The translations under genes were made by a program, and so were the position numbers. From Schistocephalus solidus (lineage: Eukaryota > Platyhelminthes > Cestoda > Diphyllobothriidea > Diphyllobothriidae): a stretch of DNA of 64,000 bases. Positions 1 through 64,000 of this stretch are shown here, in pieces. The notes beneath the pieces are model-generated. The model saw only the letters and a program-made list of their open reading frames with translations. It did no database searches and was not told the origin of the DNA. Numbering within the stretch: the first letter of the stretch is position 1; each line of letters opens with the position of its first letter. Where the stretch lies: positions 124,001-188,000 of the forward strand of contig WEDG01002553.1 in assembly GCA_017591395.1 (NCBI GenBank), written 5' to 3'.

Positions 1-499
1 CTCTCACCTGTGGCTCCTCGAGTTAGGTTCTTCCCAGCGGCCACACCCCGGAGCAGCAAATCACGACCAGCAGGGCTAAACCAGGTGAGGGTCTCCGGTG
101 TTGTGCCTCCCACCCGGTATGTCCTGACTCCCGAACTTCCCACCTCCCCTCCCTCTCAAAAAATCTACGGTGGGGGCGACGAAAAGTAACCCGTAGGCGG
201 CCAGACAACTCAGGTCGTTCTCCCCACTAAAACAAATCAAAACTGACCCATAGTGAAGTTCGGCAGCCGTCACAGGATGTCCAAGCAACCCTATTTAGGG
301 ATAGCACTGCTTGCCCCTCCCCTCATGGAGGAGGGAGAAGCTGAAAATATGCCCTAAAGTGCTGGAGTCTCACGTCTTCTGCAGCCGGCAGCTCCGCAGA
401 TCACAAAATACGTAGTCGTAAAACTCAAACAAACAGCAATACCCCCGTCCCCATCCCCCTCGCCACTTCTCCAGGCTGCTCAGGTGAGTCCACTCACGC

Positions 500-1320
500 T
501 AGCAGCCTAGAATCATTCGTTCCGCACCCCAGACAATCCCTGGAGCAACCGGCCTGAACGGAGGACAGCTAGTCGATCGGGAACTGGCGCGCTACAACAT
601 GGACACTGCTACTCTCAGCAAGATCCGATTCTCTGAGCAGGGTCAGCCGGAGGAAGTGGGTGCTGGCTAAACCTTCTTCTGGAGTGGCCGGTCAAAGGCA
701 GAGTGACGTTGGTGCTGCCTTTGCCATCCGGAACGACATCGTGGGATTTCTGCACTGTCTGCCGTAGGGTATCAATGGTCGCCTGATGAGCTTCCACACC
801 TGCCTCTTCTGGGACACAAGTTCGCCACCATCCGTCAAATTCACGGCTCCCTAATGAGCCCAGCGAGGCTCGGAGTGCGGCTAAGGATAAATTCTCCTAG
901 GACCTGCACGCCCCTGCGCTGTGCCGAGAGGTGGATAGGATTGGTGCCCGCTTGGTGACTTCCAGCGCCCACGTCTGAACGGACCACGCTGCCTGGTAGA
1001 GAGTGCTTGGTCCCCACAGTCCCGGTAGCTGTAACGATGACGGCCTCCTTCTTCTGCGAGCCTGTGCGGAAAAACTGTCTCCTGCTGACCTACACCTTCC
1101 TTCGTCTTCCGATGCGGGAAAAGGCCACGTAGATGCACCATCGGTCGCGGCACTGGCAGATGCTGGACTATGTTCTCGTCCGGAGGCGAGATCGACAGGA
1201 CATGCTCGTAACCAAGGTGATCCGCAATGCCAATGGTTGGACATATTACCGCCTCGTCATCTCCCGGATGAGGCCCCGACTGCAACCCCGACGATGGCCC
1301 CAAGATAAGCGGCCGCCATG
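500..1320 (+). pseudogene. Family A LINE endonuclease domain, broken
   Basis: Fragments in shifting frames resemble an AP-endonuclease-like LINE domain. At 585-640 a stretch reads ELARYNMDTATLSK, the conserved region before the metal-binding glutamate. At 640-790 it reads FSEQGQPEEVGAG, then a stop, then TFFWSGR. At 1040-1130 it reads NDDGLLLLRACAEKLSPADL. At 1133-1321 an open frame reads HRSRHWQMLDYVLVRRRD and then RLVISRMRPRLQPRR, the C-terminal end of such domains. At least two in-frame stops and several frameshifts occur, so it cannot make an enzyme. Confidence 0.75.
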
Positions 1321-1673
1321 TTAGTTAAATACTCTTTTGTTAAATTTGTTTGCTCACTGTTTTGATTTCAGCAACCAAAGAATCGAGAAAACTGGAGAAC
1401 CTGCATGCTCCAGATAATAACGGCACCATGGAAACACGATGGTGCCAACTTCGAAATACATCCAGTCCACCGCCCTCAAATTCATCGCACGCGCACGCCG
1501 TCAACACCATGACTGGTTTGACGACAATGACGCGGACATCAGCAACTTACTCGCGGAGAAGAATGGACTACACAAAGCCTGCATAGACCTTTGGACTGAC
1601 GCCACATAAAGCAGCCTTCTTCAGATGCCGGTGCCTTGCACGGCAACGGATGCGGGAGATGTAGGATGCCTGG

Positions 1674-3310
1674 ATGAACCGAACGGCTGAGGAAATCCAG
1701 GGGTATGCGGACCGTGATGAAAGGAAAAGTTTTTTCAAAGCCATCGAGGCCATCTACGGCCCATGTATGAAGGGGACCGCAAAACTGCTCAGCTCTGACG
1801 GCACAACACTGCTGACAGAGAAATCGCAAATTCTGAAGCGCTGGGCCGAGCACTTCAGAAGTGTCCTTAATTACTCATCAGCCACCTCCGATGCTGCCAT
1901 TGATCGGCTCCCTCAAGTGGACACGAACATTGACCTGGATCTGCCGCCTTCCCTACCAGAAACCATCCGGGCGGTGCAGCAGATTTCCAGTGGTAAAGCA
2001 CTGGGATCCGACACAATCCCACCGGAAGTCTACAAGCACGTGGGCCCCGACTGATGGCATCAATGAAAACAATCTTGCAGGAGATGTGACGCCAAGGACA
2101 AGTTCCTCAGGATTTCAAAGACACGACCATCGTCCATCTCTACAAACGGAAGGGGAACCGGCAACTCTGTGATAATCACAGAGGCATCTCGTTGCTCAAA
2201 ATCGCCGAGAGGATCTTAGCCCATATCCTTCTCAATCGTCTGAACGGTCACTTAGAGCATTACCTGCTCCCGGAAAGCCAATGTGGCTTCCGCCGACACC
2301 GCGGGACAACCGATATGATATTTGCCGCCCGCCAGCTACAAGGGAAATTCCAGGAGATGCGAACTCACCTATACACTACCTTCATGGATCTGATGAAAGC
2401 CTTTGACACGGTGAATCGCGACGGACTGTGGAAAGTCATGCAGACATTCAGCTGTCCTCAGCGGTTCACGCACATGGTGCGTCAGCTTCATCACGGGATG
2501 ACGGCTGGCGTCACTGAAAACTGGACGGTATCCGAATCATTCGCAGTGACCAACGGAGCGAAGCAAGGCTGCATATTTGCTCATGTTATCTGCTATGCTG
2601 ATGGATGCCTACCGTGATGAACTGCCTGGGATCCGTATCGCCTATAGAACTGACGGATACCTTCTCAAAAATCGGTGTTTGCAGGCTTCAACGCGCGTGT
2701 TGACAACTACAGTCCATGGCTTGATTTTCGCTGACGACTGTGCCTTTAACACCGTGACGGAGGAGGACATGCAAAGGAGTACGGATCTCTTCGGTGCAGG
2801 CTGCGCCAATTTTGGATTAACAATCAGTTCAGCCGAAATGGTTGTCATGCACCCAGCGTGGAAAACCATGCTCCACAAATCAATGTCAATGGTGCTCAAC
2901 TCAAAAATATGGAAACCTTCGCTTATCTAGGAAGCACGATGTCGCGAAACACCAGAATCGATGATGAGGTTGCCCAACGGATCTCCAAAGCTAGTCAGGC
3001 CTTCGGCCGGCTGCAGGCCTCCGTGTAGAATTGCCACGGTATTCTCCTGAACACCAAACTTAAGATGTACTAGGCTTTCGTCTTGACGACACTCTGTTAC
3101 GCAGCGGAGACCTGGAGCATCTACTCGAACCAAGCCAGGAAGCTGAATCACTTCCATCTCAGCTGCCTCCGCAGAATACTGAAGCTGAGATGGCAAGACA
3201 GGATCCCGGACACGGAATTCCCTGGAGCGGACTGGAAACCACAGCATCCACGCCATGCTGAGGCAAATGCAACTGCGATGGAGCGTCCACCTGGTAAGAA
3301 TGGATGACGA
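1674..3310 (+). pseudogene. Family A LINE reverse transcriptase, broken
   Basis: Open stretches at 1674-2054, 2192-2617 and 2577-2930 carry the RT domain in order: LTEKSQILKRWAEHF linker; NHRGISLL and CGFRRHRGTTD; FMDLMKAFDTVN (palm motif A); AKQGCIFA (motif B); and FADD at 2727-2738 (motif C, catalytic aspartates intact). Thumb sequence follows (AYLGST at 2922-2940, then AETWSIY and [20 protein letters not shown] at 3104-3220). A small deletion joins motif B to the next segment near 2578, and stops lie near 2928, 3028 and 3070. RT copies LINE RNA at the target site; this copy is inactive. Confidence 0.85.
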
Positions 3311-3384
3311 GCGACTACCCAAACGACTTTTTTCTACGGAGATATCGCTACGGGTAGTCGCCGACAGGGAGATCGAAAATGGCG

Positions 3385-4396
3385 CTACAAGGACACTTTG
3401 AAGAAATCACTGAAGCAACTGCAAATCAACCCGGCGGCCTGGGAACACCGCGTCCAGGATAGACCGGCATGGAGAAGATCCGTAAAGACTGGTTCAGCAA
3501 TCCATGAGGCCAACAGGATCGCCACCGTCAAGGCCAAAAGAGAGACACGCAAGTCACCAGCGCCCCGGGCTAACACCGTCGATGCCGAGGCCCTGCCAAC
3601 ATGCCCACGCTGTCAACGCATCTTCCGCACGTGAATCAGCCTGGTTGGACATTTTCGGAAGCAATGCACCAACAATCTGACAATGCCAACTTCTACGTCA
3701 AATTCTGCTTACCCTCCTTCAGCCTCCCCCACCCTCACTCCTGGCATCAATTCCATCACTCCCACCATCATGGAGACCATATCCATCTACTCATCGCCTG
3801 TTAACCCCACGACCGCAACCACTAGCGCCTTCGCCTTCACTACCACCATCAGCGATGGCGACTCTCTCCTAAGCTGTCCTCAATGCGACCGCACATTCAC
3901 CTCACGCATCGGCATGGTCAGTCATTTGAAAATACATCGTACAGAGACTGGAGAACCAGTGCCTGGAGCACCAACACGCAGCAGAGATCGCCGTCTCCGC
4001 TGTCGTCACTGTCCTCGCACATTTACTCATCGCAGGTGCCTATTCGGTCACATGCACATCCATGACAGCGGAATTCACCACAAAGTCAACAACACTGATA
4101 CCCCATGAACATCCTCTGCTCCTCCCATTCCTACCACCACAGTCACCGTCACTACCATGAATGACATCCCCCCAGCCTTTACCGATTTATCCTGCCCACA
4201 CTGCACCTGCAATTTCAACTCACGTATTGGCCTGGTCGGTCACCTGCAAATCCATCGCACGGAGGCTGGTGAACCAGTGCCTGGCGCTCCAACATACAGT
4301 CGACGCGCCCACCTCCACTGCCCTCACTGCTTCCGCACATTTACACACCGCATGGGCCTATCAGGACACATGCACCTCCACCACAACCTGTGGTAA
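3385..4396 (+). pseudogene. Family A LINE C-terminal zinc-finger region
   Basis: Follows the RT in the same sense. It opens with a basic region (3398-3634, KKSLKQLQINPAAWEHR), then five C2H2-type modules. The first, CPRCQRIFRT at 3597, is interrupted by a TGA. Two lie in the frame 3683-4108 (CPQCDRTFTSRIG...H...H and CRHCPRTFTHRRC...H...H). Two more lie in the frame 4157-4396 (CPHCTCNFNSRIG and CPHCFRTFTHRMG). Spacing is C-X2-C-X12-H-X3-H. The linker RTETGEPVPGAP recurs in both pairs, so the last pair is a duplication of the one before, separated by a stop. Such fingers probably bind nucleic acid. Confidence 0.75.
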
Positions 4397-4504
4397 ACCA
4401 CCGGAGGCTTAGCAACGTCAGTGCGCACTATCTACACTAATATAAAGACAACACCCCCACCATCATCCTAATGTTCCTGATAAAATCCCGGTGTTCCTAG
4501 TAAC

Positions 4505-4985
4505 CGTGGCTTGGAAAACTGCCAATCTGACACTTACACCAGACCACGCTGTTGGCCCAGTGCATCTGCTGTGTGCGCCGAGTGGCTGACCAGTGGACTG
4601 GTAGTCAGACGGTGATGGCTCCTCCATATCCTCTGAGTAAGTGAACCCTGGTTTATGTGTTATGGGGGCAAGGTCGTGCTGGGGCGCGTGAAGACGGGTA
4701 CGCCGACCCGTCAGCCGATGTGCTCACTCCCACCTCAGACAACTGACTGGCTCAGATGGTGGTCTGATTGTGGGGGTGGGGGAGAGAGTGAGGTCAACAG
4801 ATCAGCGCATTTTCCTCACTATAAACAATCTGACGCGCTTGAAACTATCACGGTGCGCTAAAAAGCCGTGGCTTGGAAGGTTGCCAACCGATGGGATAAT
4901 TCGGACCGCGTGGTCAGCCCAATGTGTGTTGTGTGGAGTGGCTGACTGGCGGACTGAGAGCCAGGCTGTAATGGCTCCTTCTTAA
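4505..4985 (+). repeat. Imperfect direct repeat in the family A 3' region
   Basis: Two related blocks of about 120 bp, 4505-4625 and 4864-4985. Both start near GTGGCTTGG, share GTGGCTGACC/T and end near ATGGCTCCT. The repeat distance is about 359 bp. It is likely a tandem duplication within the 3' untranslated part of the LINE. Confidence 0.55.
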
Positions 4986-5299
4986 TGTGTTCTTTATGGC
5001 ACTCCCACTCTGTGGGATCCGATTCAGGTGTGTTGGTACACCCAGGGGCGGCTTCGGCCACGCCATCCACCTGCGCCCTCTCCCATCTCCGGTCTTCTTG
5101 ACTCTATCTTTACACCGACCTCATGTAGAGGAGGGAGGAGAGAGTGCGGTAGCTGCAGCGCAAGGCTACTATCATTTAAAACTAATTCACGTACAAGTCA
5201 CCGTCCCTGCACCACCCTTCCGTGGAGCATCCGCTGGACATCGTCGAAATCGACGGTCAAACTATCGGGTCAGATATACGTCAGACAATTAAGATAGCA

Positions 5300-8200
5300 T
5301 GGCAAGGCAGCATACTATCGATTTAAAGATTTACCACATTCAAAAACTCTACATAGTTAATAATTAAGTGTTTGGAGACGCTTTTGACATAATTTGTAAT
5401 CTAACTTCTTAAAGTGGCAAAAAAGGGCACTAGGAACCTTGTATTCCCGAGACTCTGTGCTTAGTTCCAGGGAAATTCGATGTAGTGCTAAGTATGGTTA
5501 GGGTTTGGGTTGAGGTAGGGGATAGATTTAGTCGAAAGACTCGATGAAATTTACCCTTTCTGAAATTTTGCGCAAGGTCACATGTTTATGCGCATTTGGA
5601 TTAACTACGTCCTTAAGGTGTTCATGCTTAAGGTTATTTTTTTCGGATGGGGCAGTTATTTTTTAAATTGAAGTTTTTTAAACGAAATAGAAACTACACG
5701 TTATTAGGACAAAAATACACAGATTGATATTTTTATGATATATGGCAAGTATAAATTGAAATTTTATCACAACAAACCATAAGCCCAAGGAATTAAAAAC
5801 ATTTATGAAGTATGAAATTTTACCCTATAAGAGCGTGATAGCCAATATAGCCCTACGGCACAATAAAAACAGGTTAACCAGTTTTCGGAGATTGCATTAC
5901 CTGAAGCAAATTAGCTCCAAAGACTTGCGATCTCGGTTTCTTTTCTCTTACATAAGGAAACCATGAAGGTATAATAAAGGGATAGTGGGACGAAAACCTT
6001 CCATTTTTTATCCTATCGTTTTGGAATCTACCTCGAATGCCGCATCTAAGACAAAATTATATAGGCAGAGCAATAGAGGAAGAGATACGCTTTATTTTGA
6101 GAGCATCAATTCAAAAGTTCAAGTAAAAGAGATAACACTGAAAGAAAACAAAGGATAGATAGTGTTCGAGAGCTGCAACTGTCAGTATCACAAATGGACG
6201 TCAATGAATGAGTCTCGATAATTTGCGCCAGAGATTCTTCCGTCAAAATGCTGTGAACTTCGTATGCATATGACCTCACTTTTGTAGTTAGAATGAATGC
6301 AGAGTGGTGAAGTGCAGTGTCTAATGAGCAAAATGGGCCAACCCATGGACACGTAAGGAAATTCAGATATAAATAGGGGACTCAAAAATGGCGGTTCGAT
6401 TTCAAAAGCATTTATTGGATAAACTTCGTAAATTCAGCAGTTAGTGCTTATGCAACCAAGAACTGAGGCCAAATCCAAATGGCTTCAACTTTTGGCGTGA
6501 AGAACGTCTGCGCAACCGTCAGCCGTCTTCTTATACCATTGGACACGGTGCTCGCACAAAAACGGAAGTCACACACAACGCCCTTGGTCATGTGGCTCCG
6601 GTAAGAAACGTATAGGGGGCATCTCCCGGAGGCGGTGGAATTATGAAAAAAGCAATTTTGTCAGACTTAGCGGTGTGCAGAGGGCCAAGCACGCAGTAAC
6701 AGTGAGAGGGAACAACGTCTCTCGAGTCATGGCTCATTTGATGCTAATCAAAACTCGATAATGCGGAAATTCTCAAGATATTTGAGAACCACCTGAACAA
6801 CGAACTGCATGACGAGTGGTTGATAAATAATTTAGTCAGTCAAAATGCGTACCAATGTGAGCAATAATCAACGTTGTGTTGTATTTCGGTGGTGTCGTAG
6901 GCTAATACTTATCCTTGACTGAGAATGCAAATTCGTGCGTCATTATCTAGGAGAAGAGAGTGAGATTAACTCGAGAGTTTTACCAACCATGACTTGCCAC
7001 ACATGAAAATGATTTTGTCTCCAGGTAAATCAGAAGAAGCATGGGGCGAGTAAGCACATATTTCTCTAAACGCTGATTTTTCGTCGATTTTAAAAGTTTA
7101 GGTTTGCATATTTGTGTGATGTAGTGCCCTAAATTGCTGTAAAAACGTCAATTGGCAATTCCTCGTTCAAAGGTCTCGGTGTTTCTGTCTTACTGTCAAA
7201 CTGATATCCACAAAATATATATTAAAGCATATGGAAACATACATTTAATTGATAGAGTTTCTGGTAATGCGTGGTTTATAAACGGAACGAATATAAACTT
7301 GATATTTTGCAATATCCTAGTATTTATAGAGCCAGTTTATTTGTGCAGTAACATTCATAGAAGCGAGCAGGAAAGTAACAAAATAAAACATGACTTCCAC
7401 TTCAAGAAACAAGTGTTCGTTCATTTGTGGCAGAAAATGTATCACTAGTGCTCAGGGAAGTAAAAAACAACTAACGAAACGTCAATAATTTTACCTTGAC
7501 GTCACACATAATAAAGTTACAATAAACAGAAATCTGCCAGGAAAATACCCACTTAAAGCGTTTTTAAAGAGACAAATTAATCAGGAAAGTGTTTTTAAAA
7601 GTTATTTGAGACTGATGCTTTGTGAAAGTTTGTTGTGGATGGCCAGTTTTCTCGACAAGGAAGTTTTGGGTTCGAATGATTTCAAAGTATTACGCCTACG
7701 CCATTTGCATTAGAAAGGATCTCTCCGAACTTATCACCTCTGTAGATCTGACTTAACACATAGAACACTATCTATGTTTGGCAGGAATAAGTTTAAACCA
7801 CAGAAAATCATGACGTTGTCGGGAGATTTTTAACTTCACCGGAAATAGTGAAAGCGAAATTTGAAAGAAGGAATGTCCTTTCAGCATCTACACTATAATA
7901 AATTTAAGATTGCACATGACAATTTTATTTAAATTTGTTCATCACTGGCCGGCACGCCAATATTTACCCTAGGATAAAGTTTATTCCTATGCAGTTACTA
8001 TTGTTGAAATCAAGCGATAACCCGCTTTCCGTATTCATCCTCCTCTCAAAAATGTAGAAAAGGTAAACATACGACCAACTCTTGTGAAATCGTTCTGGAA
8101 ACCATACCTAAAATGAACGTTGCTTGCTAATGGTCAAAATCGATACCGAAGAATGCTTGAACTGCGAAATTTACTATCGGACTATTTTTAAACGTTATTC

Positions 8201-11200
8201 TACATTTGCTGATTGATTTATTCGGTGCTATTGCTGTTTATAAAACTATTACTATAGCTTCAACCATTGCATCTATTTTCGGAACATACCGCTCTCCTGA
8301 AAACGTGATCATTTCACACGATCGTAATATTTATTTTACACTTACTGAAAGTTTTCGATTCGCTTAACGTCATTCATTACTATTCAAAGCCTTGTTTCAT
8401 TCTTTTATGGCAGTTTTCGAGTGATTAGCAACCATTCCGAGATGTCGGCAGCTTTCACCTACAGTATTTAGCAGTGTGAAGAGCGATTAGATCACACATT
8501 TTTCTGTTGTCTGCCTAGTTGAGACAGTGTGTCCACTTAGCAAATGGACTACAGGGCCGAAGAGGATGATTTTGGCATTGCATAACCAGTCAGACAATTA
8601 TCACACCAAATGCAGCTGTATTCAATGCATTCGGCACAGCCCACAGCCCTTATCTGGTTTTGTCTCTGATGAAAGTTTATCATTTTCGAGATTTACAACA
8701 TAAAGTATTTCATGTATGGACTCTTAAACCGGCCAACAACATGGCTGCGCCACCGGAAGCACTCGATACAGCCAACCTTAAATGTTCTGACCGGCTGCGT
8801 CCGATGTACCTCAGACAATGGACAAGTTAATCAAGGGTATCTTTAGCACCTTTCGCATCGTCATACTTTCAGATTACTTCTGATACCACGAGGAAACTGG
8901 GTTCGACGTACTTCAAAACAGATTTGTCCCCAATAAACGCAGCAGGGTCACATCATGAGCTTGAATTTATTTACATAGTCATAAAAGTAGCATGGAACCA
9001 GTTGGTAGTAGGAACATGTACGATGCCCAGGCAAGCTTTCACTCCTCCGTGAATTTGGCAGATGAAGACTGAAACTACGTGTAATAATACAACACTTGCA
9101 ACTATTCACTGCTCCACTCAAGTTAGCATGGAAAATAACAACTCATTAGCATGTTTTATTTCATCGAATAATCTATTATGGTTCTCGTGACGTATAAAAA
9201 TTGCTTTTGTAACCTACCCTATTACATTTATTTAATCGACATCGAAAGTGAACCTGAAGAGTGAGTAAGTTTCGCCTGTTGTGCGGCCTCTTTCACGCAA
9301 CGTGACACTCAAGTCCCGCTGTCACACCCTCCAAGTGCAATCTACATGAAAGCGTGGAAAGCTTTAGGGATTTCGTCATGCAAATTCACTTAGTTATGTG
9401 GTATGCGCTGATATTGCTTGGCACTGAAAAAACTTATGAACGTACAAATCATTTGCCTTGCCACGATTCAGGGCGTTGTTATATCACATGCCTCATCTGT
9501 CTGCGTAGATAACTCAGTGGTGTCTTCTTTTGTTGGCACACCCACCGCCACCAACAAGAGATTTCATGTCTCGAAACGTGGTTTTTTCGTTTTATGTGAA
9601 CACTTCGAGCAAATACACCATTCTTACAAAAATATAACGATGGCTCCCTGTCATTTATTTCGTTTGCACAGAATATCCCGTCGTCCAGTTTTAAAAAACA
9701 GAAATAAATGTAGACCAGAATTATGCATTGAAAAAACAAATGTTTATCACATCGTGTTTTCTGTAGTACCTAAGGTAATTTACAGTAGATTAACTAGCAC
9801 ACACACAAATCAAAAACGCACGTTGTGTTCCCACTTAAGGTGATCTTAGCTTTGCTTACCATTCTAGAATATTCTCTCGATAGGGCAGATTTTCACGTCT
9901 TGCATGCTTTTAGCCTGCAGACGAATAAGCGTCAGATTATTTTATAGTCCGGTTATATTATAAGTAACGCAAGACGAACTATAACATCCCCAAAGTAACA
10001 CCATCATAAAGCATCGAAGAAGACCTATCAAAATTGGAATTAAGCAGCGCCCTTAGCATTTTAAGTTCCATTAAATGTTCTCTAAAGTCCATTCATCCAA
10101 GCAGCATTTCTAAATTTGTAAAGCCTTTTTTGGTATCGTATAAACGCAGTACTATCAAAACTGCTATTTGATACACACTTAAGTCTTCCATTCTTTTTTG
10201 ATAAAAACATGAACTTACTTTTGCATTCTAGGTTAATTCTATCAAACATTCGATGTTTATATTACTATTGAGAAAATGAGTTACGAAGACTGCAATGACA
10301 TAGATAAGTCAGTTGGAAATCGCGGCTCCACCAGTCTACCTACAAAATGTCTTCACATACCCCAATACTCAAGACTTGATAAAAGATTCTAAAATAACAA
10401 ACTTTAATCTACATGTCGCTCTATGCCACTGCGCATTGCTTTATATGCTGACTTATACGAATTTGGTTTAATTGGGAATTAGTATCAGATAGCAGTTTGC
10501 GCATTTTTCTCTTAACGATTAGGTCAGTACCTCCGTGTTGTTACCTGGAAATTCAGCATTTGCATGCACTCATCTTGTTCATATTATGATTACCAAATTT
10601 CACGGTTTCCACTTCTGTTTAATAATACATTGAACATATTTACTTTTCTTTCTAAGTAATTAATTGGTTCCCTGAAGTTTTTAATTTCGAAAGTGCATAT
10701 CTTTAGACCCATTTTCATTAAAAAATAAATGTTTTGTTCTTTTAAATTTTTAGATGAACTGCATGCGCATTTTTGTACTGCTTCATGTTATAGGTGGTAT
10801 ATCCATATTACGATGCTTTATAGGAAGAACCTATTTTCGTACCAATTTTTCGCTTTCCTACCGTCCGATTTGATGTACATCGGAAGAAGTTGGCTATAAG
10901 CCTCTAATATTTTGATTAAATTAAGTTCGGGGACTTGGATCCGACAGAATTACAATAACGGGTGGGACGAAATTTATCTTAGCCTATTGATGTGTCTAAC
11001 GCTATGAAGCTGCCAACGTCCAAAGTTTTTCGAGCTATCTGAAAAGTTAAGTTGTCTGTGTTAAGTCAAGTAAGGTATATTTGATTTGTTAACTGATACA
11101 TTTCCTTTTATTTTATCAGACAAAAGTGTGTTCAGTTTTGCTAAAAGATTTAAGTGACACTTATTTAATTATTTTTATTTCCCGACTATATCTTTGTCTG

Positions 11201-11570
11201 AAAGGCTACGCCTGGAATTCTATGGCTTTTAACCGTGAAGGTTTGCCTGCGATGAACTCCATCATCCTTCGATTGATGCTTTTCTCCATGGTTAATTTAC
11301 TATAACGTAATATTTACAATACTTATGGTGCCAAATAAATATTATTTCAAAGAACTTTCGTATAGTATGGACTGCTCCACATCGAGTTGTTCTTTCTATA
11401 ACATGCCAAGATTCCATTTGCCCTCAGGAGCATTTCCATGTTTTAGACAAACGTGTCCGCGGATTTCGAATCATATTTCAGTCTCTAGTGGATCCACTTT
11501 ACCAAGTCTCATTCTGTTCTCACACAATCGCCCATTTACTCCAAGTCACTGGAAAAAATACATAAAATTG
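5300..11570. other. AT-rich spacer, no gene recognised
   Basis: Short open frames (for example 7152-7448 and 9418-9843) show no recognisable domain, no homologue elsewhere in the window and no supporting splice structure, so I do not call them genes. A stretch at about 9270-9370 resembles 16230-16335, listed separately. Nothing else was identified. Confidence 0.6.
9275..9345. repeat. Short dispersed repeat, copy 1
   Basis: The block from CGGCCTCTTT to ATGAAAGCGTGGAAAGCT matches the block 16238-16318 (CGGCCTCTTTTAC to ATGAAAGCGAGGAAAGCT), with diverged sequence between the conserved ends. It is same-orientation and of unknown nature. It may be a dispersed repeat or a remnant of the duplication that produced the two ENPP genes. 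Confidence 0.35.
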
Positions 11571-11575
11571 GCGTT

Positions 11576-11679
11576 TTAGCTCATATTAAAGGGCTCCTTC
11601 ATCGGTTTTTGACCTACATTTTGCAGAATGTGGTAAAGGAAAGCCAGAAAAATAAAACAGAGAGGTGACATCCTGTTTC
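11576..11679 (-). pseudogene. Orphan copy of the ENPP terminal exon
   Basis: On the minus strand, a splice acceptor (TTTCCTAG) is followed by an open phase-matched exon. It encodes G-N-R-M-S-P-L-C-F-I-F-L-A-F-L-Y-H-I-L and then a further 15 residues before TAA. It aligns with the last exons of ENPP-A (12953-13020) and ENPP-B (20206-20273), including the acceptor and the GNGM/GTGM start, but it lacks their stop codon position and so reads on longer. No exon 1-3 counterpart was found between 11680 and 12950. It could be a relic of a third gene copy or an alternative terminal exon for ENPP-A. Confidence 0.65.
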
Positions 11680-11699
11680 CTAGGAAACAGAGCATTTTC

Positions 11700-12950
11700 T
11701 TAAGAATTCAGAACTCCGTATATAATATCAAAAATAATCCCCACCTGTCCAAATTAAGCTACTGGTCACCCGTTTTACCATCAACAATTTAAAAGCGCAT
11801 ACGCTTGGTCTTTATGCCATGCTATCGAGTTTCGCAATTTATTTTTACCCTAGTTGGCTATATTCTAACATTTGATCAAAGGACCTTCAAAGAACTTGTA
11901 GTGCAACATAGGACTGGAAAGATTTCCGTTATGTTACCTGATTTTCAAACCATGGCAAATGATGCCAGAAGTTTAGTAATCTCAAAGCATTTGAACCCGT
12001 TTCAGTCTTAAGGGGACATGAATGATGGATTTCGGCTTCATTTATGTGCAGAAGCATGCAACTCGTTACGTGTGACAAACTTTAAAATGTGGTACCGATT
12101 AAGGAGTCTGAGCATCTAATATAAGTTTCATAATTTAATCCTCATTATTCACTTCCTCTACTTTTCCAATGTTGATCGTCGTATAAAGATGCGTCAGAAA
12201 GGTCAATTTGTTACGCTCAGTCATCGGTTTTTGATACGTAAGTACTTGTGAGCGCATTTAAATATTTGACACTCTCTTTTACATGGATGCACACCTAGCA
12301 ATTTCTTCTTCACAAGAAGAGCAAATTCCGCTCCGAAATTCAAAATCTGAAATGCTTATTATCAAACCAGTACATATTAAACAGATCCCTAATCAAAAAA
12401 AGCGTGCAATAGAATGCTACCTCAGAAAACAAAATTGTACAATTGTATCTCGCTGCAGTTAGCCTGGGGTCAGAGTTTGCGTTATCCCATTACTTTTAGC
12501 AAGCTTGGAAAAGTCGTAGAGTAATAACAAATCAAAGCATAACATTTATTGAAAAAATAATGCAAAAAATTGGTATTTTAGTCACTAAAAAGCGTTTCAA
12601 AATACGAAGCTTACTATCTGGAAGTCACTTTAGTATGTTTAGCTATCATAACAGTATTCCCGCATTTAAGCGATCGAATCCTTTCATCCGTTGAATCGAA
12701 ATTCACTAATGAAATTTTATTCTACCAGATAAAGTGCCTATAAAAACTCAACCTTATAATCATCTACGGATCTCACCCATGAAATTGTGTGCCATCACGC
12801 TAGTCCTATGTTTGATAGATGTCAGCTGCATTCTACCGAAAACCCGTGGTTCTGGCATATATAGCGTAAAAAGCAGAAAAAAATATATTGGCCGGAAACA
12901 TTTTTGTGTAAATGTAAACAACATATTTAGCAAGTCAACCAATATCATGT
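11700..12950. other. Spacer, no gene recognised
   Basis: Contains small open frames without recognisable content. It would be the 3' flank of ENPP-A, and I could not fix a polyadenylation site. Confidence 0.5.
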
Positions 12951-12952
12951 TT

Positions 12953-14737
12953 TCACAGGTTTGATAGAATGTGGTCAAGGAGAGCAAGAGCAACCAAATA
13001 GAGTGGCGCCATCCCAGTTCCTAAGAAGGAGAAAGTTTTTTTAAAAATTCATAAATATGTGCATAAGATAAAGCTGAATCTCTATTTATCGCAATGCTCG
13101 ATCTCAACATCAAATCTTACTTTTACGTACGCACTTGCTTACTAAAAACCTCAAGATGGTATAAACCTTAACATATGCATAAAGGGGCGCAGATCATCTT
13201 ACCTCTAGTTGCCATGCCACCCACATCTGGGGGTAGTCCTTTGGCATAACGATCAAATTTTTCGATATCGGCCAACGAAGGTAACTGTTTTAAGAATGGT
13301 ACAACACGCCGCACTTCCCCGTCTATTCGATTGGGTTTGTTAAGTCCCAGTAACAGGCAGACAAGTGGATAAACGTCAACTTGGTGAAAATTATCAATCA
13401 AGCCAACTTTTTTTATGCCTGGACCTGCCGCAACAAGAAAGGGATGCATGTCTGATTCCGAATTGTTGTATCCATGCATTCCCCCTAAAATTAAAAGCTG
13501 TTTTAAGTATCTTCTTCTGCAGCTGACAACTAACTGTTTCAAAATCAGAAAGGGAGAGACTTACGTAAATTCTCGTCATACGGTTTTGATGCGTCTGATT
13601 GGATCATCCAGCCTAGATCGGCAATGACAACAATATCGGGCACGCGCGCATTATTTCCATAATGGTAAGATTTCGGAATGTCCGCCTTTTTGTACACCGT
13701 GATATGTTGGAGGGATTTAAGTTTATTGCAGATATCATCAGCACTTGCTGAAACAAGATATTCAAGCGTGCAACACGGGGTTGACAAAAACTGAAATTAT
13801 ACATGGAAAAATTTACAGTTTGAAACTAAAATGCGCTAAATACTGCTTTTTCTTCAAATTGGAATTCGCATTTCATTAACTGAAATGTCAACATACGTTG
13901 TCCATTGTCATTCAACCAAATTCCTAGGTTGGCAGGCGATCCGTCAACTCCAAATTTGTAGTCTGAAGGGGAAAGCACTGAACTGACGTTGACGACCATT
14001 TTGTTACTAACTGCAGTCATTCCATGGTCACTTGTTACAATAACGTTGGGTTTTTCGCCGGAAAACTGTTCTTGTTCGATCCTTTGCATTAGGTAAGCAA
14101 TACCGTCATTTGTTTGTTCGATTGCATCGAGAACCTCTTTTGAATTTGGTCCAAATTTGTGACCAGCTGAATCCGGTTGATTGAAGTAAAGCATACAGAA
14201 ATTAACATCAGGCTGAGTTATCCATTCCATGATTCTATCCACTCTAAAGCGTAGAGTCGGGGCGCCGCTGTAGAGTCCAAAAGAGACATATTGCATTGTT
14301 CCATTATATCGGGCATCACTTCCAGGCCAATAAATCATTCCCGTTTTTCCCCCGTGACGCTGGTTGGTTATCCAAATTGGTTCGTTCCCGTTCGTTGTAA
14401 ACCACTTGGATTCCATATTCTTGATGGAATCCGTGTAGTGATACGTGTCATTTAGGTCTTTATCGTAGAAAGTGTTTCCCACCAGGCCATGCGTCTCAGT
14501 ATATCTTCCAGTGGCAAGAGAAAAGTGGGAAGGAAATGTCAACGAGAGCATGACACTTTGAACCTTTTTCGCTCTGAATCCCTGCTCGGCCAGCTTTAAA
14601 AATGCTGAGACATTTTTATTCGCGGCGATTGCTTTATCAATGTAGTCGTGTCTAAAGCCATCCAGCGAAATTAAAATAACTTTGCTTCCACAGCAAAGGT
14701 GCAGAAGCAGCAACAAGTATGTCAGTATTTTCAACAT
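12953..14737 (-). CDS. Ectonucleotide pyrophosphatase/phosphodiesterase, copy A (4 exons)
   Basis: Minus-strand gene; my exon model is 14737-13897, 13747-13565, 13484-13203 and 13020-12953, encoding 457 residues. All three introns (149, 80 and 182 bp) are GT-AG and phase 1. An N-terminal signal peptide (about residues 1-17, hydrophobic LLLLLHLCC) precedes the alkaline-phosphatase-fold domain. Family catalytic and zinc residues are all visible: D26 (SLDGFRHD), nucleophile T67 (LTFPSH), D189 and H193 (PDSAGHKFGP), D237 and H238 (TSDHGM) in exon 1, and H345 (GMHGYNN) in exon 3. Sequons at NVS, NDT, NGT and NVS suggest glycosylation. Exon 4 adds a short hydrophobic tail (PLYLVALALL), suggesting a GPI signal or membrane anchor. 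Length fits ENPP5/6-like proteins. Family role: hydrolysis of nucleotide or phospholipid phosphodiesters outside the cell; the substrate here is unknown. Confidence 0.9.
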
Positions 14738-14777
14738 CGTTCTTAATCTGAGTACATTGCGGGTGGTTTAGAGACGC

Positions 14778-14809
14778 TTAAATACGCGGCTTGTTCCCTC
14801 TTGATTGGG
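14778..14809 (-). promoter_or_regulatory. Putative core promoter of ENPP-A (TATA-like and CCAAT)
   Basis: Upstream of the ATG on the minus strand, TATTTAA (14784-14778) lies about 41 bp before the start codon and CCCAATCAAG (14809-14800) lies farther out. ENPP-B has the same two elements in the same order. The conserved CCAATCAAG within otherwise diverged flanks supports a regulatory role. The transcription start is unknown. Confidence 0.45.
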
Positions 14810-14854
14810 TTTGAGGGTCCCGTTATGAGGCACTCGAGTGCAGCCAGACGCTAA

Positions 14855-14905
14855 TTGCACCACGTGCAACTTTCCGTGTAGCAATTGGCAGTTGACAATT
14901 GCTAC
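14855..14905. repeat. Two small inverted repeats upstream of ENPP-A
   Basis: TTGCAC-CAC-GTGCAA (14855-14869, containing a CACGTG E-box) is followed by a perfect 10-bp inverted repeat, GTAGCAATTG and CAATTGCTAC (14878-14905, 8-base spacer). They lie 120-170 bp upstream of the ENPP-A start codon. They may be protein-binding palindromes or the end of a small element. Confidence 0.4.
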
Positions 14906-14983
14906 AATTACAAAGCGTAGCAACTGCGCACCTATAAATACCTTAACATCTACATAACCAACGTCTGGTCGCTGATTTTGTCT

Positions 14984-15014
14984 CTGAGGATGGATTCGAG
15001 CGAGAATCCGAAAC
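14984..15014 (+). other. Hammerhead-like core, incomplete
   Basis: CTGAGGA (fits the CUGANGA core) is followed by a T, a 6-bp hairpin (GGATTC, loop GAGCGA, GAATCC) and GAAAC. The two core boxes and stem II are present. I could not find a convincing stem III with a UH cleavage site or a stem I, so this is a candidate relic rather than a ribozyme call. Confidence 0.3.
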
Positions 15015-15019
15015 GGCAG

Positions 15020-15830
15020 GCTAATGCAGATTTTTCCAATGACCGTGTCTCCTTCTTTGTGACTAAGTCCTGAAGCTTGCCTCTTTCCCTCTGCAGGCGA
15101 ATCTCTCGTAGTACAGGCTACAGAGGCAGGGCTTCATAGTTAAGGGATAACTAGTTAAGTTGTTGCAGCTGGAAATCTATGAAAATGATGCGCTATCACA
15201 GCGAAAGCAAGAATCGGAAAATCTGTCAATACTCTGGGGTAAGGAAAGACTTTTTACTGCAAGACTCACCCAACAAATGACTTTTGCCCCAGTATGAAAG
15301 AGTTTCAGTCATCTTGTAAATTTGCCTAATTGAACACCAAACTTTTGTCACCAGATAATCCCGTGGGATGTTCAGAAGTTCACTATTACTAATTTGATTG
15401 CTGCACGCCAGAGGTTTGGTAAATTTCCAAGTCTAAGTACACAATGTTTTGGATTCCGCTTTTGCACACGTAAGCTCGATTCGAAGAAAGATCTTTCACC
15501 ATAACACTTAACGCAACTTTCTATTGAATATTCATGCATTCTTGAGCAGTTCAGTTCTTTAATACTTCAAGTTACTCCTCCTTTATAAACAAAACTGATA
15601 GGTGGCAGCATAAGCGGAAACAATAGGTTAAGCACATTTGAGATGAGGTTAATTTGTCTTTTTTAATTTAAGTGTAATTTAAGCACCTTGCGCATCATCA
15701 GACGTTTGAATATCTCTTCGTATTGCAGGAATCATTGGGAGCCAGGGTCACAAGAGCTTGCAGTCATTTGAGTAGTCCCGTAAAGCTGCCGCCATTGCGT
15801 CTCTCGTGATCCTATGTGTAGATACGTGGA
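15020..15830. other. Spacer, nothing recognised
   Basis: AT-rich sequence between ENPP-A and the TA-rich cluster with no open frame of note. Confidence 0.5.
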
Positions 15831-15839
15831 AATAAACGA

Positions 15840-16010
15840 CAGCATATTAACATTTCCCCTTCACTGTTCATTTGCAATTCATACATGTTTACTGATAACT
15901 CTTACTTTATTTTTATTTAAAGTCAAACCTAATAGACGTCCGTTTATTAAGTATGGGAATCTGGTAATTTTAATTACATTTCCACATTGCGCCATGCCAA
16001 ATTGTTATTA
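15840..16010 (+). repeat. Dispersed repeat, copy 1
   Basis: Shares an ordered series of blocks with 31790-31995 in the same orientation: TTATTTTTA, GACGTCCGTTTATT, TTTAATTACATTT and GCCATGCCAAAT. No coding content was seen. It is probably an old interspersed repeat. Confidence 0.4.
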
Positions 16011-16237
16011 ATTATTGTATTAAATAGACCGTAGTATTTGTTATATTTAGCATGCTGTTGTAAATTGGTATTGTTGGATTTCCGCGAAGCGAGTAATTGC
16101 TCCGGGTGAGTAAATATTGTCATAAGATCTTTGGAGTTTCCCATGAGTTTAAAAGTTTCTTTTCTTATTTAAGCGGTTACATGAATTCCATCGCTACAAT
16201 AAAGTGGCTAGGAAAATGGCAGGTTTTTGCATTTTTG

Positions 16238-16318
16238 CCGGCCTCTTTTACATCAGTCTTATTTTAAGGCAACTCTCGCATACACCAACGTCCTTTCTCT
16301 ATGAAAGCGAGGAAAGCT
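16238..16318. repeat. Short dispersed repeat, copy 2
   Basis: Counterpart of 9275-9345, with conserved ends CGGCCTCTTT and ATGAAAGCG-GGAAAGCT. It lies immediately before the first TA run of the ribozyme cluster. Confidence 0.35.
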
Positions 16319-16347
16319 GATTTGACTGCCGGTATGCACTAACATTG

Positions 16348-16490
16348 ATATATATATATATAAAATCCCAGGTTTGCCACACTTGGGATTGGGTATGACT
16401 GGCTGATGACGGCTAATAAGCCAGAAATGGCCATTCCGGTCTCCCTTGTCTTTGTCGGTTCCACTCTATATATATATATATATATATATA
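16348..16490 (+). repeat. (TA)n runs flanking the type-2 ribozyme segment
   Basis: TA runs of about 7 and 12 units (16348-16362, 16467-16490) bracket a segment of about 104 bp that carries the type-2 hammerhead. Confidence 0.85.
16391..16445 (+). ncRNA. Hammerhead ribozyme, type 2 sequence
   Basis: Type I topology. Stem I outer GGG (16391) pairs with CCC (16443-16445), the internal loop is TAT opposite T, and the inner GACTGG pairs with CCGGTC (one G-U). Core CTGATGA is at 16403-16409. Stem II is GGCT-AATA-AGCC, then GAAA at 16424-16427. The minimal stem III is the self-complementary octamer ATGGCCAT, with predicted cleavage after T16435. The 10.1/11.1 position is a C-A mismatch, where a pair is usual. 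Self-cleavage of the RNA is the expected role, in processing tandem transcripts to unit length. Confidence 0.8.
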
Positions 16491-16641
16491 AGCCAAACAA
16501 GTGCGTAACACTCACTAATGTGGTAAGGATCTCACTCGATCCCATTTGTCCGCCCGCCAGTTACCTACCGGCGATAAACGAACGTTGTGTCATAGGACAC
16601 ATACCATATATATAGCACAAATATGTTGCTAAGAGTGCAAC

Positions 16642-16700
16642 AGGCAAGACGCAGACAGCTGTTTCACGGTCATTACCGATCATCAGTACATCATATGCCT
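16642..16700 (-). ncRNA. Hammerhead ribozyme, type 1 sequence, minus-strand copy
   Basis: Exact reverse complement of 16949-17007: the core boxes, stem I with its TAT/T internal loop, stem II and the palindromic stem III are unchanged. On this strand the core CTGATGA occupies 16686-16680 and cleavage is predicted after 16654. Confidence 0.82.
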
Positions 16701-16948
16701 TGTGCAGTGAGGTACATAAACAAGCCAAACAAGTGCGTAACACTCACTAATGTGGTAAGGATCTCACTCGATCCCATTGCACTCTAAGCAACATATTTGT
16801 GCTATATATATGGTATGTGTCCTATGACACAACGTTCGTTTATCGCCGGTAGGTAACTGGCGGGCGGACAAATGGGATCGAGTGAGATCCTTACCACATT
16901 AGTGAGTGTTACGCACTTGTTTGGCTTGTTTATGTACCTCACTGCACA

Positions 16949-17007
16949 AGGCATATGATGTACTGATGATCGGTAATGACCGTGAAACAGCTGTCTGCGT
17001 CTTGCCT
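16949..17007 (+). ncRNA. Hammerhead ribozyme, type 1 sequence, plus-strand copy
   Basis: Stem I outer AGGCA pairs with TGCCT, the internal loop is TAT opposite T, and the inner GATGTA pairs with TGCGTC (two G-U). Core CTGATGA is at 16963-16969. Stem II is CGGT-AATG-ACCG, then GAAA at 16984-16987. Stem III is the self-complementary octamer ACAGCTGT, with predicted cleavage after C16995. The 10.1/11.1 pair is a T-T mismatch. Conserved architecture with the type-2 copy despite different stem sequences supports selection on RNA fold. Confidence 0.82.
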
Positions 17008-17033
17008 GTTGCACTCTTAGCAACATATTTGTG

Positions 17034-17034
<1 letters not shown>

Positions 17035-17103
<69 letters not shown>
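17035..17103 (+). repeat. (TA)34 microsatellite
   Basis: Uninterrupted alternating TA of about 69 bp, the longest in the window, separating the ribozyme array from the next segment. Confidence 0.97.
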
Positions 17104-17106
<3 letters not shown>

Positions 17107-17541
17107 TCGGGTCTGACCCTAAAAAGTCATGTCCGAATCACCTGACTCCATGTCCTGCACTTAATAATTTCAGAAATTATTTCCCCGATTATTCTCTGGA
17201 GTCCATATACCAGAAACCGCATAGAGAACGCTGGGGGACCAACTGAGGAGCCGAACCCCTCGTTGGTGTGTCACGCACCAGCAGAAACATCGATGAAACA
17301 CGTTTTCTGGGCTTTTAGCTAGTACCTATGTCGGAAGTACGGTATAATGTCTTTTTCATATAAGATTCATACTACTTGAAATACTACTTGTTTGTAGAAT
17401 AGGATTACGTGGTTATTCCACAGTGGTTGATTGTCTTCGACCAAAATGCTCATTAAAAGTTCGGGTCTGACCCTAAAAAGTCATGTCCGAATCACCTGAC
17501 TCCATGTCCTGCACTTAATAATTTCAGAAATTATTTCCCCG
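17104..17541 (+). mobile_element. Segment with 83-85-bp terminal direct repeats between TA runs
   Basis: About 84 bp at 17104-17190 (TTCGGGTCTGACCC to TTTCCCCGAT) recurs at 17459-17542, a spacing of about 355 bp. Each repeat contains a hairpin GATTCGG/CCGAATC (TTCGG/CCGAA in copy 2) and a perfect hairpin AATAATTT-CAG-AAATTATT. The unique interior has a hairpin CCAAC/GTTGG near 17238-17265 and GGTG/CACC near 17264-17278. No protein is encoded. It may be 1.2 units of another tandem repeat or an LTR-like mini-element. Confidence 0.55.
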
Positions 17542-17579
<38 letters not shown>

Positions 17580-17580
17580 T
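17542..17580 (+). repeat. (TA)n microsatellite, interrupted
   Basis: Alternating TA with one TTTA interruption; it closes the cluster. Confidence 0.9.
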
Positions 17581-18369
17581 GTGATTGCCTGTGACTTCAG
17601 AGAAAGTTTTTATGTATAGTGGGACTTTTTAAACGCCCTATTTCCGGTGCCTGAGGATTTTAAAAATGTAAGTAAATGTAAACCTTTCAGCTCAAAAAAG
17701 GATTCAGTCATACTTTCGATTGAGAATTTCTCTCGGGGTTCCTGCTTCAATAATAGCACTCAAACCCAAGTTCCTCTTTCCGAGGGTGCTGCAGGCCGCC
17801 AGACTCGGAGGTTGGACTTTCAAACGTGGACCTGAGCGCCGAACGCTGATTGCAAAGTAATTATTCAGTTGGCTGTAACGCCTCCTGTTGCACCGAAATT
17901 AACGTCCAATACGCGCTTTTTTGTTTTTATTATAAGAAAGTATGCCCTCAGGAGGATTTCTTTCTAGATCGTTTTTTGATTGTGGGGCACTGGACTCAGA
18001 CATCATCCCTACGGCGCTACGCTGCTAGCAGAAACCACACCCTAGACACCCGGGCCAATCCTACGGAAGCAGGCTCCATAATGCTTGCAAAATATGTGAC
18101 AATGGCCCCTTATCGTTTACAATTAAGGTGATTTTAGATTTTATCACCATCGGTGGTTGAGAGTGTCATGTCTACTCTCCTCGGAATCACATCTATCATC
18201 CGATGCTTTGATTCTCAAAGTAGCGGAAGACAAATCGTAGTTACCACAAACACAACTTATATGCAAGGCAGTGGAGAAAGCCTTTCGTAAATTGCATAAT
18301 GCTGCGTCTGATAAATTGTAAATTGAACGTAGTCGGAGTCATTGTCTTGTCTGTTTAATTCGAGAATAT

Positions 18370-18430
18370 TGGCATCCACTGATGAACGCATACCAATCGC
18401 CATTCCGGTCCCCCTTGCCTTCGTCGGCAG
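18370..18430 (+). other. Decayed relative of the type-2 hammerhead segment
   Basis: CTGATGA at 18379-18385 is followed by CGCCATTCCGGTCCCCCTTGCC, which matches the 3' side of the type-2 element (GGCCATTCCGGTCTCCCTTGTC, then TTTGTCGG versus TTCGTCGG). The GAAA box and stem II are lost, so it should not cleave. Confidence 0.55.
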
Positions 18431-18599
18431 TGTTCATCTACCTGTACTACAAGTAACTGTGCGGCTGCTGGCGGGGATCGGGTGTTTACCCCAGGAGAGA
18501 ACAGGACGAGTGTGTCCCATTTGTGATCATTGAAATTGAAATTGCTTAATCTTCTCTGCCGTACCTGCATCTATATAGCGTATTGGCACACAAGTTTGT

Positions 18600-20200
18600 T
18601 TGATGTCATTATAATGCATTGCATCAAAGCCGATTCTTAAGTTAAAACTAAGATTGCAGTTCGCCAACAAATTTCACTACCCCATCTATGGGTTTTTGAG
18701 TCTGACCACATCTTACCTTGGCAAATCGGATTTGAAAACAGCGAACTTTTATCATTAGGCTACACGATTACAATATTTTAGAGAGATGTTTTAGTCTTTA
18801 AAACATTTTTCCCCCAAAACCGGCACTAGCACTGTTAGTCAGCCTTTTGCACTAGACGCTGAAAATACACCTATTAGTTGAATTTCTAATGAAAGGGAAT
18901 GGGTGCAGACTTCAATTTTGTTAATACTTTGACGCCAAAAGTCTCCGATCCAGTTTAATTTTGATAAAACTTTTATACCGTTTTGGAAGGAATGTACTTT
19001 TCTTTCAAACAAATTCCATCCGTTTTATTTGGTTAACAGTGTGCAGAGAAGAAGATCCACATTTTATTTAACGTTCGTTTCCATATTTTGTTAATTATTT
19101 GGGTAACTTCATGCCCATTGTTTACTGATTCATGTTATTACAGTTTCTGCTGCTTTCAAGTTCCTCAAAAATTAATCGTTAACTAGGAGTAAATCAGATC
19201 CGAATTTTTGGGTAGATTTCTCTCATGCACAGCGGGATAATTGTCTATTTGATTTTCTGAATAAAAATGCTAATTCGGCGGTGCATGACCCTGAGGCCAA
19301 ACTCATCAACTGTCAGTCTAAGCGATTATTTTCTGGGAAAATCAAAAAGCAGCGATATCTAAACTGGAGTACCTACCAGCATACACGTAGAGAATTCTGA
19401 GGAACCATTGATGAGCGAGATCTCTTGCAGCTGTGTCAAGTGGCGGCAAAATACCGGCAAAACAAACGTCTTGGATTTTATATATGATCTGTGTTGTCAA
19501 TATAGGGTCACCTGTAAAGCCTCATTACTTTCATGCAGTACAATACTAAGTTTATGTAAAAATTATTTTATCTTCTTTCTATAAGTTCAGCTTGGCTACG
19601 ATGATTATATAAATTACTTTGTATATTTTGACTAAGGTGGGTTTAAGTATCTTGATTCCAGAGAATTACAGTGTCTAGTTACTCGTAATTTAATTTCTCC
19701 TACCTGACGATTGAGTTTACAGGACAAGTGTCGGAAGCTGCTATTTAACTCATATAACAGAAGTTTCCTTACGTTTTTCATGCGAACTGGCAAGTTAGGT
19801 GGCGTGGCTGATTAAATTGATGTGTTTGGTAATTAACTTACTCCATTGCCCTTTAATTTCTCATAAACAGTGATGTTCTAGTTGTAGTAAAACAGGCGGT
19901 TGATAATTGCTTGTTTATGGTCATTCTATGAATATTTTTCTTTCAATCGACAACGTTGGGAATCCTGTGGCTTTAACAAAATCTCAAATTTAACAGTGGC
20001 TGTCTATATTCCCTACAGAAATTCGAACGGAGAGGGCTTATCATTAACTATTCGTGTTCTCACGCTAGGCCTGTACCGAATGGACCTTAACTTTATTATA
20101 GAGATACCCGTAGATTTCGCATGGATATCATAAAAAAACAGAACATAACTAATCATAAACTCTCGGAAATTTCAGCATATTACATGAGCAAAAGATGTCA
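18600..20200. other. AT-rich spacer, nothing recognised
   Basis: 3' flank of ENPP-B. Open frames at 19900-20133 and 20121-20306 have no recognisable content, and the second lies antisense to the ENPP-B last exon. Confidence 0.5.
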
Positions 20201-20205
20201 TGTTT

Positions 20206-21985
20206 TCACATTTTTGACAGAAGGTGGTGAAGAAGCGCGAGAGCAATCAAGCATAGAGGTTTCATCCCATTTCCTAGGAAACAAAACGTTGCAATTAAAA
20301 TTCTAAATTATGCAAATCATATAAGAATGGATAACCTATTAGCAAAGTGCACTCAATAAACATCTCTGGTTGCTTACTAAAAACTTTATGACAGTTTAAA
20401 CCAAATATCTTAAATGGGCTTAAAATGACCACAGATCATCTTACCTCTAGTTGCCAGGCCACGTACATCTGCGGGCAATCCTTTGGCATATCGATTAAAT
20501 TTTTTGATATAAGCCAACGGAGGCAACTGTTTTAGGAATGGTACAACACGCCTCACTTCCCCGTCTATTCGATTGGGTTTCTCAAGTCCCAGTAGCAAGC
20601 AGACGAGTGGGTAAACATCAACTTGGTGAAAATTATCAATCAAGCCAATTTTTCTAATGCCTGGACCTGCTGCAACAAGAAAGGGATGCATGTCCGATTC
20701 CGAATTGTTGTATCCATGCATTCCGCCTGAAAGTAAAAGCTGTTTTCAGTATATTTTACATGGCTACCAAAGGACTCTTTTAGGGAACAAACTTACGCAA
20801 ACCGTCGCCAAACCCCTTCTTGGGGTCGGATTGAATCATCCAGCCTAGGTCAGCGATGACAACGATATCAGGCACGCGTGCATTATTTCCATAATGATAA
20901 GATTTCGGGATGTCTGCCTTTTTGTATACCGTCACGTGTGTGAGGCTATTTTTAAGTCTTTCGTAGATCTCATCAACACTTGCTGAAACAAAGTATTTAG
21001 GATTTTAACTCAGAAAGCACAAAAATGAAATTCTGCACGGAGCAATCATGGTGTAAAAATACAATGTCTTCAACGTTTATTTATCTTCGAATGAGCATTT
21101 GAATTTTGCGACGGAAAATGTTAACTTGCGTTTTCCATTGTCATTTATCCATATTCCGAGGTTGGCAGGTGATCCGTCGACTCCAAATTTGTACTCGGTA
21201 GGTGAAAGTACTTCACCAACGTTGACGACCATTTTGTTACTAACTGCAGTCATTCCATGGTCACTTGTTACAATAACGTTGGGTTTTTCGCCGGGAAACT
21301 GTTCTTGTTCGATCCTTTGCATTAGGTAAGCAATACCGTCATTTGTTTGTTCGATTGCATCGAGAACCTCTTCTGAATTTGGTCCAAATTTGTGACCAGC
21401 TGAATCCGGTTGATTGAAGTAAAGCATACAGAAATTAACATCAGGCTGAGTTATCCATTCCATGATTCTATCCACTCTAAAGCGTAGAGTTGGGGCGCCG
21501 CTGTAGAGTCCAAAAGATACATATTGCATTGTACCATTATATCGGGCATCACTTCCAGGCCAATAAATCATTCCCGTTTTTCCCCCGTGACGCTGGTTGG
21601 TTATCCAAATTGGTTCGTTCCCGTTCGTTGTAAACCACTTGGATTCCATATTCTTCGTGGGATTGGTATATTTAAATGTGTCATTTAGGTCTTTATCGTA
21701 GAAAGTGTTTCCAACTAAGCCATGAGTTTCACTATATCTTCCAGTGGCAAGAGAAAAGTGTGAAGGAAATGTCAACGAGATCATGACACTTTTAACCTTG
21801 TTCGCCCTGAATCCCTGCTCGGCCAGCTTTAAAAATGCAGAGACATTTCTTTCAGCCGCGATTGCTTTTTCAATATAGTCGTGTCTAAAGCCATCCAGCG
21901 AAATTAAAATAACTTTTCTTCCGTAGCAAAACTGCGAGAGCAACGCCAAGCATGTCAGAAGTTTAAACACCGTTCTCATTCTCAT
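20206..21985 (-). CDS. Ectonucleotide pyrophosphatase/phosphodiesterase, copy B (4 exons)
   Basis: Minus-strand tandem paralogue of copy A; exons 21985-21130, 20982-20797, 20726-20445 and 20273-20206, encoding 463 residues. All introns are phase 1 at identical positions to copy A (147, 70 and 171 bp). Intron 1 uses a GC donor (AAAC|GCAAGT) where copy A has GT. A signal peptide (LLTCLALLSQFCYG) is followed by the full catalytic set: D31, T72, D194, H198, D242, H243 in exon 1 and H351 in exon 3. Exon 4 encodes the hydrophobic tail PLCLIALALLHHLL and a stop. Two close ATGs (codons 1 and 3) are possible starts. Expected to be a secreted or surface phosphodiesterase; the substrate is not predictable here. 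Confidence 0.9.
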
Positions 21986-22020
21986 TCATTCGGGGCTGAA
22001 GGCACGTTCGAAAATGCGGG

Positions 22021-22042
22021 TTATTTATCGACCTTGATTGGT
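22021..22042 (-). promoter_or_regulatory. Putative core promoter of ENPP-B (TATA-like and CCAAT)
   Basis: On the minus strand, ACCAATCAAG (22042-22033) and GATAAATAA (22029-22021) precede the start codon by about 48 and 36 bp, mirroring the ENPP-A arrangement. Confidence 0.45.
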
Positions 22043-22059
22043 TTTCAACCTGACTAATG

Positions 22060-22620
22060 CCATGATCTGAGATGAACGGGTGGTGACTCTGCTTTGCAGG
22101 TGGTCGTAGTGCTGAAGTAGCCTAGATGAGCAGTTACGAATAAAAAACCTGAAGATTATGACGAAAAAGAATTAGTTGAAACTATGTTAAATGGTCTTAA
22201 CTTTGAGGACGTATGTTAAGAAAACGAACCGTATTTTACGAGATTTTGAGAGATACGTATAATTAATCAGATTGCATTAAGAGTTGGATCTTTCTTACCC
22301 CCGCACTCGCTGTCCTGTGTTCGAGGACAGTCAAGGTTGAGTTTTTAATCATTCGGTGTAATGAGTAAGCACAAGAATGCAAGAGACTGTTCAGTTTATT
22401 TCAGCGCAATTCGGTTTATATGAGGAAAATAGGCTAACGCCTTTGACATCCCAAACTTATGCATAAAAATCTCAAAAATTAGAAACAATTTAAAGAAATT
22501 GCTGTCAAGTAAATGTAGACAGGTCACATAGTGTACTGATGTCGTAAGGTTAGGTATTCGCATAATCCGCTTGGTGCTGCAGCATATGTAGATCAAGTCC
22601 ATGTTTAAATGTCTCTACAG
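22060..22620. other. Spacer, nothing recognised
   Basis: 5' flank of ENPP-B up to the LINE remnant, with no gene-like signal. Confidence 0.5.
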
Positions 22621-22629
22621 ATCAAGACA

Positions 22630-24000
22630 TATCACTTGCCTCAGGTAGGTTATTCCAGGGTTCAACGACATTGTTGCAGAAAAAAATATTTCATCACATC
22701 CAATCTTCCTCGAGGCACACGTAATTTGAAGGGATGAAACCGGAGATAAGTTGTATTGGTGAGTTGAAAAAATTAATCACGCGGGGGCACAGACCAAGCT
22801 ACGTGTGATACTGAAAGTTTGTATTAAGTCTGCAGGCAATTGGCTTTAACGCAAGGATAAAGACTAAGTTTATGTAGGCCAATCTCATACGCTAGTGCAT
22901 CTTCCCCCCTAACTTATTTATTGGCTTGCCGCAGGATGTAATCCTACTGTATCCATGGTCTCCAGGCCTGGATCGCGTATTCAATATGTGGCCTCACAAA
23001 CCTACCGAAAATTTAAGAAAGGCAATCTTAGTCGAAAACTCTAAATACCTGCTTGATGGCGTAGCCCATTGAATTTGTGACTTTGGCCGCCTTGAAACAC
23101 TGTGTAAAAGGCTAAAGGTTTTTTGTCATCCTAACGCCGAGATCTTTGTTGTTTTCTGCTTCTCTGAGTGGCATTTCGTTCAGGTAGTAGGGTCGCGTAT
23201 AAAGGATCGGATTTCAGTTACCCAGATGCAGCTGTTGACGAAGATGTTCTTGGAAATCGGTTTCGTCGGCACCATTGTGGATGACTTTCCATATTTTATA
23301 TCATCCATAAGCACGGCACACTCACAGTCCAACCTCCGTGTGCAATCATTAACGAACGAGAGAAAGAGGGTTGGTCCGAGAACCGAAACTTGTGAGACAC
23401 CACTCTCCAGGACTGTGTGCCTTCATCGCATTCCTCTCACAGAGAGAATTCGGGAACGGCCAATAAGGAAATTTTTGATCCATGTCAGAGGCTTGCCAGT
23501 GATACCCCATCACCTTCAAATTTTACAGGAGACGCTGGTGTGGAACTTTATTAAATGTCTTCCAGAAATCAATGTAGGCTAAATGCAGCATGCCTTTTGC
23601 GTTGAGGGCTTTTCTCCAGCTAAGCATCTTATAACGCATTTCTTTGCACACTATCATCCCCTACGAAAGCCGTTTGGTGCACTGGACAAGATATTGTGGG
23701 TTTCCGAATAAATAATTAGCTCATTTTCAATTAGCTTCTCCATAATTTTACAGCAGATGGATATCAAACCGACGAGCCTGTAGTTAGTCGCCATTGTACG
23801 ACTACCACTTTCGTAAAGTAGTGTCATGTGTGCTGTTATAACGTCTGCGGGAAGACTTCCAATATGTAACAATTTCTTGCACAGAATGGACAGCGGTTTG
23901 CACAGCTCTCAAGTGAATTCGAGGAGCACGTTGCTGGAATGTCATCCACGCCTAGATATTAACATAATGTCAGGTTTTGTAGTTCATCGACAATCGACTC
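22630..24000 (-). mobile_element. LINE family B fragment (RT), decayed
   Basis: Minus-strand RT remnant. It has a start resembling LPADVITAHMTLLYESGSRT and NYRLVGLISICCKIMEK (23872-23654), then a degenerate active-site region reading CAVLMDDIKYG near 23325-23270 (FADD degraded to LMDD). An EYAIQAWRPW-like thumb lies near 22995-22940 and a HPFKLRVPRGRLD-like C-terminus near 22735-22690. Many stops. Same family as 33535-36300, 41302-42030 and 59013-61113. Confidence 0.7.
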
Positions 24001-24680
24001 TTCGCGAAACAGGATACCCTGAACACTTGGCTCTCACATGGTCTCGAAAAAAAGGTGGAATGAAAACATTTTCTCTGGTGAAAACCAACTGAAAAAAAAC
24101 TGAGAAAAATGCTCATATTTGCTTTTACTTTTTGATATTTCCAAACCGTCATCATGTCTTATAACGGGAATCGGATTCCGGTTTAGCTTGCTCATTCTTA
24201 AGTAGATTTGGAGCAGTTTGGGATTTTCAACTACCCGGCGGAGCAAATTGGGCTAAAAATCCCACCTTCTTTTAAAATCAAGCACATGAAATTGATCCTT
24301 TGAATATTGCATGCTCGAAAGGCTGCAGTTTCGTTTTTTCCGCGATTCTTCTTCCAGGGCCTTCTTTTCGGGTTTCTCGCTGGTTTTACATCTCGGGTTA
24401 GCCACTGCGTTCGGTTTGATATCCAAGGTTCTGATAAAGGGCAGTGGTACCTCACCAGATGCATCAACCACCCCTATAATAAATACTAGTTTTAATTTAC
24501 GTTCAGGAAGAAGAGAAGATAAGATCCCAGTTTATACTTTATGCCTCCGCTCGCATTTGGCAAACGTCTATTTGACGTATATGTGGCCTCGTTCGATTTC
24601 CTGCAGGTGGTACAAAATATAAAACATACACATATTAAAGCATTGTATGATCACAGCGACGAAGAGCAGATGGACAGTAT
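24000..24680. other. Unassigned sequence
   Basis: Short overlapping frames on both strands (for example 24231-24489) without recognisable domains. It may belong to an older element. Confidence 0.4.
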
Positions 24681-25660
24681 AAAAATAAATAAATAAATTT
24701 GTATATTTAAGGCTCGGAGAGCCCCATTATTACAAACTTAGTATCGCGGTTTAAATAAATACAACGTGGATAATTTCTGCACAATGTGAGCAGCCATATT
24801 AACAGCAGAAATAAATAATATAGAAGGCATTTACGATTCAGAACGATTTGCCATTTGTAAAAAAATAGTCAAAAATATTTGACATAAACGGTGAACTAGA
24901 AATGAAGCAGTTAAAAACTCCGAAGGTTTATTCGGAGGCGGAGTTCGGTGAGACGCCAAATAAAAAAAAACTAGGAAAAAAGCAACATCACTTAAAATTT
25001 AATTTTAAGATGCAATGTGATAGTATTGTGATGTTACTGACAACGTATGAGAGTTCGGAATGCTCCTTGTCGGGTGGTAGATAATATAGCAGTCAGAGCC
25101 ACTGTTTATAACCACCATTGGAGGTGAGAGAGGAGAACTCATCATGGACAACAGAATAGAAATGAAGAGGGGACAGTATGGGTCACGATATCATCATAAA
25201 TATGCGATCTTGCTGACTGCATAGTCCACCAATCAAAGAGGCAAACTATCAGAACCGGACTCGATCATCAATTGACACGGCAGACCATCGTCGGGGTTGC
25301 AAAATCGGAGGAAAGTATTAAGGTTGTCAAGAGTTGGCCATGCTAGTTTAAAAGGGGGGCGAAAAAGTGAATGCAAAGTTTGACTCTGCAGAAGCTGATG
25401 GAAATATAATTAGAGACCAGTATAATATCAAGGGAGCTGCTTCGAATACCAGGAGGACCCTTTTCACATTCCAAAATTTGCGAGTTTGGGAAGGAAACAG
25501 AAAATACGGACTTTATATCTCCCGAAGTTTAATGTTTGCGTAATGTGGTTTTGAAAAAAGCTAATGTAGACGACAACATTATTTCCAGTGGAAGATTATT
25601 TCATATGAAAGCATATTTTGAGGCAAAAAAAACTGAGAACGGTTAGTTGTGGAGCTAAGA

Positions 25661-26320
25661 GCTTTTGAATAATCGTACATTTAATCCCCTTATCACTGTG
25701 AGGCAGCTTGACCATCCTCGGCGCAGCAGTCATCGCAATGTCTTTTTATTTCTTCCATTAGCTCGCACAGTTAAGTATCGACGGTTCTTTTCGATAAACG
25801 TCATGGCCATGTGGAATAAACTTCCCCATAATATAAAAAGTCCAACGGAGTTATTCTTTGTTTAAGATTACCATTACTAGTTTTTGCATTCAGAACAGTT
25901 TCCAAGAATTCTGGGCGCCGACACGGTAGAATCTGTTTTTCCTGTTCGACGGAGTGCGCGGCATCTGAACTCGATCCCAGGTGTTACCTTGAGGGATACG
26001 GCACCGTCTCTGCAGCCTGCACCCGTTGACTTCTTCGGCAGACAGTGAGCGACCGTACACGGATGCTTTCTTGCCTGAGGCAGAATCCCGGTTCCTAGCA
26101 AAGACAGAGAGACTGCATACAGACTGCAATTGTATTAGCCCTTCCCTGATCTGAATTGCTATCATCCTTACAGGCGGCAGTTTTTTCTCCTGAATAACAT
26201 GAAAATAGGAAAAACACATATAATGATATATATTCAGGAGTTTTTCACTGCCAGCCTCTACCCACTGAATATTTCACCTGACAATGCCTGTAAACCGGTA
26301 TTAAATACAACTATTATTAT
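25661..26320 (+). mobile_element. 5'-truncated LINE family D insertion with TSD TAAGA
   Basis: Interrupts the C1 copy between positions equivalent to adjacent bases of an intact C1. TAAGA is at 25656-25660 and again at 26321-26325. It carries the last coding part of family D (25665-25865: FNPLITVRQLDHPRRSSHR, then LPLARTVKYRRFF and WNKLPHNIKSP). It ends with the family D 3' sequence (GCAGTTTTTTCTCCTG, then CCTGTAAACCGGTATTAAATA) and a TTA-rich tail. Confidence 0.9.
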
Positions 26321-29300
26321 TAAGAGGTGGTGAAATGATCATGTAGGAATAACAAGTGGCCTAGGTTCGATGTATCTGAGTCAGAGCGTTAATTCGTGAG
26401 GGATTTGGGCTAGAGTTAACGCGAAACAGGAAGCAGAGACCGGCTTCGAGTCCTCTAACCCAGAGAAATTTAATGTTTGCTAACTGGCATCTATCCGTAT
26501 AAGAGATACTGGATCCAGGAAGAGAAAATAGTCTTCGAGTAAAAACCCTCTGAACTTTTTCAATATAACTGCGGTCAGTGGCGTTAATCAGCCCAAAGAG
26601 GGGACAGCAGTCTTCTAGGATAGGAAGAACTAGCATGCGGTATAGGTTTAACTTTATTTCCGGAAGGAAGAAATTATGTGGTATAAAACCACATGTCTGT
26701 GCAGTCTTTGCAGAAATTCGATCTGCATGAGGCAATAATGCTTGCTTATTTGTGTAACTTAGGCCTAAGTCTTTAATGGTTGATCGTTCTAAAAGTGTAA
26801 TGTTTTGAAATACTAGGGGTCCAGGAAGCTTGGCGGGGCCAAAACACAGGAAACTACTCTTGGATGGAGAAAATTCCATTTGTCAACTAGAGCTCCAACG
26901 TAAGAGCATAAGTTGATCAGCGTTGATTTTATAACAACAGCTATTGGCAGTGTCTGAATAAAAATGAATAAATTCACTTGAGATCGTCAGCGTAAACGAA
27001 ATTTTGTGAATTTGTGAGTTAAGTTGAAATTTCGTTAGTGTACAAAATTAAGAGAAGGGGACCTAGAACCGTGCCTTGAAAAACGTCACTCGTGATCGGC
27101 TGAGGCGTTGAATAGCTATTACCTTTTAAGACCTTCTGGCAGCGGTTAGACAAGTAGGAGCCAATGAAGTCAAGGAGAGGAGACCGGATGCCGAGGGCTT
27201 CCAGGTTCACCAAAAGGCGTCTGTAAAACGCTTTGTTCAGGTCAGAGAAGATCACATCCACTGACTGCTGCTCATTAAGAAGGGACGTGACAAGGTTACG
27301 AAAAGCTACGTGACACACTTCGCATGATCTTCCAGGTAAAAAACCATATTTCGAGTCGCTTAAGAGCTTATTTTCTAGGCAAAAGTCGCGAACATGATTT
27401 AAAATATTTTTAATGAAGTTCTTTTTATAGCCTGGGTTTTGTGAACGCCTTGATAATTATTTACGTCCGAATGACATCTCGACTTTAAGACAGGAAGAAT
27501 AATAGATGTCTTCCATGAGTCAGGAAAGGATCCGTTTAAAAGATAAACTGAGAATATATGGCTAAGCAACCGGTGGAAGCTCGGCACTCTCTTAATGACG
27601 GAGTTTGGAATACCGTCAGTCCCCGAAAAGTGAGAGTTTTTCAGACGCCTTATTTCCTCACAAATTAGTTCAAGGTAGAAATCAGTGGTGCTGCTAACAT
27701 TATACGGGATGCCTGAAACGTCGGAACCAGTTCAGTTCCCATCGGAAGATGATTTGAAAAGAATGCACTTAACATTTCTCCCTTGTCACAGCCTTCGAAA
27801 ACGAAGTTCTTAGCTTCATTTAGTAATAAAGGTATTTCATAACCTTGTTTAGAAGATGATCAATGGCGGAAAGTTGAGCAACATATTTTTCAGTGTTTGG
27901 CACACTGAGTGCGCAAGATTTCCTCTGTCTGTCACGTGCAAGACGAATACTAGAGGCTTATTCACAAATCTCTGCAATCCTTAGATGTACAGATAACGAA
28001 CTAGTATATTGATATTTTAACTGCTTCCTCACTTTCTTTAGTCTTGGCAAAAGAAAGTGAGGGACTGTGGATTCCGAAGCGTAGGGCTTGACAACTTCGG
28101 TTGGCACAGATTCCAGGATGTTTTATGAAACGACTGACATGAAGTCACAAAGACTTACTGCGTCGTTTCTGGAGGAGAGATGCTGCCAATCCAATGAAAT
28201 CAAAAAGGTGTTAATTAAGCTCATATCTGCGAGGTCAAAAGCATGATAGGTACGAACGACGATAGCCTTTTTCGATGAGACAATTGGCAAGCAACAGTGA
28301 ATTAACGTATGGTCACTTTGGAAGAGACTCTGCTTAAAATCAACGAAGAATGGAGCAATGTCATTTGTGAAAATCAGGTCTTAAATATGCTTGTCTCTCG
28401 TTGAAGAACGGACAAGCTGTGACCAATTAGAATAATTAATGGTATCTATGAAAGGCTGAAATCTGGGTGGACAAAAGTTTGAAATCCAGTCAATTACAGG
28501 AAAATTAAAATCCCCAGCGATTATTTTGAATGTTAAAATTGGACTCCGAAACCAATTTAAAAATTTAACAAAGATTTGCAGCATCATCGGATGATGAATT
28601 AGGCGGGTTGTTTATACATCCGAAAATCGCCAATTGCCGAGGCAACTGAATAATGGATGCGAAGCAGTAATAACCAGAGAATGACGTAACATCTAGATCA
28701 AATGGGAAGTGCTTAAAGGAAGCTTTAATATAGAGAAGACAACCACCACCACGCTTGCTAATGCGGTCTTGACGGTAGAGATCATACTGGTCAATGACAA
28801 GCAAAGAGTCGGAAATTCAGGGATAGGTCCAAGATTGAGTTACACATAAAACAACAAACATATACTCGAAAGCAATGGCTGTCAGTTGGTTAATCTTATT
28901 TTTAACATATCTAGCATTAAGTAATATTACATCTAGGGTAGTTCGAGTATCCAAACTAGGGTTATCGTTATTTATAAAAAAACATTTGAGGTGGGAAATT
29001 AATTTGTAAGTTATTGTGGTTTGGAGGGTAACTGCCAACTGCGCCAGAACGATTGGTATAAGGTACGTCATTAACAAAAGGCTGAGAGGGATATCTAAAA
29101 GGTGTAGGAATAAAACCTTCCGGTATCGAACCGCCATAGGGGGTTACGACCGGTATATGCCTGTTGGTAGTTAAAACGGAATGACGGGAAGTTAGATTGA
29201 ATATATAGGCTGGTGGGAGAGGGCAAGCAGCTATAAGAATTAAGTGCTGGAAAGTCAGGTCTTGCATATCGGTTAACATGGTTAAGGGTATTTGCCTGTT

Positions 29301-29792
29301 GAAGAGGCGTGGTTAGTTTTGGAGAAGGCAGTATGCGATAACTGAGAACTGCACTATCTTGCTTTTTGGTCTGGGTTAGATTTCCGTCCTTCAGACGACC
29401 TGCCTTAGGTGATATAATTGTGAATATAAGATGACGCGTGGGGTTATAAGACGAGCTAGCTTGTGGAGGGTTAAATAATTTGTCATTTAATTCAGATGAT
29501 TGTGGATTTTGTATTGGAAGAACGTTATTTATGCGATGTGGCTCGGAAACGAAGAAGAAGGTTGAGTGGAGGGACTGACCAAACTGGACATATAAGGAGA
29601 TGAATTTATCAGTGCATTGAGGTTAGTGGAAATATGATCAGACTTATGAATATCAGGTTGATAAATTGATGATAGGAAGGACCCATTTCTTCGTTCCCTT
29701 GGTGTAAGATCTCGACAAAGGAAACATTTTGTCCTTTCCAAATAGCGAGAAGTGCTACCTTGTTGAGCAAAGATCGAGTCCACCTCAACTGG

Positions 29793-29938
29793 CGGCAGTT
29801 TTTTCTCCTGAATAACATGAAAATAGGAAAAACACTTATAATGATATATATTCATGAGTTTTTTTCACTGCCAGCCTCTACCCACTGAATATTTCATCTG
29901 ACAATGCCTGTAAACCGGTATTAAATAGAACTATTATT
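29793..29938 (+). mobile_element. 146-bp LINE family D 3' stub with TSD AACTG
   Basis: Contains only the last 146 bp of family D (GCAGTTTTTTCTCCTG to TATTATT), closely matching 26171-26320. AACTG flanks it at 29788-29792 and 29939-29943. It splits the ORF1 region of the C1 copy, so an open frame running across 29529-29855 is chimeric. Confidence 0.9.
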
Positions 29939-30600
29939 AACTGTTAAAAAACAATTATAATAAGATAGGAGGGGTCTTCCTACGCGAAGAGAGGCGTTTC
30001 GCTTCCACTATTTTGTAGTTGAAACCACCCGAGTACAAAAAAGCCATAGCAACGTCAACTGGGTGTCTGTGTAGGAGAGCAATTTTTAGGAGAAAATAAT
30101 AATAACGTTTCTGTCTGTCAAAAGCCTTGCTTGCGACAAAGTGAGCAAGCGAATCAAGACGTCTGCAATCCTGAGAGGGAACATCAGATGTGTTACCATC
30201 GAACAGATTGCCAAGTATAGATAAAATAGATCGAAATCTTCATCATGAATTCATTGCAGTTCTGTAAAGCGGACAGGTCTAGCTGTATAGCTTTGTACAT
30301 TTTAGTCAATTTTGAGACTACTAGGTGTATTCAAACAACGTTTTGGTCCCGAGACATGTAGTTTACGACGAATTAAGGTTGTTGGTTTCATCTTTCGTTG
30401 AAAAGATGAGTATGATCTACGCAGTATACGCAGGGCAAAATAAATTTATATTGATATACATTGAAAAACAGTTTTTATGATTATAATAAAAATAGTCTTT
30501 GCAAATAACGTTTTAGTGGACAATTGATAATGTTTATGAAATTTCAACTTAAATGCTATGTTCGCGCTTTATAATTCTACTTTGTCTACGTGGATTTATA

Positions 30601-30940
30601 GGGACGGCAAGTGAGGCGAGGTCGGGTGAAGCAGTGTGAGACTGAATATTTCCAACTATTGTAAAATATAATAACCACATGTATTTGTTGATGTCTAAAG
30701 GCTAGAAATATCAAAATTTATCAACACTTGAGCCAATAAATTTAGCGAGAAACAAATAAATCCGTTAAAAGTTGAGAATGAGAAATGAGGCCATGTCGGA
30801 TGAACACTATGACACTGTATAGTTCAACCTATTGTTAAAGTAAAAGACCATAGGTATGCGCAACGACTAAGGGTTAGATATGCAAAACGTTATCTACAAT
30901 TAAGCCAAAAACGACAGTATAAACGAAACGATACGTTCAA
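30601..30940. repeat. Two diverged tandem copies of a ~177-bp unit
   Basis: 30601-30755 and 30778-30935 align in order: GAGGC(G)AGGTCGG(G)TGAA, TGACTGAATA/ACTGTATA, CCTATTG/CTATTGT, then ATATC/GCAAAA and GAGCCAATAAA/AAGCCAAAAA. Position just upstream of the C1 ORF1 start suggests tandem 5' UTR (promoter) monomers of the LINE. Confidence 0.5.
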
Positions 30941-30949
30941 GATTTGAGA

Positions 30950-31560
30950 TTTCACTTAGCTTTAAAAAATCGACCTTTTCTGTCAGGATCTTTGGTGAAG
31001 ACGAGATCTATAAAACAAGCTTGTTGCGTTAGAAGCGCTTCAAGTGTTGTTGTAAGCAGATGGTGATTTGAAAGCATACTTTGAGCACTTGGCCTGCAGA
31101 TCGTTCCATCAAATGCTGGGTGCATTTAAGTCACCCATAAGAACAACATCATGTCGACTGCTCATCTACTTTTTGTTCTCCAGCAAACAAGTATCTGCGT
31201 CGGTGTCCATCCTCAGTGGTCAGAAGAATCTCATGTCTTTAAGGAATTGCGAATCCCGTACCTTTATGCTCAGCCAAATAGCCTCCATATCATTGGTTAT
31301 ATTCTTAGTCCTCTTGGACACAGCACAGTTGTCTTCACATATATGGTAACTCCTCCACCCTGATGATTAATCTGGTCTCTCCTAAGCAATTGGTATCCAG
31401 ATAAGGCTACTTCACAATCACTGATGTTCTGTGATAGCCGTGTTTCTTTTATTGCTACAACATCAGGAGACCGATCGGTCACTTGTATTCTTAGTTCATA
31501 TAGTTTTTAAAATAGACTCTGGGCGTTAGTACACAGAAATTTTAGTTGAAACCTTTAAAT
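30950..31560 (-). mobile_element. LINE endonuclease fragment (family B/D-like)
   Basis: Minus strand: FLCTNAQSLF, TDRSPDVVAIKETRLSQ, SGYQLLRRDQINHQGGGVTIYVK (31560-31297), then a degenerate AGDLNAP-like segment and LVFTKDPDRKG-like segment near 31000. This matches the domain order of the family D endonuclease at 50934-51683. No RT is attached. Confidence 0.65.
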
Positions 31561-32565
31561 GCGCATTTACACATGTATGATATAGAACAGTCAGTCATTT
31601 TAATCTAAGATTAATCCAAACGTACTTTAATATCAGAACTTAAGTACGAATTTAATTTTTGTTATATTTTTGGATAGTAGGTATTATCACTTAAACGTTT
31701 CTGTCTCTCAAGAGTGCATCCAATAATGCAGGGCGTTAATAAACATTCCATCCGACCTGCTTCCAAATTCAAAACTCGAACATTCATATTAATTGATTAC
31801 AAGAGCTTTCCTCTTCAATAATTATTTCAATTAGCCTTTATTTCCTGCAACTTATTTTTAATCGTTTGCTTCTGATCGCACATAATTGACGTCCGCTTAT
31901 TTAGTCTTCATAAATGATCTGATCAATTTAATTACATTTCACGTCCCAATTGCATTTTCTCACCCTGCCATGCTAAATATTTTTCTAATTATCATAGTAA
32001 GTGCGCCATAGTCTTAACCGTATTAACACTATCGTTGTCAGTTAGCATTTCTTTTTTCTGTAAGGGAAAAGTTTTCGCCAGATGATAAAAGTTCGTCATA
32101 GAATCCTTTTGCATTTCCTGTGAGGTATTAACCTTATATTTTTTATCTGCCCTGTTACATGCATTCTGTCGAAGTAGAATGTTGGCCTGGAAAATCATTG
32201 CTTTCGTATTTCGTGGGATACCTTTTGCATAAATGTTTTTTAAACCAACTGTCACACCCTCTGAATCGAATTTTTCTATAATGAATTAAGTACTAGTCTT
32301 TATACAAATGACTGCAATTCTGGACATGTTTATTTAAAATCGGGTACCACTAAACTAGGCAAGAGTTCAATAAGATTGCTGGAAGTCAATAACCAGGACT
32401 AAGCGTGTATGACATGCTTAAAACGACGTAAATTTTTTTGAGACGGAAAAGGATACGCAGAGACTAAATAAGGTAAAAGAGTAGTTTAAAACATTTCCAC
32501 GCATGTTACTAGAAGCGAAGAAATCAGTGATGGTGTAACTTAAGGACGGCAAAAGTGCCTACGCA
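31560..32565. other. Unassigned spacer with a dispersed repeat
   Basis: 31790-31995 is copy 2 of the repeat at 15840-16010. The open frame 31992-32255 on the minus strand has no recognisable domain. Confidence 0.45.
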
Positions 32566-32569
32566 TACA

Positions 32570-33530
32570 CAGCTTCCTCAGTTGTAGCAACCAAAGAGGA
32601 AGATGACGCTGCATCTACCACGCTCAGCATAACCATTAACCAGTATATATAAGGTATAAGGATGACTGGAAGAGACCTCAGAAGACGAAGTAACGTCTCA
32701 GGCACCCCAGAAGGACGGCTTACTACGGTGCGTCAGTATCCCTCGGCCCAGGTTAAGCATATTCTAAGCAAAACCACGCTGTCAAGGGTCTGACTGACCA
32801 AAGAGCCTCATTAAGCCCAAAACAAGGCATTAAATGTGTCCTAACCAACCTACCGATTGCAAAAGTGGGCGACAGCTGAAATGATCGTAATATAATATTT
32901 GAAAATAACATAAAAACCCAGGGCCATCGAGTCGATCGCAGCAAATGCATTAGGATTAAAGACATACCTAAACCTACTTCTGACATCCAAAAGGAAATAA
33001 TACACGAAGATATGCAACTATTTCAACAATATCTCCAACCACTCCTTAAGGAGAACGAGAAATTCACAGTCCTTAATGCTATCCGGATGACCCTCCTAGG
33101 AGACACAGATGATGATTCAATCCAGCCAAGACTACTGAAAACTGTCTTTTAGAATCAGGAAAAAATCCAGCTATTGCGAACCTGGAAACTATTACCCCGA
33201 AACGCCCACCCAACGTTTTTTTAGCCAGATTGTTCTCCCTTGAAGCGGGTGAAGTGGAGATTGTTCAACACAAAAATCCTCAGCAGATATAAACTAGACC
33301 ACTGCAATCTCCGAATACTGAACGGGGAAATCATACATATCCAGAGGTCATTCCTCTGGGAAAAGTCTATAAGCCAAAAAGCTTAGGCCTGATGCACATA
33401 AGTCCGTCTCAGTCAGCATTGACAGGCTTTTGCATTCAATAGACAGGGAGGTGTGGTGGTAGTATGGGCAATGACAGGAATCTCAGCAGTCAAGCGAGCG
33501 CACACCCTCCCTTTTGCATAGGAATCTGTC
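32570..33530 (+). mobile_element. LINE family D-like ORF1/endonuclease fragment
   Basis: Plus-strand reading gives an ORF1-like stretch (CIRIKDIPKPTSDIQKE near 32945; LLGDTDDDSIQPRLLKTVF; YKLDHCNLRILNGEIIH). Near 33445 it jumps to GGVVVVWAMTGISAVKRAHT, which matches the family D endonuclease GGGVAVYVRIGISAVERAHS. The join skips the N-terminal half of the endonuclease, an internal deletion. Confidence 0.55.
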
Positions 33531-33534
33531 TAAC

Positions 33535-36300
33535 TGTATATTTATTTATTGTGAAGGGTAACAAGCATTTCACTTGACGCCCCTATTAATTTAAAGTTAT
33601 CATTCTATGTGTACAGTCAATATAAAAAACTTTGCACGTTTAAAAACGATCGTGTAAAAGCATAACATAACTTCAAATGTGTTTTCACAGATATAAGCTA
33701 AACATTGTCGACGAAAAGTAGCGCCTGAAAGAATTTAAAAGGCAGGTTTTAAGTTATCATGTTGTGAGAGTCGTCTTATGTCAAATATTATGCCATGAGG
33801 ACTTCTTTTGAAATCAGAAATGCTGTCAGAGGTAAGCATCTCACTTGGTAACGCGTTCCAAGGTCGTACCACTCGTTGGCTAAAAAAAACTTTCTTTGGT
33901 TCAATCGTGGGCGTTCGCTATTGTCCTTGTAAGGATGACCACGCAGGTGAGTTGTGTAGGCAAACTCAAAAAATCCTCCAATCTCAGGGAGGAATCATGG
34001 CCCCGGATAATCCGGAATGTCCAGAGCAGGCTACACCGTAAGTGCCTGTAAAAAAGAGGAAATAAGTCAAGCTTTTTCAATCTGTCTTGTTAGGGAAACG
34101 TCTTAAGACCATCGACCATCTTAGTTGCTCTTCGTTGCACCTGCTCGAGAATGTCAACATTTGTCTTCATCCATGGTATCCAAGCTGGTATTCCTTAATC
34201 TAAATGCGGTCTCACGAAGACGGCAAAGACTTTTCCGAAGAGATCAGGGGAAATATTTTAAAACGCACGTCTGATCCAATGCAGTGTACATGTTGCCTTC
34301 TAGCTTGATGTCTTACAGTGTTCTGAGGGCATCAAATTCGCAGTTGTCCACATGCCCAGATCCTTTTGTGTTTCTACATCTTTTAATGAGGTGCCATTAA
34401 TAAAGAACTGGTGTTAAAAGATACTTTTCAACCAGCGCTTATGTGTAGGATCACGCACTTGGATACATTAAACTTAAGCAGCCACCTAGCCAACCAGGTA
34501 CTTATTTTGCTGATATCCGATTGCATTCCTTTTGCGTCATCAGCGCGACTGGCTTCAGTTGATATTTTTATGTCATCTGCAAATATGGCAGCTCCGCAAT
34601 CTAAGTCAATGCTACATTCGTTCGCGCAGACTTGAAAGAGTAGCGAACCCAAAACAGAACCATGTGGAACACAAATTTCTTCTTTTGCCCATTCCGAGCT
34701 AGAGTTTCCAACAACAACTCTTTTTACTCTGAAAGACAAAAACTCTTGATCCGATTGAAAAGTTTTCCTTGAATTCCTATGTTACAGTGCTTTTGTAAAA
34801 GATGCCCGTGTGGTACGCTATCAAAGGCCTTCTTGATGTTTAAAAATTGGAACATCTACTGTATAACCCTAATATGTGACCTTTGTCCATTTCTCGTGCG
34901 ACTGAAGAGCACTCCTGAGCATGGAATGTCCTGGACGAAAGCCATGTTGGACGTCGCATTAGATTTGGTTGTTTACCAGTTAACCCATTAAATGCCTCTT
35001 GATAATACGCTTCATTATTTTGCACGCTATGCAAGTTAAACTGACAGGGTGCTAATTTGAACAGTCCAGTTATTAACCTCCTTTATAGATCGGGGCAATG
35101 AATGCACACTTCCATTCTTCCGGGAGTTTGCTTTCTTAAAAGGACTTTTGATATAAAATGGATTGGGGTACACACAGTTCATAAGCATTTTCTCTTAGTT
35201 TATATGCAGGAATTCTATCCAGCTCAGGCGACGTGGCAGGCTTTATATGGAGTAATTCGATTATAACTATAGTCGGTGAAAAGTCTAGGTCTAGGTCCTA
35301 TATTGTGGATGAGGAGGAGGTCGAGGAGGAAAAGAAAGGAGGGGTACACATTGGTTGACAAACTGGTGGAATAGCAGCCAAATTATTAGGCTCTCGGGTG
35401 AAGATGGTCTGAAAGAATTTGGAAAGAAGGGATGCTCTAACCTGGTCATCGGTCTCCAGTTTTCCGTCTGCAGATCAAAGGACAGGAATCATTTCCTGAT
35501 TTCTCTTTGTACTCCGTTTGCAGCCATATAGCATTTTGGGGTGTTCCAACAATTTTTGCAGTATGTTTTATTCGAACTTCCTCCGCAGCTTAGTAGCCTC
35601 TCATTTATAAACGTTGCGTTGCTGCTTATATTCTCGTAAGTGAGCATCGGAGCCAGTTTGTCTGTAACGCTTCCAGAAGAGAATTCTTTTTTGAAAGAGG
35701 CCTGCAACTTTGAATTTACTCACTTTGGGCACTTTGTGGTTGTCTTTCTCCTGAGAGGACAGTTGAGGTAAACAATCCTTTTTCAAGAACGAGCTCAATG
35801 TCGTCCAATCTTTTATTGGTTCCATCATGCAGTTCTGTTTTCCAGGATATCTCTGACATTAACGCTGCAACTGCACGTACGTAATTGCTTTTCTGGACAT
35901 CGGGAATTTTTCTTTTACCGAAATTCCTCAGAAAACGACATCAACTTGGAATTTGTTTATAACCTTATTCGACTTGATTAAACAGTCTCTACACCAATAA
36001 AAACTGACAAACACTCAGTGAACCAAAAGTGAAAAACCCTTTGAAGATCTGAAGTTATCCAGGACCTCTGACCTTTACAAACGGATGAGTCGTTCCTGAA
36101 TATTCTTCCTTTCTATTATTGTTTTATGACGTGGTTTTGAACATGTAGGCGGATTTATTGCTCATATTGTTCCTCTTGTGGTTTAGTTGGAATTCCGTTT
36201 CAAATTTGCTCGTCTCCGATCTTTTGGTTTATGACCAATAATCTGTACCCAAAGTCAGGACTCAACGAAATAAGTTGTCCTTGGATCACAGATTGTCGGT
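33535..36300 (-). mobile_element. LINE family B fragment (linker, RT, C-terminus)
   Basis: Minus strand with frameshifts: an upstream segment at 36300-35935 that also occurs at 45290-45648. Next comes an endonuclease-RT linker (35828-35489, MMEPIKDWTTLSSFLKK and RQTGSDAHLREYKQQRNVYK). RT start is at about 35290-35090 (ELDRIPAYKLRENAYE; LPEEWKCAFIAPIYK). The palm region is at 34739-34428 (VPHGSVLGSLLFQVC; AAIFADDIKIS, catalytic FADD intact), then the thumb and C-terminus down to 33541. It is broken by stops throughout. Confidence 0.75.
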
Positions 36301-36690
36301 GTTTATCAGGATCAGTCTATTAGTGTTTAAAGATATGGTGATAGTCAGACACACAATAATCGAAAGTGGAATCTTAAAAAATAGCTAACTCAGCTTTATT
36401 CGGATCCTGCCTACTACGGGCTTCAGAAATCAGTTTTTCGCCAGGAAAGGTGTTGACATAAGAAAGGAACGGAGAACCAATCGCAAACTCGCGTCAAAGG
36501 CTGCATCATTCTTTGCTTCCTTTTAAAATTCGATAGGGAATTCGGTTTGGAAAAGCGTTTCTTATTGTGCTCAGATAACTATTCGCTTGATACTTTAAGC
36601 TGCACGTTAAAAATTAATGCATCCTCGTAGAGATCTTGCTGGCATGGGCAACGCAAAGATTCACGACCCTACCATGCGAGAAAATTATTC
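36300..36690. other. Unassigned sequence
   Basis: No coding or repeat signal recognised. Confidence 0.4.
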
Positions 36691-36694
36691 ACCG

Positions 36695-36769
36695 CTTCGG
36701 CCGGGACTCGAAACGCAAACCTCTCGATTAGTGACCGATGCTCTTGACCGCTCGGCCAAGCTCGGGAAG
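36695..36769 (-). pseudogene. tRNA-Ser-like sequence (pseudogene or SINE head)
   Basis: Minus strand has the class II A-box TGGCCGAGCGG, a 4-bp anticodon stem TCGG/TCGA enclosing the loop TCACTAA, and a TTCGAGTCCC B-box-like T-arm. The loop resembles tRNA-Ser(GCU) with U33 changed to C and anticodon ACT. The acceptor and T stems pair poorly, so it is not a functional tRNA. Confidence 0.4.
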
Positions 36770-36784
36770 CCAGCAGGCAAAAAA

Positions 36785-37430
36785 TAATGATATCTCCAAA
36801 AATAATGATATCTCCTACCTTTGTTAACCGTTTTGGATTTCATGTTACAAAAACGTACCAGAAATACTCATTTCACGCTCAGCAGACCGAGAAGAACCAC
36901 CAAACAGCAATATTTAAGAAAGCAGTGTGCTACTGAATTTTACCATAAGTAAGCTAAACAGTGAAGGACTGGCATATGGTGATGGATGCCGAGGACTCAC
37001 AAGCAGAGTTTTAAGATAAGAATAAGACCTTGATCTTCTCTCTGTAAATAATAGCAGTGTTTATCAAGCATAACAAAATTAAATTGCCGGAACGCGATGC
37101 AAAAGAGCTGAAAAACATCAGCAAGCTGGACTATAATCATCGCAAGGAAACGGTAGAGGTCAATAGACACAATAATAAATGAAACAAAAAGAGAAAAAGA
37201 ACGAAGTTATAAGAACAAACTTCTGAGTCAGTTGAACTACAGGTTACCAGAAAGAAAATAAGCGAGGATGAAATTATATCTTGCATTTCCCCAGGTTCAA
37301 GAAATCTGGTGCACATAGAATCGGCTGTAAAAAAGTAAATCAGCGATCAGCGGTCTCTGAAATATCGACAAACAGAATTCGTTAGGTATCTTTAACGCCA
37401 CGAAAAAAGTAACAGCAGCATGCTCTTTAC
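36785..37430. other. Unassigned sequence
   Basis: AT-rich, with no recognisable gene. It may include diverged upstream parts of the adjoining ORF1 fragment. Confidence 0.4.
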
Positions 37431-37439
37431 ATGTCAATT

Positions 37440-37915
37440 GAACTACAATGGAACAGGTCATTATAGCCAGTGAAGTAATGGCGAAAAAGAGGTCTGTGAC
37501 TTATCAACAGATCTGGATGCACCAAACCCAAATTCAGGCTTCCTGGGAGCTATTCGAACAAACGTAGTGTCAAAAGAACTTACGCTGTTTGAAAGATCAA
37601 TAGAGATGTCTGAAAATAAACCAGCAGGCTTACCGATGAAGACCAAATTGAACACAGTATTAAAGACTGTCACAAAAGGCATGATTCAACCTTGTATCCC
37701 TAAAAGAAAGCAGGATGCAGAAAAAAGCTTTTTCCTGACAGATCATTTTGTTTGGTAGTTCAGGGAGTCTCAGAGGGTACTGGGGAAACGCCAATAGAAA
37801 GGGTAAAGACATTCCAAATTTATTGAATGATACGCAAGAAACTGGTGTGATAGTCGAAATCAAAAAGATCTTTCGATTGGGGAAATTGACTCGTGCAAAC
37901 CCTGAATAACTAAAC
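37440..37915 (+). mobile_element. LINE ORF1 fragment (family D-like), plus strand
   Basis: Frames 37567-37758 and onward carry SFFLTDHF, LVVQGVSEGTGETPIERVKTF and IFRLGKLTRANPE. These match the family D ORF1 order (RNLVIKGVPESTS, ERVEHDL, AFRLGKAD at 50340-50470). It ends abruptly near 37915. Confidence 0.55.
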
Positions 37916-38480
37916 ACTGTTGCCGATCCTGGTGCTTGGAATTTTCGCTTCCTCCAAAGTTCTCCTTGGGGGCACGAGAACGGTTTACAGAGCTCTCGTT
38001 GGGATTTGATCTACCTCTGACCATATTCTCAATTGAAGGCTTCAATGAATCCATCAGAGTTGATTGTGACTTCGTACTCCTGTTGTGGTGTTTCCCCATT
38101 GCAGATTGCCACGCGTTTGTTTCTTGGGATTCAAAAACGGGCTCTTTAGAACACCCAAGATAGCAGGAGGAGATTTTTGGTTCGCTTTGGTCGTTGGTCG
38201 TCGGATTCAGAGACTGTGATCCTGGTATCCGGTCATTATGGGCATTCGCGTCCAAACATTGTGAGTTGTTACAATTTGTAGTTTTTGTTACTTTTGGGGC
38301 TTTTGTCCCTGCCTTTTTAACTGTTATATTGCTAACCGTATTTCGTAGAGTATTGTTCTCTTGCAAGATCTTCCTTAAGTCTGCGAGCTCATTTTCCAGT
38401 TTTTGAACTCTTAGTAAAATATAAGAACATCAAACGCAAGATCGTCCTCGTAGACAACGGATTTGGCTGCCATTACGCTT
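37900..38480 (-). mobile_element. LINE ORF1 fragment (family D-like), minus strand
   Basis: Minus frame 38366-37860 begins within a coiled-coil-like stretch (KLENELADLRKILQENN, partly upstream). It continues with a Ser/Asn/Lys-rich segment and reaches QCLVIQGLHES, the same ORF1 motif as in the adjacent plus-strand fragment. The two fragments meet nose to nose. Confidence 0.55.
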
Positions 38481-39602
38481 CATTCGCGCTTTGTTGGTCC
38501 TTGGTAGTAAGTATAAACTGATTGAGTTCCATTTGTTGATGCCGAAGCCAGCTCAACAGCCTTTCCTTTTAAAGGAAGTTCTAGGACTTGTTCTATTGCT
38601 AGCAACCAATTGTTTTGAGTTCATGAATGATAAAAACACTGCGTAAAAGTATGTTCTTCTTTGAGCGTAAAACGGCAATTTCCAACTGGGTTTTGAGTAT
38701 GGTGAGTATTTCGAATTTCGAATTTATATTTGGTTAGCACCGGCTAGGCACTGTCTAAGCAAACATTAGTAACAAAATAAAGTTATGACAATGTGTGCAG
38801 ATAACATGTACAAATACATAACTTGTCCTGCAATGAAAACAGTTAGCGATGTTTTAAAAATTAATGGTGAACTAGAAAAAATAGGCAGTGAAAAAACTCC
38901 TACCATAAACATTGAGGCAGAGTTCAATAGGCCTTCATTTTTGAATAGAAGGTAGGAGAAAAAAACTGCTTAGGAAAAAATGGTCGGGTGGTAGAGTAGG
39001 GTAATAATGCAGTAGCATTTCAGAATGAGATAATGAAACGTCGAGGTGATTCGTTCTTGATCAATTAGGCGTATGAAACAAAATCTCATGAAAATGCGTC
39101 AACGAACTTAAGTCCTCAGCATCTTAGAATCCAGAATTGAATTCTGATGATGGTAAGTATCCAAAGAAACGGTAGCATTTTAGACTGCGGACCACCGAAT
39201 GTGTACGTCCGAATGACGTCATCGTTTGGATGACTGGTGATATAAGGAGACATCATAGTTCATGGGCGACTCAAAGTAGCGAAAATATAGTTTCAAGAGG
39301 GTGACTTAAATTCCCGATGGTCATTTTCCGAGTCATGGGGAAAGCTACTGGGAAATGATGAGGAAAATAAAAGTTTAATAGAATCAGTTTTGAGATAAAA
39401 TTGCAGTCTTCGCTTGAATGCAGATAGACTAGTTAACGACCTAATTTCAAGTGGCAAGTTATTCCAAAGAAAACTATACCTAGAAGCAAAGAAGAGAGGG
39501 CGTTTACACGTGGAGGAGGCAGGGGGAGGTATAATTAGTGCAGAATTTCTAAGATTATAAGGAAGACTAACGGGGGTGATGAAAGGAAGCTTGGGGAGAG
39601 TT

Positions 39603-40293
39603 AAATAAATAAATAAATAAATTGTATATTTAAGGCCCAGAGGGCCCCATCATTACAAACTTAGAACCATGGTTTAAATAAATACAAAGTGGATAATTGC
39701 TGCACTATGTGAGCATCCATATGAACAGCAGAAATGAGTAGTATGGTAAACAGATCCGATTCAAAAAGATTTGCCATTTTTAAAACAAAAGTCAACAATC
39801 GTTGGCATATACGGTGAACTCGAAAAAAAGCAGTAAAAAAAAACTCCTAGGGTTAAATCGGAGGCGGAGTTTGGCGAGCCGCCAATTTAAAAAAAATAGG
39901 AGAAAAAAACTGCTTCACCTAAAAATTAATAGCTCAATTCAATGAGATAGTATTGTGATGTTGCTGACTGCGTATGAGGGTTCGGGACGCTCCTTGTCGG
40001 GTGAGAGGTAATAAAGCAGTCAGAGCTACTGTTTATAAACACCAGTCGAGGTGAGAGAGGACGAACTCATCGTAGACAACATGGTTGAAACGAAGAGGGG
40101 ACAGTAGAGATCACGAGATCGTCATCGAGATGCGACCTTGCTGACTGTATAGTCCATCACCAAAGAGGCGAAACCATCAGAACCCACCTCGATCATCAAC
40201 AGATCCTGGAGACTATCGTCAGGGTAGCAAATTCGAAGGAAAGTATCAAGGTTGTCAAGAGTTGGCAATGCTAGTTTAAAAGGAGGGGAAGAA
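39603..40293 (-). mobile_element. 5'-truncated LINE C1 insertion in C2, TSD AGAGTT
   Basis: AGAGTT at 39597-39602 and 40294-40299 flanks 691 bp of C1 3' end. It reads, on the minus strand, the C-terminal coding tail ALPTLDNLDTFLRI and DLLMIEVGSDGFASLVMDY, the 3' UTR, the terminal hairpin and an (AAAT)n tail. The surrounding C2 sequence is continuous once this block is removed (compare 47850-47890). Confidence 0.9.
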
Positions 40294-41301
40294 AGAGTTG
40301 AGCTGTAATTTAGTCGGAAAAGTAGAAAAAAGCCTGCTTCAAGTCTCCTGACCCAAAGAAATTTTAGCTTCATTAGCTGGCATCTTGTTGAGTAGGAAGT
40401 AGTTGAAAAAATCGGAAATAAGAGTTTTTTTTGTGAAATGTCTTTGGATATTTTCAATTTTTGAACGGCTAGGTTGTTCATTTAACCGAAGAAAGGACAG
40501 TAAAATGCAAGAATGGGAAGTATAAACATACGATTAAGTCTTAATTTAATTTCAGGAAGGTAAAAATTATAAGAAATAAAGCCGCAAATCTGAGCAGCTT
40601 TGGCCGTAATTCTATCGGCATGAGGCGGAACATCTAATTAATTGGTTAAGGTTAAGCCCAAGTACTTGATGGAGAAACATTCAATCATAGGGCAACCTTC
40701 AAAGATAAGAGGTTGCGGCAGCCTTACAGCGCGAAAACGCATGTAGCGACACTTAGTAGGTGAGAACTCCATTAGCCATGTAGAGCTTCAGGCCGAAAGA
40801 GCCTCTAAGTCTGAATGAATTTGTTCTAGGCACTCTTCGGTCGTGGAGTTAGAGAAGGAATACACGCATTTGAGGTCATCAGCATAAATAAAAGATTGAG
40901 AATGTTTAACTATCGATGAAATATCATTTATATACAGTAAGAACAACAAAGGACCTAATACGGTACCTTGAAGGACACCACTAACAATCGGGGTAGCACT
41001 TGAGTATGAGGACCCTACTAAAACGTTTTTGTTTTCGATAATTTAGGTATGATCTAATAAAGTCAGTAAGGGAACTACGAAGTCCTATAGCTTCTAGTTT
41101 AGCTAGAAGTCGTTTATGAGGCATTTTATCGAATGCCTAACTAAGATCAAAATAGATAACTACTCCAGATAGATGATCATTACGAAGAGAGGTTAGCAGA
41201 TTTAGAAAAGACATGTGGCATGGTTCACAAGAGCGGTCTGGTAAGAAGCCGTGTTGGGAAAAGTTGATAATTTGATTGCTAATGCAAAAATCCGTGATTT
41301 A

Positions 41302-42030
41302 AGTCACTTTAAGTCACTTAAGTCACTTTAATAAGGGAAGTAGGCTTTCGCCCTTGAGCTCCCTATTCACATGCAAAAATGTCAATAGTACAAACTTTTA
41401 CATTGATATATCTGACAAATGAAAATGTAGGGTCATCGATATGTATGGGCCAGGCGCAACCTGCCGCTGTTTACACAATCTTCAGTATATTGACAATAGT
41501 CTCTCAGAAAATGAGTATCTAGTTTGAATTTAAATGTGTCAACAGTTTCTGAAAGGACCAACTCGTCAGGGAGTCCGTTCCATGCTCCAACGACCCTCTG
41601 CGAAAAGGCATTCCGACGGACTTCCGTGTGGACAAACTTCCTCTGCAGTTTAAAGGGATGACCCCGCAGATGTTCCGTCCCAGCCAATTCGAAGAAGTCA
41701 GCAAATTCTAGGGAACAATCGTGGCCTCTGACAATCCGCTAGGTTTGGATGAGGTCACAGCGTAGTTGCCTGTAATTTAGAGGAAAAAAATCAAGTTCAA
41801 CCAGTCTGGCTTCTTAAGGCAGCTGACTAAGATTCTTGACCATCTTCGTAGCCCTTGCCTACACTCGTTCCAGCTGTAGATAATCCTTCTTAAACCACGG
41901 ACGCCAGGCCTCGACGGCATTTTCCAAGTGAGATCGAACAAATACCCCGTAGGTTTTTCAGAAGAGTTCCTTTTTATATCTGCACAAATCCACGTCTGAT
42001 CGCCAAATAAGACCTGTGTAGCGCGTTTAG
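41302..42030 (-). mobile_element. 5'-truncated LINE B insertion in C2
   Basis: Minus strand encodes the family B C-terminus (AGTEHLRGHPFKLQRKFVH; VVGAWNGLPDELVLSETVD; NSGRLRLAHTYR, 41687-41433), nearly the same as 60750-61007. It starts at the point equivalent to 60410. The 3' tail (41302-41333) is a tandem AAGTGACTTA-like repeat. It interrupts C2 between GTGATTT and GTTTATCAATTAC; the target duplication is not clear. Confidence 0.85.
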
Positions 42031-45000
42031 CTGCCTTTGTTTATCAATTACTTTTTCGAAGAGTTTAGCAAGAGAGGGTGTTTATGAACACCGCGATAGT
42101 TATGGATGTCCAAGTGGGAACCAGATTTAAAAACTGGTATTATAATAGGAGTTTTCCAATAATCGGGGACGAAACCATTTTCGAGAAATACTGAGAATAA
42201 CTTGCTTAGTAAAGGTGGAAAATCCCTTAACTGTTTAATAAGTGAGTTTGGAATGTTATCAATTCCAACCGAATGGGAATTTTTTAGGTGAGCTATTTCC
42301 TTTTGAATACACGAAGGTGAGAAATTAATGGTTGTTAGAAGCGAATTTGAAATCAGAGGAATTGTAGGAGTGGGGCTAGTTTCAGTGGTAAAGTGGTTGG
42401 CAAAAAACGAATTTAACAATTATGCTTTGCCCAAATCGTCTGTAACGAATTTTTCGTTACAGTCGAGTAAGGGTGGAGTTACATTCAGATGCTTAGCCGA
42501 TGACCGAACATGGAAGATGAGAGCAACAGATTTGGATTAATTGCCATCACTTAGTGCCCGAGACTCCCTACGCTTATCTCTCGCGAGCCTAATTTTCAAT
42601 GCTAATTCAAATATTTGTGCAATCCTTAAATGAACTGACAAAGAGCTTTTAGATGAATCTTTAAGTTGCTTTCGTAATTTTTAAGTCTGTTCTGGAGAAA
42701 ATGTGGAACAGTAGAATAAGCTGTATTTGAATTAAATATCTTAAACGGGATTAAAGCCTGGATTTGTTCTGTGAGGCTCTGCAATAGCTCACGGAAAAAG
42801 TTTGGATCGTTGATTGTGAATATGCTATGCCAATCTAGAGTGCTTACTAAATTATTAATTTATTCATGATTTGTGTTAGCAAAGTCGAGGTTATTGCATT
42901 TAACCTCAGGCTTCGTAAGAAGGAGGACTGGAAAACAACAGTGAATTATTGCGTGATCACTTTTGAATAAATCACGATGGAAATTCATAAAGAGAGGGTG
43001 GACATCATTTGTAAAAATTAAATTTAAACTTTTGTCATTTCTAGTAACTGATCTGACCAGTTGGGACATGTTTGAAAATTTAATAGTATCGACCAATTTC
43101 TGATGTTGAGCGGAGAGGAATTTGCCTGCCAGTCAATGTCTGGCAGATTAAAATCACCTGAGATTATTTTGACATCAAATTGAGTGTCTGTTACTTTTTC
43201 AAATAGTTCACAGAGCTTGCTTTCATTGGCAGAATAACACAGAGGATTATAGACCCAGTCAATTACCGCTTTTTTATTGTGCGGGAGGATGACTGAAGCA
43301 AAGCATACATTTCCAGAAAAGGACGAAATGCTCAGCTAAAAAGGGAAATGTACAAAGGATGACTTAATATAAAGAAGGCAACCACCACCACGTTTTTCAG
43401 CGCAGTCTTGTCGGTACAAATTGAAATTATCTATAGAAAGCGTCGAGTCAGAAATAAGAGAGTAAGCCCAGGATTCAGTGATGCACAGCACATCTGGATT
43501 AAGCTCAAAGGCTACTGTTCTAACCTCAGCCATCTTATTTACAACTGATCTCGAATTAAGTGAAACTAAGCTGAGCGTATTCCTGAGTTGCAGGTTACGC
43601 TCATCAGTATTTATAAAAAAGGATAATTTGGTGGCGGAGAAGAAAACTGAAAGGAAGAAACAAAAGGTGGGAAACACAATTGCTCTGGTCTACAATTTGT
43701 CGAAATGTTACTGTTAAGAGAACTAAGATTGTTGTTCAACGGCATATTTGGATGAAAATCTTGAAGGGAAGGCTATATTGTGGCGTTTGAAAGATAGGGG
43801 GTGGCATAGAAATGAGATTATGAGGGTTAATCATAAATTGGCGGAAAAGGTGCATTTGAAAAAGGAATAAATGATTTCGAAAAACTGGTTACATAATTAG
43901 AAGCGTTCATTATTTGGGGTATTTCGGACACTTTTTGGGTTGAAAAACATGCTAACGTAAGCGTTTTCCGCTGTTGTATATGCTGAGGGGTTAGCAGGTT
44001 TCCCATCGGTAATGACTTTACTGATTTAAATGCCTGGATAAGCCAATGACTCAGATTTACTAGGAGTTTTATTAGGTTAGTAGATTTGACAGCTATAGCC
44101 GGCATGGTTTGCTTGGGATGAGAAAGAAGTGGCGTTGACACAATTTTACTCAAACCAGGAACAAGGTTAACGGGTGAAGATTCAGCTGGAATCGAAATTC
44201 CTGTTGATCCGGAGGGCCGTGGGCTTGCATTTGCTAGAAGACAAACCTCTGAGATAATTTTTAATATTAAAGGTGTGGACTAAGATTTTTTGTTTGCTAA
44301 TAAGGGTGAAACTCGACGTTCCATTAAGGTTTTATCCTTACAGGTAAACAACTTGTTTTCTGTCAAATATTGAGCTGAGTGCTCATGCTTAGAGAAATAA
44401 AGGTCAACTTCAATCGCTGAAAAACGTTTGACCAGAACTGGCGGGTTTTTGCTACGAGAGGACAACCTTTTAGCTTCAGCGACTTTAAAGTTAAAGCCGC
44501 ATGAGTCAAGGAAATGAAATGCAACGTCCAGGGGGATTTTACTCTTGGGGACATTTTTTAAAGAAAATTGAAACTTCTCTTATGTCGGTCAATTGACTCC
44601 GTACTGACCATGTTTATAAAACGCTCTAGTTTCACGCATTGTTGTGAGTGAAGACAACTTTCCCTCAAAAATGGTACCAAGGATCGTGAAGAGAGAACCA
44701 TATTTAGACATAAAGGTATTGAAGTTTTCCCGTGCGTCGAGGTCTTATTACTTCATGCTTACGGTGGGTTGCTCTAGTGAAAGTTTTAAGCGAAGAGGAT
44801 GTTTGCGTCTAAGCACTGACTGGCGTTTCATATTGACTTTAAAATATAAGTATTTTTCAAATCGATAATACGAAAGGAAAATTGTTACTAACGATGTTTT
44901 GTGGAATCAAAGATGCAATATTTGAAATATGTGTTTTAAGCAAAGCACTGCAAGCAAATATCTGCTAGTTAACGAGTTTAAACTGAAAATAGAATTAGCG

Positions 45001-45289
45001 AAGAGGATATGCAGGATGAAAAATTATATCAACTGGTATACCAGTTACTGCAAATTATTCTTCGCTGGAAATAAGGTAAGCTCACAAAATTTCAACTTTA
45101 TTTCTAGAATTAACCTTTAGATTCCGTCCTTTTGACGTAAATCTGCGAGAAATTTAATGAGGCTATGTACGATGAAAAAGTTTAAAAACTGTATATTTCT
45201 CCCTTTTGCAATTGCAATAACTGCAGGTGAATGCAGCTGGTAATGAGGTAGAAATATAGTAAATTGTCAATAATTAAGCTATTTTTTCT

Positions 45290-45648
45290 ACAGGAAACGA
45301 AGAAATCGGTTTAAAAATTCGAGAATTCACTTATCTTCAAATTTGAACCAACCGCCTTCAACCGTGACCTTGCCCTTTTGTTGCCCTTTGAAGCAATATG
45401 AGCAAAAAATGCAAAAAAATGTTCAATAACGCTTTAACAAAATACTATAAACGGTATGAAGGATATTCAGGAACGACTAAGCCATTTGGAGATGTCCACG
45501 ATCCTGGATAAATTCAGATCTTCACGAGGTTGTACACGTTTGGTTCCCTAAGTGGTTTTCAGTTTTATTGGTACAGAGGCTGTGCAGTAAACTCAAATAA
45601 GACAATGAACAAATTCCAATTTGATGCCGTTTTATAAGGAATTTCGGA
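45290..45648 (+). mobile_element. LINE family B upstream fragment
   Basis: Aligns with the reverse complement of 35910-36300 (GCAATATGAGCAA; ATATTCAGGAACGACT; CCTGGATAA-TTCAGATCTTC; GAGGAATTTCGG). In the other copy this runs straight into family B, so it is the part of B before the RT linker. At 45648 it is joined to C1. Confidence 0.55.
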
Positions 45649-47735
45649 ATGTTATCAGCAGCATTAATTTCTTCTCAGAACGAATTCGTAAGCAAATCAT
45701 TCGTCTAAAAAACTCGCACTCTTCGGGGACTGACGGTATTCCACCTGTTTTTCTACCTCGAAGATCATGCGAAGTGTGTCACTTAGCTTTTCTTAACCTT
45801 GTCACTCACCTTCGTAATGAGCAGCAGTCAGTGGTTGTGGCCTGAGCAAAGCCTTTGACAAGGTACCACACAAACGTCTTCTGGTGAAACTGGAAGCCCT
45901 CGGCATCCGGCCTCCTCTCCTTGACTTCATTGGTTCCTACTTGTCTAACCAGAGCCAGAAGGTCTAAGTGGGTAATAGCTATTCGACGCCTCAGCTGATC
46001 ACGAGTGGCGATTTCTAAGGCCCGGTTCTAGTTCCCATTCTCTTTATTCTGTAAAAAATTACTCAAATAATCACAAAATTACGTTAACACTGACGATTTC
46101 AAGTGCATTTATTCATTTTATTAAGACACTGCTAATAGTTGCGTTGACAAAATCAACACTGATCTACTTATGCTCTCACGTTGGAGCTGTACTTGGCAGA
46201 TGGAATTTTTCTCCATCCAAGAGCAGTTTCATGTGTTTTGGCCCCGCCAAGCTTCCTGGACCCCTAGTATTTCAAAAATAGTACACTTTTTAGAACGATC
46301 AACCATAAAAGACTTAGGTCTAAGTTACACGAATAAGCTAGCATTATCGCCTCATGCAGATCGAATTTCTGCAAAGGCTGCACAGATATGTGGTTTTATA
46401 TCACATAATTTCTTCCTTCCGGAAATAAAGTTAAACCTATACCGCATGTTTGTTCTTCCTATCCTCGAATACTGCTGTCCCCTATTTGGGCTGATGAACG
46501 CCTCTGACCGCAGTAAGATTGAAAAAGTTCAGAGGGTTTTTACTCGAAAACTATTTTCTCTTCCTGGATCCAGTTTCTCTTATACGGATAGATGCCAGTT
46601 AGCAAACATTAAATTTCGCTGGGTTAGAAGACTCGAAGCCGGTCTCTGCTTCCTGTTTCGCGTTAACTCTAGCCCAAATCTCCCACGAATTAACGCTTTT
46701 AATCCTGTTGATCGACCCTATGCTACTCTTTATTCCACCATGATCATTTCCCCACCCCATAGCTGCACAACTAACCATCTCAGTTTTTGCCTCCAAAAAT
46801 GCTTTCATCTGGAATAATCTTTCACTGTAAATTAGGTTGTCATCTACATGAGCTATTTTCAAAACCAAATTACGCAAACATTTAAAGTTCGAAAGATATA
46901 AAGTCCTTTTTGTCTGTTTCCTTCCCTAAATCGCAAATTTTGGATTGCGGAAAGGGTCCTCCTGGTATTTGACACAGTTCCCTAGATAATATATTGGTTT
47001 CTAAAACTTTTCTGTTATCCTCTGCAAAGTCAAACTTCGGATTCACTTTTTTGTCCCCTCCTTTATAACAAGCATTGCCAACTCTTGACAACTGTGACTA
47101 TTTCCTCCGATTTTGCAACCAAGACCATGGTCTCCAGGATTTTTTGATGATCTTGACGTGTTCTGAAGTTCACCTCTTTGTTGGTGGACTATGCAGTCAG
47201 CAAGGTCGCATCTCGGTGATGATCTCGTGGCCTCTAAATTCCCTCTTCGTTTCGGCCATTTTGTTATGACGAGTTCCTCCTCTCTCACCTCCATGGTGGT
47301 TGTAAACAATAGCTCTGACTGTTATATTATCTCTTACCCGATAAGGAGCGTTGTCAGCAACATCACAATACTATCCCATTGCAATATACCAATCCCATCA
47401 ACTCTAGCTATTAATTTTTAGAGAAGCAGTTTTTTTTCCTATTTTTTTAAAATTGGCGGCTCACTGAACTCTGCCCCCGATTTAAACTTTGGAGTTTTTT
47501 ACTGCTTATTTTCTAGTTCACCTTATATGCCAAAGATTTTGTACTATTGTTTTAAAAATGGCAAATCGTTGTGAATAGGATGTGTCTACCTTATTTCTCA
47601 TTTCTGCTGTTCATATGGATGCTCACATAGTGCAGAAATTATCCACTTTGTATTTATTTAAACCATGGTACTAAGTTTGTAATGATGGGGCCCTCTGGGC
47701 CTTAAAATATACAATTTATTTATTTATTTAAAGCT
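45649..47735 (+). mobile_element. LINE C1 copy, 5'-truncated with an internal deletion
   Basis: Begins within the C1 linker (NVISSINFFSERIRKQIIRLKNSHSSGTDGIP). It then skips about 265 bp to FLPRRSCEVCHLAFLNL, compared with 56700-56985. RT/thumb (46170-46817), the C-terminal tail, 3' UTR, terminal hairpin (47685-47700) and (ATTT)n tail follow. 46292-46610 is identical to 57542-57860. Confidence 0.88.
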
Positions 47736-49415
47736 ATACCCAGAAGCAAAGAATAGAGAGCGTTATCACGAACAGGATGCAGAAGGATGTATAATAAGTG
47801 CAAAAATTTCTAATGTTATAAGGAAAATTAACGGAGAAATGACAGAAAGCTTGGGGAGATTTGAGATATTATTAAGTCGAAAAATGAGACAAAAACCTGC
47901 TTCCAGTCCCTTAACCCAAAGAAATTTTTAGCTTCGATAGCTGGCATCTCGTTGAGAAGGAAGTATTTGAAAGAGTTGGATAGCTTGATGTGTTCATTTA
48001 ACCGTAGAAAGATCAGGGAATTCACGAAATGGAAGTAAAAACATCATATAATGTCTAATTTAACTTCAGCAAAGGTAGAAATTATAATAAATAAAGCTAC
48101 AAATATGAGCAGATTTGGTCATAAATCTATCGGCATGAGGCGAAAGATCTGATTTATTGGAGAAACTTAAGTCCAAGTCCTCGATGAAGGAACATTAAGT
48201 CATAGAGCAACCTTTAAATATTACAGGTTGCGGCAGCCTGACAGACCCAAAACTCCTGTACTGACACTTGGAAGGTGAGAATTCCATTAGCCTTGTGAAG
48301 CTCCACGCCGAAAGAGCATCTAAGTCTAAATGAATTTATTCTAGGCATCGTTTGGCCGTGGACTTAGAGAAGGAATAAACGCATTTAAGGTCATCAGCAA
48401 AAATATAATGTTGAGAATGTTTTACAATCCATGAAATAACATTTATGTTAAGTAAAAAAACAAATGACCTTATATGGTTCCGAACATAACACCACTCACA
48501 ATCGGGGTAGCACTTGAGCATGAGGAACACACTAAAACTTTATGTTTTCGATCGGATAGGTGATATCTAATTAAGTCAGTTAGCGGACTACGAAATCCTA
48601 CAGCCTCTAGTTTAACAAGAAGTCATCTATGAGGCACTTTATTGTATGCCTAACTACGATCGCAATAGATAACTACTACAGATAGATGACCATTACAAAG
48701 AGATGTTAGTTGACTTATAAAAGACATGTGGCAGGTTTCTCCAGAGCGGTCAGGTAAAAGGCCATGTTGCGAGGAGTTGAGAATTAGATTACTTATTAAA
48801 AGTCCTTAATTTGTTTTGCAATTAGTTTTTCGAAGAGTTTAGAATGAGGGGCGTTTTATGCACATTACGGTAGTTATGAACATCAAAGCGGGAACTAGAT
48901 TTTAAAACTGGTATTATAATATAAGTTTTCCAATAATCGGGGAAGGAACCGTTGTCGAAAAATACTGAGAATAATTTTTGTTACAATCAAGTAAAAGCGG
49001 AGTTACATTCAGAGGCTAAGCCAATGATCGCACAAGGAAGACTTGATCAACAGGTTTGGATGAATAGGCATCATTAAGTGCCCAAGTCTCCTTATGCCTA
49101 TTTGGCGCGATCCTTATTTTCAATACTGATTAAAATATTTGTGCGATCCTTAAGTGAACTGACAGTGAGCTTAAGACGGATTGCTAAGTTGCTTTTGTGA
49201 TTTTTTAAGTCTGCTTCGGAGAAAATGTGGAACAGCAGAAGAGGCTGTATTTTGAGTTAAAAGTCTAAGGCGGAATAAAAGCCTGGATTTTTCTGTAAGG
49301 TTCTGCAATGGATCGTTGATTGAAATTATGTTTTGTTAATATAGAAGACAGGTTTAATTATTTATTTATGTTTGGTTTGTGTTAGCAAAGTCAAGGTTAT
49401 TGCTTTTTACCTCAA
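47736..49415 (-). mobile_element. LINE C2 copy, 3' half
   Basis: Follows C2 from the 3' UTR (equivalent to 39474) through RT remnants (48530-48336, HYIFADDLKCVYSFSKSTA, FADD intact) to a point inside the endonuclease (equivalent to 42905). It is heavily decayed, with a deletion near 48975. The missing 5' half starts at 61115. Confidence 0.75.
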
Positions 49416-49544
49416 ATCGGCGCGTCGTTTGAAATTGCTTTCGAATTTCAGCTCCTATGAGTGTACGAAATTTTAGTCTCTACCTTAGTGTAGAAGACAC
49501 GTTGATTTGGAATAACTCTTGAGTGGATTGTCCAGTCTCTAAAT

Positions 49545-50689
49545 TTGGGAAATATTTTCTTGGAAAAACAAAATTATATCCAAACAAAAAAAGATGACAA
49601 AGACAGATATTTTGTTACCACTTCTCCTCCTGCCAAGCGGGCAAAAAGCCTGGGAACACTAATGAATGTCACCTACGTGGACGAAAAGTGCATGGGGTGT
49701 TTAAATCTCTTGCATAAATTCTTATTGATGGAGAAAAAGATAAGTAACTTGAAACAAGAAATGGCCGATCTTGAAAGTTCACCCGGAAAAAAACACCCGT
49801 AGCAACGAGAATTCTAACCAAAGAAATAACGTATGCAAATATTGCTTCCTCAAAAATACATTTAAAAAGACATTGCGTCTACAGAGCTTCAAAAGGGAGA
49901 TCAAACCAGCTCATTCACCTTACTACTGTCATCGAGCTTAGACATAAGCAGAAATGTGCTGGATACACAAACCTATGCGGCATCGTCGCTGAATGATACA
50001 AAAATGGGTGAAGTTGAAAAGCACGTCGAAGTTGAAGCACCTAAGACGAAGAATTCGAAGTCTAAAAGGGCCAAGAAGCTTTCACAAAAAAGTGGTTTAA
50101 ACTCCGGAAAAAGCTCGTTCTTACCGATAGATGCTCAAGTGCAATCCCCTGTTGGTAATACAGGAGCATATGGAGGACCAATTGGCAAAGTTTCCAAAAG
50201 GGGTTTGCCATTAACTATAGGAATATTTGCTCATACTGACGAAAATAACATCGTCGACCAGAGTAGCATTCTTCCTAATACTGATGCTCTATCAACAAAT
50301 CTGAACTCAAAGTCACCAAACATACATTTTGACCGAAAACGCAATCTCGTTATTAAAGGGGTTCCCGAGTCCACTTCTCTGATTGCAAAGGAAAGGGTAG
50401 AACATGACCTCAGTCTTTCCGAGATGGCGAATGCGTAACAGTGCACAAAGCATTCCGTTTAGGAAAAGCGGATGTTTCACATGAACTATCATCACCAAGG
50501 CCTCTTCAAATCATTCTTGAAAATGATGTTCAGGCTTCACGCCTCCTAGAACGGACAGCGGCTCTCCGTAGCTCACACAAGGATGTGTTTTTTCAGCCGG
50601 ATAAACAACCAAAGGAAAGGTACAAAATCAGGATGCTGAGAGCAGAACTGAAGAGGAGGACCGAGCAGGGGAAAAATGGCTCCAAATAA
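49545..50689 (+). pseudogene. Family D ORF1 (nucleic-acid chaperone-like), frameshifted
   Basis: Three open pieces. 49545-49802 has a CMGCLNLLHKFLLMEKKI and NLKQEMADLE coiled-coil start. 49956-50438 is a Ser/Lys-rich linker ending in RNLVIKGVPESTS. 50441-50689, one frame over, holds AFRLGKAD, RPLQIILENDVQASRLLERT, FFQPDKQPKERYK and RMLRAELKRR. This order (coiled coil, RRM-like segment, C-terminal domain) is typical of ORF1 proteins of CR1/L2-type and L1-type LINEs, which coat LINE RNA. Breaks near 49803 and 50438 make it inactive. Confidence 0.7.
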
Positions 50690-50933
50690 AGGACGGGGAA
50701 ATAATAGTGATAAACAGGTCTTTCTTATGGCAGACCCCATACATAATCAAGGTGGATTCTCGCCGAGACGGAGGACACAAAATACGATGAACCCAACTGT
50801 ACAGAGCTTGAATAATAAAAATAAGGCGCTCCAGAACTCGGATGACGACCACTCATCAGAACACAGCGTCGGCGGGATGGACACCAGTTCATCTCGGAAA
50901 ACAATGACAGAATCTAGTATTTAATCGCGCGAA

Positions 50934-51683
50934 ATGCGCATAAGTCTATATGGACGAGTTACCCAGTCTACATTGAGATGTTTGTATACCAATGCTCAGA
51001 GTCTCCTATCGAAAGTAGATGAACTCAAAGCATTAGTATCAGACCGAACCCCCGATATCGTTGCAAATACGGAAACGTGGCTCAAAGCCGCAATCGCGGA
51101 TAGCGAGGTTTCGATAGATGGATACCAACTTTTTCGAAAAGACCGAGAAAATAAAAAGGGAGGAGGAGTGGCCGTATATGTTAGGATAGGAATCTCGGCA
51201 GTCGAACGAGCACACTCCATCTTCCCTGAATATGAATTTCTCTGGATAAAGATTAAAAAGGAGTGTTCACAGGACCTACAATTCTTGACGATCTACAGAC
51301 CACCGAACATTCCAAGTGCAGCTGATGAGTCCCTCCTCCATTTGCTCAAGGAAGTAGCAAGTCACCAAGAGGTGCTTATTGCTGGAGATTTCAATGCACC
51401 TATAGTAGACCAGGTTAATCTGACAGTTGATGGTGCACCAACTTCCTTCGGCCACAAGCTAATGGATCTCACTCTCGACCAACCTCTGGTACAGAAGGTT
51501 AACATACAAACGAGATTTAGAGAGAACCAGAGAGCAAATTGCCTGGACCTTGTATTTACGAAGGACTTCTCTAGCATTGATGAAGTTTATTCTATTGCAC
51601 CCCTCGGTAAGAATGACCATAGTATGCTGATGTGGGATTACTCACTTTATTCTCAGCGCCAGAATGGAACGGAATGCAAGTGA
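50934..51683 (+). pseudogene. Family D LINE endonuclease, open frame intact
   Basis: 249 residues without a stop. Motifs: LRCLYTNAQSLLSKVDEL; DIVANTETWL (catalytic glutamate); RKDRENKKGGGVAVYV; LTIYRPPN; IAGDFNAP (catalytic D and N); NCLDLVFT; PLGKNDHSMLMW (catalytic D and H). In LINEs this domain nicks target DNA to prime reverse transcription. It is the best-preserved domain of the window but is cut off from the RT by a stop at 51683 and a deletion. Confidence 0.85.
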
Positions 51684-51710
51684 AATATATGGAAGGCTGA
51701 TTTTAACGCG

Positions 51711-52946
51711 ATGAGGAAAGAACTGATGTCTATGAGATGGGATTGTTTGCTTAAAGGGAATCCAGAGGATGACTGGCGATCATTTAAGACAGTCTCACTC
51801 GATCTGATTGAACGCTTTTGTCCAGTGAAGGTCCAGTGGAAGGAATCGCACATTTTGCCTATACCCAAACACGGCCGAACTACGTCATTTGACGACTTTA
51901 GGCCGATAAATACACTGCCAGCAGCCTCGAAGATATTAGAGACCTTGATTAAAGACAAGTTGATGCGTCACCTAACAGAGAATAACATACTTAATGCGGC
52001 TCAGCATGGGTTTCTCGATAAAAGATCTTGTGATACCTGCCAGCTCTCTTACTTTGATCATGTGCTTCAATCAAGAGATAGTGGTTTTGCAATTTACACC
52101 GTTAATTTCGACTTCACGAAGGCTTTTGATCGTGTTGACCACGATCTCCTCCTGCTGAAACTTACCTCCTTCGGCATAGGTAACAAGCTTCTGAACTTAA
52201 TATGCTCCTATTTGAATGATCGCGCACAACGTGTAAAATTTCCGATGTTATCTCCAACCCCACGCACGTGAGGAGTGGAGTTATTCAGGGTAGTGTACTC
52301 GGCCCGCTTCTATTTTGCCTTTTTGTGAACGATGTTCCTGATTGTTTTCAGTATGGTAGGCCCTTTATGTACGCTGATGATTTAAAAGTTGCCTATCGTT
52401 ATAAAACCGGTCGATCGCCACATTGTGATTGAGCTCTTAAAAAGGATCTTCAAGCCTTCGTTCAGTTGTGTCGCACATGGCGCCTTTCGCTCTCTTGGCA
52501 CAAATGCTCCGTTATGGTTAGTTGTGACAACCATCAGCCCTCATCTAAGCATAGACGGTCATGACTTAAATGTGCCCGGGTTTATAACGGATCTGGGCAT
52601 ATCATATTCTAGTAGTCTTAATCTGTCAGAGCACTGCGCCCTGATTGTCTCTAAAGCACGCCAAACCACTGGATTAATTCTCAGAAATTTTAAAACCCTC
52701 AATTTTAGGACCAGCCTTTATAAAATGTATGTCAGACCTAGTCTGGAATACTGCTCGTTTCTATTTAGCCTTCTGCACGCGAGTGAACGGAGGAAGAAAG
52801 AATCAGTCCAGCACTTCTTTACTAAAGAGTTATTACTTCAGAGCACAGAAACCTGTCCTACCAACAACGCTGTGAGCTTACAAGCCTCGACCCGTTGTGG
52901 CTTCGTAGATTACAGAAGGGACTATTTTTACTGTTCAAGCTTTTAA
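51711..52946 (+). pseudogene. Family D LINE reverse transcriptase, frameshifted
   Basis: Starts with RSFKTVSLDLIERFCPVKVQWK, which is joined directly to SHILPIPKHGRTTSFDDFRPIN, losing the linker. Then come AAQHGFLDKRSCDT, FDFTKAFDRVDHDLL (motif A), a frameshift near 52270, SGVIQGSVLGPLLF (motif B), YADD at 52370-52381 (motif C) and the thumb (TDLGISYSSSLNL; RTSLYKMYVRPSLEYCS). The catalytic aspartates remain, but the reading frame is broken at least three times. Confidence 0.85.
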
Positions 52947-53929
52947 ACGGTTTTACCTTTAACCCCCTTACATCCCTGAGGCAGCTCGACCACTGTCGGC
53001 GCACCAATCATAGAGATGTATTCTTATTTTTTTCCTTTGGCACGCACCGTTAAATACCGTCAGTTTTTTTCGGTAAACGCTATAGCAATCTGGAATAAAC
53101 TACCCAGAAGTATTAAAATTCAGCAAAACTATCCTTTGTTTACGAGAGCTGTCACTAGTTTTCTTACATTCAGGACACCTTCCGCGAATTGTGGGTACTT
53201 ATTCTCTGGAAGCTCTCTTCCGTTCTGATGGCATCCATGGACTCTGAATCCTATGCCGGACTTCATGCTGAAGGCAATATTGCTGGCTCTGCAGTCCGTA
53301 ATCGGGTTATTCCTCAGTCTACAGCTAGCAGCCGCTCGCCAGCATACTTGCTGCTAGTACAGAAGACCAGATCCACAACACCGAAACGGAGAAGTACTAC
53401 ACCGTGCACCTGTGTCAACACTTCCCTGTCCTAAACTTTAATCTGTTCAACAAGCTGCAGTTTTTTCTCCTGAAAATACTTAAAAGAACGATCAGGAGTT
53501 TTTTTCACTGTCAGCTTGACCCCCTACTGTATATATCCCTTTTGACCTTGCCTGTAAACTGGCAATCAAGGTCAAGGTCAAGGTGCGCAGCTCGTTTTTG
53601 AAAGCTAAGTGAAAGTTCTAATTTTTTCAGAATTTCCTTATCCAAAGCTTTAATTACTAACTGATTTTTTGATAAAAACTTTGCAATTTTAACACTCTAT
53701 CAACTGCTTATAACTGTGGTGCTCGTCCACTTCTACAGGCGTAAACCTTTATAGTCAACGCTTTCAACCGATATAGCCTCGTTATTAGTCAGGTGGATCT
53801 GTTATTCTAAGAAGTCTCTCAAGCACGTATAAAGGTCCTTAGTTAAAATTTTGGAAAAAATATTTGTCGCAGAAGATTATTCGACTGCTTTTTTCCTAAG
53901 TTTGACCAAATTAAAGCCTCCTAGCAAAA

Positions 53930-54948
53930 ATGAGAACGAAAATCTCGGCTCGTCGCAAGCTCTCAGCCATTGCACCGAAGCGTTGCTTGGTTGCATCAAG
54001 TAGTCGCAGCAGTGATATGCATATGCAACCAATCGTTAAAGCTAAGCAGCTTGATCTCTCTGCTTTACAAAACTGTAATGATTTAATGTTAAAGTTTGGA
54101 TCAGTTCTCTCTATACTGGGAAACTTATTCGACGGTGACATCTCTGCTCTTCCCTCTCAGGAATGTCAGCGTCTGGATTCTCTCGTCCATTTGGTTGCCA
54201 CTGAAACATCAGACCGACAGAAACGAAATTATAATTTTCTTTTTAAAAATGTTTCACGGGACAGACGACCCATTGACGTTGCCGTAAACTTCCTGTACTC
54301 GTGCGGTTTCAACTACAAAATAGCGGAAGCCAAACGCCTCTCCTCACGTAGCAAAAATCCACCTATATTAGTCACCCTTTTTCACCAATCGAGGTGGACT
54401 CCATTTTTGCACAACGAGGTCGCATTTCTCGTTATCAAGAAGATGCAAAATGTTTCCTTTGTCGGGATCTTACACCGATGGAGCGAAGGAATGTGTCTCC
54501 CCTCTTGCATAGGTCTTCGGCCTCTCAATCCATTATCCATAAGTCTGGTCATGGCTACGCAAACCATAACGAGACGATACAGCAATCTCCTATAGTGCCC
54601 GGTTCAAAAACCTTAACTTCAACTCCTGCTCTCCTTTCAACGAATCCACTAACGCCTTCTTCCTCGCGAATAGGAATTTCCAACGCAGTAGCTATCAGCC
54701 ATGTCGTAAGCCCACCTTTAATGCCAGTAACTCCGTCTAAAGTGCCAAGACCGACTGCTTCTCCGTTTCAACATAGTTTTCCTTGTATTCCTACTATTGA
54801 CTTAGTCAACAATACTGGGTCAAGTCAACCTCGTTCCCATTCCACGCTATCCACTCCGGTCTCAGCTGTCCAATCTAATAAACTAATCAAAAACCTGGGC
54901 AAGTCAAAGGATGCTCCAAACTTAAGTTCCAAAGACAAATGTTATTAA
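53930..54948 (+). pseudogene. C1 ORF1, one frameshift
   Basis: N-terminal frame 53930-54390: MRTKISARRKLSAIAPKR, LDLSALQNCNDLMLKFGS, RLDSLVHLVATETSDRQKR, NFLYSCGFNYKIAEAKRLSS. Frame shifts near 54385 to VDSIFAQRGRISRYQEDAK and CFLCRDLTPMERRN, then a Pro/Ser-rich tail to 54948. The C2 copy (44465-44280) reads through the equivalent point in one frame, which shows the break. No classical zinc knuckle was seen. The probable role is RNA binding, by position only. Confidence 0.7.
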
Positions 54949-55339
54949 AGTTGGGAAACCTTCTAACCCTCCAGCAGCTACCATACATACCCAAAATTTC
55001 CTTAGCAATTATCCCAACCAATCAATTTCTCAGGCTGCCCCATTATTTAACCCTATCCCTTACGGTACCAGTTTTCCAAAACAATTTGTTCCGTTTTCAA
55101 ATCTTATTCTCCCCCCATATTATTCCAATATTCCTCAAAATCCTATTTATAGGCCTCCTATTTTCGCTAACGCAGAAAATAGCCTTCCTCTCAATGGATA
55201 CCACCCAAATATGTTTCTCTACAATAATCCTAATTTAGTTAGCAGTAACAGCTTAACTAATTGTAGACAGCAGCCATTTTACTTTCCGCCAGCACCTATT
55301 TCTCTACAGTTTACTTCCCACCCACCAAGTCTTCCTTTT

Positions 55340-58300
55340 TTATAAGTAACGATAACCCTAGTTTGGATACTCGAACTACGCTAGATATCATATTACTTAA
55401 TGCTAGATCTGTTTTAAATAAGATGGCGCAACTGAGAGCCATTGCTTTCGAGCTAATGCCCGATGTTTTATGCGCAACTGAATCTTGGACCCATCCCTTA
55501 ATTTCCGACTCTTTGCTTGTCATAGACCAGTACGATCTCTACCGTCAAGACCGCATTAGGAAGCGTGGTGGTGGTTGTCTTCTCTATATTAAAGCTTCAT
55601 TTAAGAACTTCCCGTTTGATCTAGATGTTACGTCATTCTCTGGTAATTACTGCTTTGCATCCACTATCCTGTCGTCCAGGCAAAAGGCGATTCTCGGATG
55701 TATTTACAACCCATCTAATTCATCATCCGATGATGATGCAAAACTTTGTGAAATTTTTAAATTGATTTCGAAGTCAAATTTTAACATTAGAATAATCGCT
55801 GGGGACTTTAATTTTCCAGAAATTGATTGGATTTCAAACGTTTGTCCACCCAGATTTCAGCATTTCCTCGATACGATTAATTTTTCTAATTGGTCCCAGC
55901 TTGTCCGTTCTTCAACGAGAGAAAAGCATATTTTAGACCTGATTTTCACAAACGACATTGCTCCCCTCTTCGTTGATTTAGAACAGGGTCTCTTCCAACG
56001 TGACCATACACTAATTCACTGTTGCCTTCCGATTGTTTCATCGAAAAAGGTTAGTGCCGTTCGTACCTATCATGCTTTTGACCTCGCAGATATGAGCTTA
56101 ATTAGTAACTTTTTGACTCATTGGACTGGCAGAATCTCTCCTCCATGAACGACGCAGCAAGTCTTTGTGACTTCGTGTCAGTCGTTTCAAATAACATCCT
56201 GAAGCTTGTGCCAACCAAAATAGTCAAGCCCTACGTCTCGGAATCAACCGTTCCTCACTTTCTTTTGCCACGACTAAAGAAATTGAAGAAGCAGTTGAAA
56301 GATCAATATACTAGTTCGTTATCTGTACATCTAAGGATCGCAGAGATTTTTGAATTAGCCTCTAAGATTCGTCTTGCACATGACAGACAGACGGAATCTT
56401 GCGCACTCAGTGAGCCAAACTCTGCAAAATCTGTTGCTCAACAGTTCCGCCGTCGATCCTCTTCTAAACGAGGTTATGAAATTCCTCCATTACTAAATGA
56501 AGACAAGAACTTCGTTCTGGAATACTCTGACAAGGCAGAACTGTTTAGTGCGTTCTTTGCAAATCATCTTACGATGGAATCTGAACCGGTTCCGACGTTT
56601 CAGGCATGCTCATTGAATGTTATCAGCACTATTGATTTCTCCTTAGAACTAATTCGTAAGCAAATAATTCGTCTGAAAAACTCGCACTCTTCGGGAACTG
56701 ACGGTATTCCAAACTCAGTTATTAAGAGAGTGCCGAGCTTTCCCCGATTGCTTAGCCATGTATTCTCAGTTTAATATTTTTAAACGGATTCTTTCCTGAC
56801 TCATGGAAGACATCTATTATTCTTCCTGTCTTCAATTCGGGATCTCGTTCGGACGTAAATAATTATCGAGGCGTTCACAAAACCCCGGCTCTCGCAAAAC
56901 TTCTTGAAAAAATTATTTTTTAATCAAATTCTCGACTATTGCCAAGAAAATAACCTTTTAAGCGACTCACAATACGGTTTTCTACCTGGGAGATCATGCG
57001 AAGTGTGTCACTTAGCTTTTCTTAACCTCGTCACTTCCCTTCGTAACGAGCAACAGTCAGTGGTTGTGATCTACTTTGACCTGAGCAAAGCCTTTGACAA
57101 GGTACCGCACAGACGTCTTCTAGTGAAACTGGAAGCCCTCGGCATCCGGCCTCCTCTCCTTGACTTCATTGGTTCCTACTTGTCTAACCGCAGCCAGAAG
57201 GTCCTAGTAGGTAATAGCTATTCGACGCCTCAACCGATCACGAGTGGCGTTTTTCAAGGCACCTTTCTAGGTCCCCTTCTCTTCATTCTGTACCTTAACG
57301 AAATTTCAAATTTACTCACAAATTAACAAAATTTCGTTTACGCTGACGATCTCAAGTGCATTTATTCATTTTCTAAAGACACTGCTAATAGTTGCGTTGA
57401 CAAAATCAACACTGATCTACTTATGCTCTCACGTTGTAGCTGTACTTGGCAGATGGAATTTTCTCCATCCAAGAGCAGTTTCATGTGTTTTGGCCCCGCC
57501 AAGCTTCCTGGACCCCTAGTATTTCAAAATAGTACACTTTTAGAACGATCAACCATAAAAGACTTAGGTCTAAGTTACACGAATAAGCTAGCATTATCGC
57601 CTCATGCAGATCGAATTTCTGCAAAGGCTGCACAGATATGTGGTTTTATATCACATAATTTCTTCCTTCCGGAAATAAAGTTAAACCTATACCGCATGTT
57701 TGTTCTTCCTATCCTCGAATACTGCTGTCCCCTATTTGGGCTGATGAACGCCTCTGACCGCAGTAAGATTGAAAAAGTTCAGAGGGTTTTTACTCGAAAA
57801 CTATTTTCTCTTCCTGGATCCAGTTTCTCTTATACGGATAGATGCCAGTTAGCAAACATTTAATTTCTGTGGGTTAGAAGACTCGAAGCTGGTCTCTGCT
57901 TCCTGTTTCACGTTAATTCTAGCCCAAATATCCCACGAATTAACGCTCTCACTCAGGTAAATCGACCCTATGCCACTCGTTATTCCTCCATGATCATTTC
58001 ACCACCCCTTAGCTCCACAACCAACCGGTCTCAGTTTTTTGCCTCCAAATATGCTTTCATATGGAATAATCTACCACTGCAAATTAGGTTGTCGTCTACA
58101 TTAGCTATTTTCGAAAACCAAATTACGCAAACATTTAACTTCGAAAGATATAAAGTCCTTATAGTCTGCTTCTTTCCCAAACTCGCAACTTTTGGATTTT
58201 GCAAAGGGTCCTCCTGGTATTTGAGGCAGCTCCCTTGATATTATATGGGTCTCTAATTATATTTTCCATCATCCTCTGCAGAGTCAATCTTTGCATTCAC

Positions 58301-58474
58301 TTTTTCTTCCCCTCCTTTTAAACTAGCATTGCCAACTCTTGACAACCTTGATACTTTCCTTCGAATTTGCAACCCTGACGATAGTCTCCAGGACCTGTTG
58401 ATGATCGAGGTGGATTCTGATGGTTTCGCCTCTTTGGTAATGGACTATACAGTCAGCAAGGTCGCATCTCGATG
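55340..58474 (+). pseudogene. C1 ORF2: endonuclease plus reverse transcriptase, broken
   Basis: Endonuclease 55363-56148: LLNARSVLNKMAQL, ATESWTHPLISDS, KRGGGCLLYIKASF, IAGDFNFPEIDW, LDLIFTND, QRDHTLIHC. Then, after a frameshift near 56145, linker and RT 56121-57350: SGTDGIPNSVIK, FPDSWKTSIILPVF (in another frame), YGFLPGRSCEVC, FDLSKAFDKVPH (motif A), SGVFQGTFLGPLLF (motif B), VYADDLKC (motif C, YADD 57339-57350). Thumb and C-terminus run to 58238, possibly to 58474 (VMDYTVSKVAS). Frameshifts near 56145, 56775 and 56930; stops near 57325 and 57861. Confidence 0.85.
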
Positions 58475-58946
58475 ATGATCTCGTGACCTCTACTGTCCCC
58501 TCTTCGTTTCGACCATGTTGTCTACGATGAGTTCGTCCTCTCTCACCTCCACTGGTGTTTATAAACAGTAGCTCTGACTGCTATATTACCTCTCACCCGA
58601 CAAGGAGCGTCCCGAACCCTCATACGCAGTCAGCAACATCACAATACTATCCCATTGCATTTAGCTATTAATTTTTTAGTGAAGCAGTTTTTTTCTCCTT
58701 TTTTTAAATTGGCGGCTTGCCGAACTCCGCCTCCGATTTAACCATAGGAGTTTTTTAAATTGCTTCTTTTCGAGTTCACCGTATATGCCAACGATTGTTG
58801 ACTTTTGTTTTAAAAATGGCAAATCTTTTTGAATCGGATATGTTTACCATACTACTCATTTCTGCTGTTCATATGGATGCTCACATAGTGCAGCAATTAT
58901 CCACTTTGTATTTATTTAAACCATGGTACTAAGTTTGTAATGATGG

Positions 58947-58959
58947 GGCCCTCTGGGCC
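58947..58959 (+). repeat. 3'-terminal hairpin of C1 LINEs
   Basis: GGCCC-TCT-GGGCC just before the A/T tail. It is found in all C1 ends: 47685-47700, 39630-39645 (minus) and 24711-24724 (minus, as GGCTC-TCC-GAGCC with a compensating pair change). Confidence 0.75.
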
Positions 58960-59012
58960 TTAAATATACAATTTATTTATTATTTATTTATATATAAATA
59001 AATAAATAAAAA

Positions 59013-61113
59013 GAATAGTCGCCCCGCTGGTTAACAAGAGAACTTAACAGGCAGCTAAAGAAGAAGAATATAAAATGGAAGGTATTCAGGCAAACAGGGT
59101 CAGCAGAGCATCTCAAAGAATTTTTTCATCAAAGAATCGCTGTTAAAGAATGATCCGTCAGGCTAGGAAGAACTATGAACCAAGAATTATTCAACAGCCT
59201 GAATATAAACCAAAAACTTAATTCCATTCTATGAATAGCCGACTAAAAAACAAGGACCCAGTAGCAGTACTCATGGATGGGAATGGTGTTGAAGTCGTTG
59301 AAAATTGCGACAAAGCCGAGTACTAAGGTCAGTTTTTGCCTCGGTTTTCACTAGCGAACTGGAACTTCAGCTTGACCACGTCAACAGTGCTGTTATAGAC
59401 GCCCGTCCAGTGCTTGAATATATAATCTTCCAGGAACCTCTCGTGGAACTAGAACTGCGAAATCTGAAAAAAGCGAAGTCATTTGGTCCGGATGATATAC
59501 CGGCCAAGTTCTTGAAATAACTGGCCAGAGAACTGTCCAAACCACTAGCGCATATATTTAATTCGCCATTTGAATCAGGGAAACTGCCATCCGAATGGAA
59601 GGCAGCAAATATATACCCCATATACAAGAGTGGAGCTCGATCGAATGTCAACAATTATCTGCCTGTCAGCCTTACCTCCATTTGCTGTAAAATAATGGAA
59701 TCAATAATCAAGAAGGCAATCATGAAGTTCCTTGAGGAAAACCAATTACTCTCAGATCTCCAGCATGGCTTCAGACAGAATCGCTCCTGTCTTTCTAGTT
59801 TATTACTCTCAACAGAGCAGTGGACTCGTGCACTGGACGAAAATGGTAGGGTTGACGTCATACACACTGATTTCAAGAAGGCGTTTGACAGTGTCCCAAC
59901 AAACGTCTCATCTACAAATTATCTGAAATTGGCATAAGAGGAATGCTGCTGACATGGATCGCAGACTTTCTTACAGATAGATTGCAAACTGTGTGCGTTG
60001 ATACCTCGAAGTCAACACCTACTCCGGTTCTAAGTGGTGTCCCCCTAGGCTCGGTATTAGGGCCGTTACTCTTCTTAGTGTACATCAACGACTGTGTCGA
60101 CGACCTGGATTGCAGCGCCACCATGTTTGCAGAGGATGTTAAATTGTGGAGGTACATCAGATCTGATTTCGAAAGGCACGCACTTCAAGAGGATCTCAAC
60201 CGTCTTAGCAGCTGGTCTGCTCGTTGGCTCTTAAATTTTAACGTTGGGAAGTGTGTGGTCCCAAGACTGCGTACCAGAAGGACCAGTGAGGAGGATGATT
60301 CTTACCAATACATTCACAATGGGCAGCCCCTTTCAATTGTTGAGGAACAGAAGGACCTCGGTGTTCTAATAAACACCTCACTTAAACCATCTGCACAGTG
60401 TTTAAAGGCAGCTAAACGCTCTACACAGGCCTTATTTGCGCTCAGACGTGGATTTGTGCAGATTGATAAGGAATGCTTCCAAAAAACCTACGGAGTATTT
60501 CTTCGATCTCACTTGGAATATGCCATCCAGGCCTGGCGTCCGTGGTTTAAGAAGGATTATCTACAGCTGGAACGAGTGCAGGCGAGGGCTACGAAGATGT
60601 TCAAGAATCTACTTCATCTGCCTTACGAAGCCGGACTGGTTGAACTTGATTTGTTTCCTCTAAATTACAGGCAACTACGCGGTGACCTCATCCAAACCTA
60701 CCGGATTGTCAGAGGCCGCGCTTGTGCCCTAGAATTTGCTGTCTTCTTCGAATTGGCTGGGACGGAACATCTGTGGGGTCATCCCTTTAAACTGCAGAGG
60801 AAGTTTGTCCACACGGAAGTCCGTGGGAACGCCTTTTCGCAAAGGGTCGTTGGAGCATGGAACGGACTCCCTGACAAGGTGGTCCTTTCAGAAACTGTTG
60901 ACACATTTAAATTCAAACAAGATACTCATTTTTTGAGAAACTATTGTCAATATAACGAAGATTGTGTAAACAGTGGCAGGTTGCGCCTGGCCCACACCTA
61001 TCGATGACCCTTCATTTTTATTTGTCAGATATATCACTGTAAACGTTCGTACTATTGACATTTTTGCATGTGAATAGGGAGCCCAAGGGCGAAAGCCTAC
61101 TTCCCACAATAAA
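59013..61113 (+). mobile_element. LINE family B, longest RT copy, 5'-truncated
   Basis: Starts inside the endonuclease-RT linker (IVAPLVNKRT) directly after the C1 tail. The RT is at 59305-61007: LRNLKKAKSFGPDDIPAKFLK, QHGFRQNRSCLSS, THTDFKKAFDSVP-like HTDFKKAFDSVP (motif A), LSGVPLGSVLGPLLF (motif B) and FAED at about 60127 (motif C, second aspartate changed to glutamate). Thumb is EYAIQAWRPWFKKDYLQLERVQ, and the C-terminus ends NSGRLRLAHTYR at 61007. A frameshift lies near 59930 and stops near 59325 and 59519. The 3' end is CAATAAAGTGACT. Confidence 0.85.
59943..61007 (+). pseudogene. Family B RT C-terminal half, 354-residue open frame
   Basis: Longest open frame of the window. It covers palm motifs B and C, thumb and the conserved C-terminal region (WGHPFKLQRKFVHTEVR; RVVGAWNGLPDKVVLSETVD). 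The normally invariant FADD reads FAED, which should impair metal binding. It lacks the N-terminal palm because of the frameshift near 59930. It is a retroelement, not a host gene. Confidence 0.85.
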
Positions 61114-61114
61114 G

Positions 61115-63310
61115 TGACTATTTTGTACGAAGAGAGACTGGAAAACAACAGTGCATTAGTGCGTGATCACTTGTGAATAGATCACGGTGTAAATTCAAAA
61201 AGAGAGGGTTGACATCATTTATAAAAAGTCAAACTAAAATGCTCTCATTTCTAGTCACTGAACTAACCAGTTGGGACAAGTATAAAAAATTAATAGTAAC
61301 GACCGATTTTTGAAGTTTTGGTGGTGAGGCATTTGCCTACCAGTAACTGTCTGGCAGATTAAAATCACCTACGGTTATTTTGACATCCAATTGAGTCCCC
61401 GCAATTTTTTCAAAAAGGTCACAGAGCTCACTTTTATTGCCAACATAACACGGAGAATTATGGACGCAGCAAAGCATCCATTTCCAGAAAAGGACAAAAC
61501 GCTCAGTTGAAAAGGGAAATGTTCAAAGGATTATTTAATATAAAGAAGGCAATCACTGCCACGTTTTTCAGCGCGGTCTTGTCGGTACAAATTGAAATTA
61601 TTTATAGCAAGCGACGATTCAGAATTAAGAGAGTGAAACCACTGTGAGAATGATGCACAGCACATCTGGATCAAGGTCAAAAGCTACTGTTCTAAGCTCA
61701 GCCATCTTATTTACAACGGATCTCGCATTGAGTGATCTGTCGGTTGCGCTCATCAGTTTTTATAAAAGAAGGTAGATTTGGTAGCTGAGAAGAAAACTAA
61801 AGAGAAGAAACAAAAGGTAGGAAAAAAATTGCTCTGGTCCGCAATTTTACGAAATTTCCCCAAAAAAGAAATGATATTATTGTATAATGGCATATTTGGA
61901 TAAAAAGCATGTAATTGAAGGCTATATTGTGGCGTGGGGTAGATAGGGGGTGGAATAGAAAGGAGATTTTGAGGGAAGTAAGCATAAATTGGTGGAAAAC
62001 ATGCACTTGAAAAAGGAATTAATGCTTTATACTTTTTGGGTTGGGAAAAATGTTAACGTTAGCGTTCTTATCTGATGCAGATGCTAAGGTGTTAGCAAGT
62101 TTCCCATCGGTAATGAAATTACTCATTTTGATGCCCGGCGTAGCAAATTAGTCAGTTTTTTTCAGGGGGTTTCTTAGGTTTACTAGATTTGACAGATATA
62201 GTTTGGGAGGGGAAATAAGTGGCATTGACGTTATTTATCTCGAACCTGGAACAAAGTGAACGGGTGAAGATTCAAGTTGAATCGAAATTCCTGCTGATCC
62301 GGAGGTCCGTGGGCTTGAATTAGCTAGAGGGCCAACCTCTGAGATAACTTTTGGTATTTGTTGATGTAGAACTAGGCTTCTCGTTTTCTAATGAGGATAA
62401 AACCCGACGTTCCAGTGAGGTTTTATCTCTTCAGATTAACAGGTTGTTTTTTTTAAATATTGAGCTTAGTGCTCATGCTTAGAGAAAATAACGTCCACTT
62501 TAATCGCTGTAAAACGTTTGACCAGAATAAGCGAGTTTTGACACGAGTAGACAACTCTTATCTTCAGTGACTTTGAAGTTAATGCCACTTGAGTAAAGAA
62601 AATTAAATACGACGTCCAACTGGATTTTACACTATGGTAAGAATTTTAAAAGAAAATTGAAACTTCTCTTATATCAGTCATATGACTTACTACTAACCGT
62701 GTTTATAAACGGCTCAAGTTTCTCGCATTTATCAGAAGTAAGTGAAGACAACTTTCCATCAAAATTGGTACCAAGGATCGTGAACAGATAACCATATTGA
62801 GACATAAAAATATGAAATTTTCCAGGTTGTCAAGGTCAAGTTTTGTCATGTTTACGGTGGGTTGCTCTAGCGGACGTTGTAAGTTAAGATCACGTTTGCG
62901 TCTACGCGCTGACTGAGCTTTCATATTGAGTTTAAAATATCCGTATTTGTCAAAGTGATACTACAAAAGGAAAATGTTCATAAGTGTCCTTTTGCATAAT
63001 AAGAATGCACTATTTGTACGATATGTTTTAAGCAAAGCACTGCAAGCAAATCTTCTAGGCAACGAGTTTAGACTGATAATAGAATTAGTGAAGAGGCTAT
63101 GCAGGAGGAAAAATTATCTCAACTGGTATAGCAACTACTGCAAATTATTTTTCACTAAAAATTAGGTACAATTCTGCAATATATCTTTAGATGCTGCTCT
63201 TTTTGCATTAATTTGCAAGAACATTTATGAGGGTATGTCAGGTAAAACAGTTTATAACCGTTTATTTCTCCTCATATTTAAATGCAATAACTACAGGTGT
63301 GCAGTTGATA
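61115..63310 (-). mobile_element. LINE C2 copy, 5' half
   Basis: Minus strand: begins in the endonuclease at the point where 47736-49415 stops. It continues through decayed endonuclease (61500-61740) and ORF1 remnants to the ORF1 start at 62924 (MKAQSARRRKRDLNLQR) and a 5' UTR that matches 44850-45230. Decayed by many small indels. Confidence 0.75.
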
Positions 63311-63365
63311 AAGAGTTAGAAATAAAAACTAATTGTTCCCCTACCAGCACATGGCCCCGCCAGTG

Positions 63366-63405
63366 GAGGGGCCAGAGGGGGCCAGAAGGGGGCCAGGAGG
63401 GGCCA
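63366..63405 (+). repeat. G-rich minisatellite, potential G-quadruplex
   Basis: Four to five tandem GGGGCCAGA-like units (AGGGGCCAG, AGGGGGCCAG, AAGGGGGCCAG, GAGGGGCC). Four G-runs of 4-5 with 5-6-base loops would allow an intramolecular G-quadruplex. Confidence 0.6.
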
Positions 63406-63419
63406 ATCCACATTGACTT

Positions 63420-63950
63420 TTAGGCAATGATTAAAAAATGGTCAGGCTTCCTGTCAGGACTAGAATAGGTGTCAGTGTTTGAATTTCAACCAAAATAGGC
63501 AATATTTATAAGATAAAATACTGTTTAAGCCTAATTATAGGGTACTGTGAGGAACTGATTTTGGATGGTTTGTTTAAGTCAGACCAAAAGACGCCATTTG
63601 TCTTCCAATCGTTTGCCGACCTGCCATGTAAGTTGTACGACTGACTTATCGTTTTCAAAGCTGCTTTTACTCACGTAGGTGATTGAGATGGCTGGAGATG
63701 TTTTATAAGATTATTTATTTACCTTTCCCTTGTAAATTTCATGTTAAGTTACGTAAGCTCTAGTTAACGGGAATTTTGGTAGCTCACTGAATGTTAAATA
63801 TGCCCTCATACATTTTGTTTATTGTGTTCTGTTGTCCATGGAAAGTAACAATAAAGCGAAAATATTACGGAATCAAGAGGAGCATCGTGCATAAGCGGGT
63901 ATTGCGTGCAATGCAGGCGTATTATGCCGCAACCGAAGTAGCAGACTGTC
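63420..63950. other. Spacer, nothing recognised
   Basis: AT-rich with an AATAAA at 63849 but no associated gene seen inside the window. Confidence 0.4.
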
Positions 63951-63955
63951 CTTCG

Positions 63956-63985
63956 CCGTCGTCGTCGTCGTCGTCGTCGTCGTCG
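63956..63985 (+). repeat. (GTC)n trinucleotide microsatellite
   Basis: About ten uninterrupted GTC/CGT units close to the window end. Confidence 0.95.
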
Positions 63986-64000
63986 AATTTAAACCCCTCA

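Follow-up and report, generated by a model that had tools for sequence, protein, structure and literature searches.

The locus studied here raises the question of how a 232-bp tandem repeat carrying a hammerhead ribozyme came to lie in a (TA)n tract in both orientations, one half-array joined head-to-head to the other. It sits in a 64,000-nt stretch of the Schistocephalus solidus genome (C2118:124001-188000, hereafter the window) within an assembly of 603,688,359 bp in 8,019 contigs. An interpretation made from the letters of the window alone (the sequence-only reading) had described a head-to-tail 232-bp unit that flips near 16778 into an inverted copy, with an intact-looking, identical hammerhead in each orientation and an ENPP gene on either side. 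All of this held up: direct copies stand at a 232-nt offset at 16491/16723 and also at 16777/17009, the flip is a joint placed at 16777/16778, the hammerheads occupy 16641-16700 on the minus strand and 16949-17008 on the plus strand, and the PF01663 domain was found in the flanking ORFs 13826-14767 and 21077-21985. The two ENPP-like (PF01663) genes themselves, at 13135-14749 and 20370-21982, are duplicates with 85% identity over 1.6 kb. Elsewhere in the window, frames of non-LTR retrotransposons, recognised by an RVT_1 or an endonuclease domain, occur at 2090-2617, 50925-51683, 55267-56148 and 59889-61007.

We refer to this repeat as family A and number its 232-nt unit from u1, the first base 3' of the predicted cleavage site. 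The left half-array (16491-16778, ribozyme sense on the minus strand) contains 288 nt, or 1.24 units, running from u108 to u232 and on from u1 to u163. The right half-array (16777-17034, ribozyme sense on the plus strand) contains 258 nt, or 1.11 units, running from u14 to u232 and on from u1 to u39, and continues into a TA tract that belongs to the unit. The sense 5' ends of the two halves meet at 16777-16778, where a 2-nt microhomology can be read by eye; in scripted microhomology scoring this joint scores -8 because of a nearby mismatch at u23. That position (16786) is the sole difference among the multiply covered positions when the ends running into TA are set aside, and the inverted arms are 100% identical over 173 nt (16606-16778 and 16871-17043) and 98% identical over 160 nt (16481-16640 and 16777-16936). 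Tracts of (TA)n flank the insertion on both sides (16467-16490 and 17035-17102), and would mask any target-site duplication. The left junction, 16490/16491, corresponds to unit position 163/164, while the right junction falls inside the unit's own UAUAUAUAU (u40-48); we treat these as the putative second and first initiation sites, respectively. The left half passes through the TA tract of the unit to u163, past the end of the right half. Neither orientation carries two ribozymes in tandem, and with one ribozyme per strand the 232-nt monomer should not be released in cis from this copy. Since its transcript is in addition predicted to form a hairpin longer than 160 bp, the window copy is probably a dead insertion, and the source copies are likely to be long one-directional arrays.

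Both A hammerheads match a strict type I descriptor, with cleavage predicted after GUC, between 16654 and 16653 on the minus strand and between 16995 and 16996 on the plus strand. The core boxes and stems I-III are present, although U faces U at the foot of stem II; an internal loop UAU/U in stem I and a loop AAUG could offer tertiary contacts between loops I and II, and stem III consists of 2 bp only, formed by the 8-nt palindrome ACAGCUGU. The descriptor, which was written after the candidates had been seen, retrieved exactly three hammerheads from the 64-kb window, all within 620 nt, and none from 200 dinucleotide shuffles; a relaxed version added one weak match in the window, at 55033 on the minus strand, whose core is broken. 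The third hammerhead (16389-16448, plus strand) belongs to another family, B, and had been missed by the sequence-only reading, whose inventory was correct for the two A copies. It is a divergent type I motif with a C.A at the base of stem II, the palindrome AUGGCCAU and predicted cleavage after AUU. A covariance-model search, proposed earlier as a check on the hammerhead call, did not bear it out: Rfam gives the A ribozyme no hammerhead match even at E<=10, which, like the U.U mismatch, counts against reading A as a retrozyme, and no match reached the gathering threshold within the 64 kb, whether the query was the full window, the cluster or a single ribozyme. An Rfam match is, however, not something that the authors describing metazoan retrozymes are seen to demand. 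The sole Rfam match of the B hammerhead was Hammerhead_HH9 (E=0.029; 17.2 bits, below the gathering threshold of 52).

Comparison of the A and B hammerheads showed that 15 of 17 pairs are standard in both, 8 of them changed on both sides, and that 32 of 34 cells are paired (94%) as compared to 27-44% when the alignment is slid by 1-3 columns, in what is a comparison of two sequences with a structure drawn from the same two. The two are alike in having a mismatched stem II base, and in each of them stem III is formed by an 8-nt palindrome. In homodimers, the predicted double-hammerhead fold lies close to the optimum, both for A (-41.1 versus -42.0 kcal/mol, 0.9 above) and for B (-44.7 versus -46.5 kcal/mol, 1.8 above), whereas the hammerhead fold of the monomer lies about 5 kcal/mol above its optimum. 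The A and B ribozymes are therefore likely to act as dimers; the passages cited from PMC7229834 and PMC6155905 report dimeric hammerheads for newt and axolotl motifs. The A unit has a GC content of 45.3%, and its circle folds at a predicted -67.9 kcal/mol, a value equalled by 7 of 200 shuffles, so that by this model it is only mildly stable. A coding circle was considered for A and rejected, since stops occur in all six phases of the 232-nt circle.

A genome-wide count of the unit, another of the checks suggested earlier, retrieved the 33-nt ribozyme core at 1,869 places (957 + 912) with up to 2 mismatches, and the reversed pattern, used as a control, had 0 matches in the 603.7-Mb assembly. 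Outside the assembly, the exact core was absent from viral and prokaryotic contig collections, an absence that carries little weight. Arrays of the 232-bp unit are present on many contigs, with a spacing of mostly 232 bp, lengths of 0.3 to 37 units (the longest in L018) and sense 5' ends that fall at numerous points of the unit. Among the 231 full-length units in the sampled loci, 134 are at 100% and another 85 at 98% to under 100% identity. The sequence-only reading had held that core boxes no better conserved than their flanks would speak against it, and no such lack of conservation was found: the 60-nt ribozyme has a per-position variation of 0.27%, roughly half the 0.50% of the other 172 nt, and its span ranks 7th of 232, although the 13 core positions alone give only P = 0.07. 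As units within one array are not independent, we take this conservation as modest support. One A insertion is present twice on contig C219 (L020 and L021), within an inverted segmental duplication of 95.6% identity over 3.1 kb.

We mapped 54 stretches in addition to the window. Fifteen of these (L009-L023) are all the loci, save C191:540, among the first 100 listed core matches, which were exact and unselected for inversion; five (L024-L028) were picked for their likeness to the window, 20 (L029-L048) were taken where a match had 100% identity with the left half of the window copy, and 14 (L049-L062) were picked for a (TA)n|u164 junction. Most A arrays end in (TA)n. Inverted arrays were found at 7 of the 15 loci in the first set and at 7 of the 20 in L029-L048; the inverted array of L014 is old and degraded, and L041 also holds a separate old inverted piece, outside the 7. 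The inverted arrangement noted earlier at a single locus thus belongs to a recurrent mode of insertion, which goes with (TA)n targets and with a preference for two 3' ends.

The orientation of the halves follows a rule: in 30 of 31 rows with arrays on both strands, the minus half lies to the left and the plus half to the right, with the sense 3' ends pointing outward. The 31st, L030, has plus followed by minus, with two arrays facing each other across a TA tract, and was read as two insertions. Adding L015 and L059, which had been split or shortened by the script, to the 30 rows gives 32 inverted insertions, and both ends could be called in 25 (the remaining seven being L014, L025, L027, L041, L049, L050 and L058). 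In 22 of the 25, one end is at about u164 (u162-165) and the other in the TA tract of the unit (u38-47); (TA)n is present at both ends in 20 of these, with L012 and L047 having no called tract at one end. The other three (L009, L036 and L046) pair u164 with u136, u207 or u66, and no insertion has the same site at both ends (0/25). The probability of 22 mixed ends out of 22 under independent draws is about 5×10−7, or about 10−5 when L024, L026, L028 and the window are set aside, as cases that had been selected for the pattern or are themselves the pattern. Among the one-directional arrays of L009-L048, 11 end at the TA tract, with L020 and L021 being one duplicated insertion, and 6 end at u164, including the plus array of L030; three (L018, L029 and L037) have their 3' end outside TA, which speaks against the main reading given below, and the array of L023 continues past the edge of the mapped sequence. 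The (TA)n|u164 junction occurs at 238 places in the genome (117 + 121), and its control at 1.

Annealing of a (TA)5 primer to the A unit is best at u40, with 10 of 10 positions paired when G.T wobble is allowed. Outside the u40 tract, the best site is u164, with 9 of 10 and in the same phase as u40, making these the two best separate (TA)5-annealing sites of the circle. A single circle with two such sites, each used by one broken end, would explain the mixed-end pattern. Microhomology at the joints could be scored for 22 of the 32 insertions: at least 2 nt were shared in 12 of the 22 (13 with the window read by eye), as compared to 15% by chance, in keeping with joining by microhomology, 6 had extra bases or a score below zero, and every one of the 22 joins a different pair of unit positions. 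As read in the assembly, arrays with two preferred 3' ends, the mixed use of these ends, the (TA)n flanks, the orientation rule and the joint microhomology are the features to be explained.

A retrozyme-like element derived from circular RNA, as the sequence-only reading had proposed, is the interpretation that best fits the 1,869 core places, the arrays on many contigs, the halves longer than one unit and the less variable ribozyme. More specifically, we suggest that A is a metazoan-type non-LTR retrozyme and that, where a (TA)n tract is broken, copying of its circular RNA starts from both strands; we put the probability of this reading at roughly 0.7. Cleavage, circularity, the enzyme and the placing of both primers on one circle are what we infer. 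In the proposed cycle, a tandem A copy elsewhere in the genome would be transcribed, and its hammerheads, probably dimeric through the palindromic stem III, would excise 232-nt monomers, to be circularised by a host ligase. Next, a (TA)n tract would be opened on both strands by a reverse transcriptase/endonuclease, most likely that of a Penelope-like element resident in the genome, with one TA 3' end priming at the circle's own UAUAUAUAU (u40-48) and the other at u164-173. Both cDNAs would roll round the circle, stop at varied points and be joined 5'-to-5' (in the sense orientation), often by a microhomology of a few nt. The outcome would be an inverted array whose two sense 3' ends face outward into (TA)n; priming from a single strand would yield a one-directional tandem array. 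The most specific version, in which both cut (TA)n strands prime at roughly opposite sites of a single circle and a dimeric Penelope-type enzyme rolls out both cDNAs, is tentative, and we consider it somewhat short of an even bet.

The two broken ends could instead have primed on two separate circles or RNAs. Across 3,604 positions in 27 inverted loci (3 of them without overlap), 103 differences are one-sided and 2 are shared, gaps included, which is in favour of two templates; more than half of these differences are in L050 and L053, and the recurrent variants are mostly in single units, so that the comparison is as compatible with one template as with two. The published Penelope-like start site, which is the same on both strands and has no homology to the cut DNA (PMC11167929), fits two templates as well, and by its lack of homology to the target it differs from the annealing proposed for A, against the main reading. 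However, two circles leave the avoidance of the same site at both ends (0/25) without explanation, and we regard them as unlikely. Doubtful, too, is a linear multimeric read-through RNA as the template, with the ribozyme activity being incidental: the genome does have tandem arrays to serve as sources, 37 units at the longest, but the range of array lengths (0.3 to 37 units) and the many unit positions at which sense 5' ends fall fit a circle, and conservation is higher in the ribozyme region than in the remainder of the unit, neither point being decisive.

A single cDNA that folds back and copies itself into the inverted half would account for the near-perfect inverted arms of the window, and self-priming of this kind has been proposed for head-to-head Penelope repeats (PMC3846280, passages cited). 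Since a copied-back half must stop where its template began, such a process predicts the same site at both ends, which none of the 25 insertions with called ends has; moreover, the left half of the window reaches u163, beyond the end of the right half, and the differences found in one half alone count against copying back insofar as they are older than the insertion. We consider it very improbable. Ordinary satellite DNA inverted by DNA recombination, with the ribozyme as a relic, is hardly credible, despite the long homogeneous arrays and the hammerhead satellites described for newts and schistosomes (PMC6155905 and PMC8490949, passages cited), since random inversion predicts both joint polarities, whereas 30 of 31 rows share one, the called ends are mixed, each of the 22 scored joints differs in the unit positions joined, and the insertions lie within (TA)n tracts.

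Two further families share these targets. The window has four (TA)n tracts of at least 12 nt, all in one cluster, which bound B, A and C; besides the two that flank A, they lie to the left of B (16348-16361) and to the right of C (17542-17567). The B insertion (16365-16466, plus strand), a putative retrozyme fragment with (TA)n on both sides, includes at 16383-16455 the stretch from u251 to u20 of a 303-nt unit. A decayed relative without TA flanks, at 18379-18427 on the plus strand, retains CTGATGA and 33 nt that match the 3' portion of the B ribozyme at 88%, with the core GAA missing. In the sampled loci the B unit measures 303-309 nt and its hammerhead has 27 matches and 15 strings, a B-like variant included. 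Rfam detected a tRNA domain (RF00005) in the one B copy tested (L012:1177-1233; 32.9 bits, above the gathering threshold of 29), ARAGORN found no tRNA in B, and A had no Rfam tRNA match. Family B thus appears to combine a tRNA domain with a type I hammerhead, and is a possible Pol III-driven retrozyme. A B-related hammerhead variant, with stem I GGCTGG/CCAGTC and a spacing of about 308 nt in L037, lies beside A arrays in L016, L024, L025, L029 and L037.

Element C (17106-17543, presumed plus sense) is also (TA)n-bounded, and consists of 1.24 copies of a 354-nt unit with an 84-nt direct repeat at 100% identity. Among the matches listed, B, C and an additional B-like family turn up in the sequence flanking many of the other A arrays, and several B and C arrays are likewise (TA)n-bounded and run minus-then-plus. 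By eye, most of the inverted arrays have two different ends in both families, at about u146 and u30 in B (L026, L033, L038 and L047) and at about u84 and u243 in C (L010, L022 and L054); one case each, L012 for B and L036 for C, looks by eye as if the same site had been used twice, against the reading of A as a circle primed at two sites, and L015 (C) is ambiguous. We found no hammerhead in C on either strand with up to 2 core mismatches, none with the strict descriptor in the sampled loci, and no Rfam family of any kind. Either C has an unrecognised ribozyme or the targeting of the tracts is independent of ribozymes. Element C is a candidate place for a new self-cleaving motif.

Some of the A arrays have candidate Penelope-like frames nearby. 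The frame in L038 matches RVT_1 below the cut-off (E=1.1×10−5; 25.7 against 29.6), the frame in L048 matches GIY-YIG, also below the cut-off (E=0.0025; 18.5 against 22.6), and a similar-looking frame in L045 has no Pfam match; beyond Pfam, we take the likeness of all three to Penelope from motifs. The L038 element (4264-6283) lies between (TA)n tracts, adjoining A and B arrays. Its 3' end is repeated in inverted, head-to-head orientation with 95% identity over 272 nt. Only at the right end is there an extension before the TA, of 31 nt (6211-6241) or of up to 38 if TA-like bases are left out of the aligned part. This resembles the published Penelope layout, in which the repeats are mostly head-to-head and one inverted end has an optional 31-bp tail (PMC3846280, passages cited). 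For a Penelope-like protein, cutting and extension of both strands are described in AT-rich DNA, with the 'tail' explained as what lies between two start sites of reverse transcription (PMC11167929). In the passages cited, PMC7229834 names Penelope-like elements a strong candidate for mobilising animal retrozymes and goes no further. By analogy, A is most likely mobilised by the machinery of such an element.

How animal retrozymes re-enter DNA, and how Penelope makes its inverted repeats and comes by its head-to-head layout, are left open in the cited passages of PMC7229834 and PMC3846280. In S. solidus, the strand, the start site and the joining of ends can be read from many young insertions, which share one simple target. 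Under the mixed-site rule, junction counts can put specific models to the test, and an in vitro reaction is within reach because the A circle and its (TA)n target are small. If the version with a single circle is true, Penelope elements would be the mobilising machinery of animal retrozymes, and twin priming, with one end having a tail and the other none, would explain the head-to-head layout of Penelope.

Of the known systems, A shares with metazoan non-LTR retrozymes the type I hammerhead, a tandem unit within 150-450 bp, a GC content below 50% and a high copy number, and with the axolotl HHR_Amex2 two oddities, the 2-bp stem III with a tetraloop and the U.U at the base of helix II (PMC7229834, passages cited). 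The (TA)n targets, the two preferred 3' ends and the head-to-head arrays have no description in the cited passages of that paper, and the word 'inverted' is absent from its main text; among the titles listed in searches of open-licence papers, none describes inverted hammerhead arrays of the A kind, a weak negative. By description, B can be set beside the schistosome repeats, in which a tRNA domain is reported to accompany a type I hammerhead (PMC4918200, passages cited), whereas A, in which no tRNA domain was found, is set apart from schistosome hammerhead repeats as described in the cited parts of PMC8490949 and PMC4918200. With Penelope-like retroelements, A has in common the head-to-head inverted ends, the AT-rich targets, the two alternative 3' ends, the hammerheads and, in the proposed cycle, the cutting and extension of both strands (PMC11167929 and the cited passages of PMC3846280). 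Unlike them, it encodes no protein, has a unit of 232 nt and has its start sites about half a circle apart rather than 30-40 nt. Family A is not a Penelope-like element, but at its ends it works like one.
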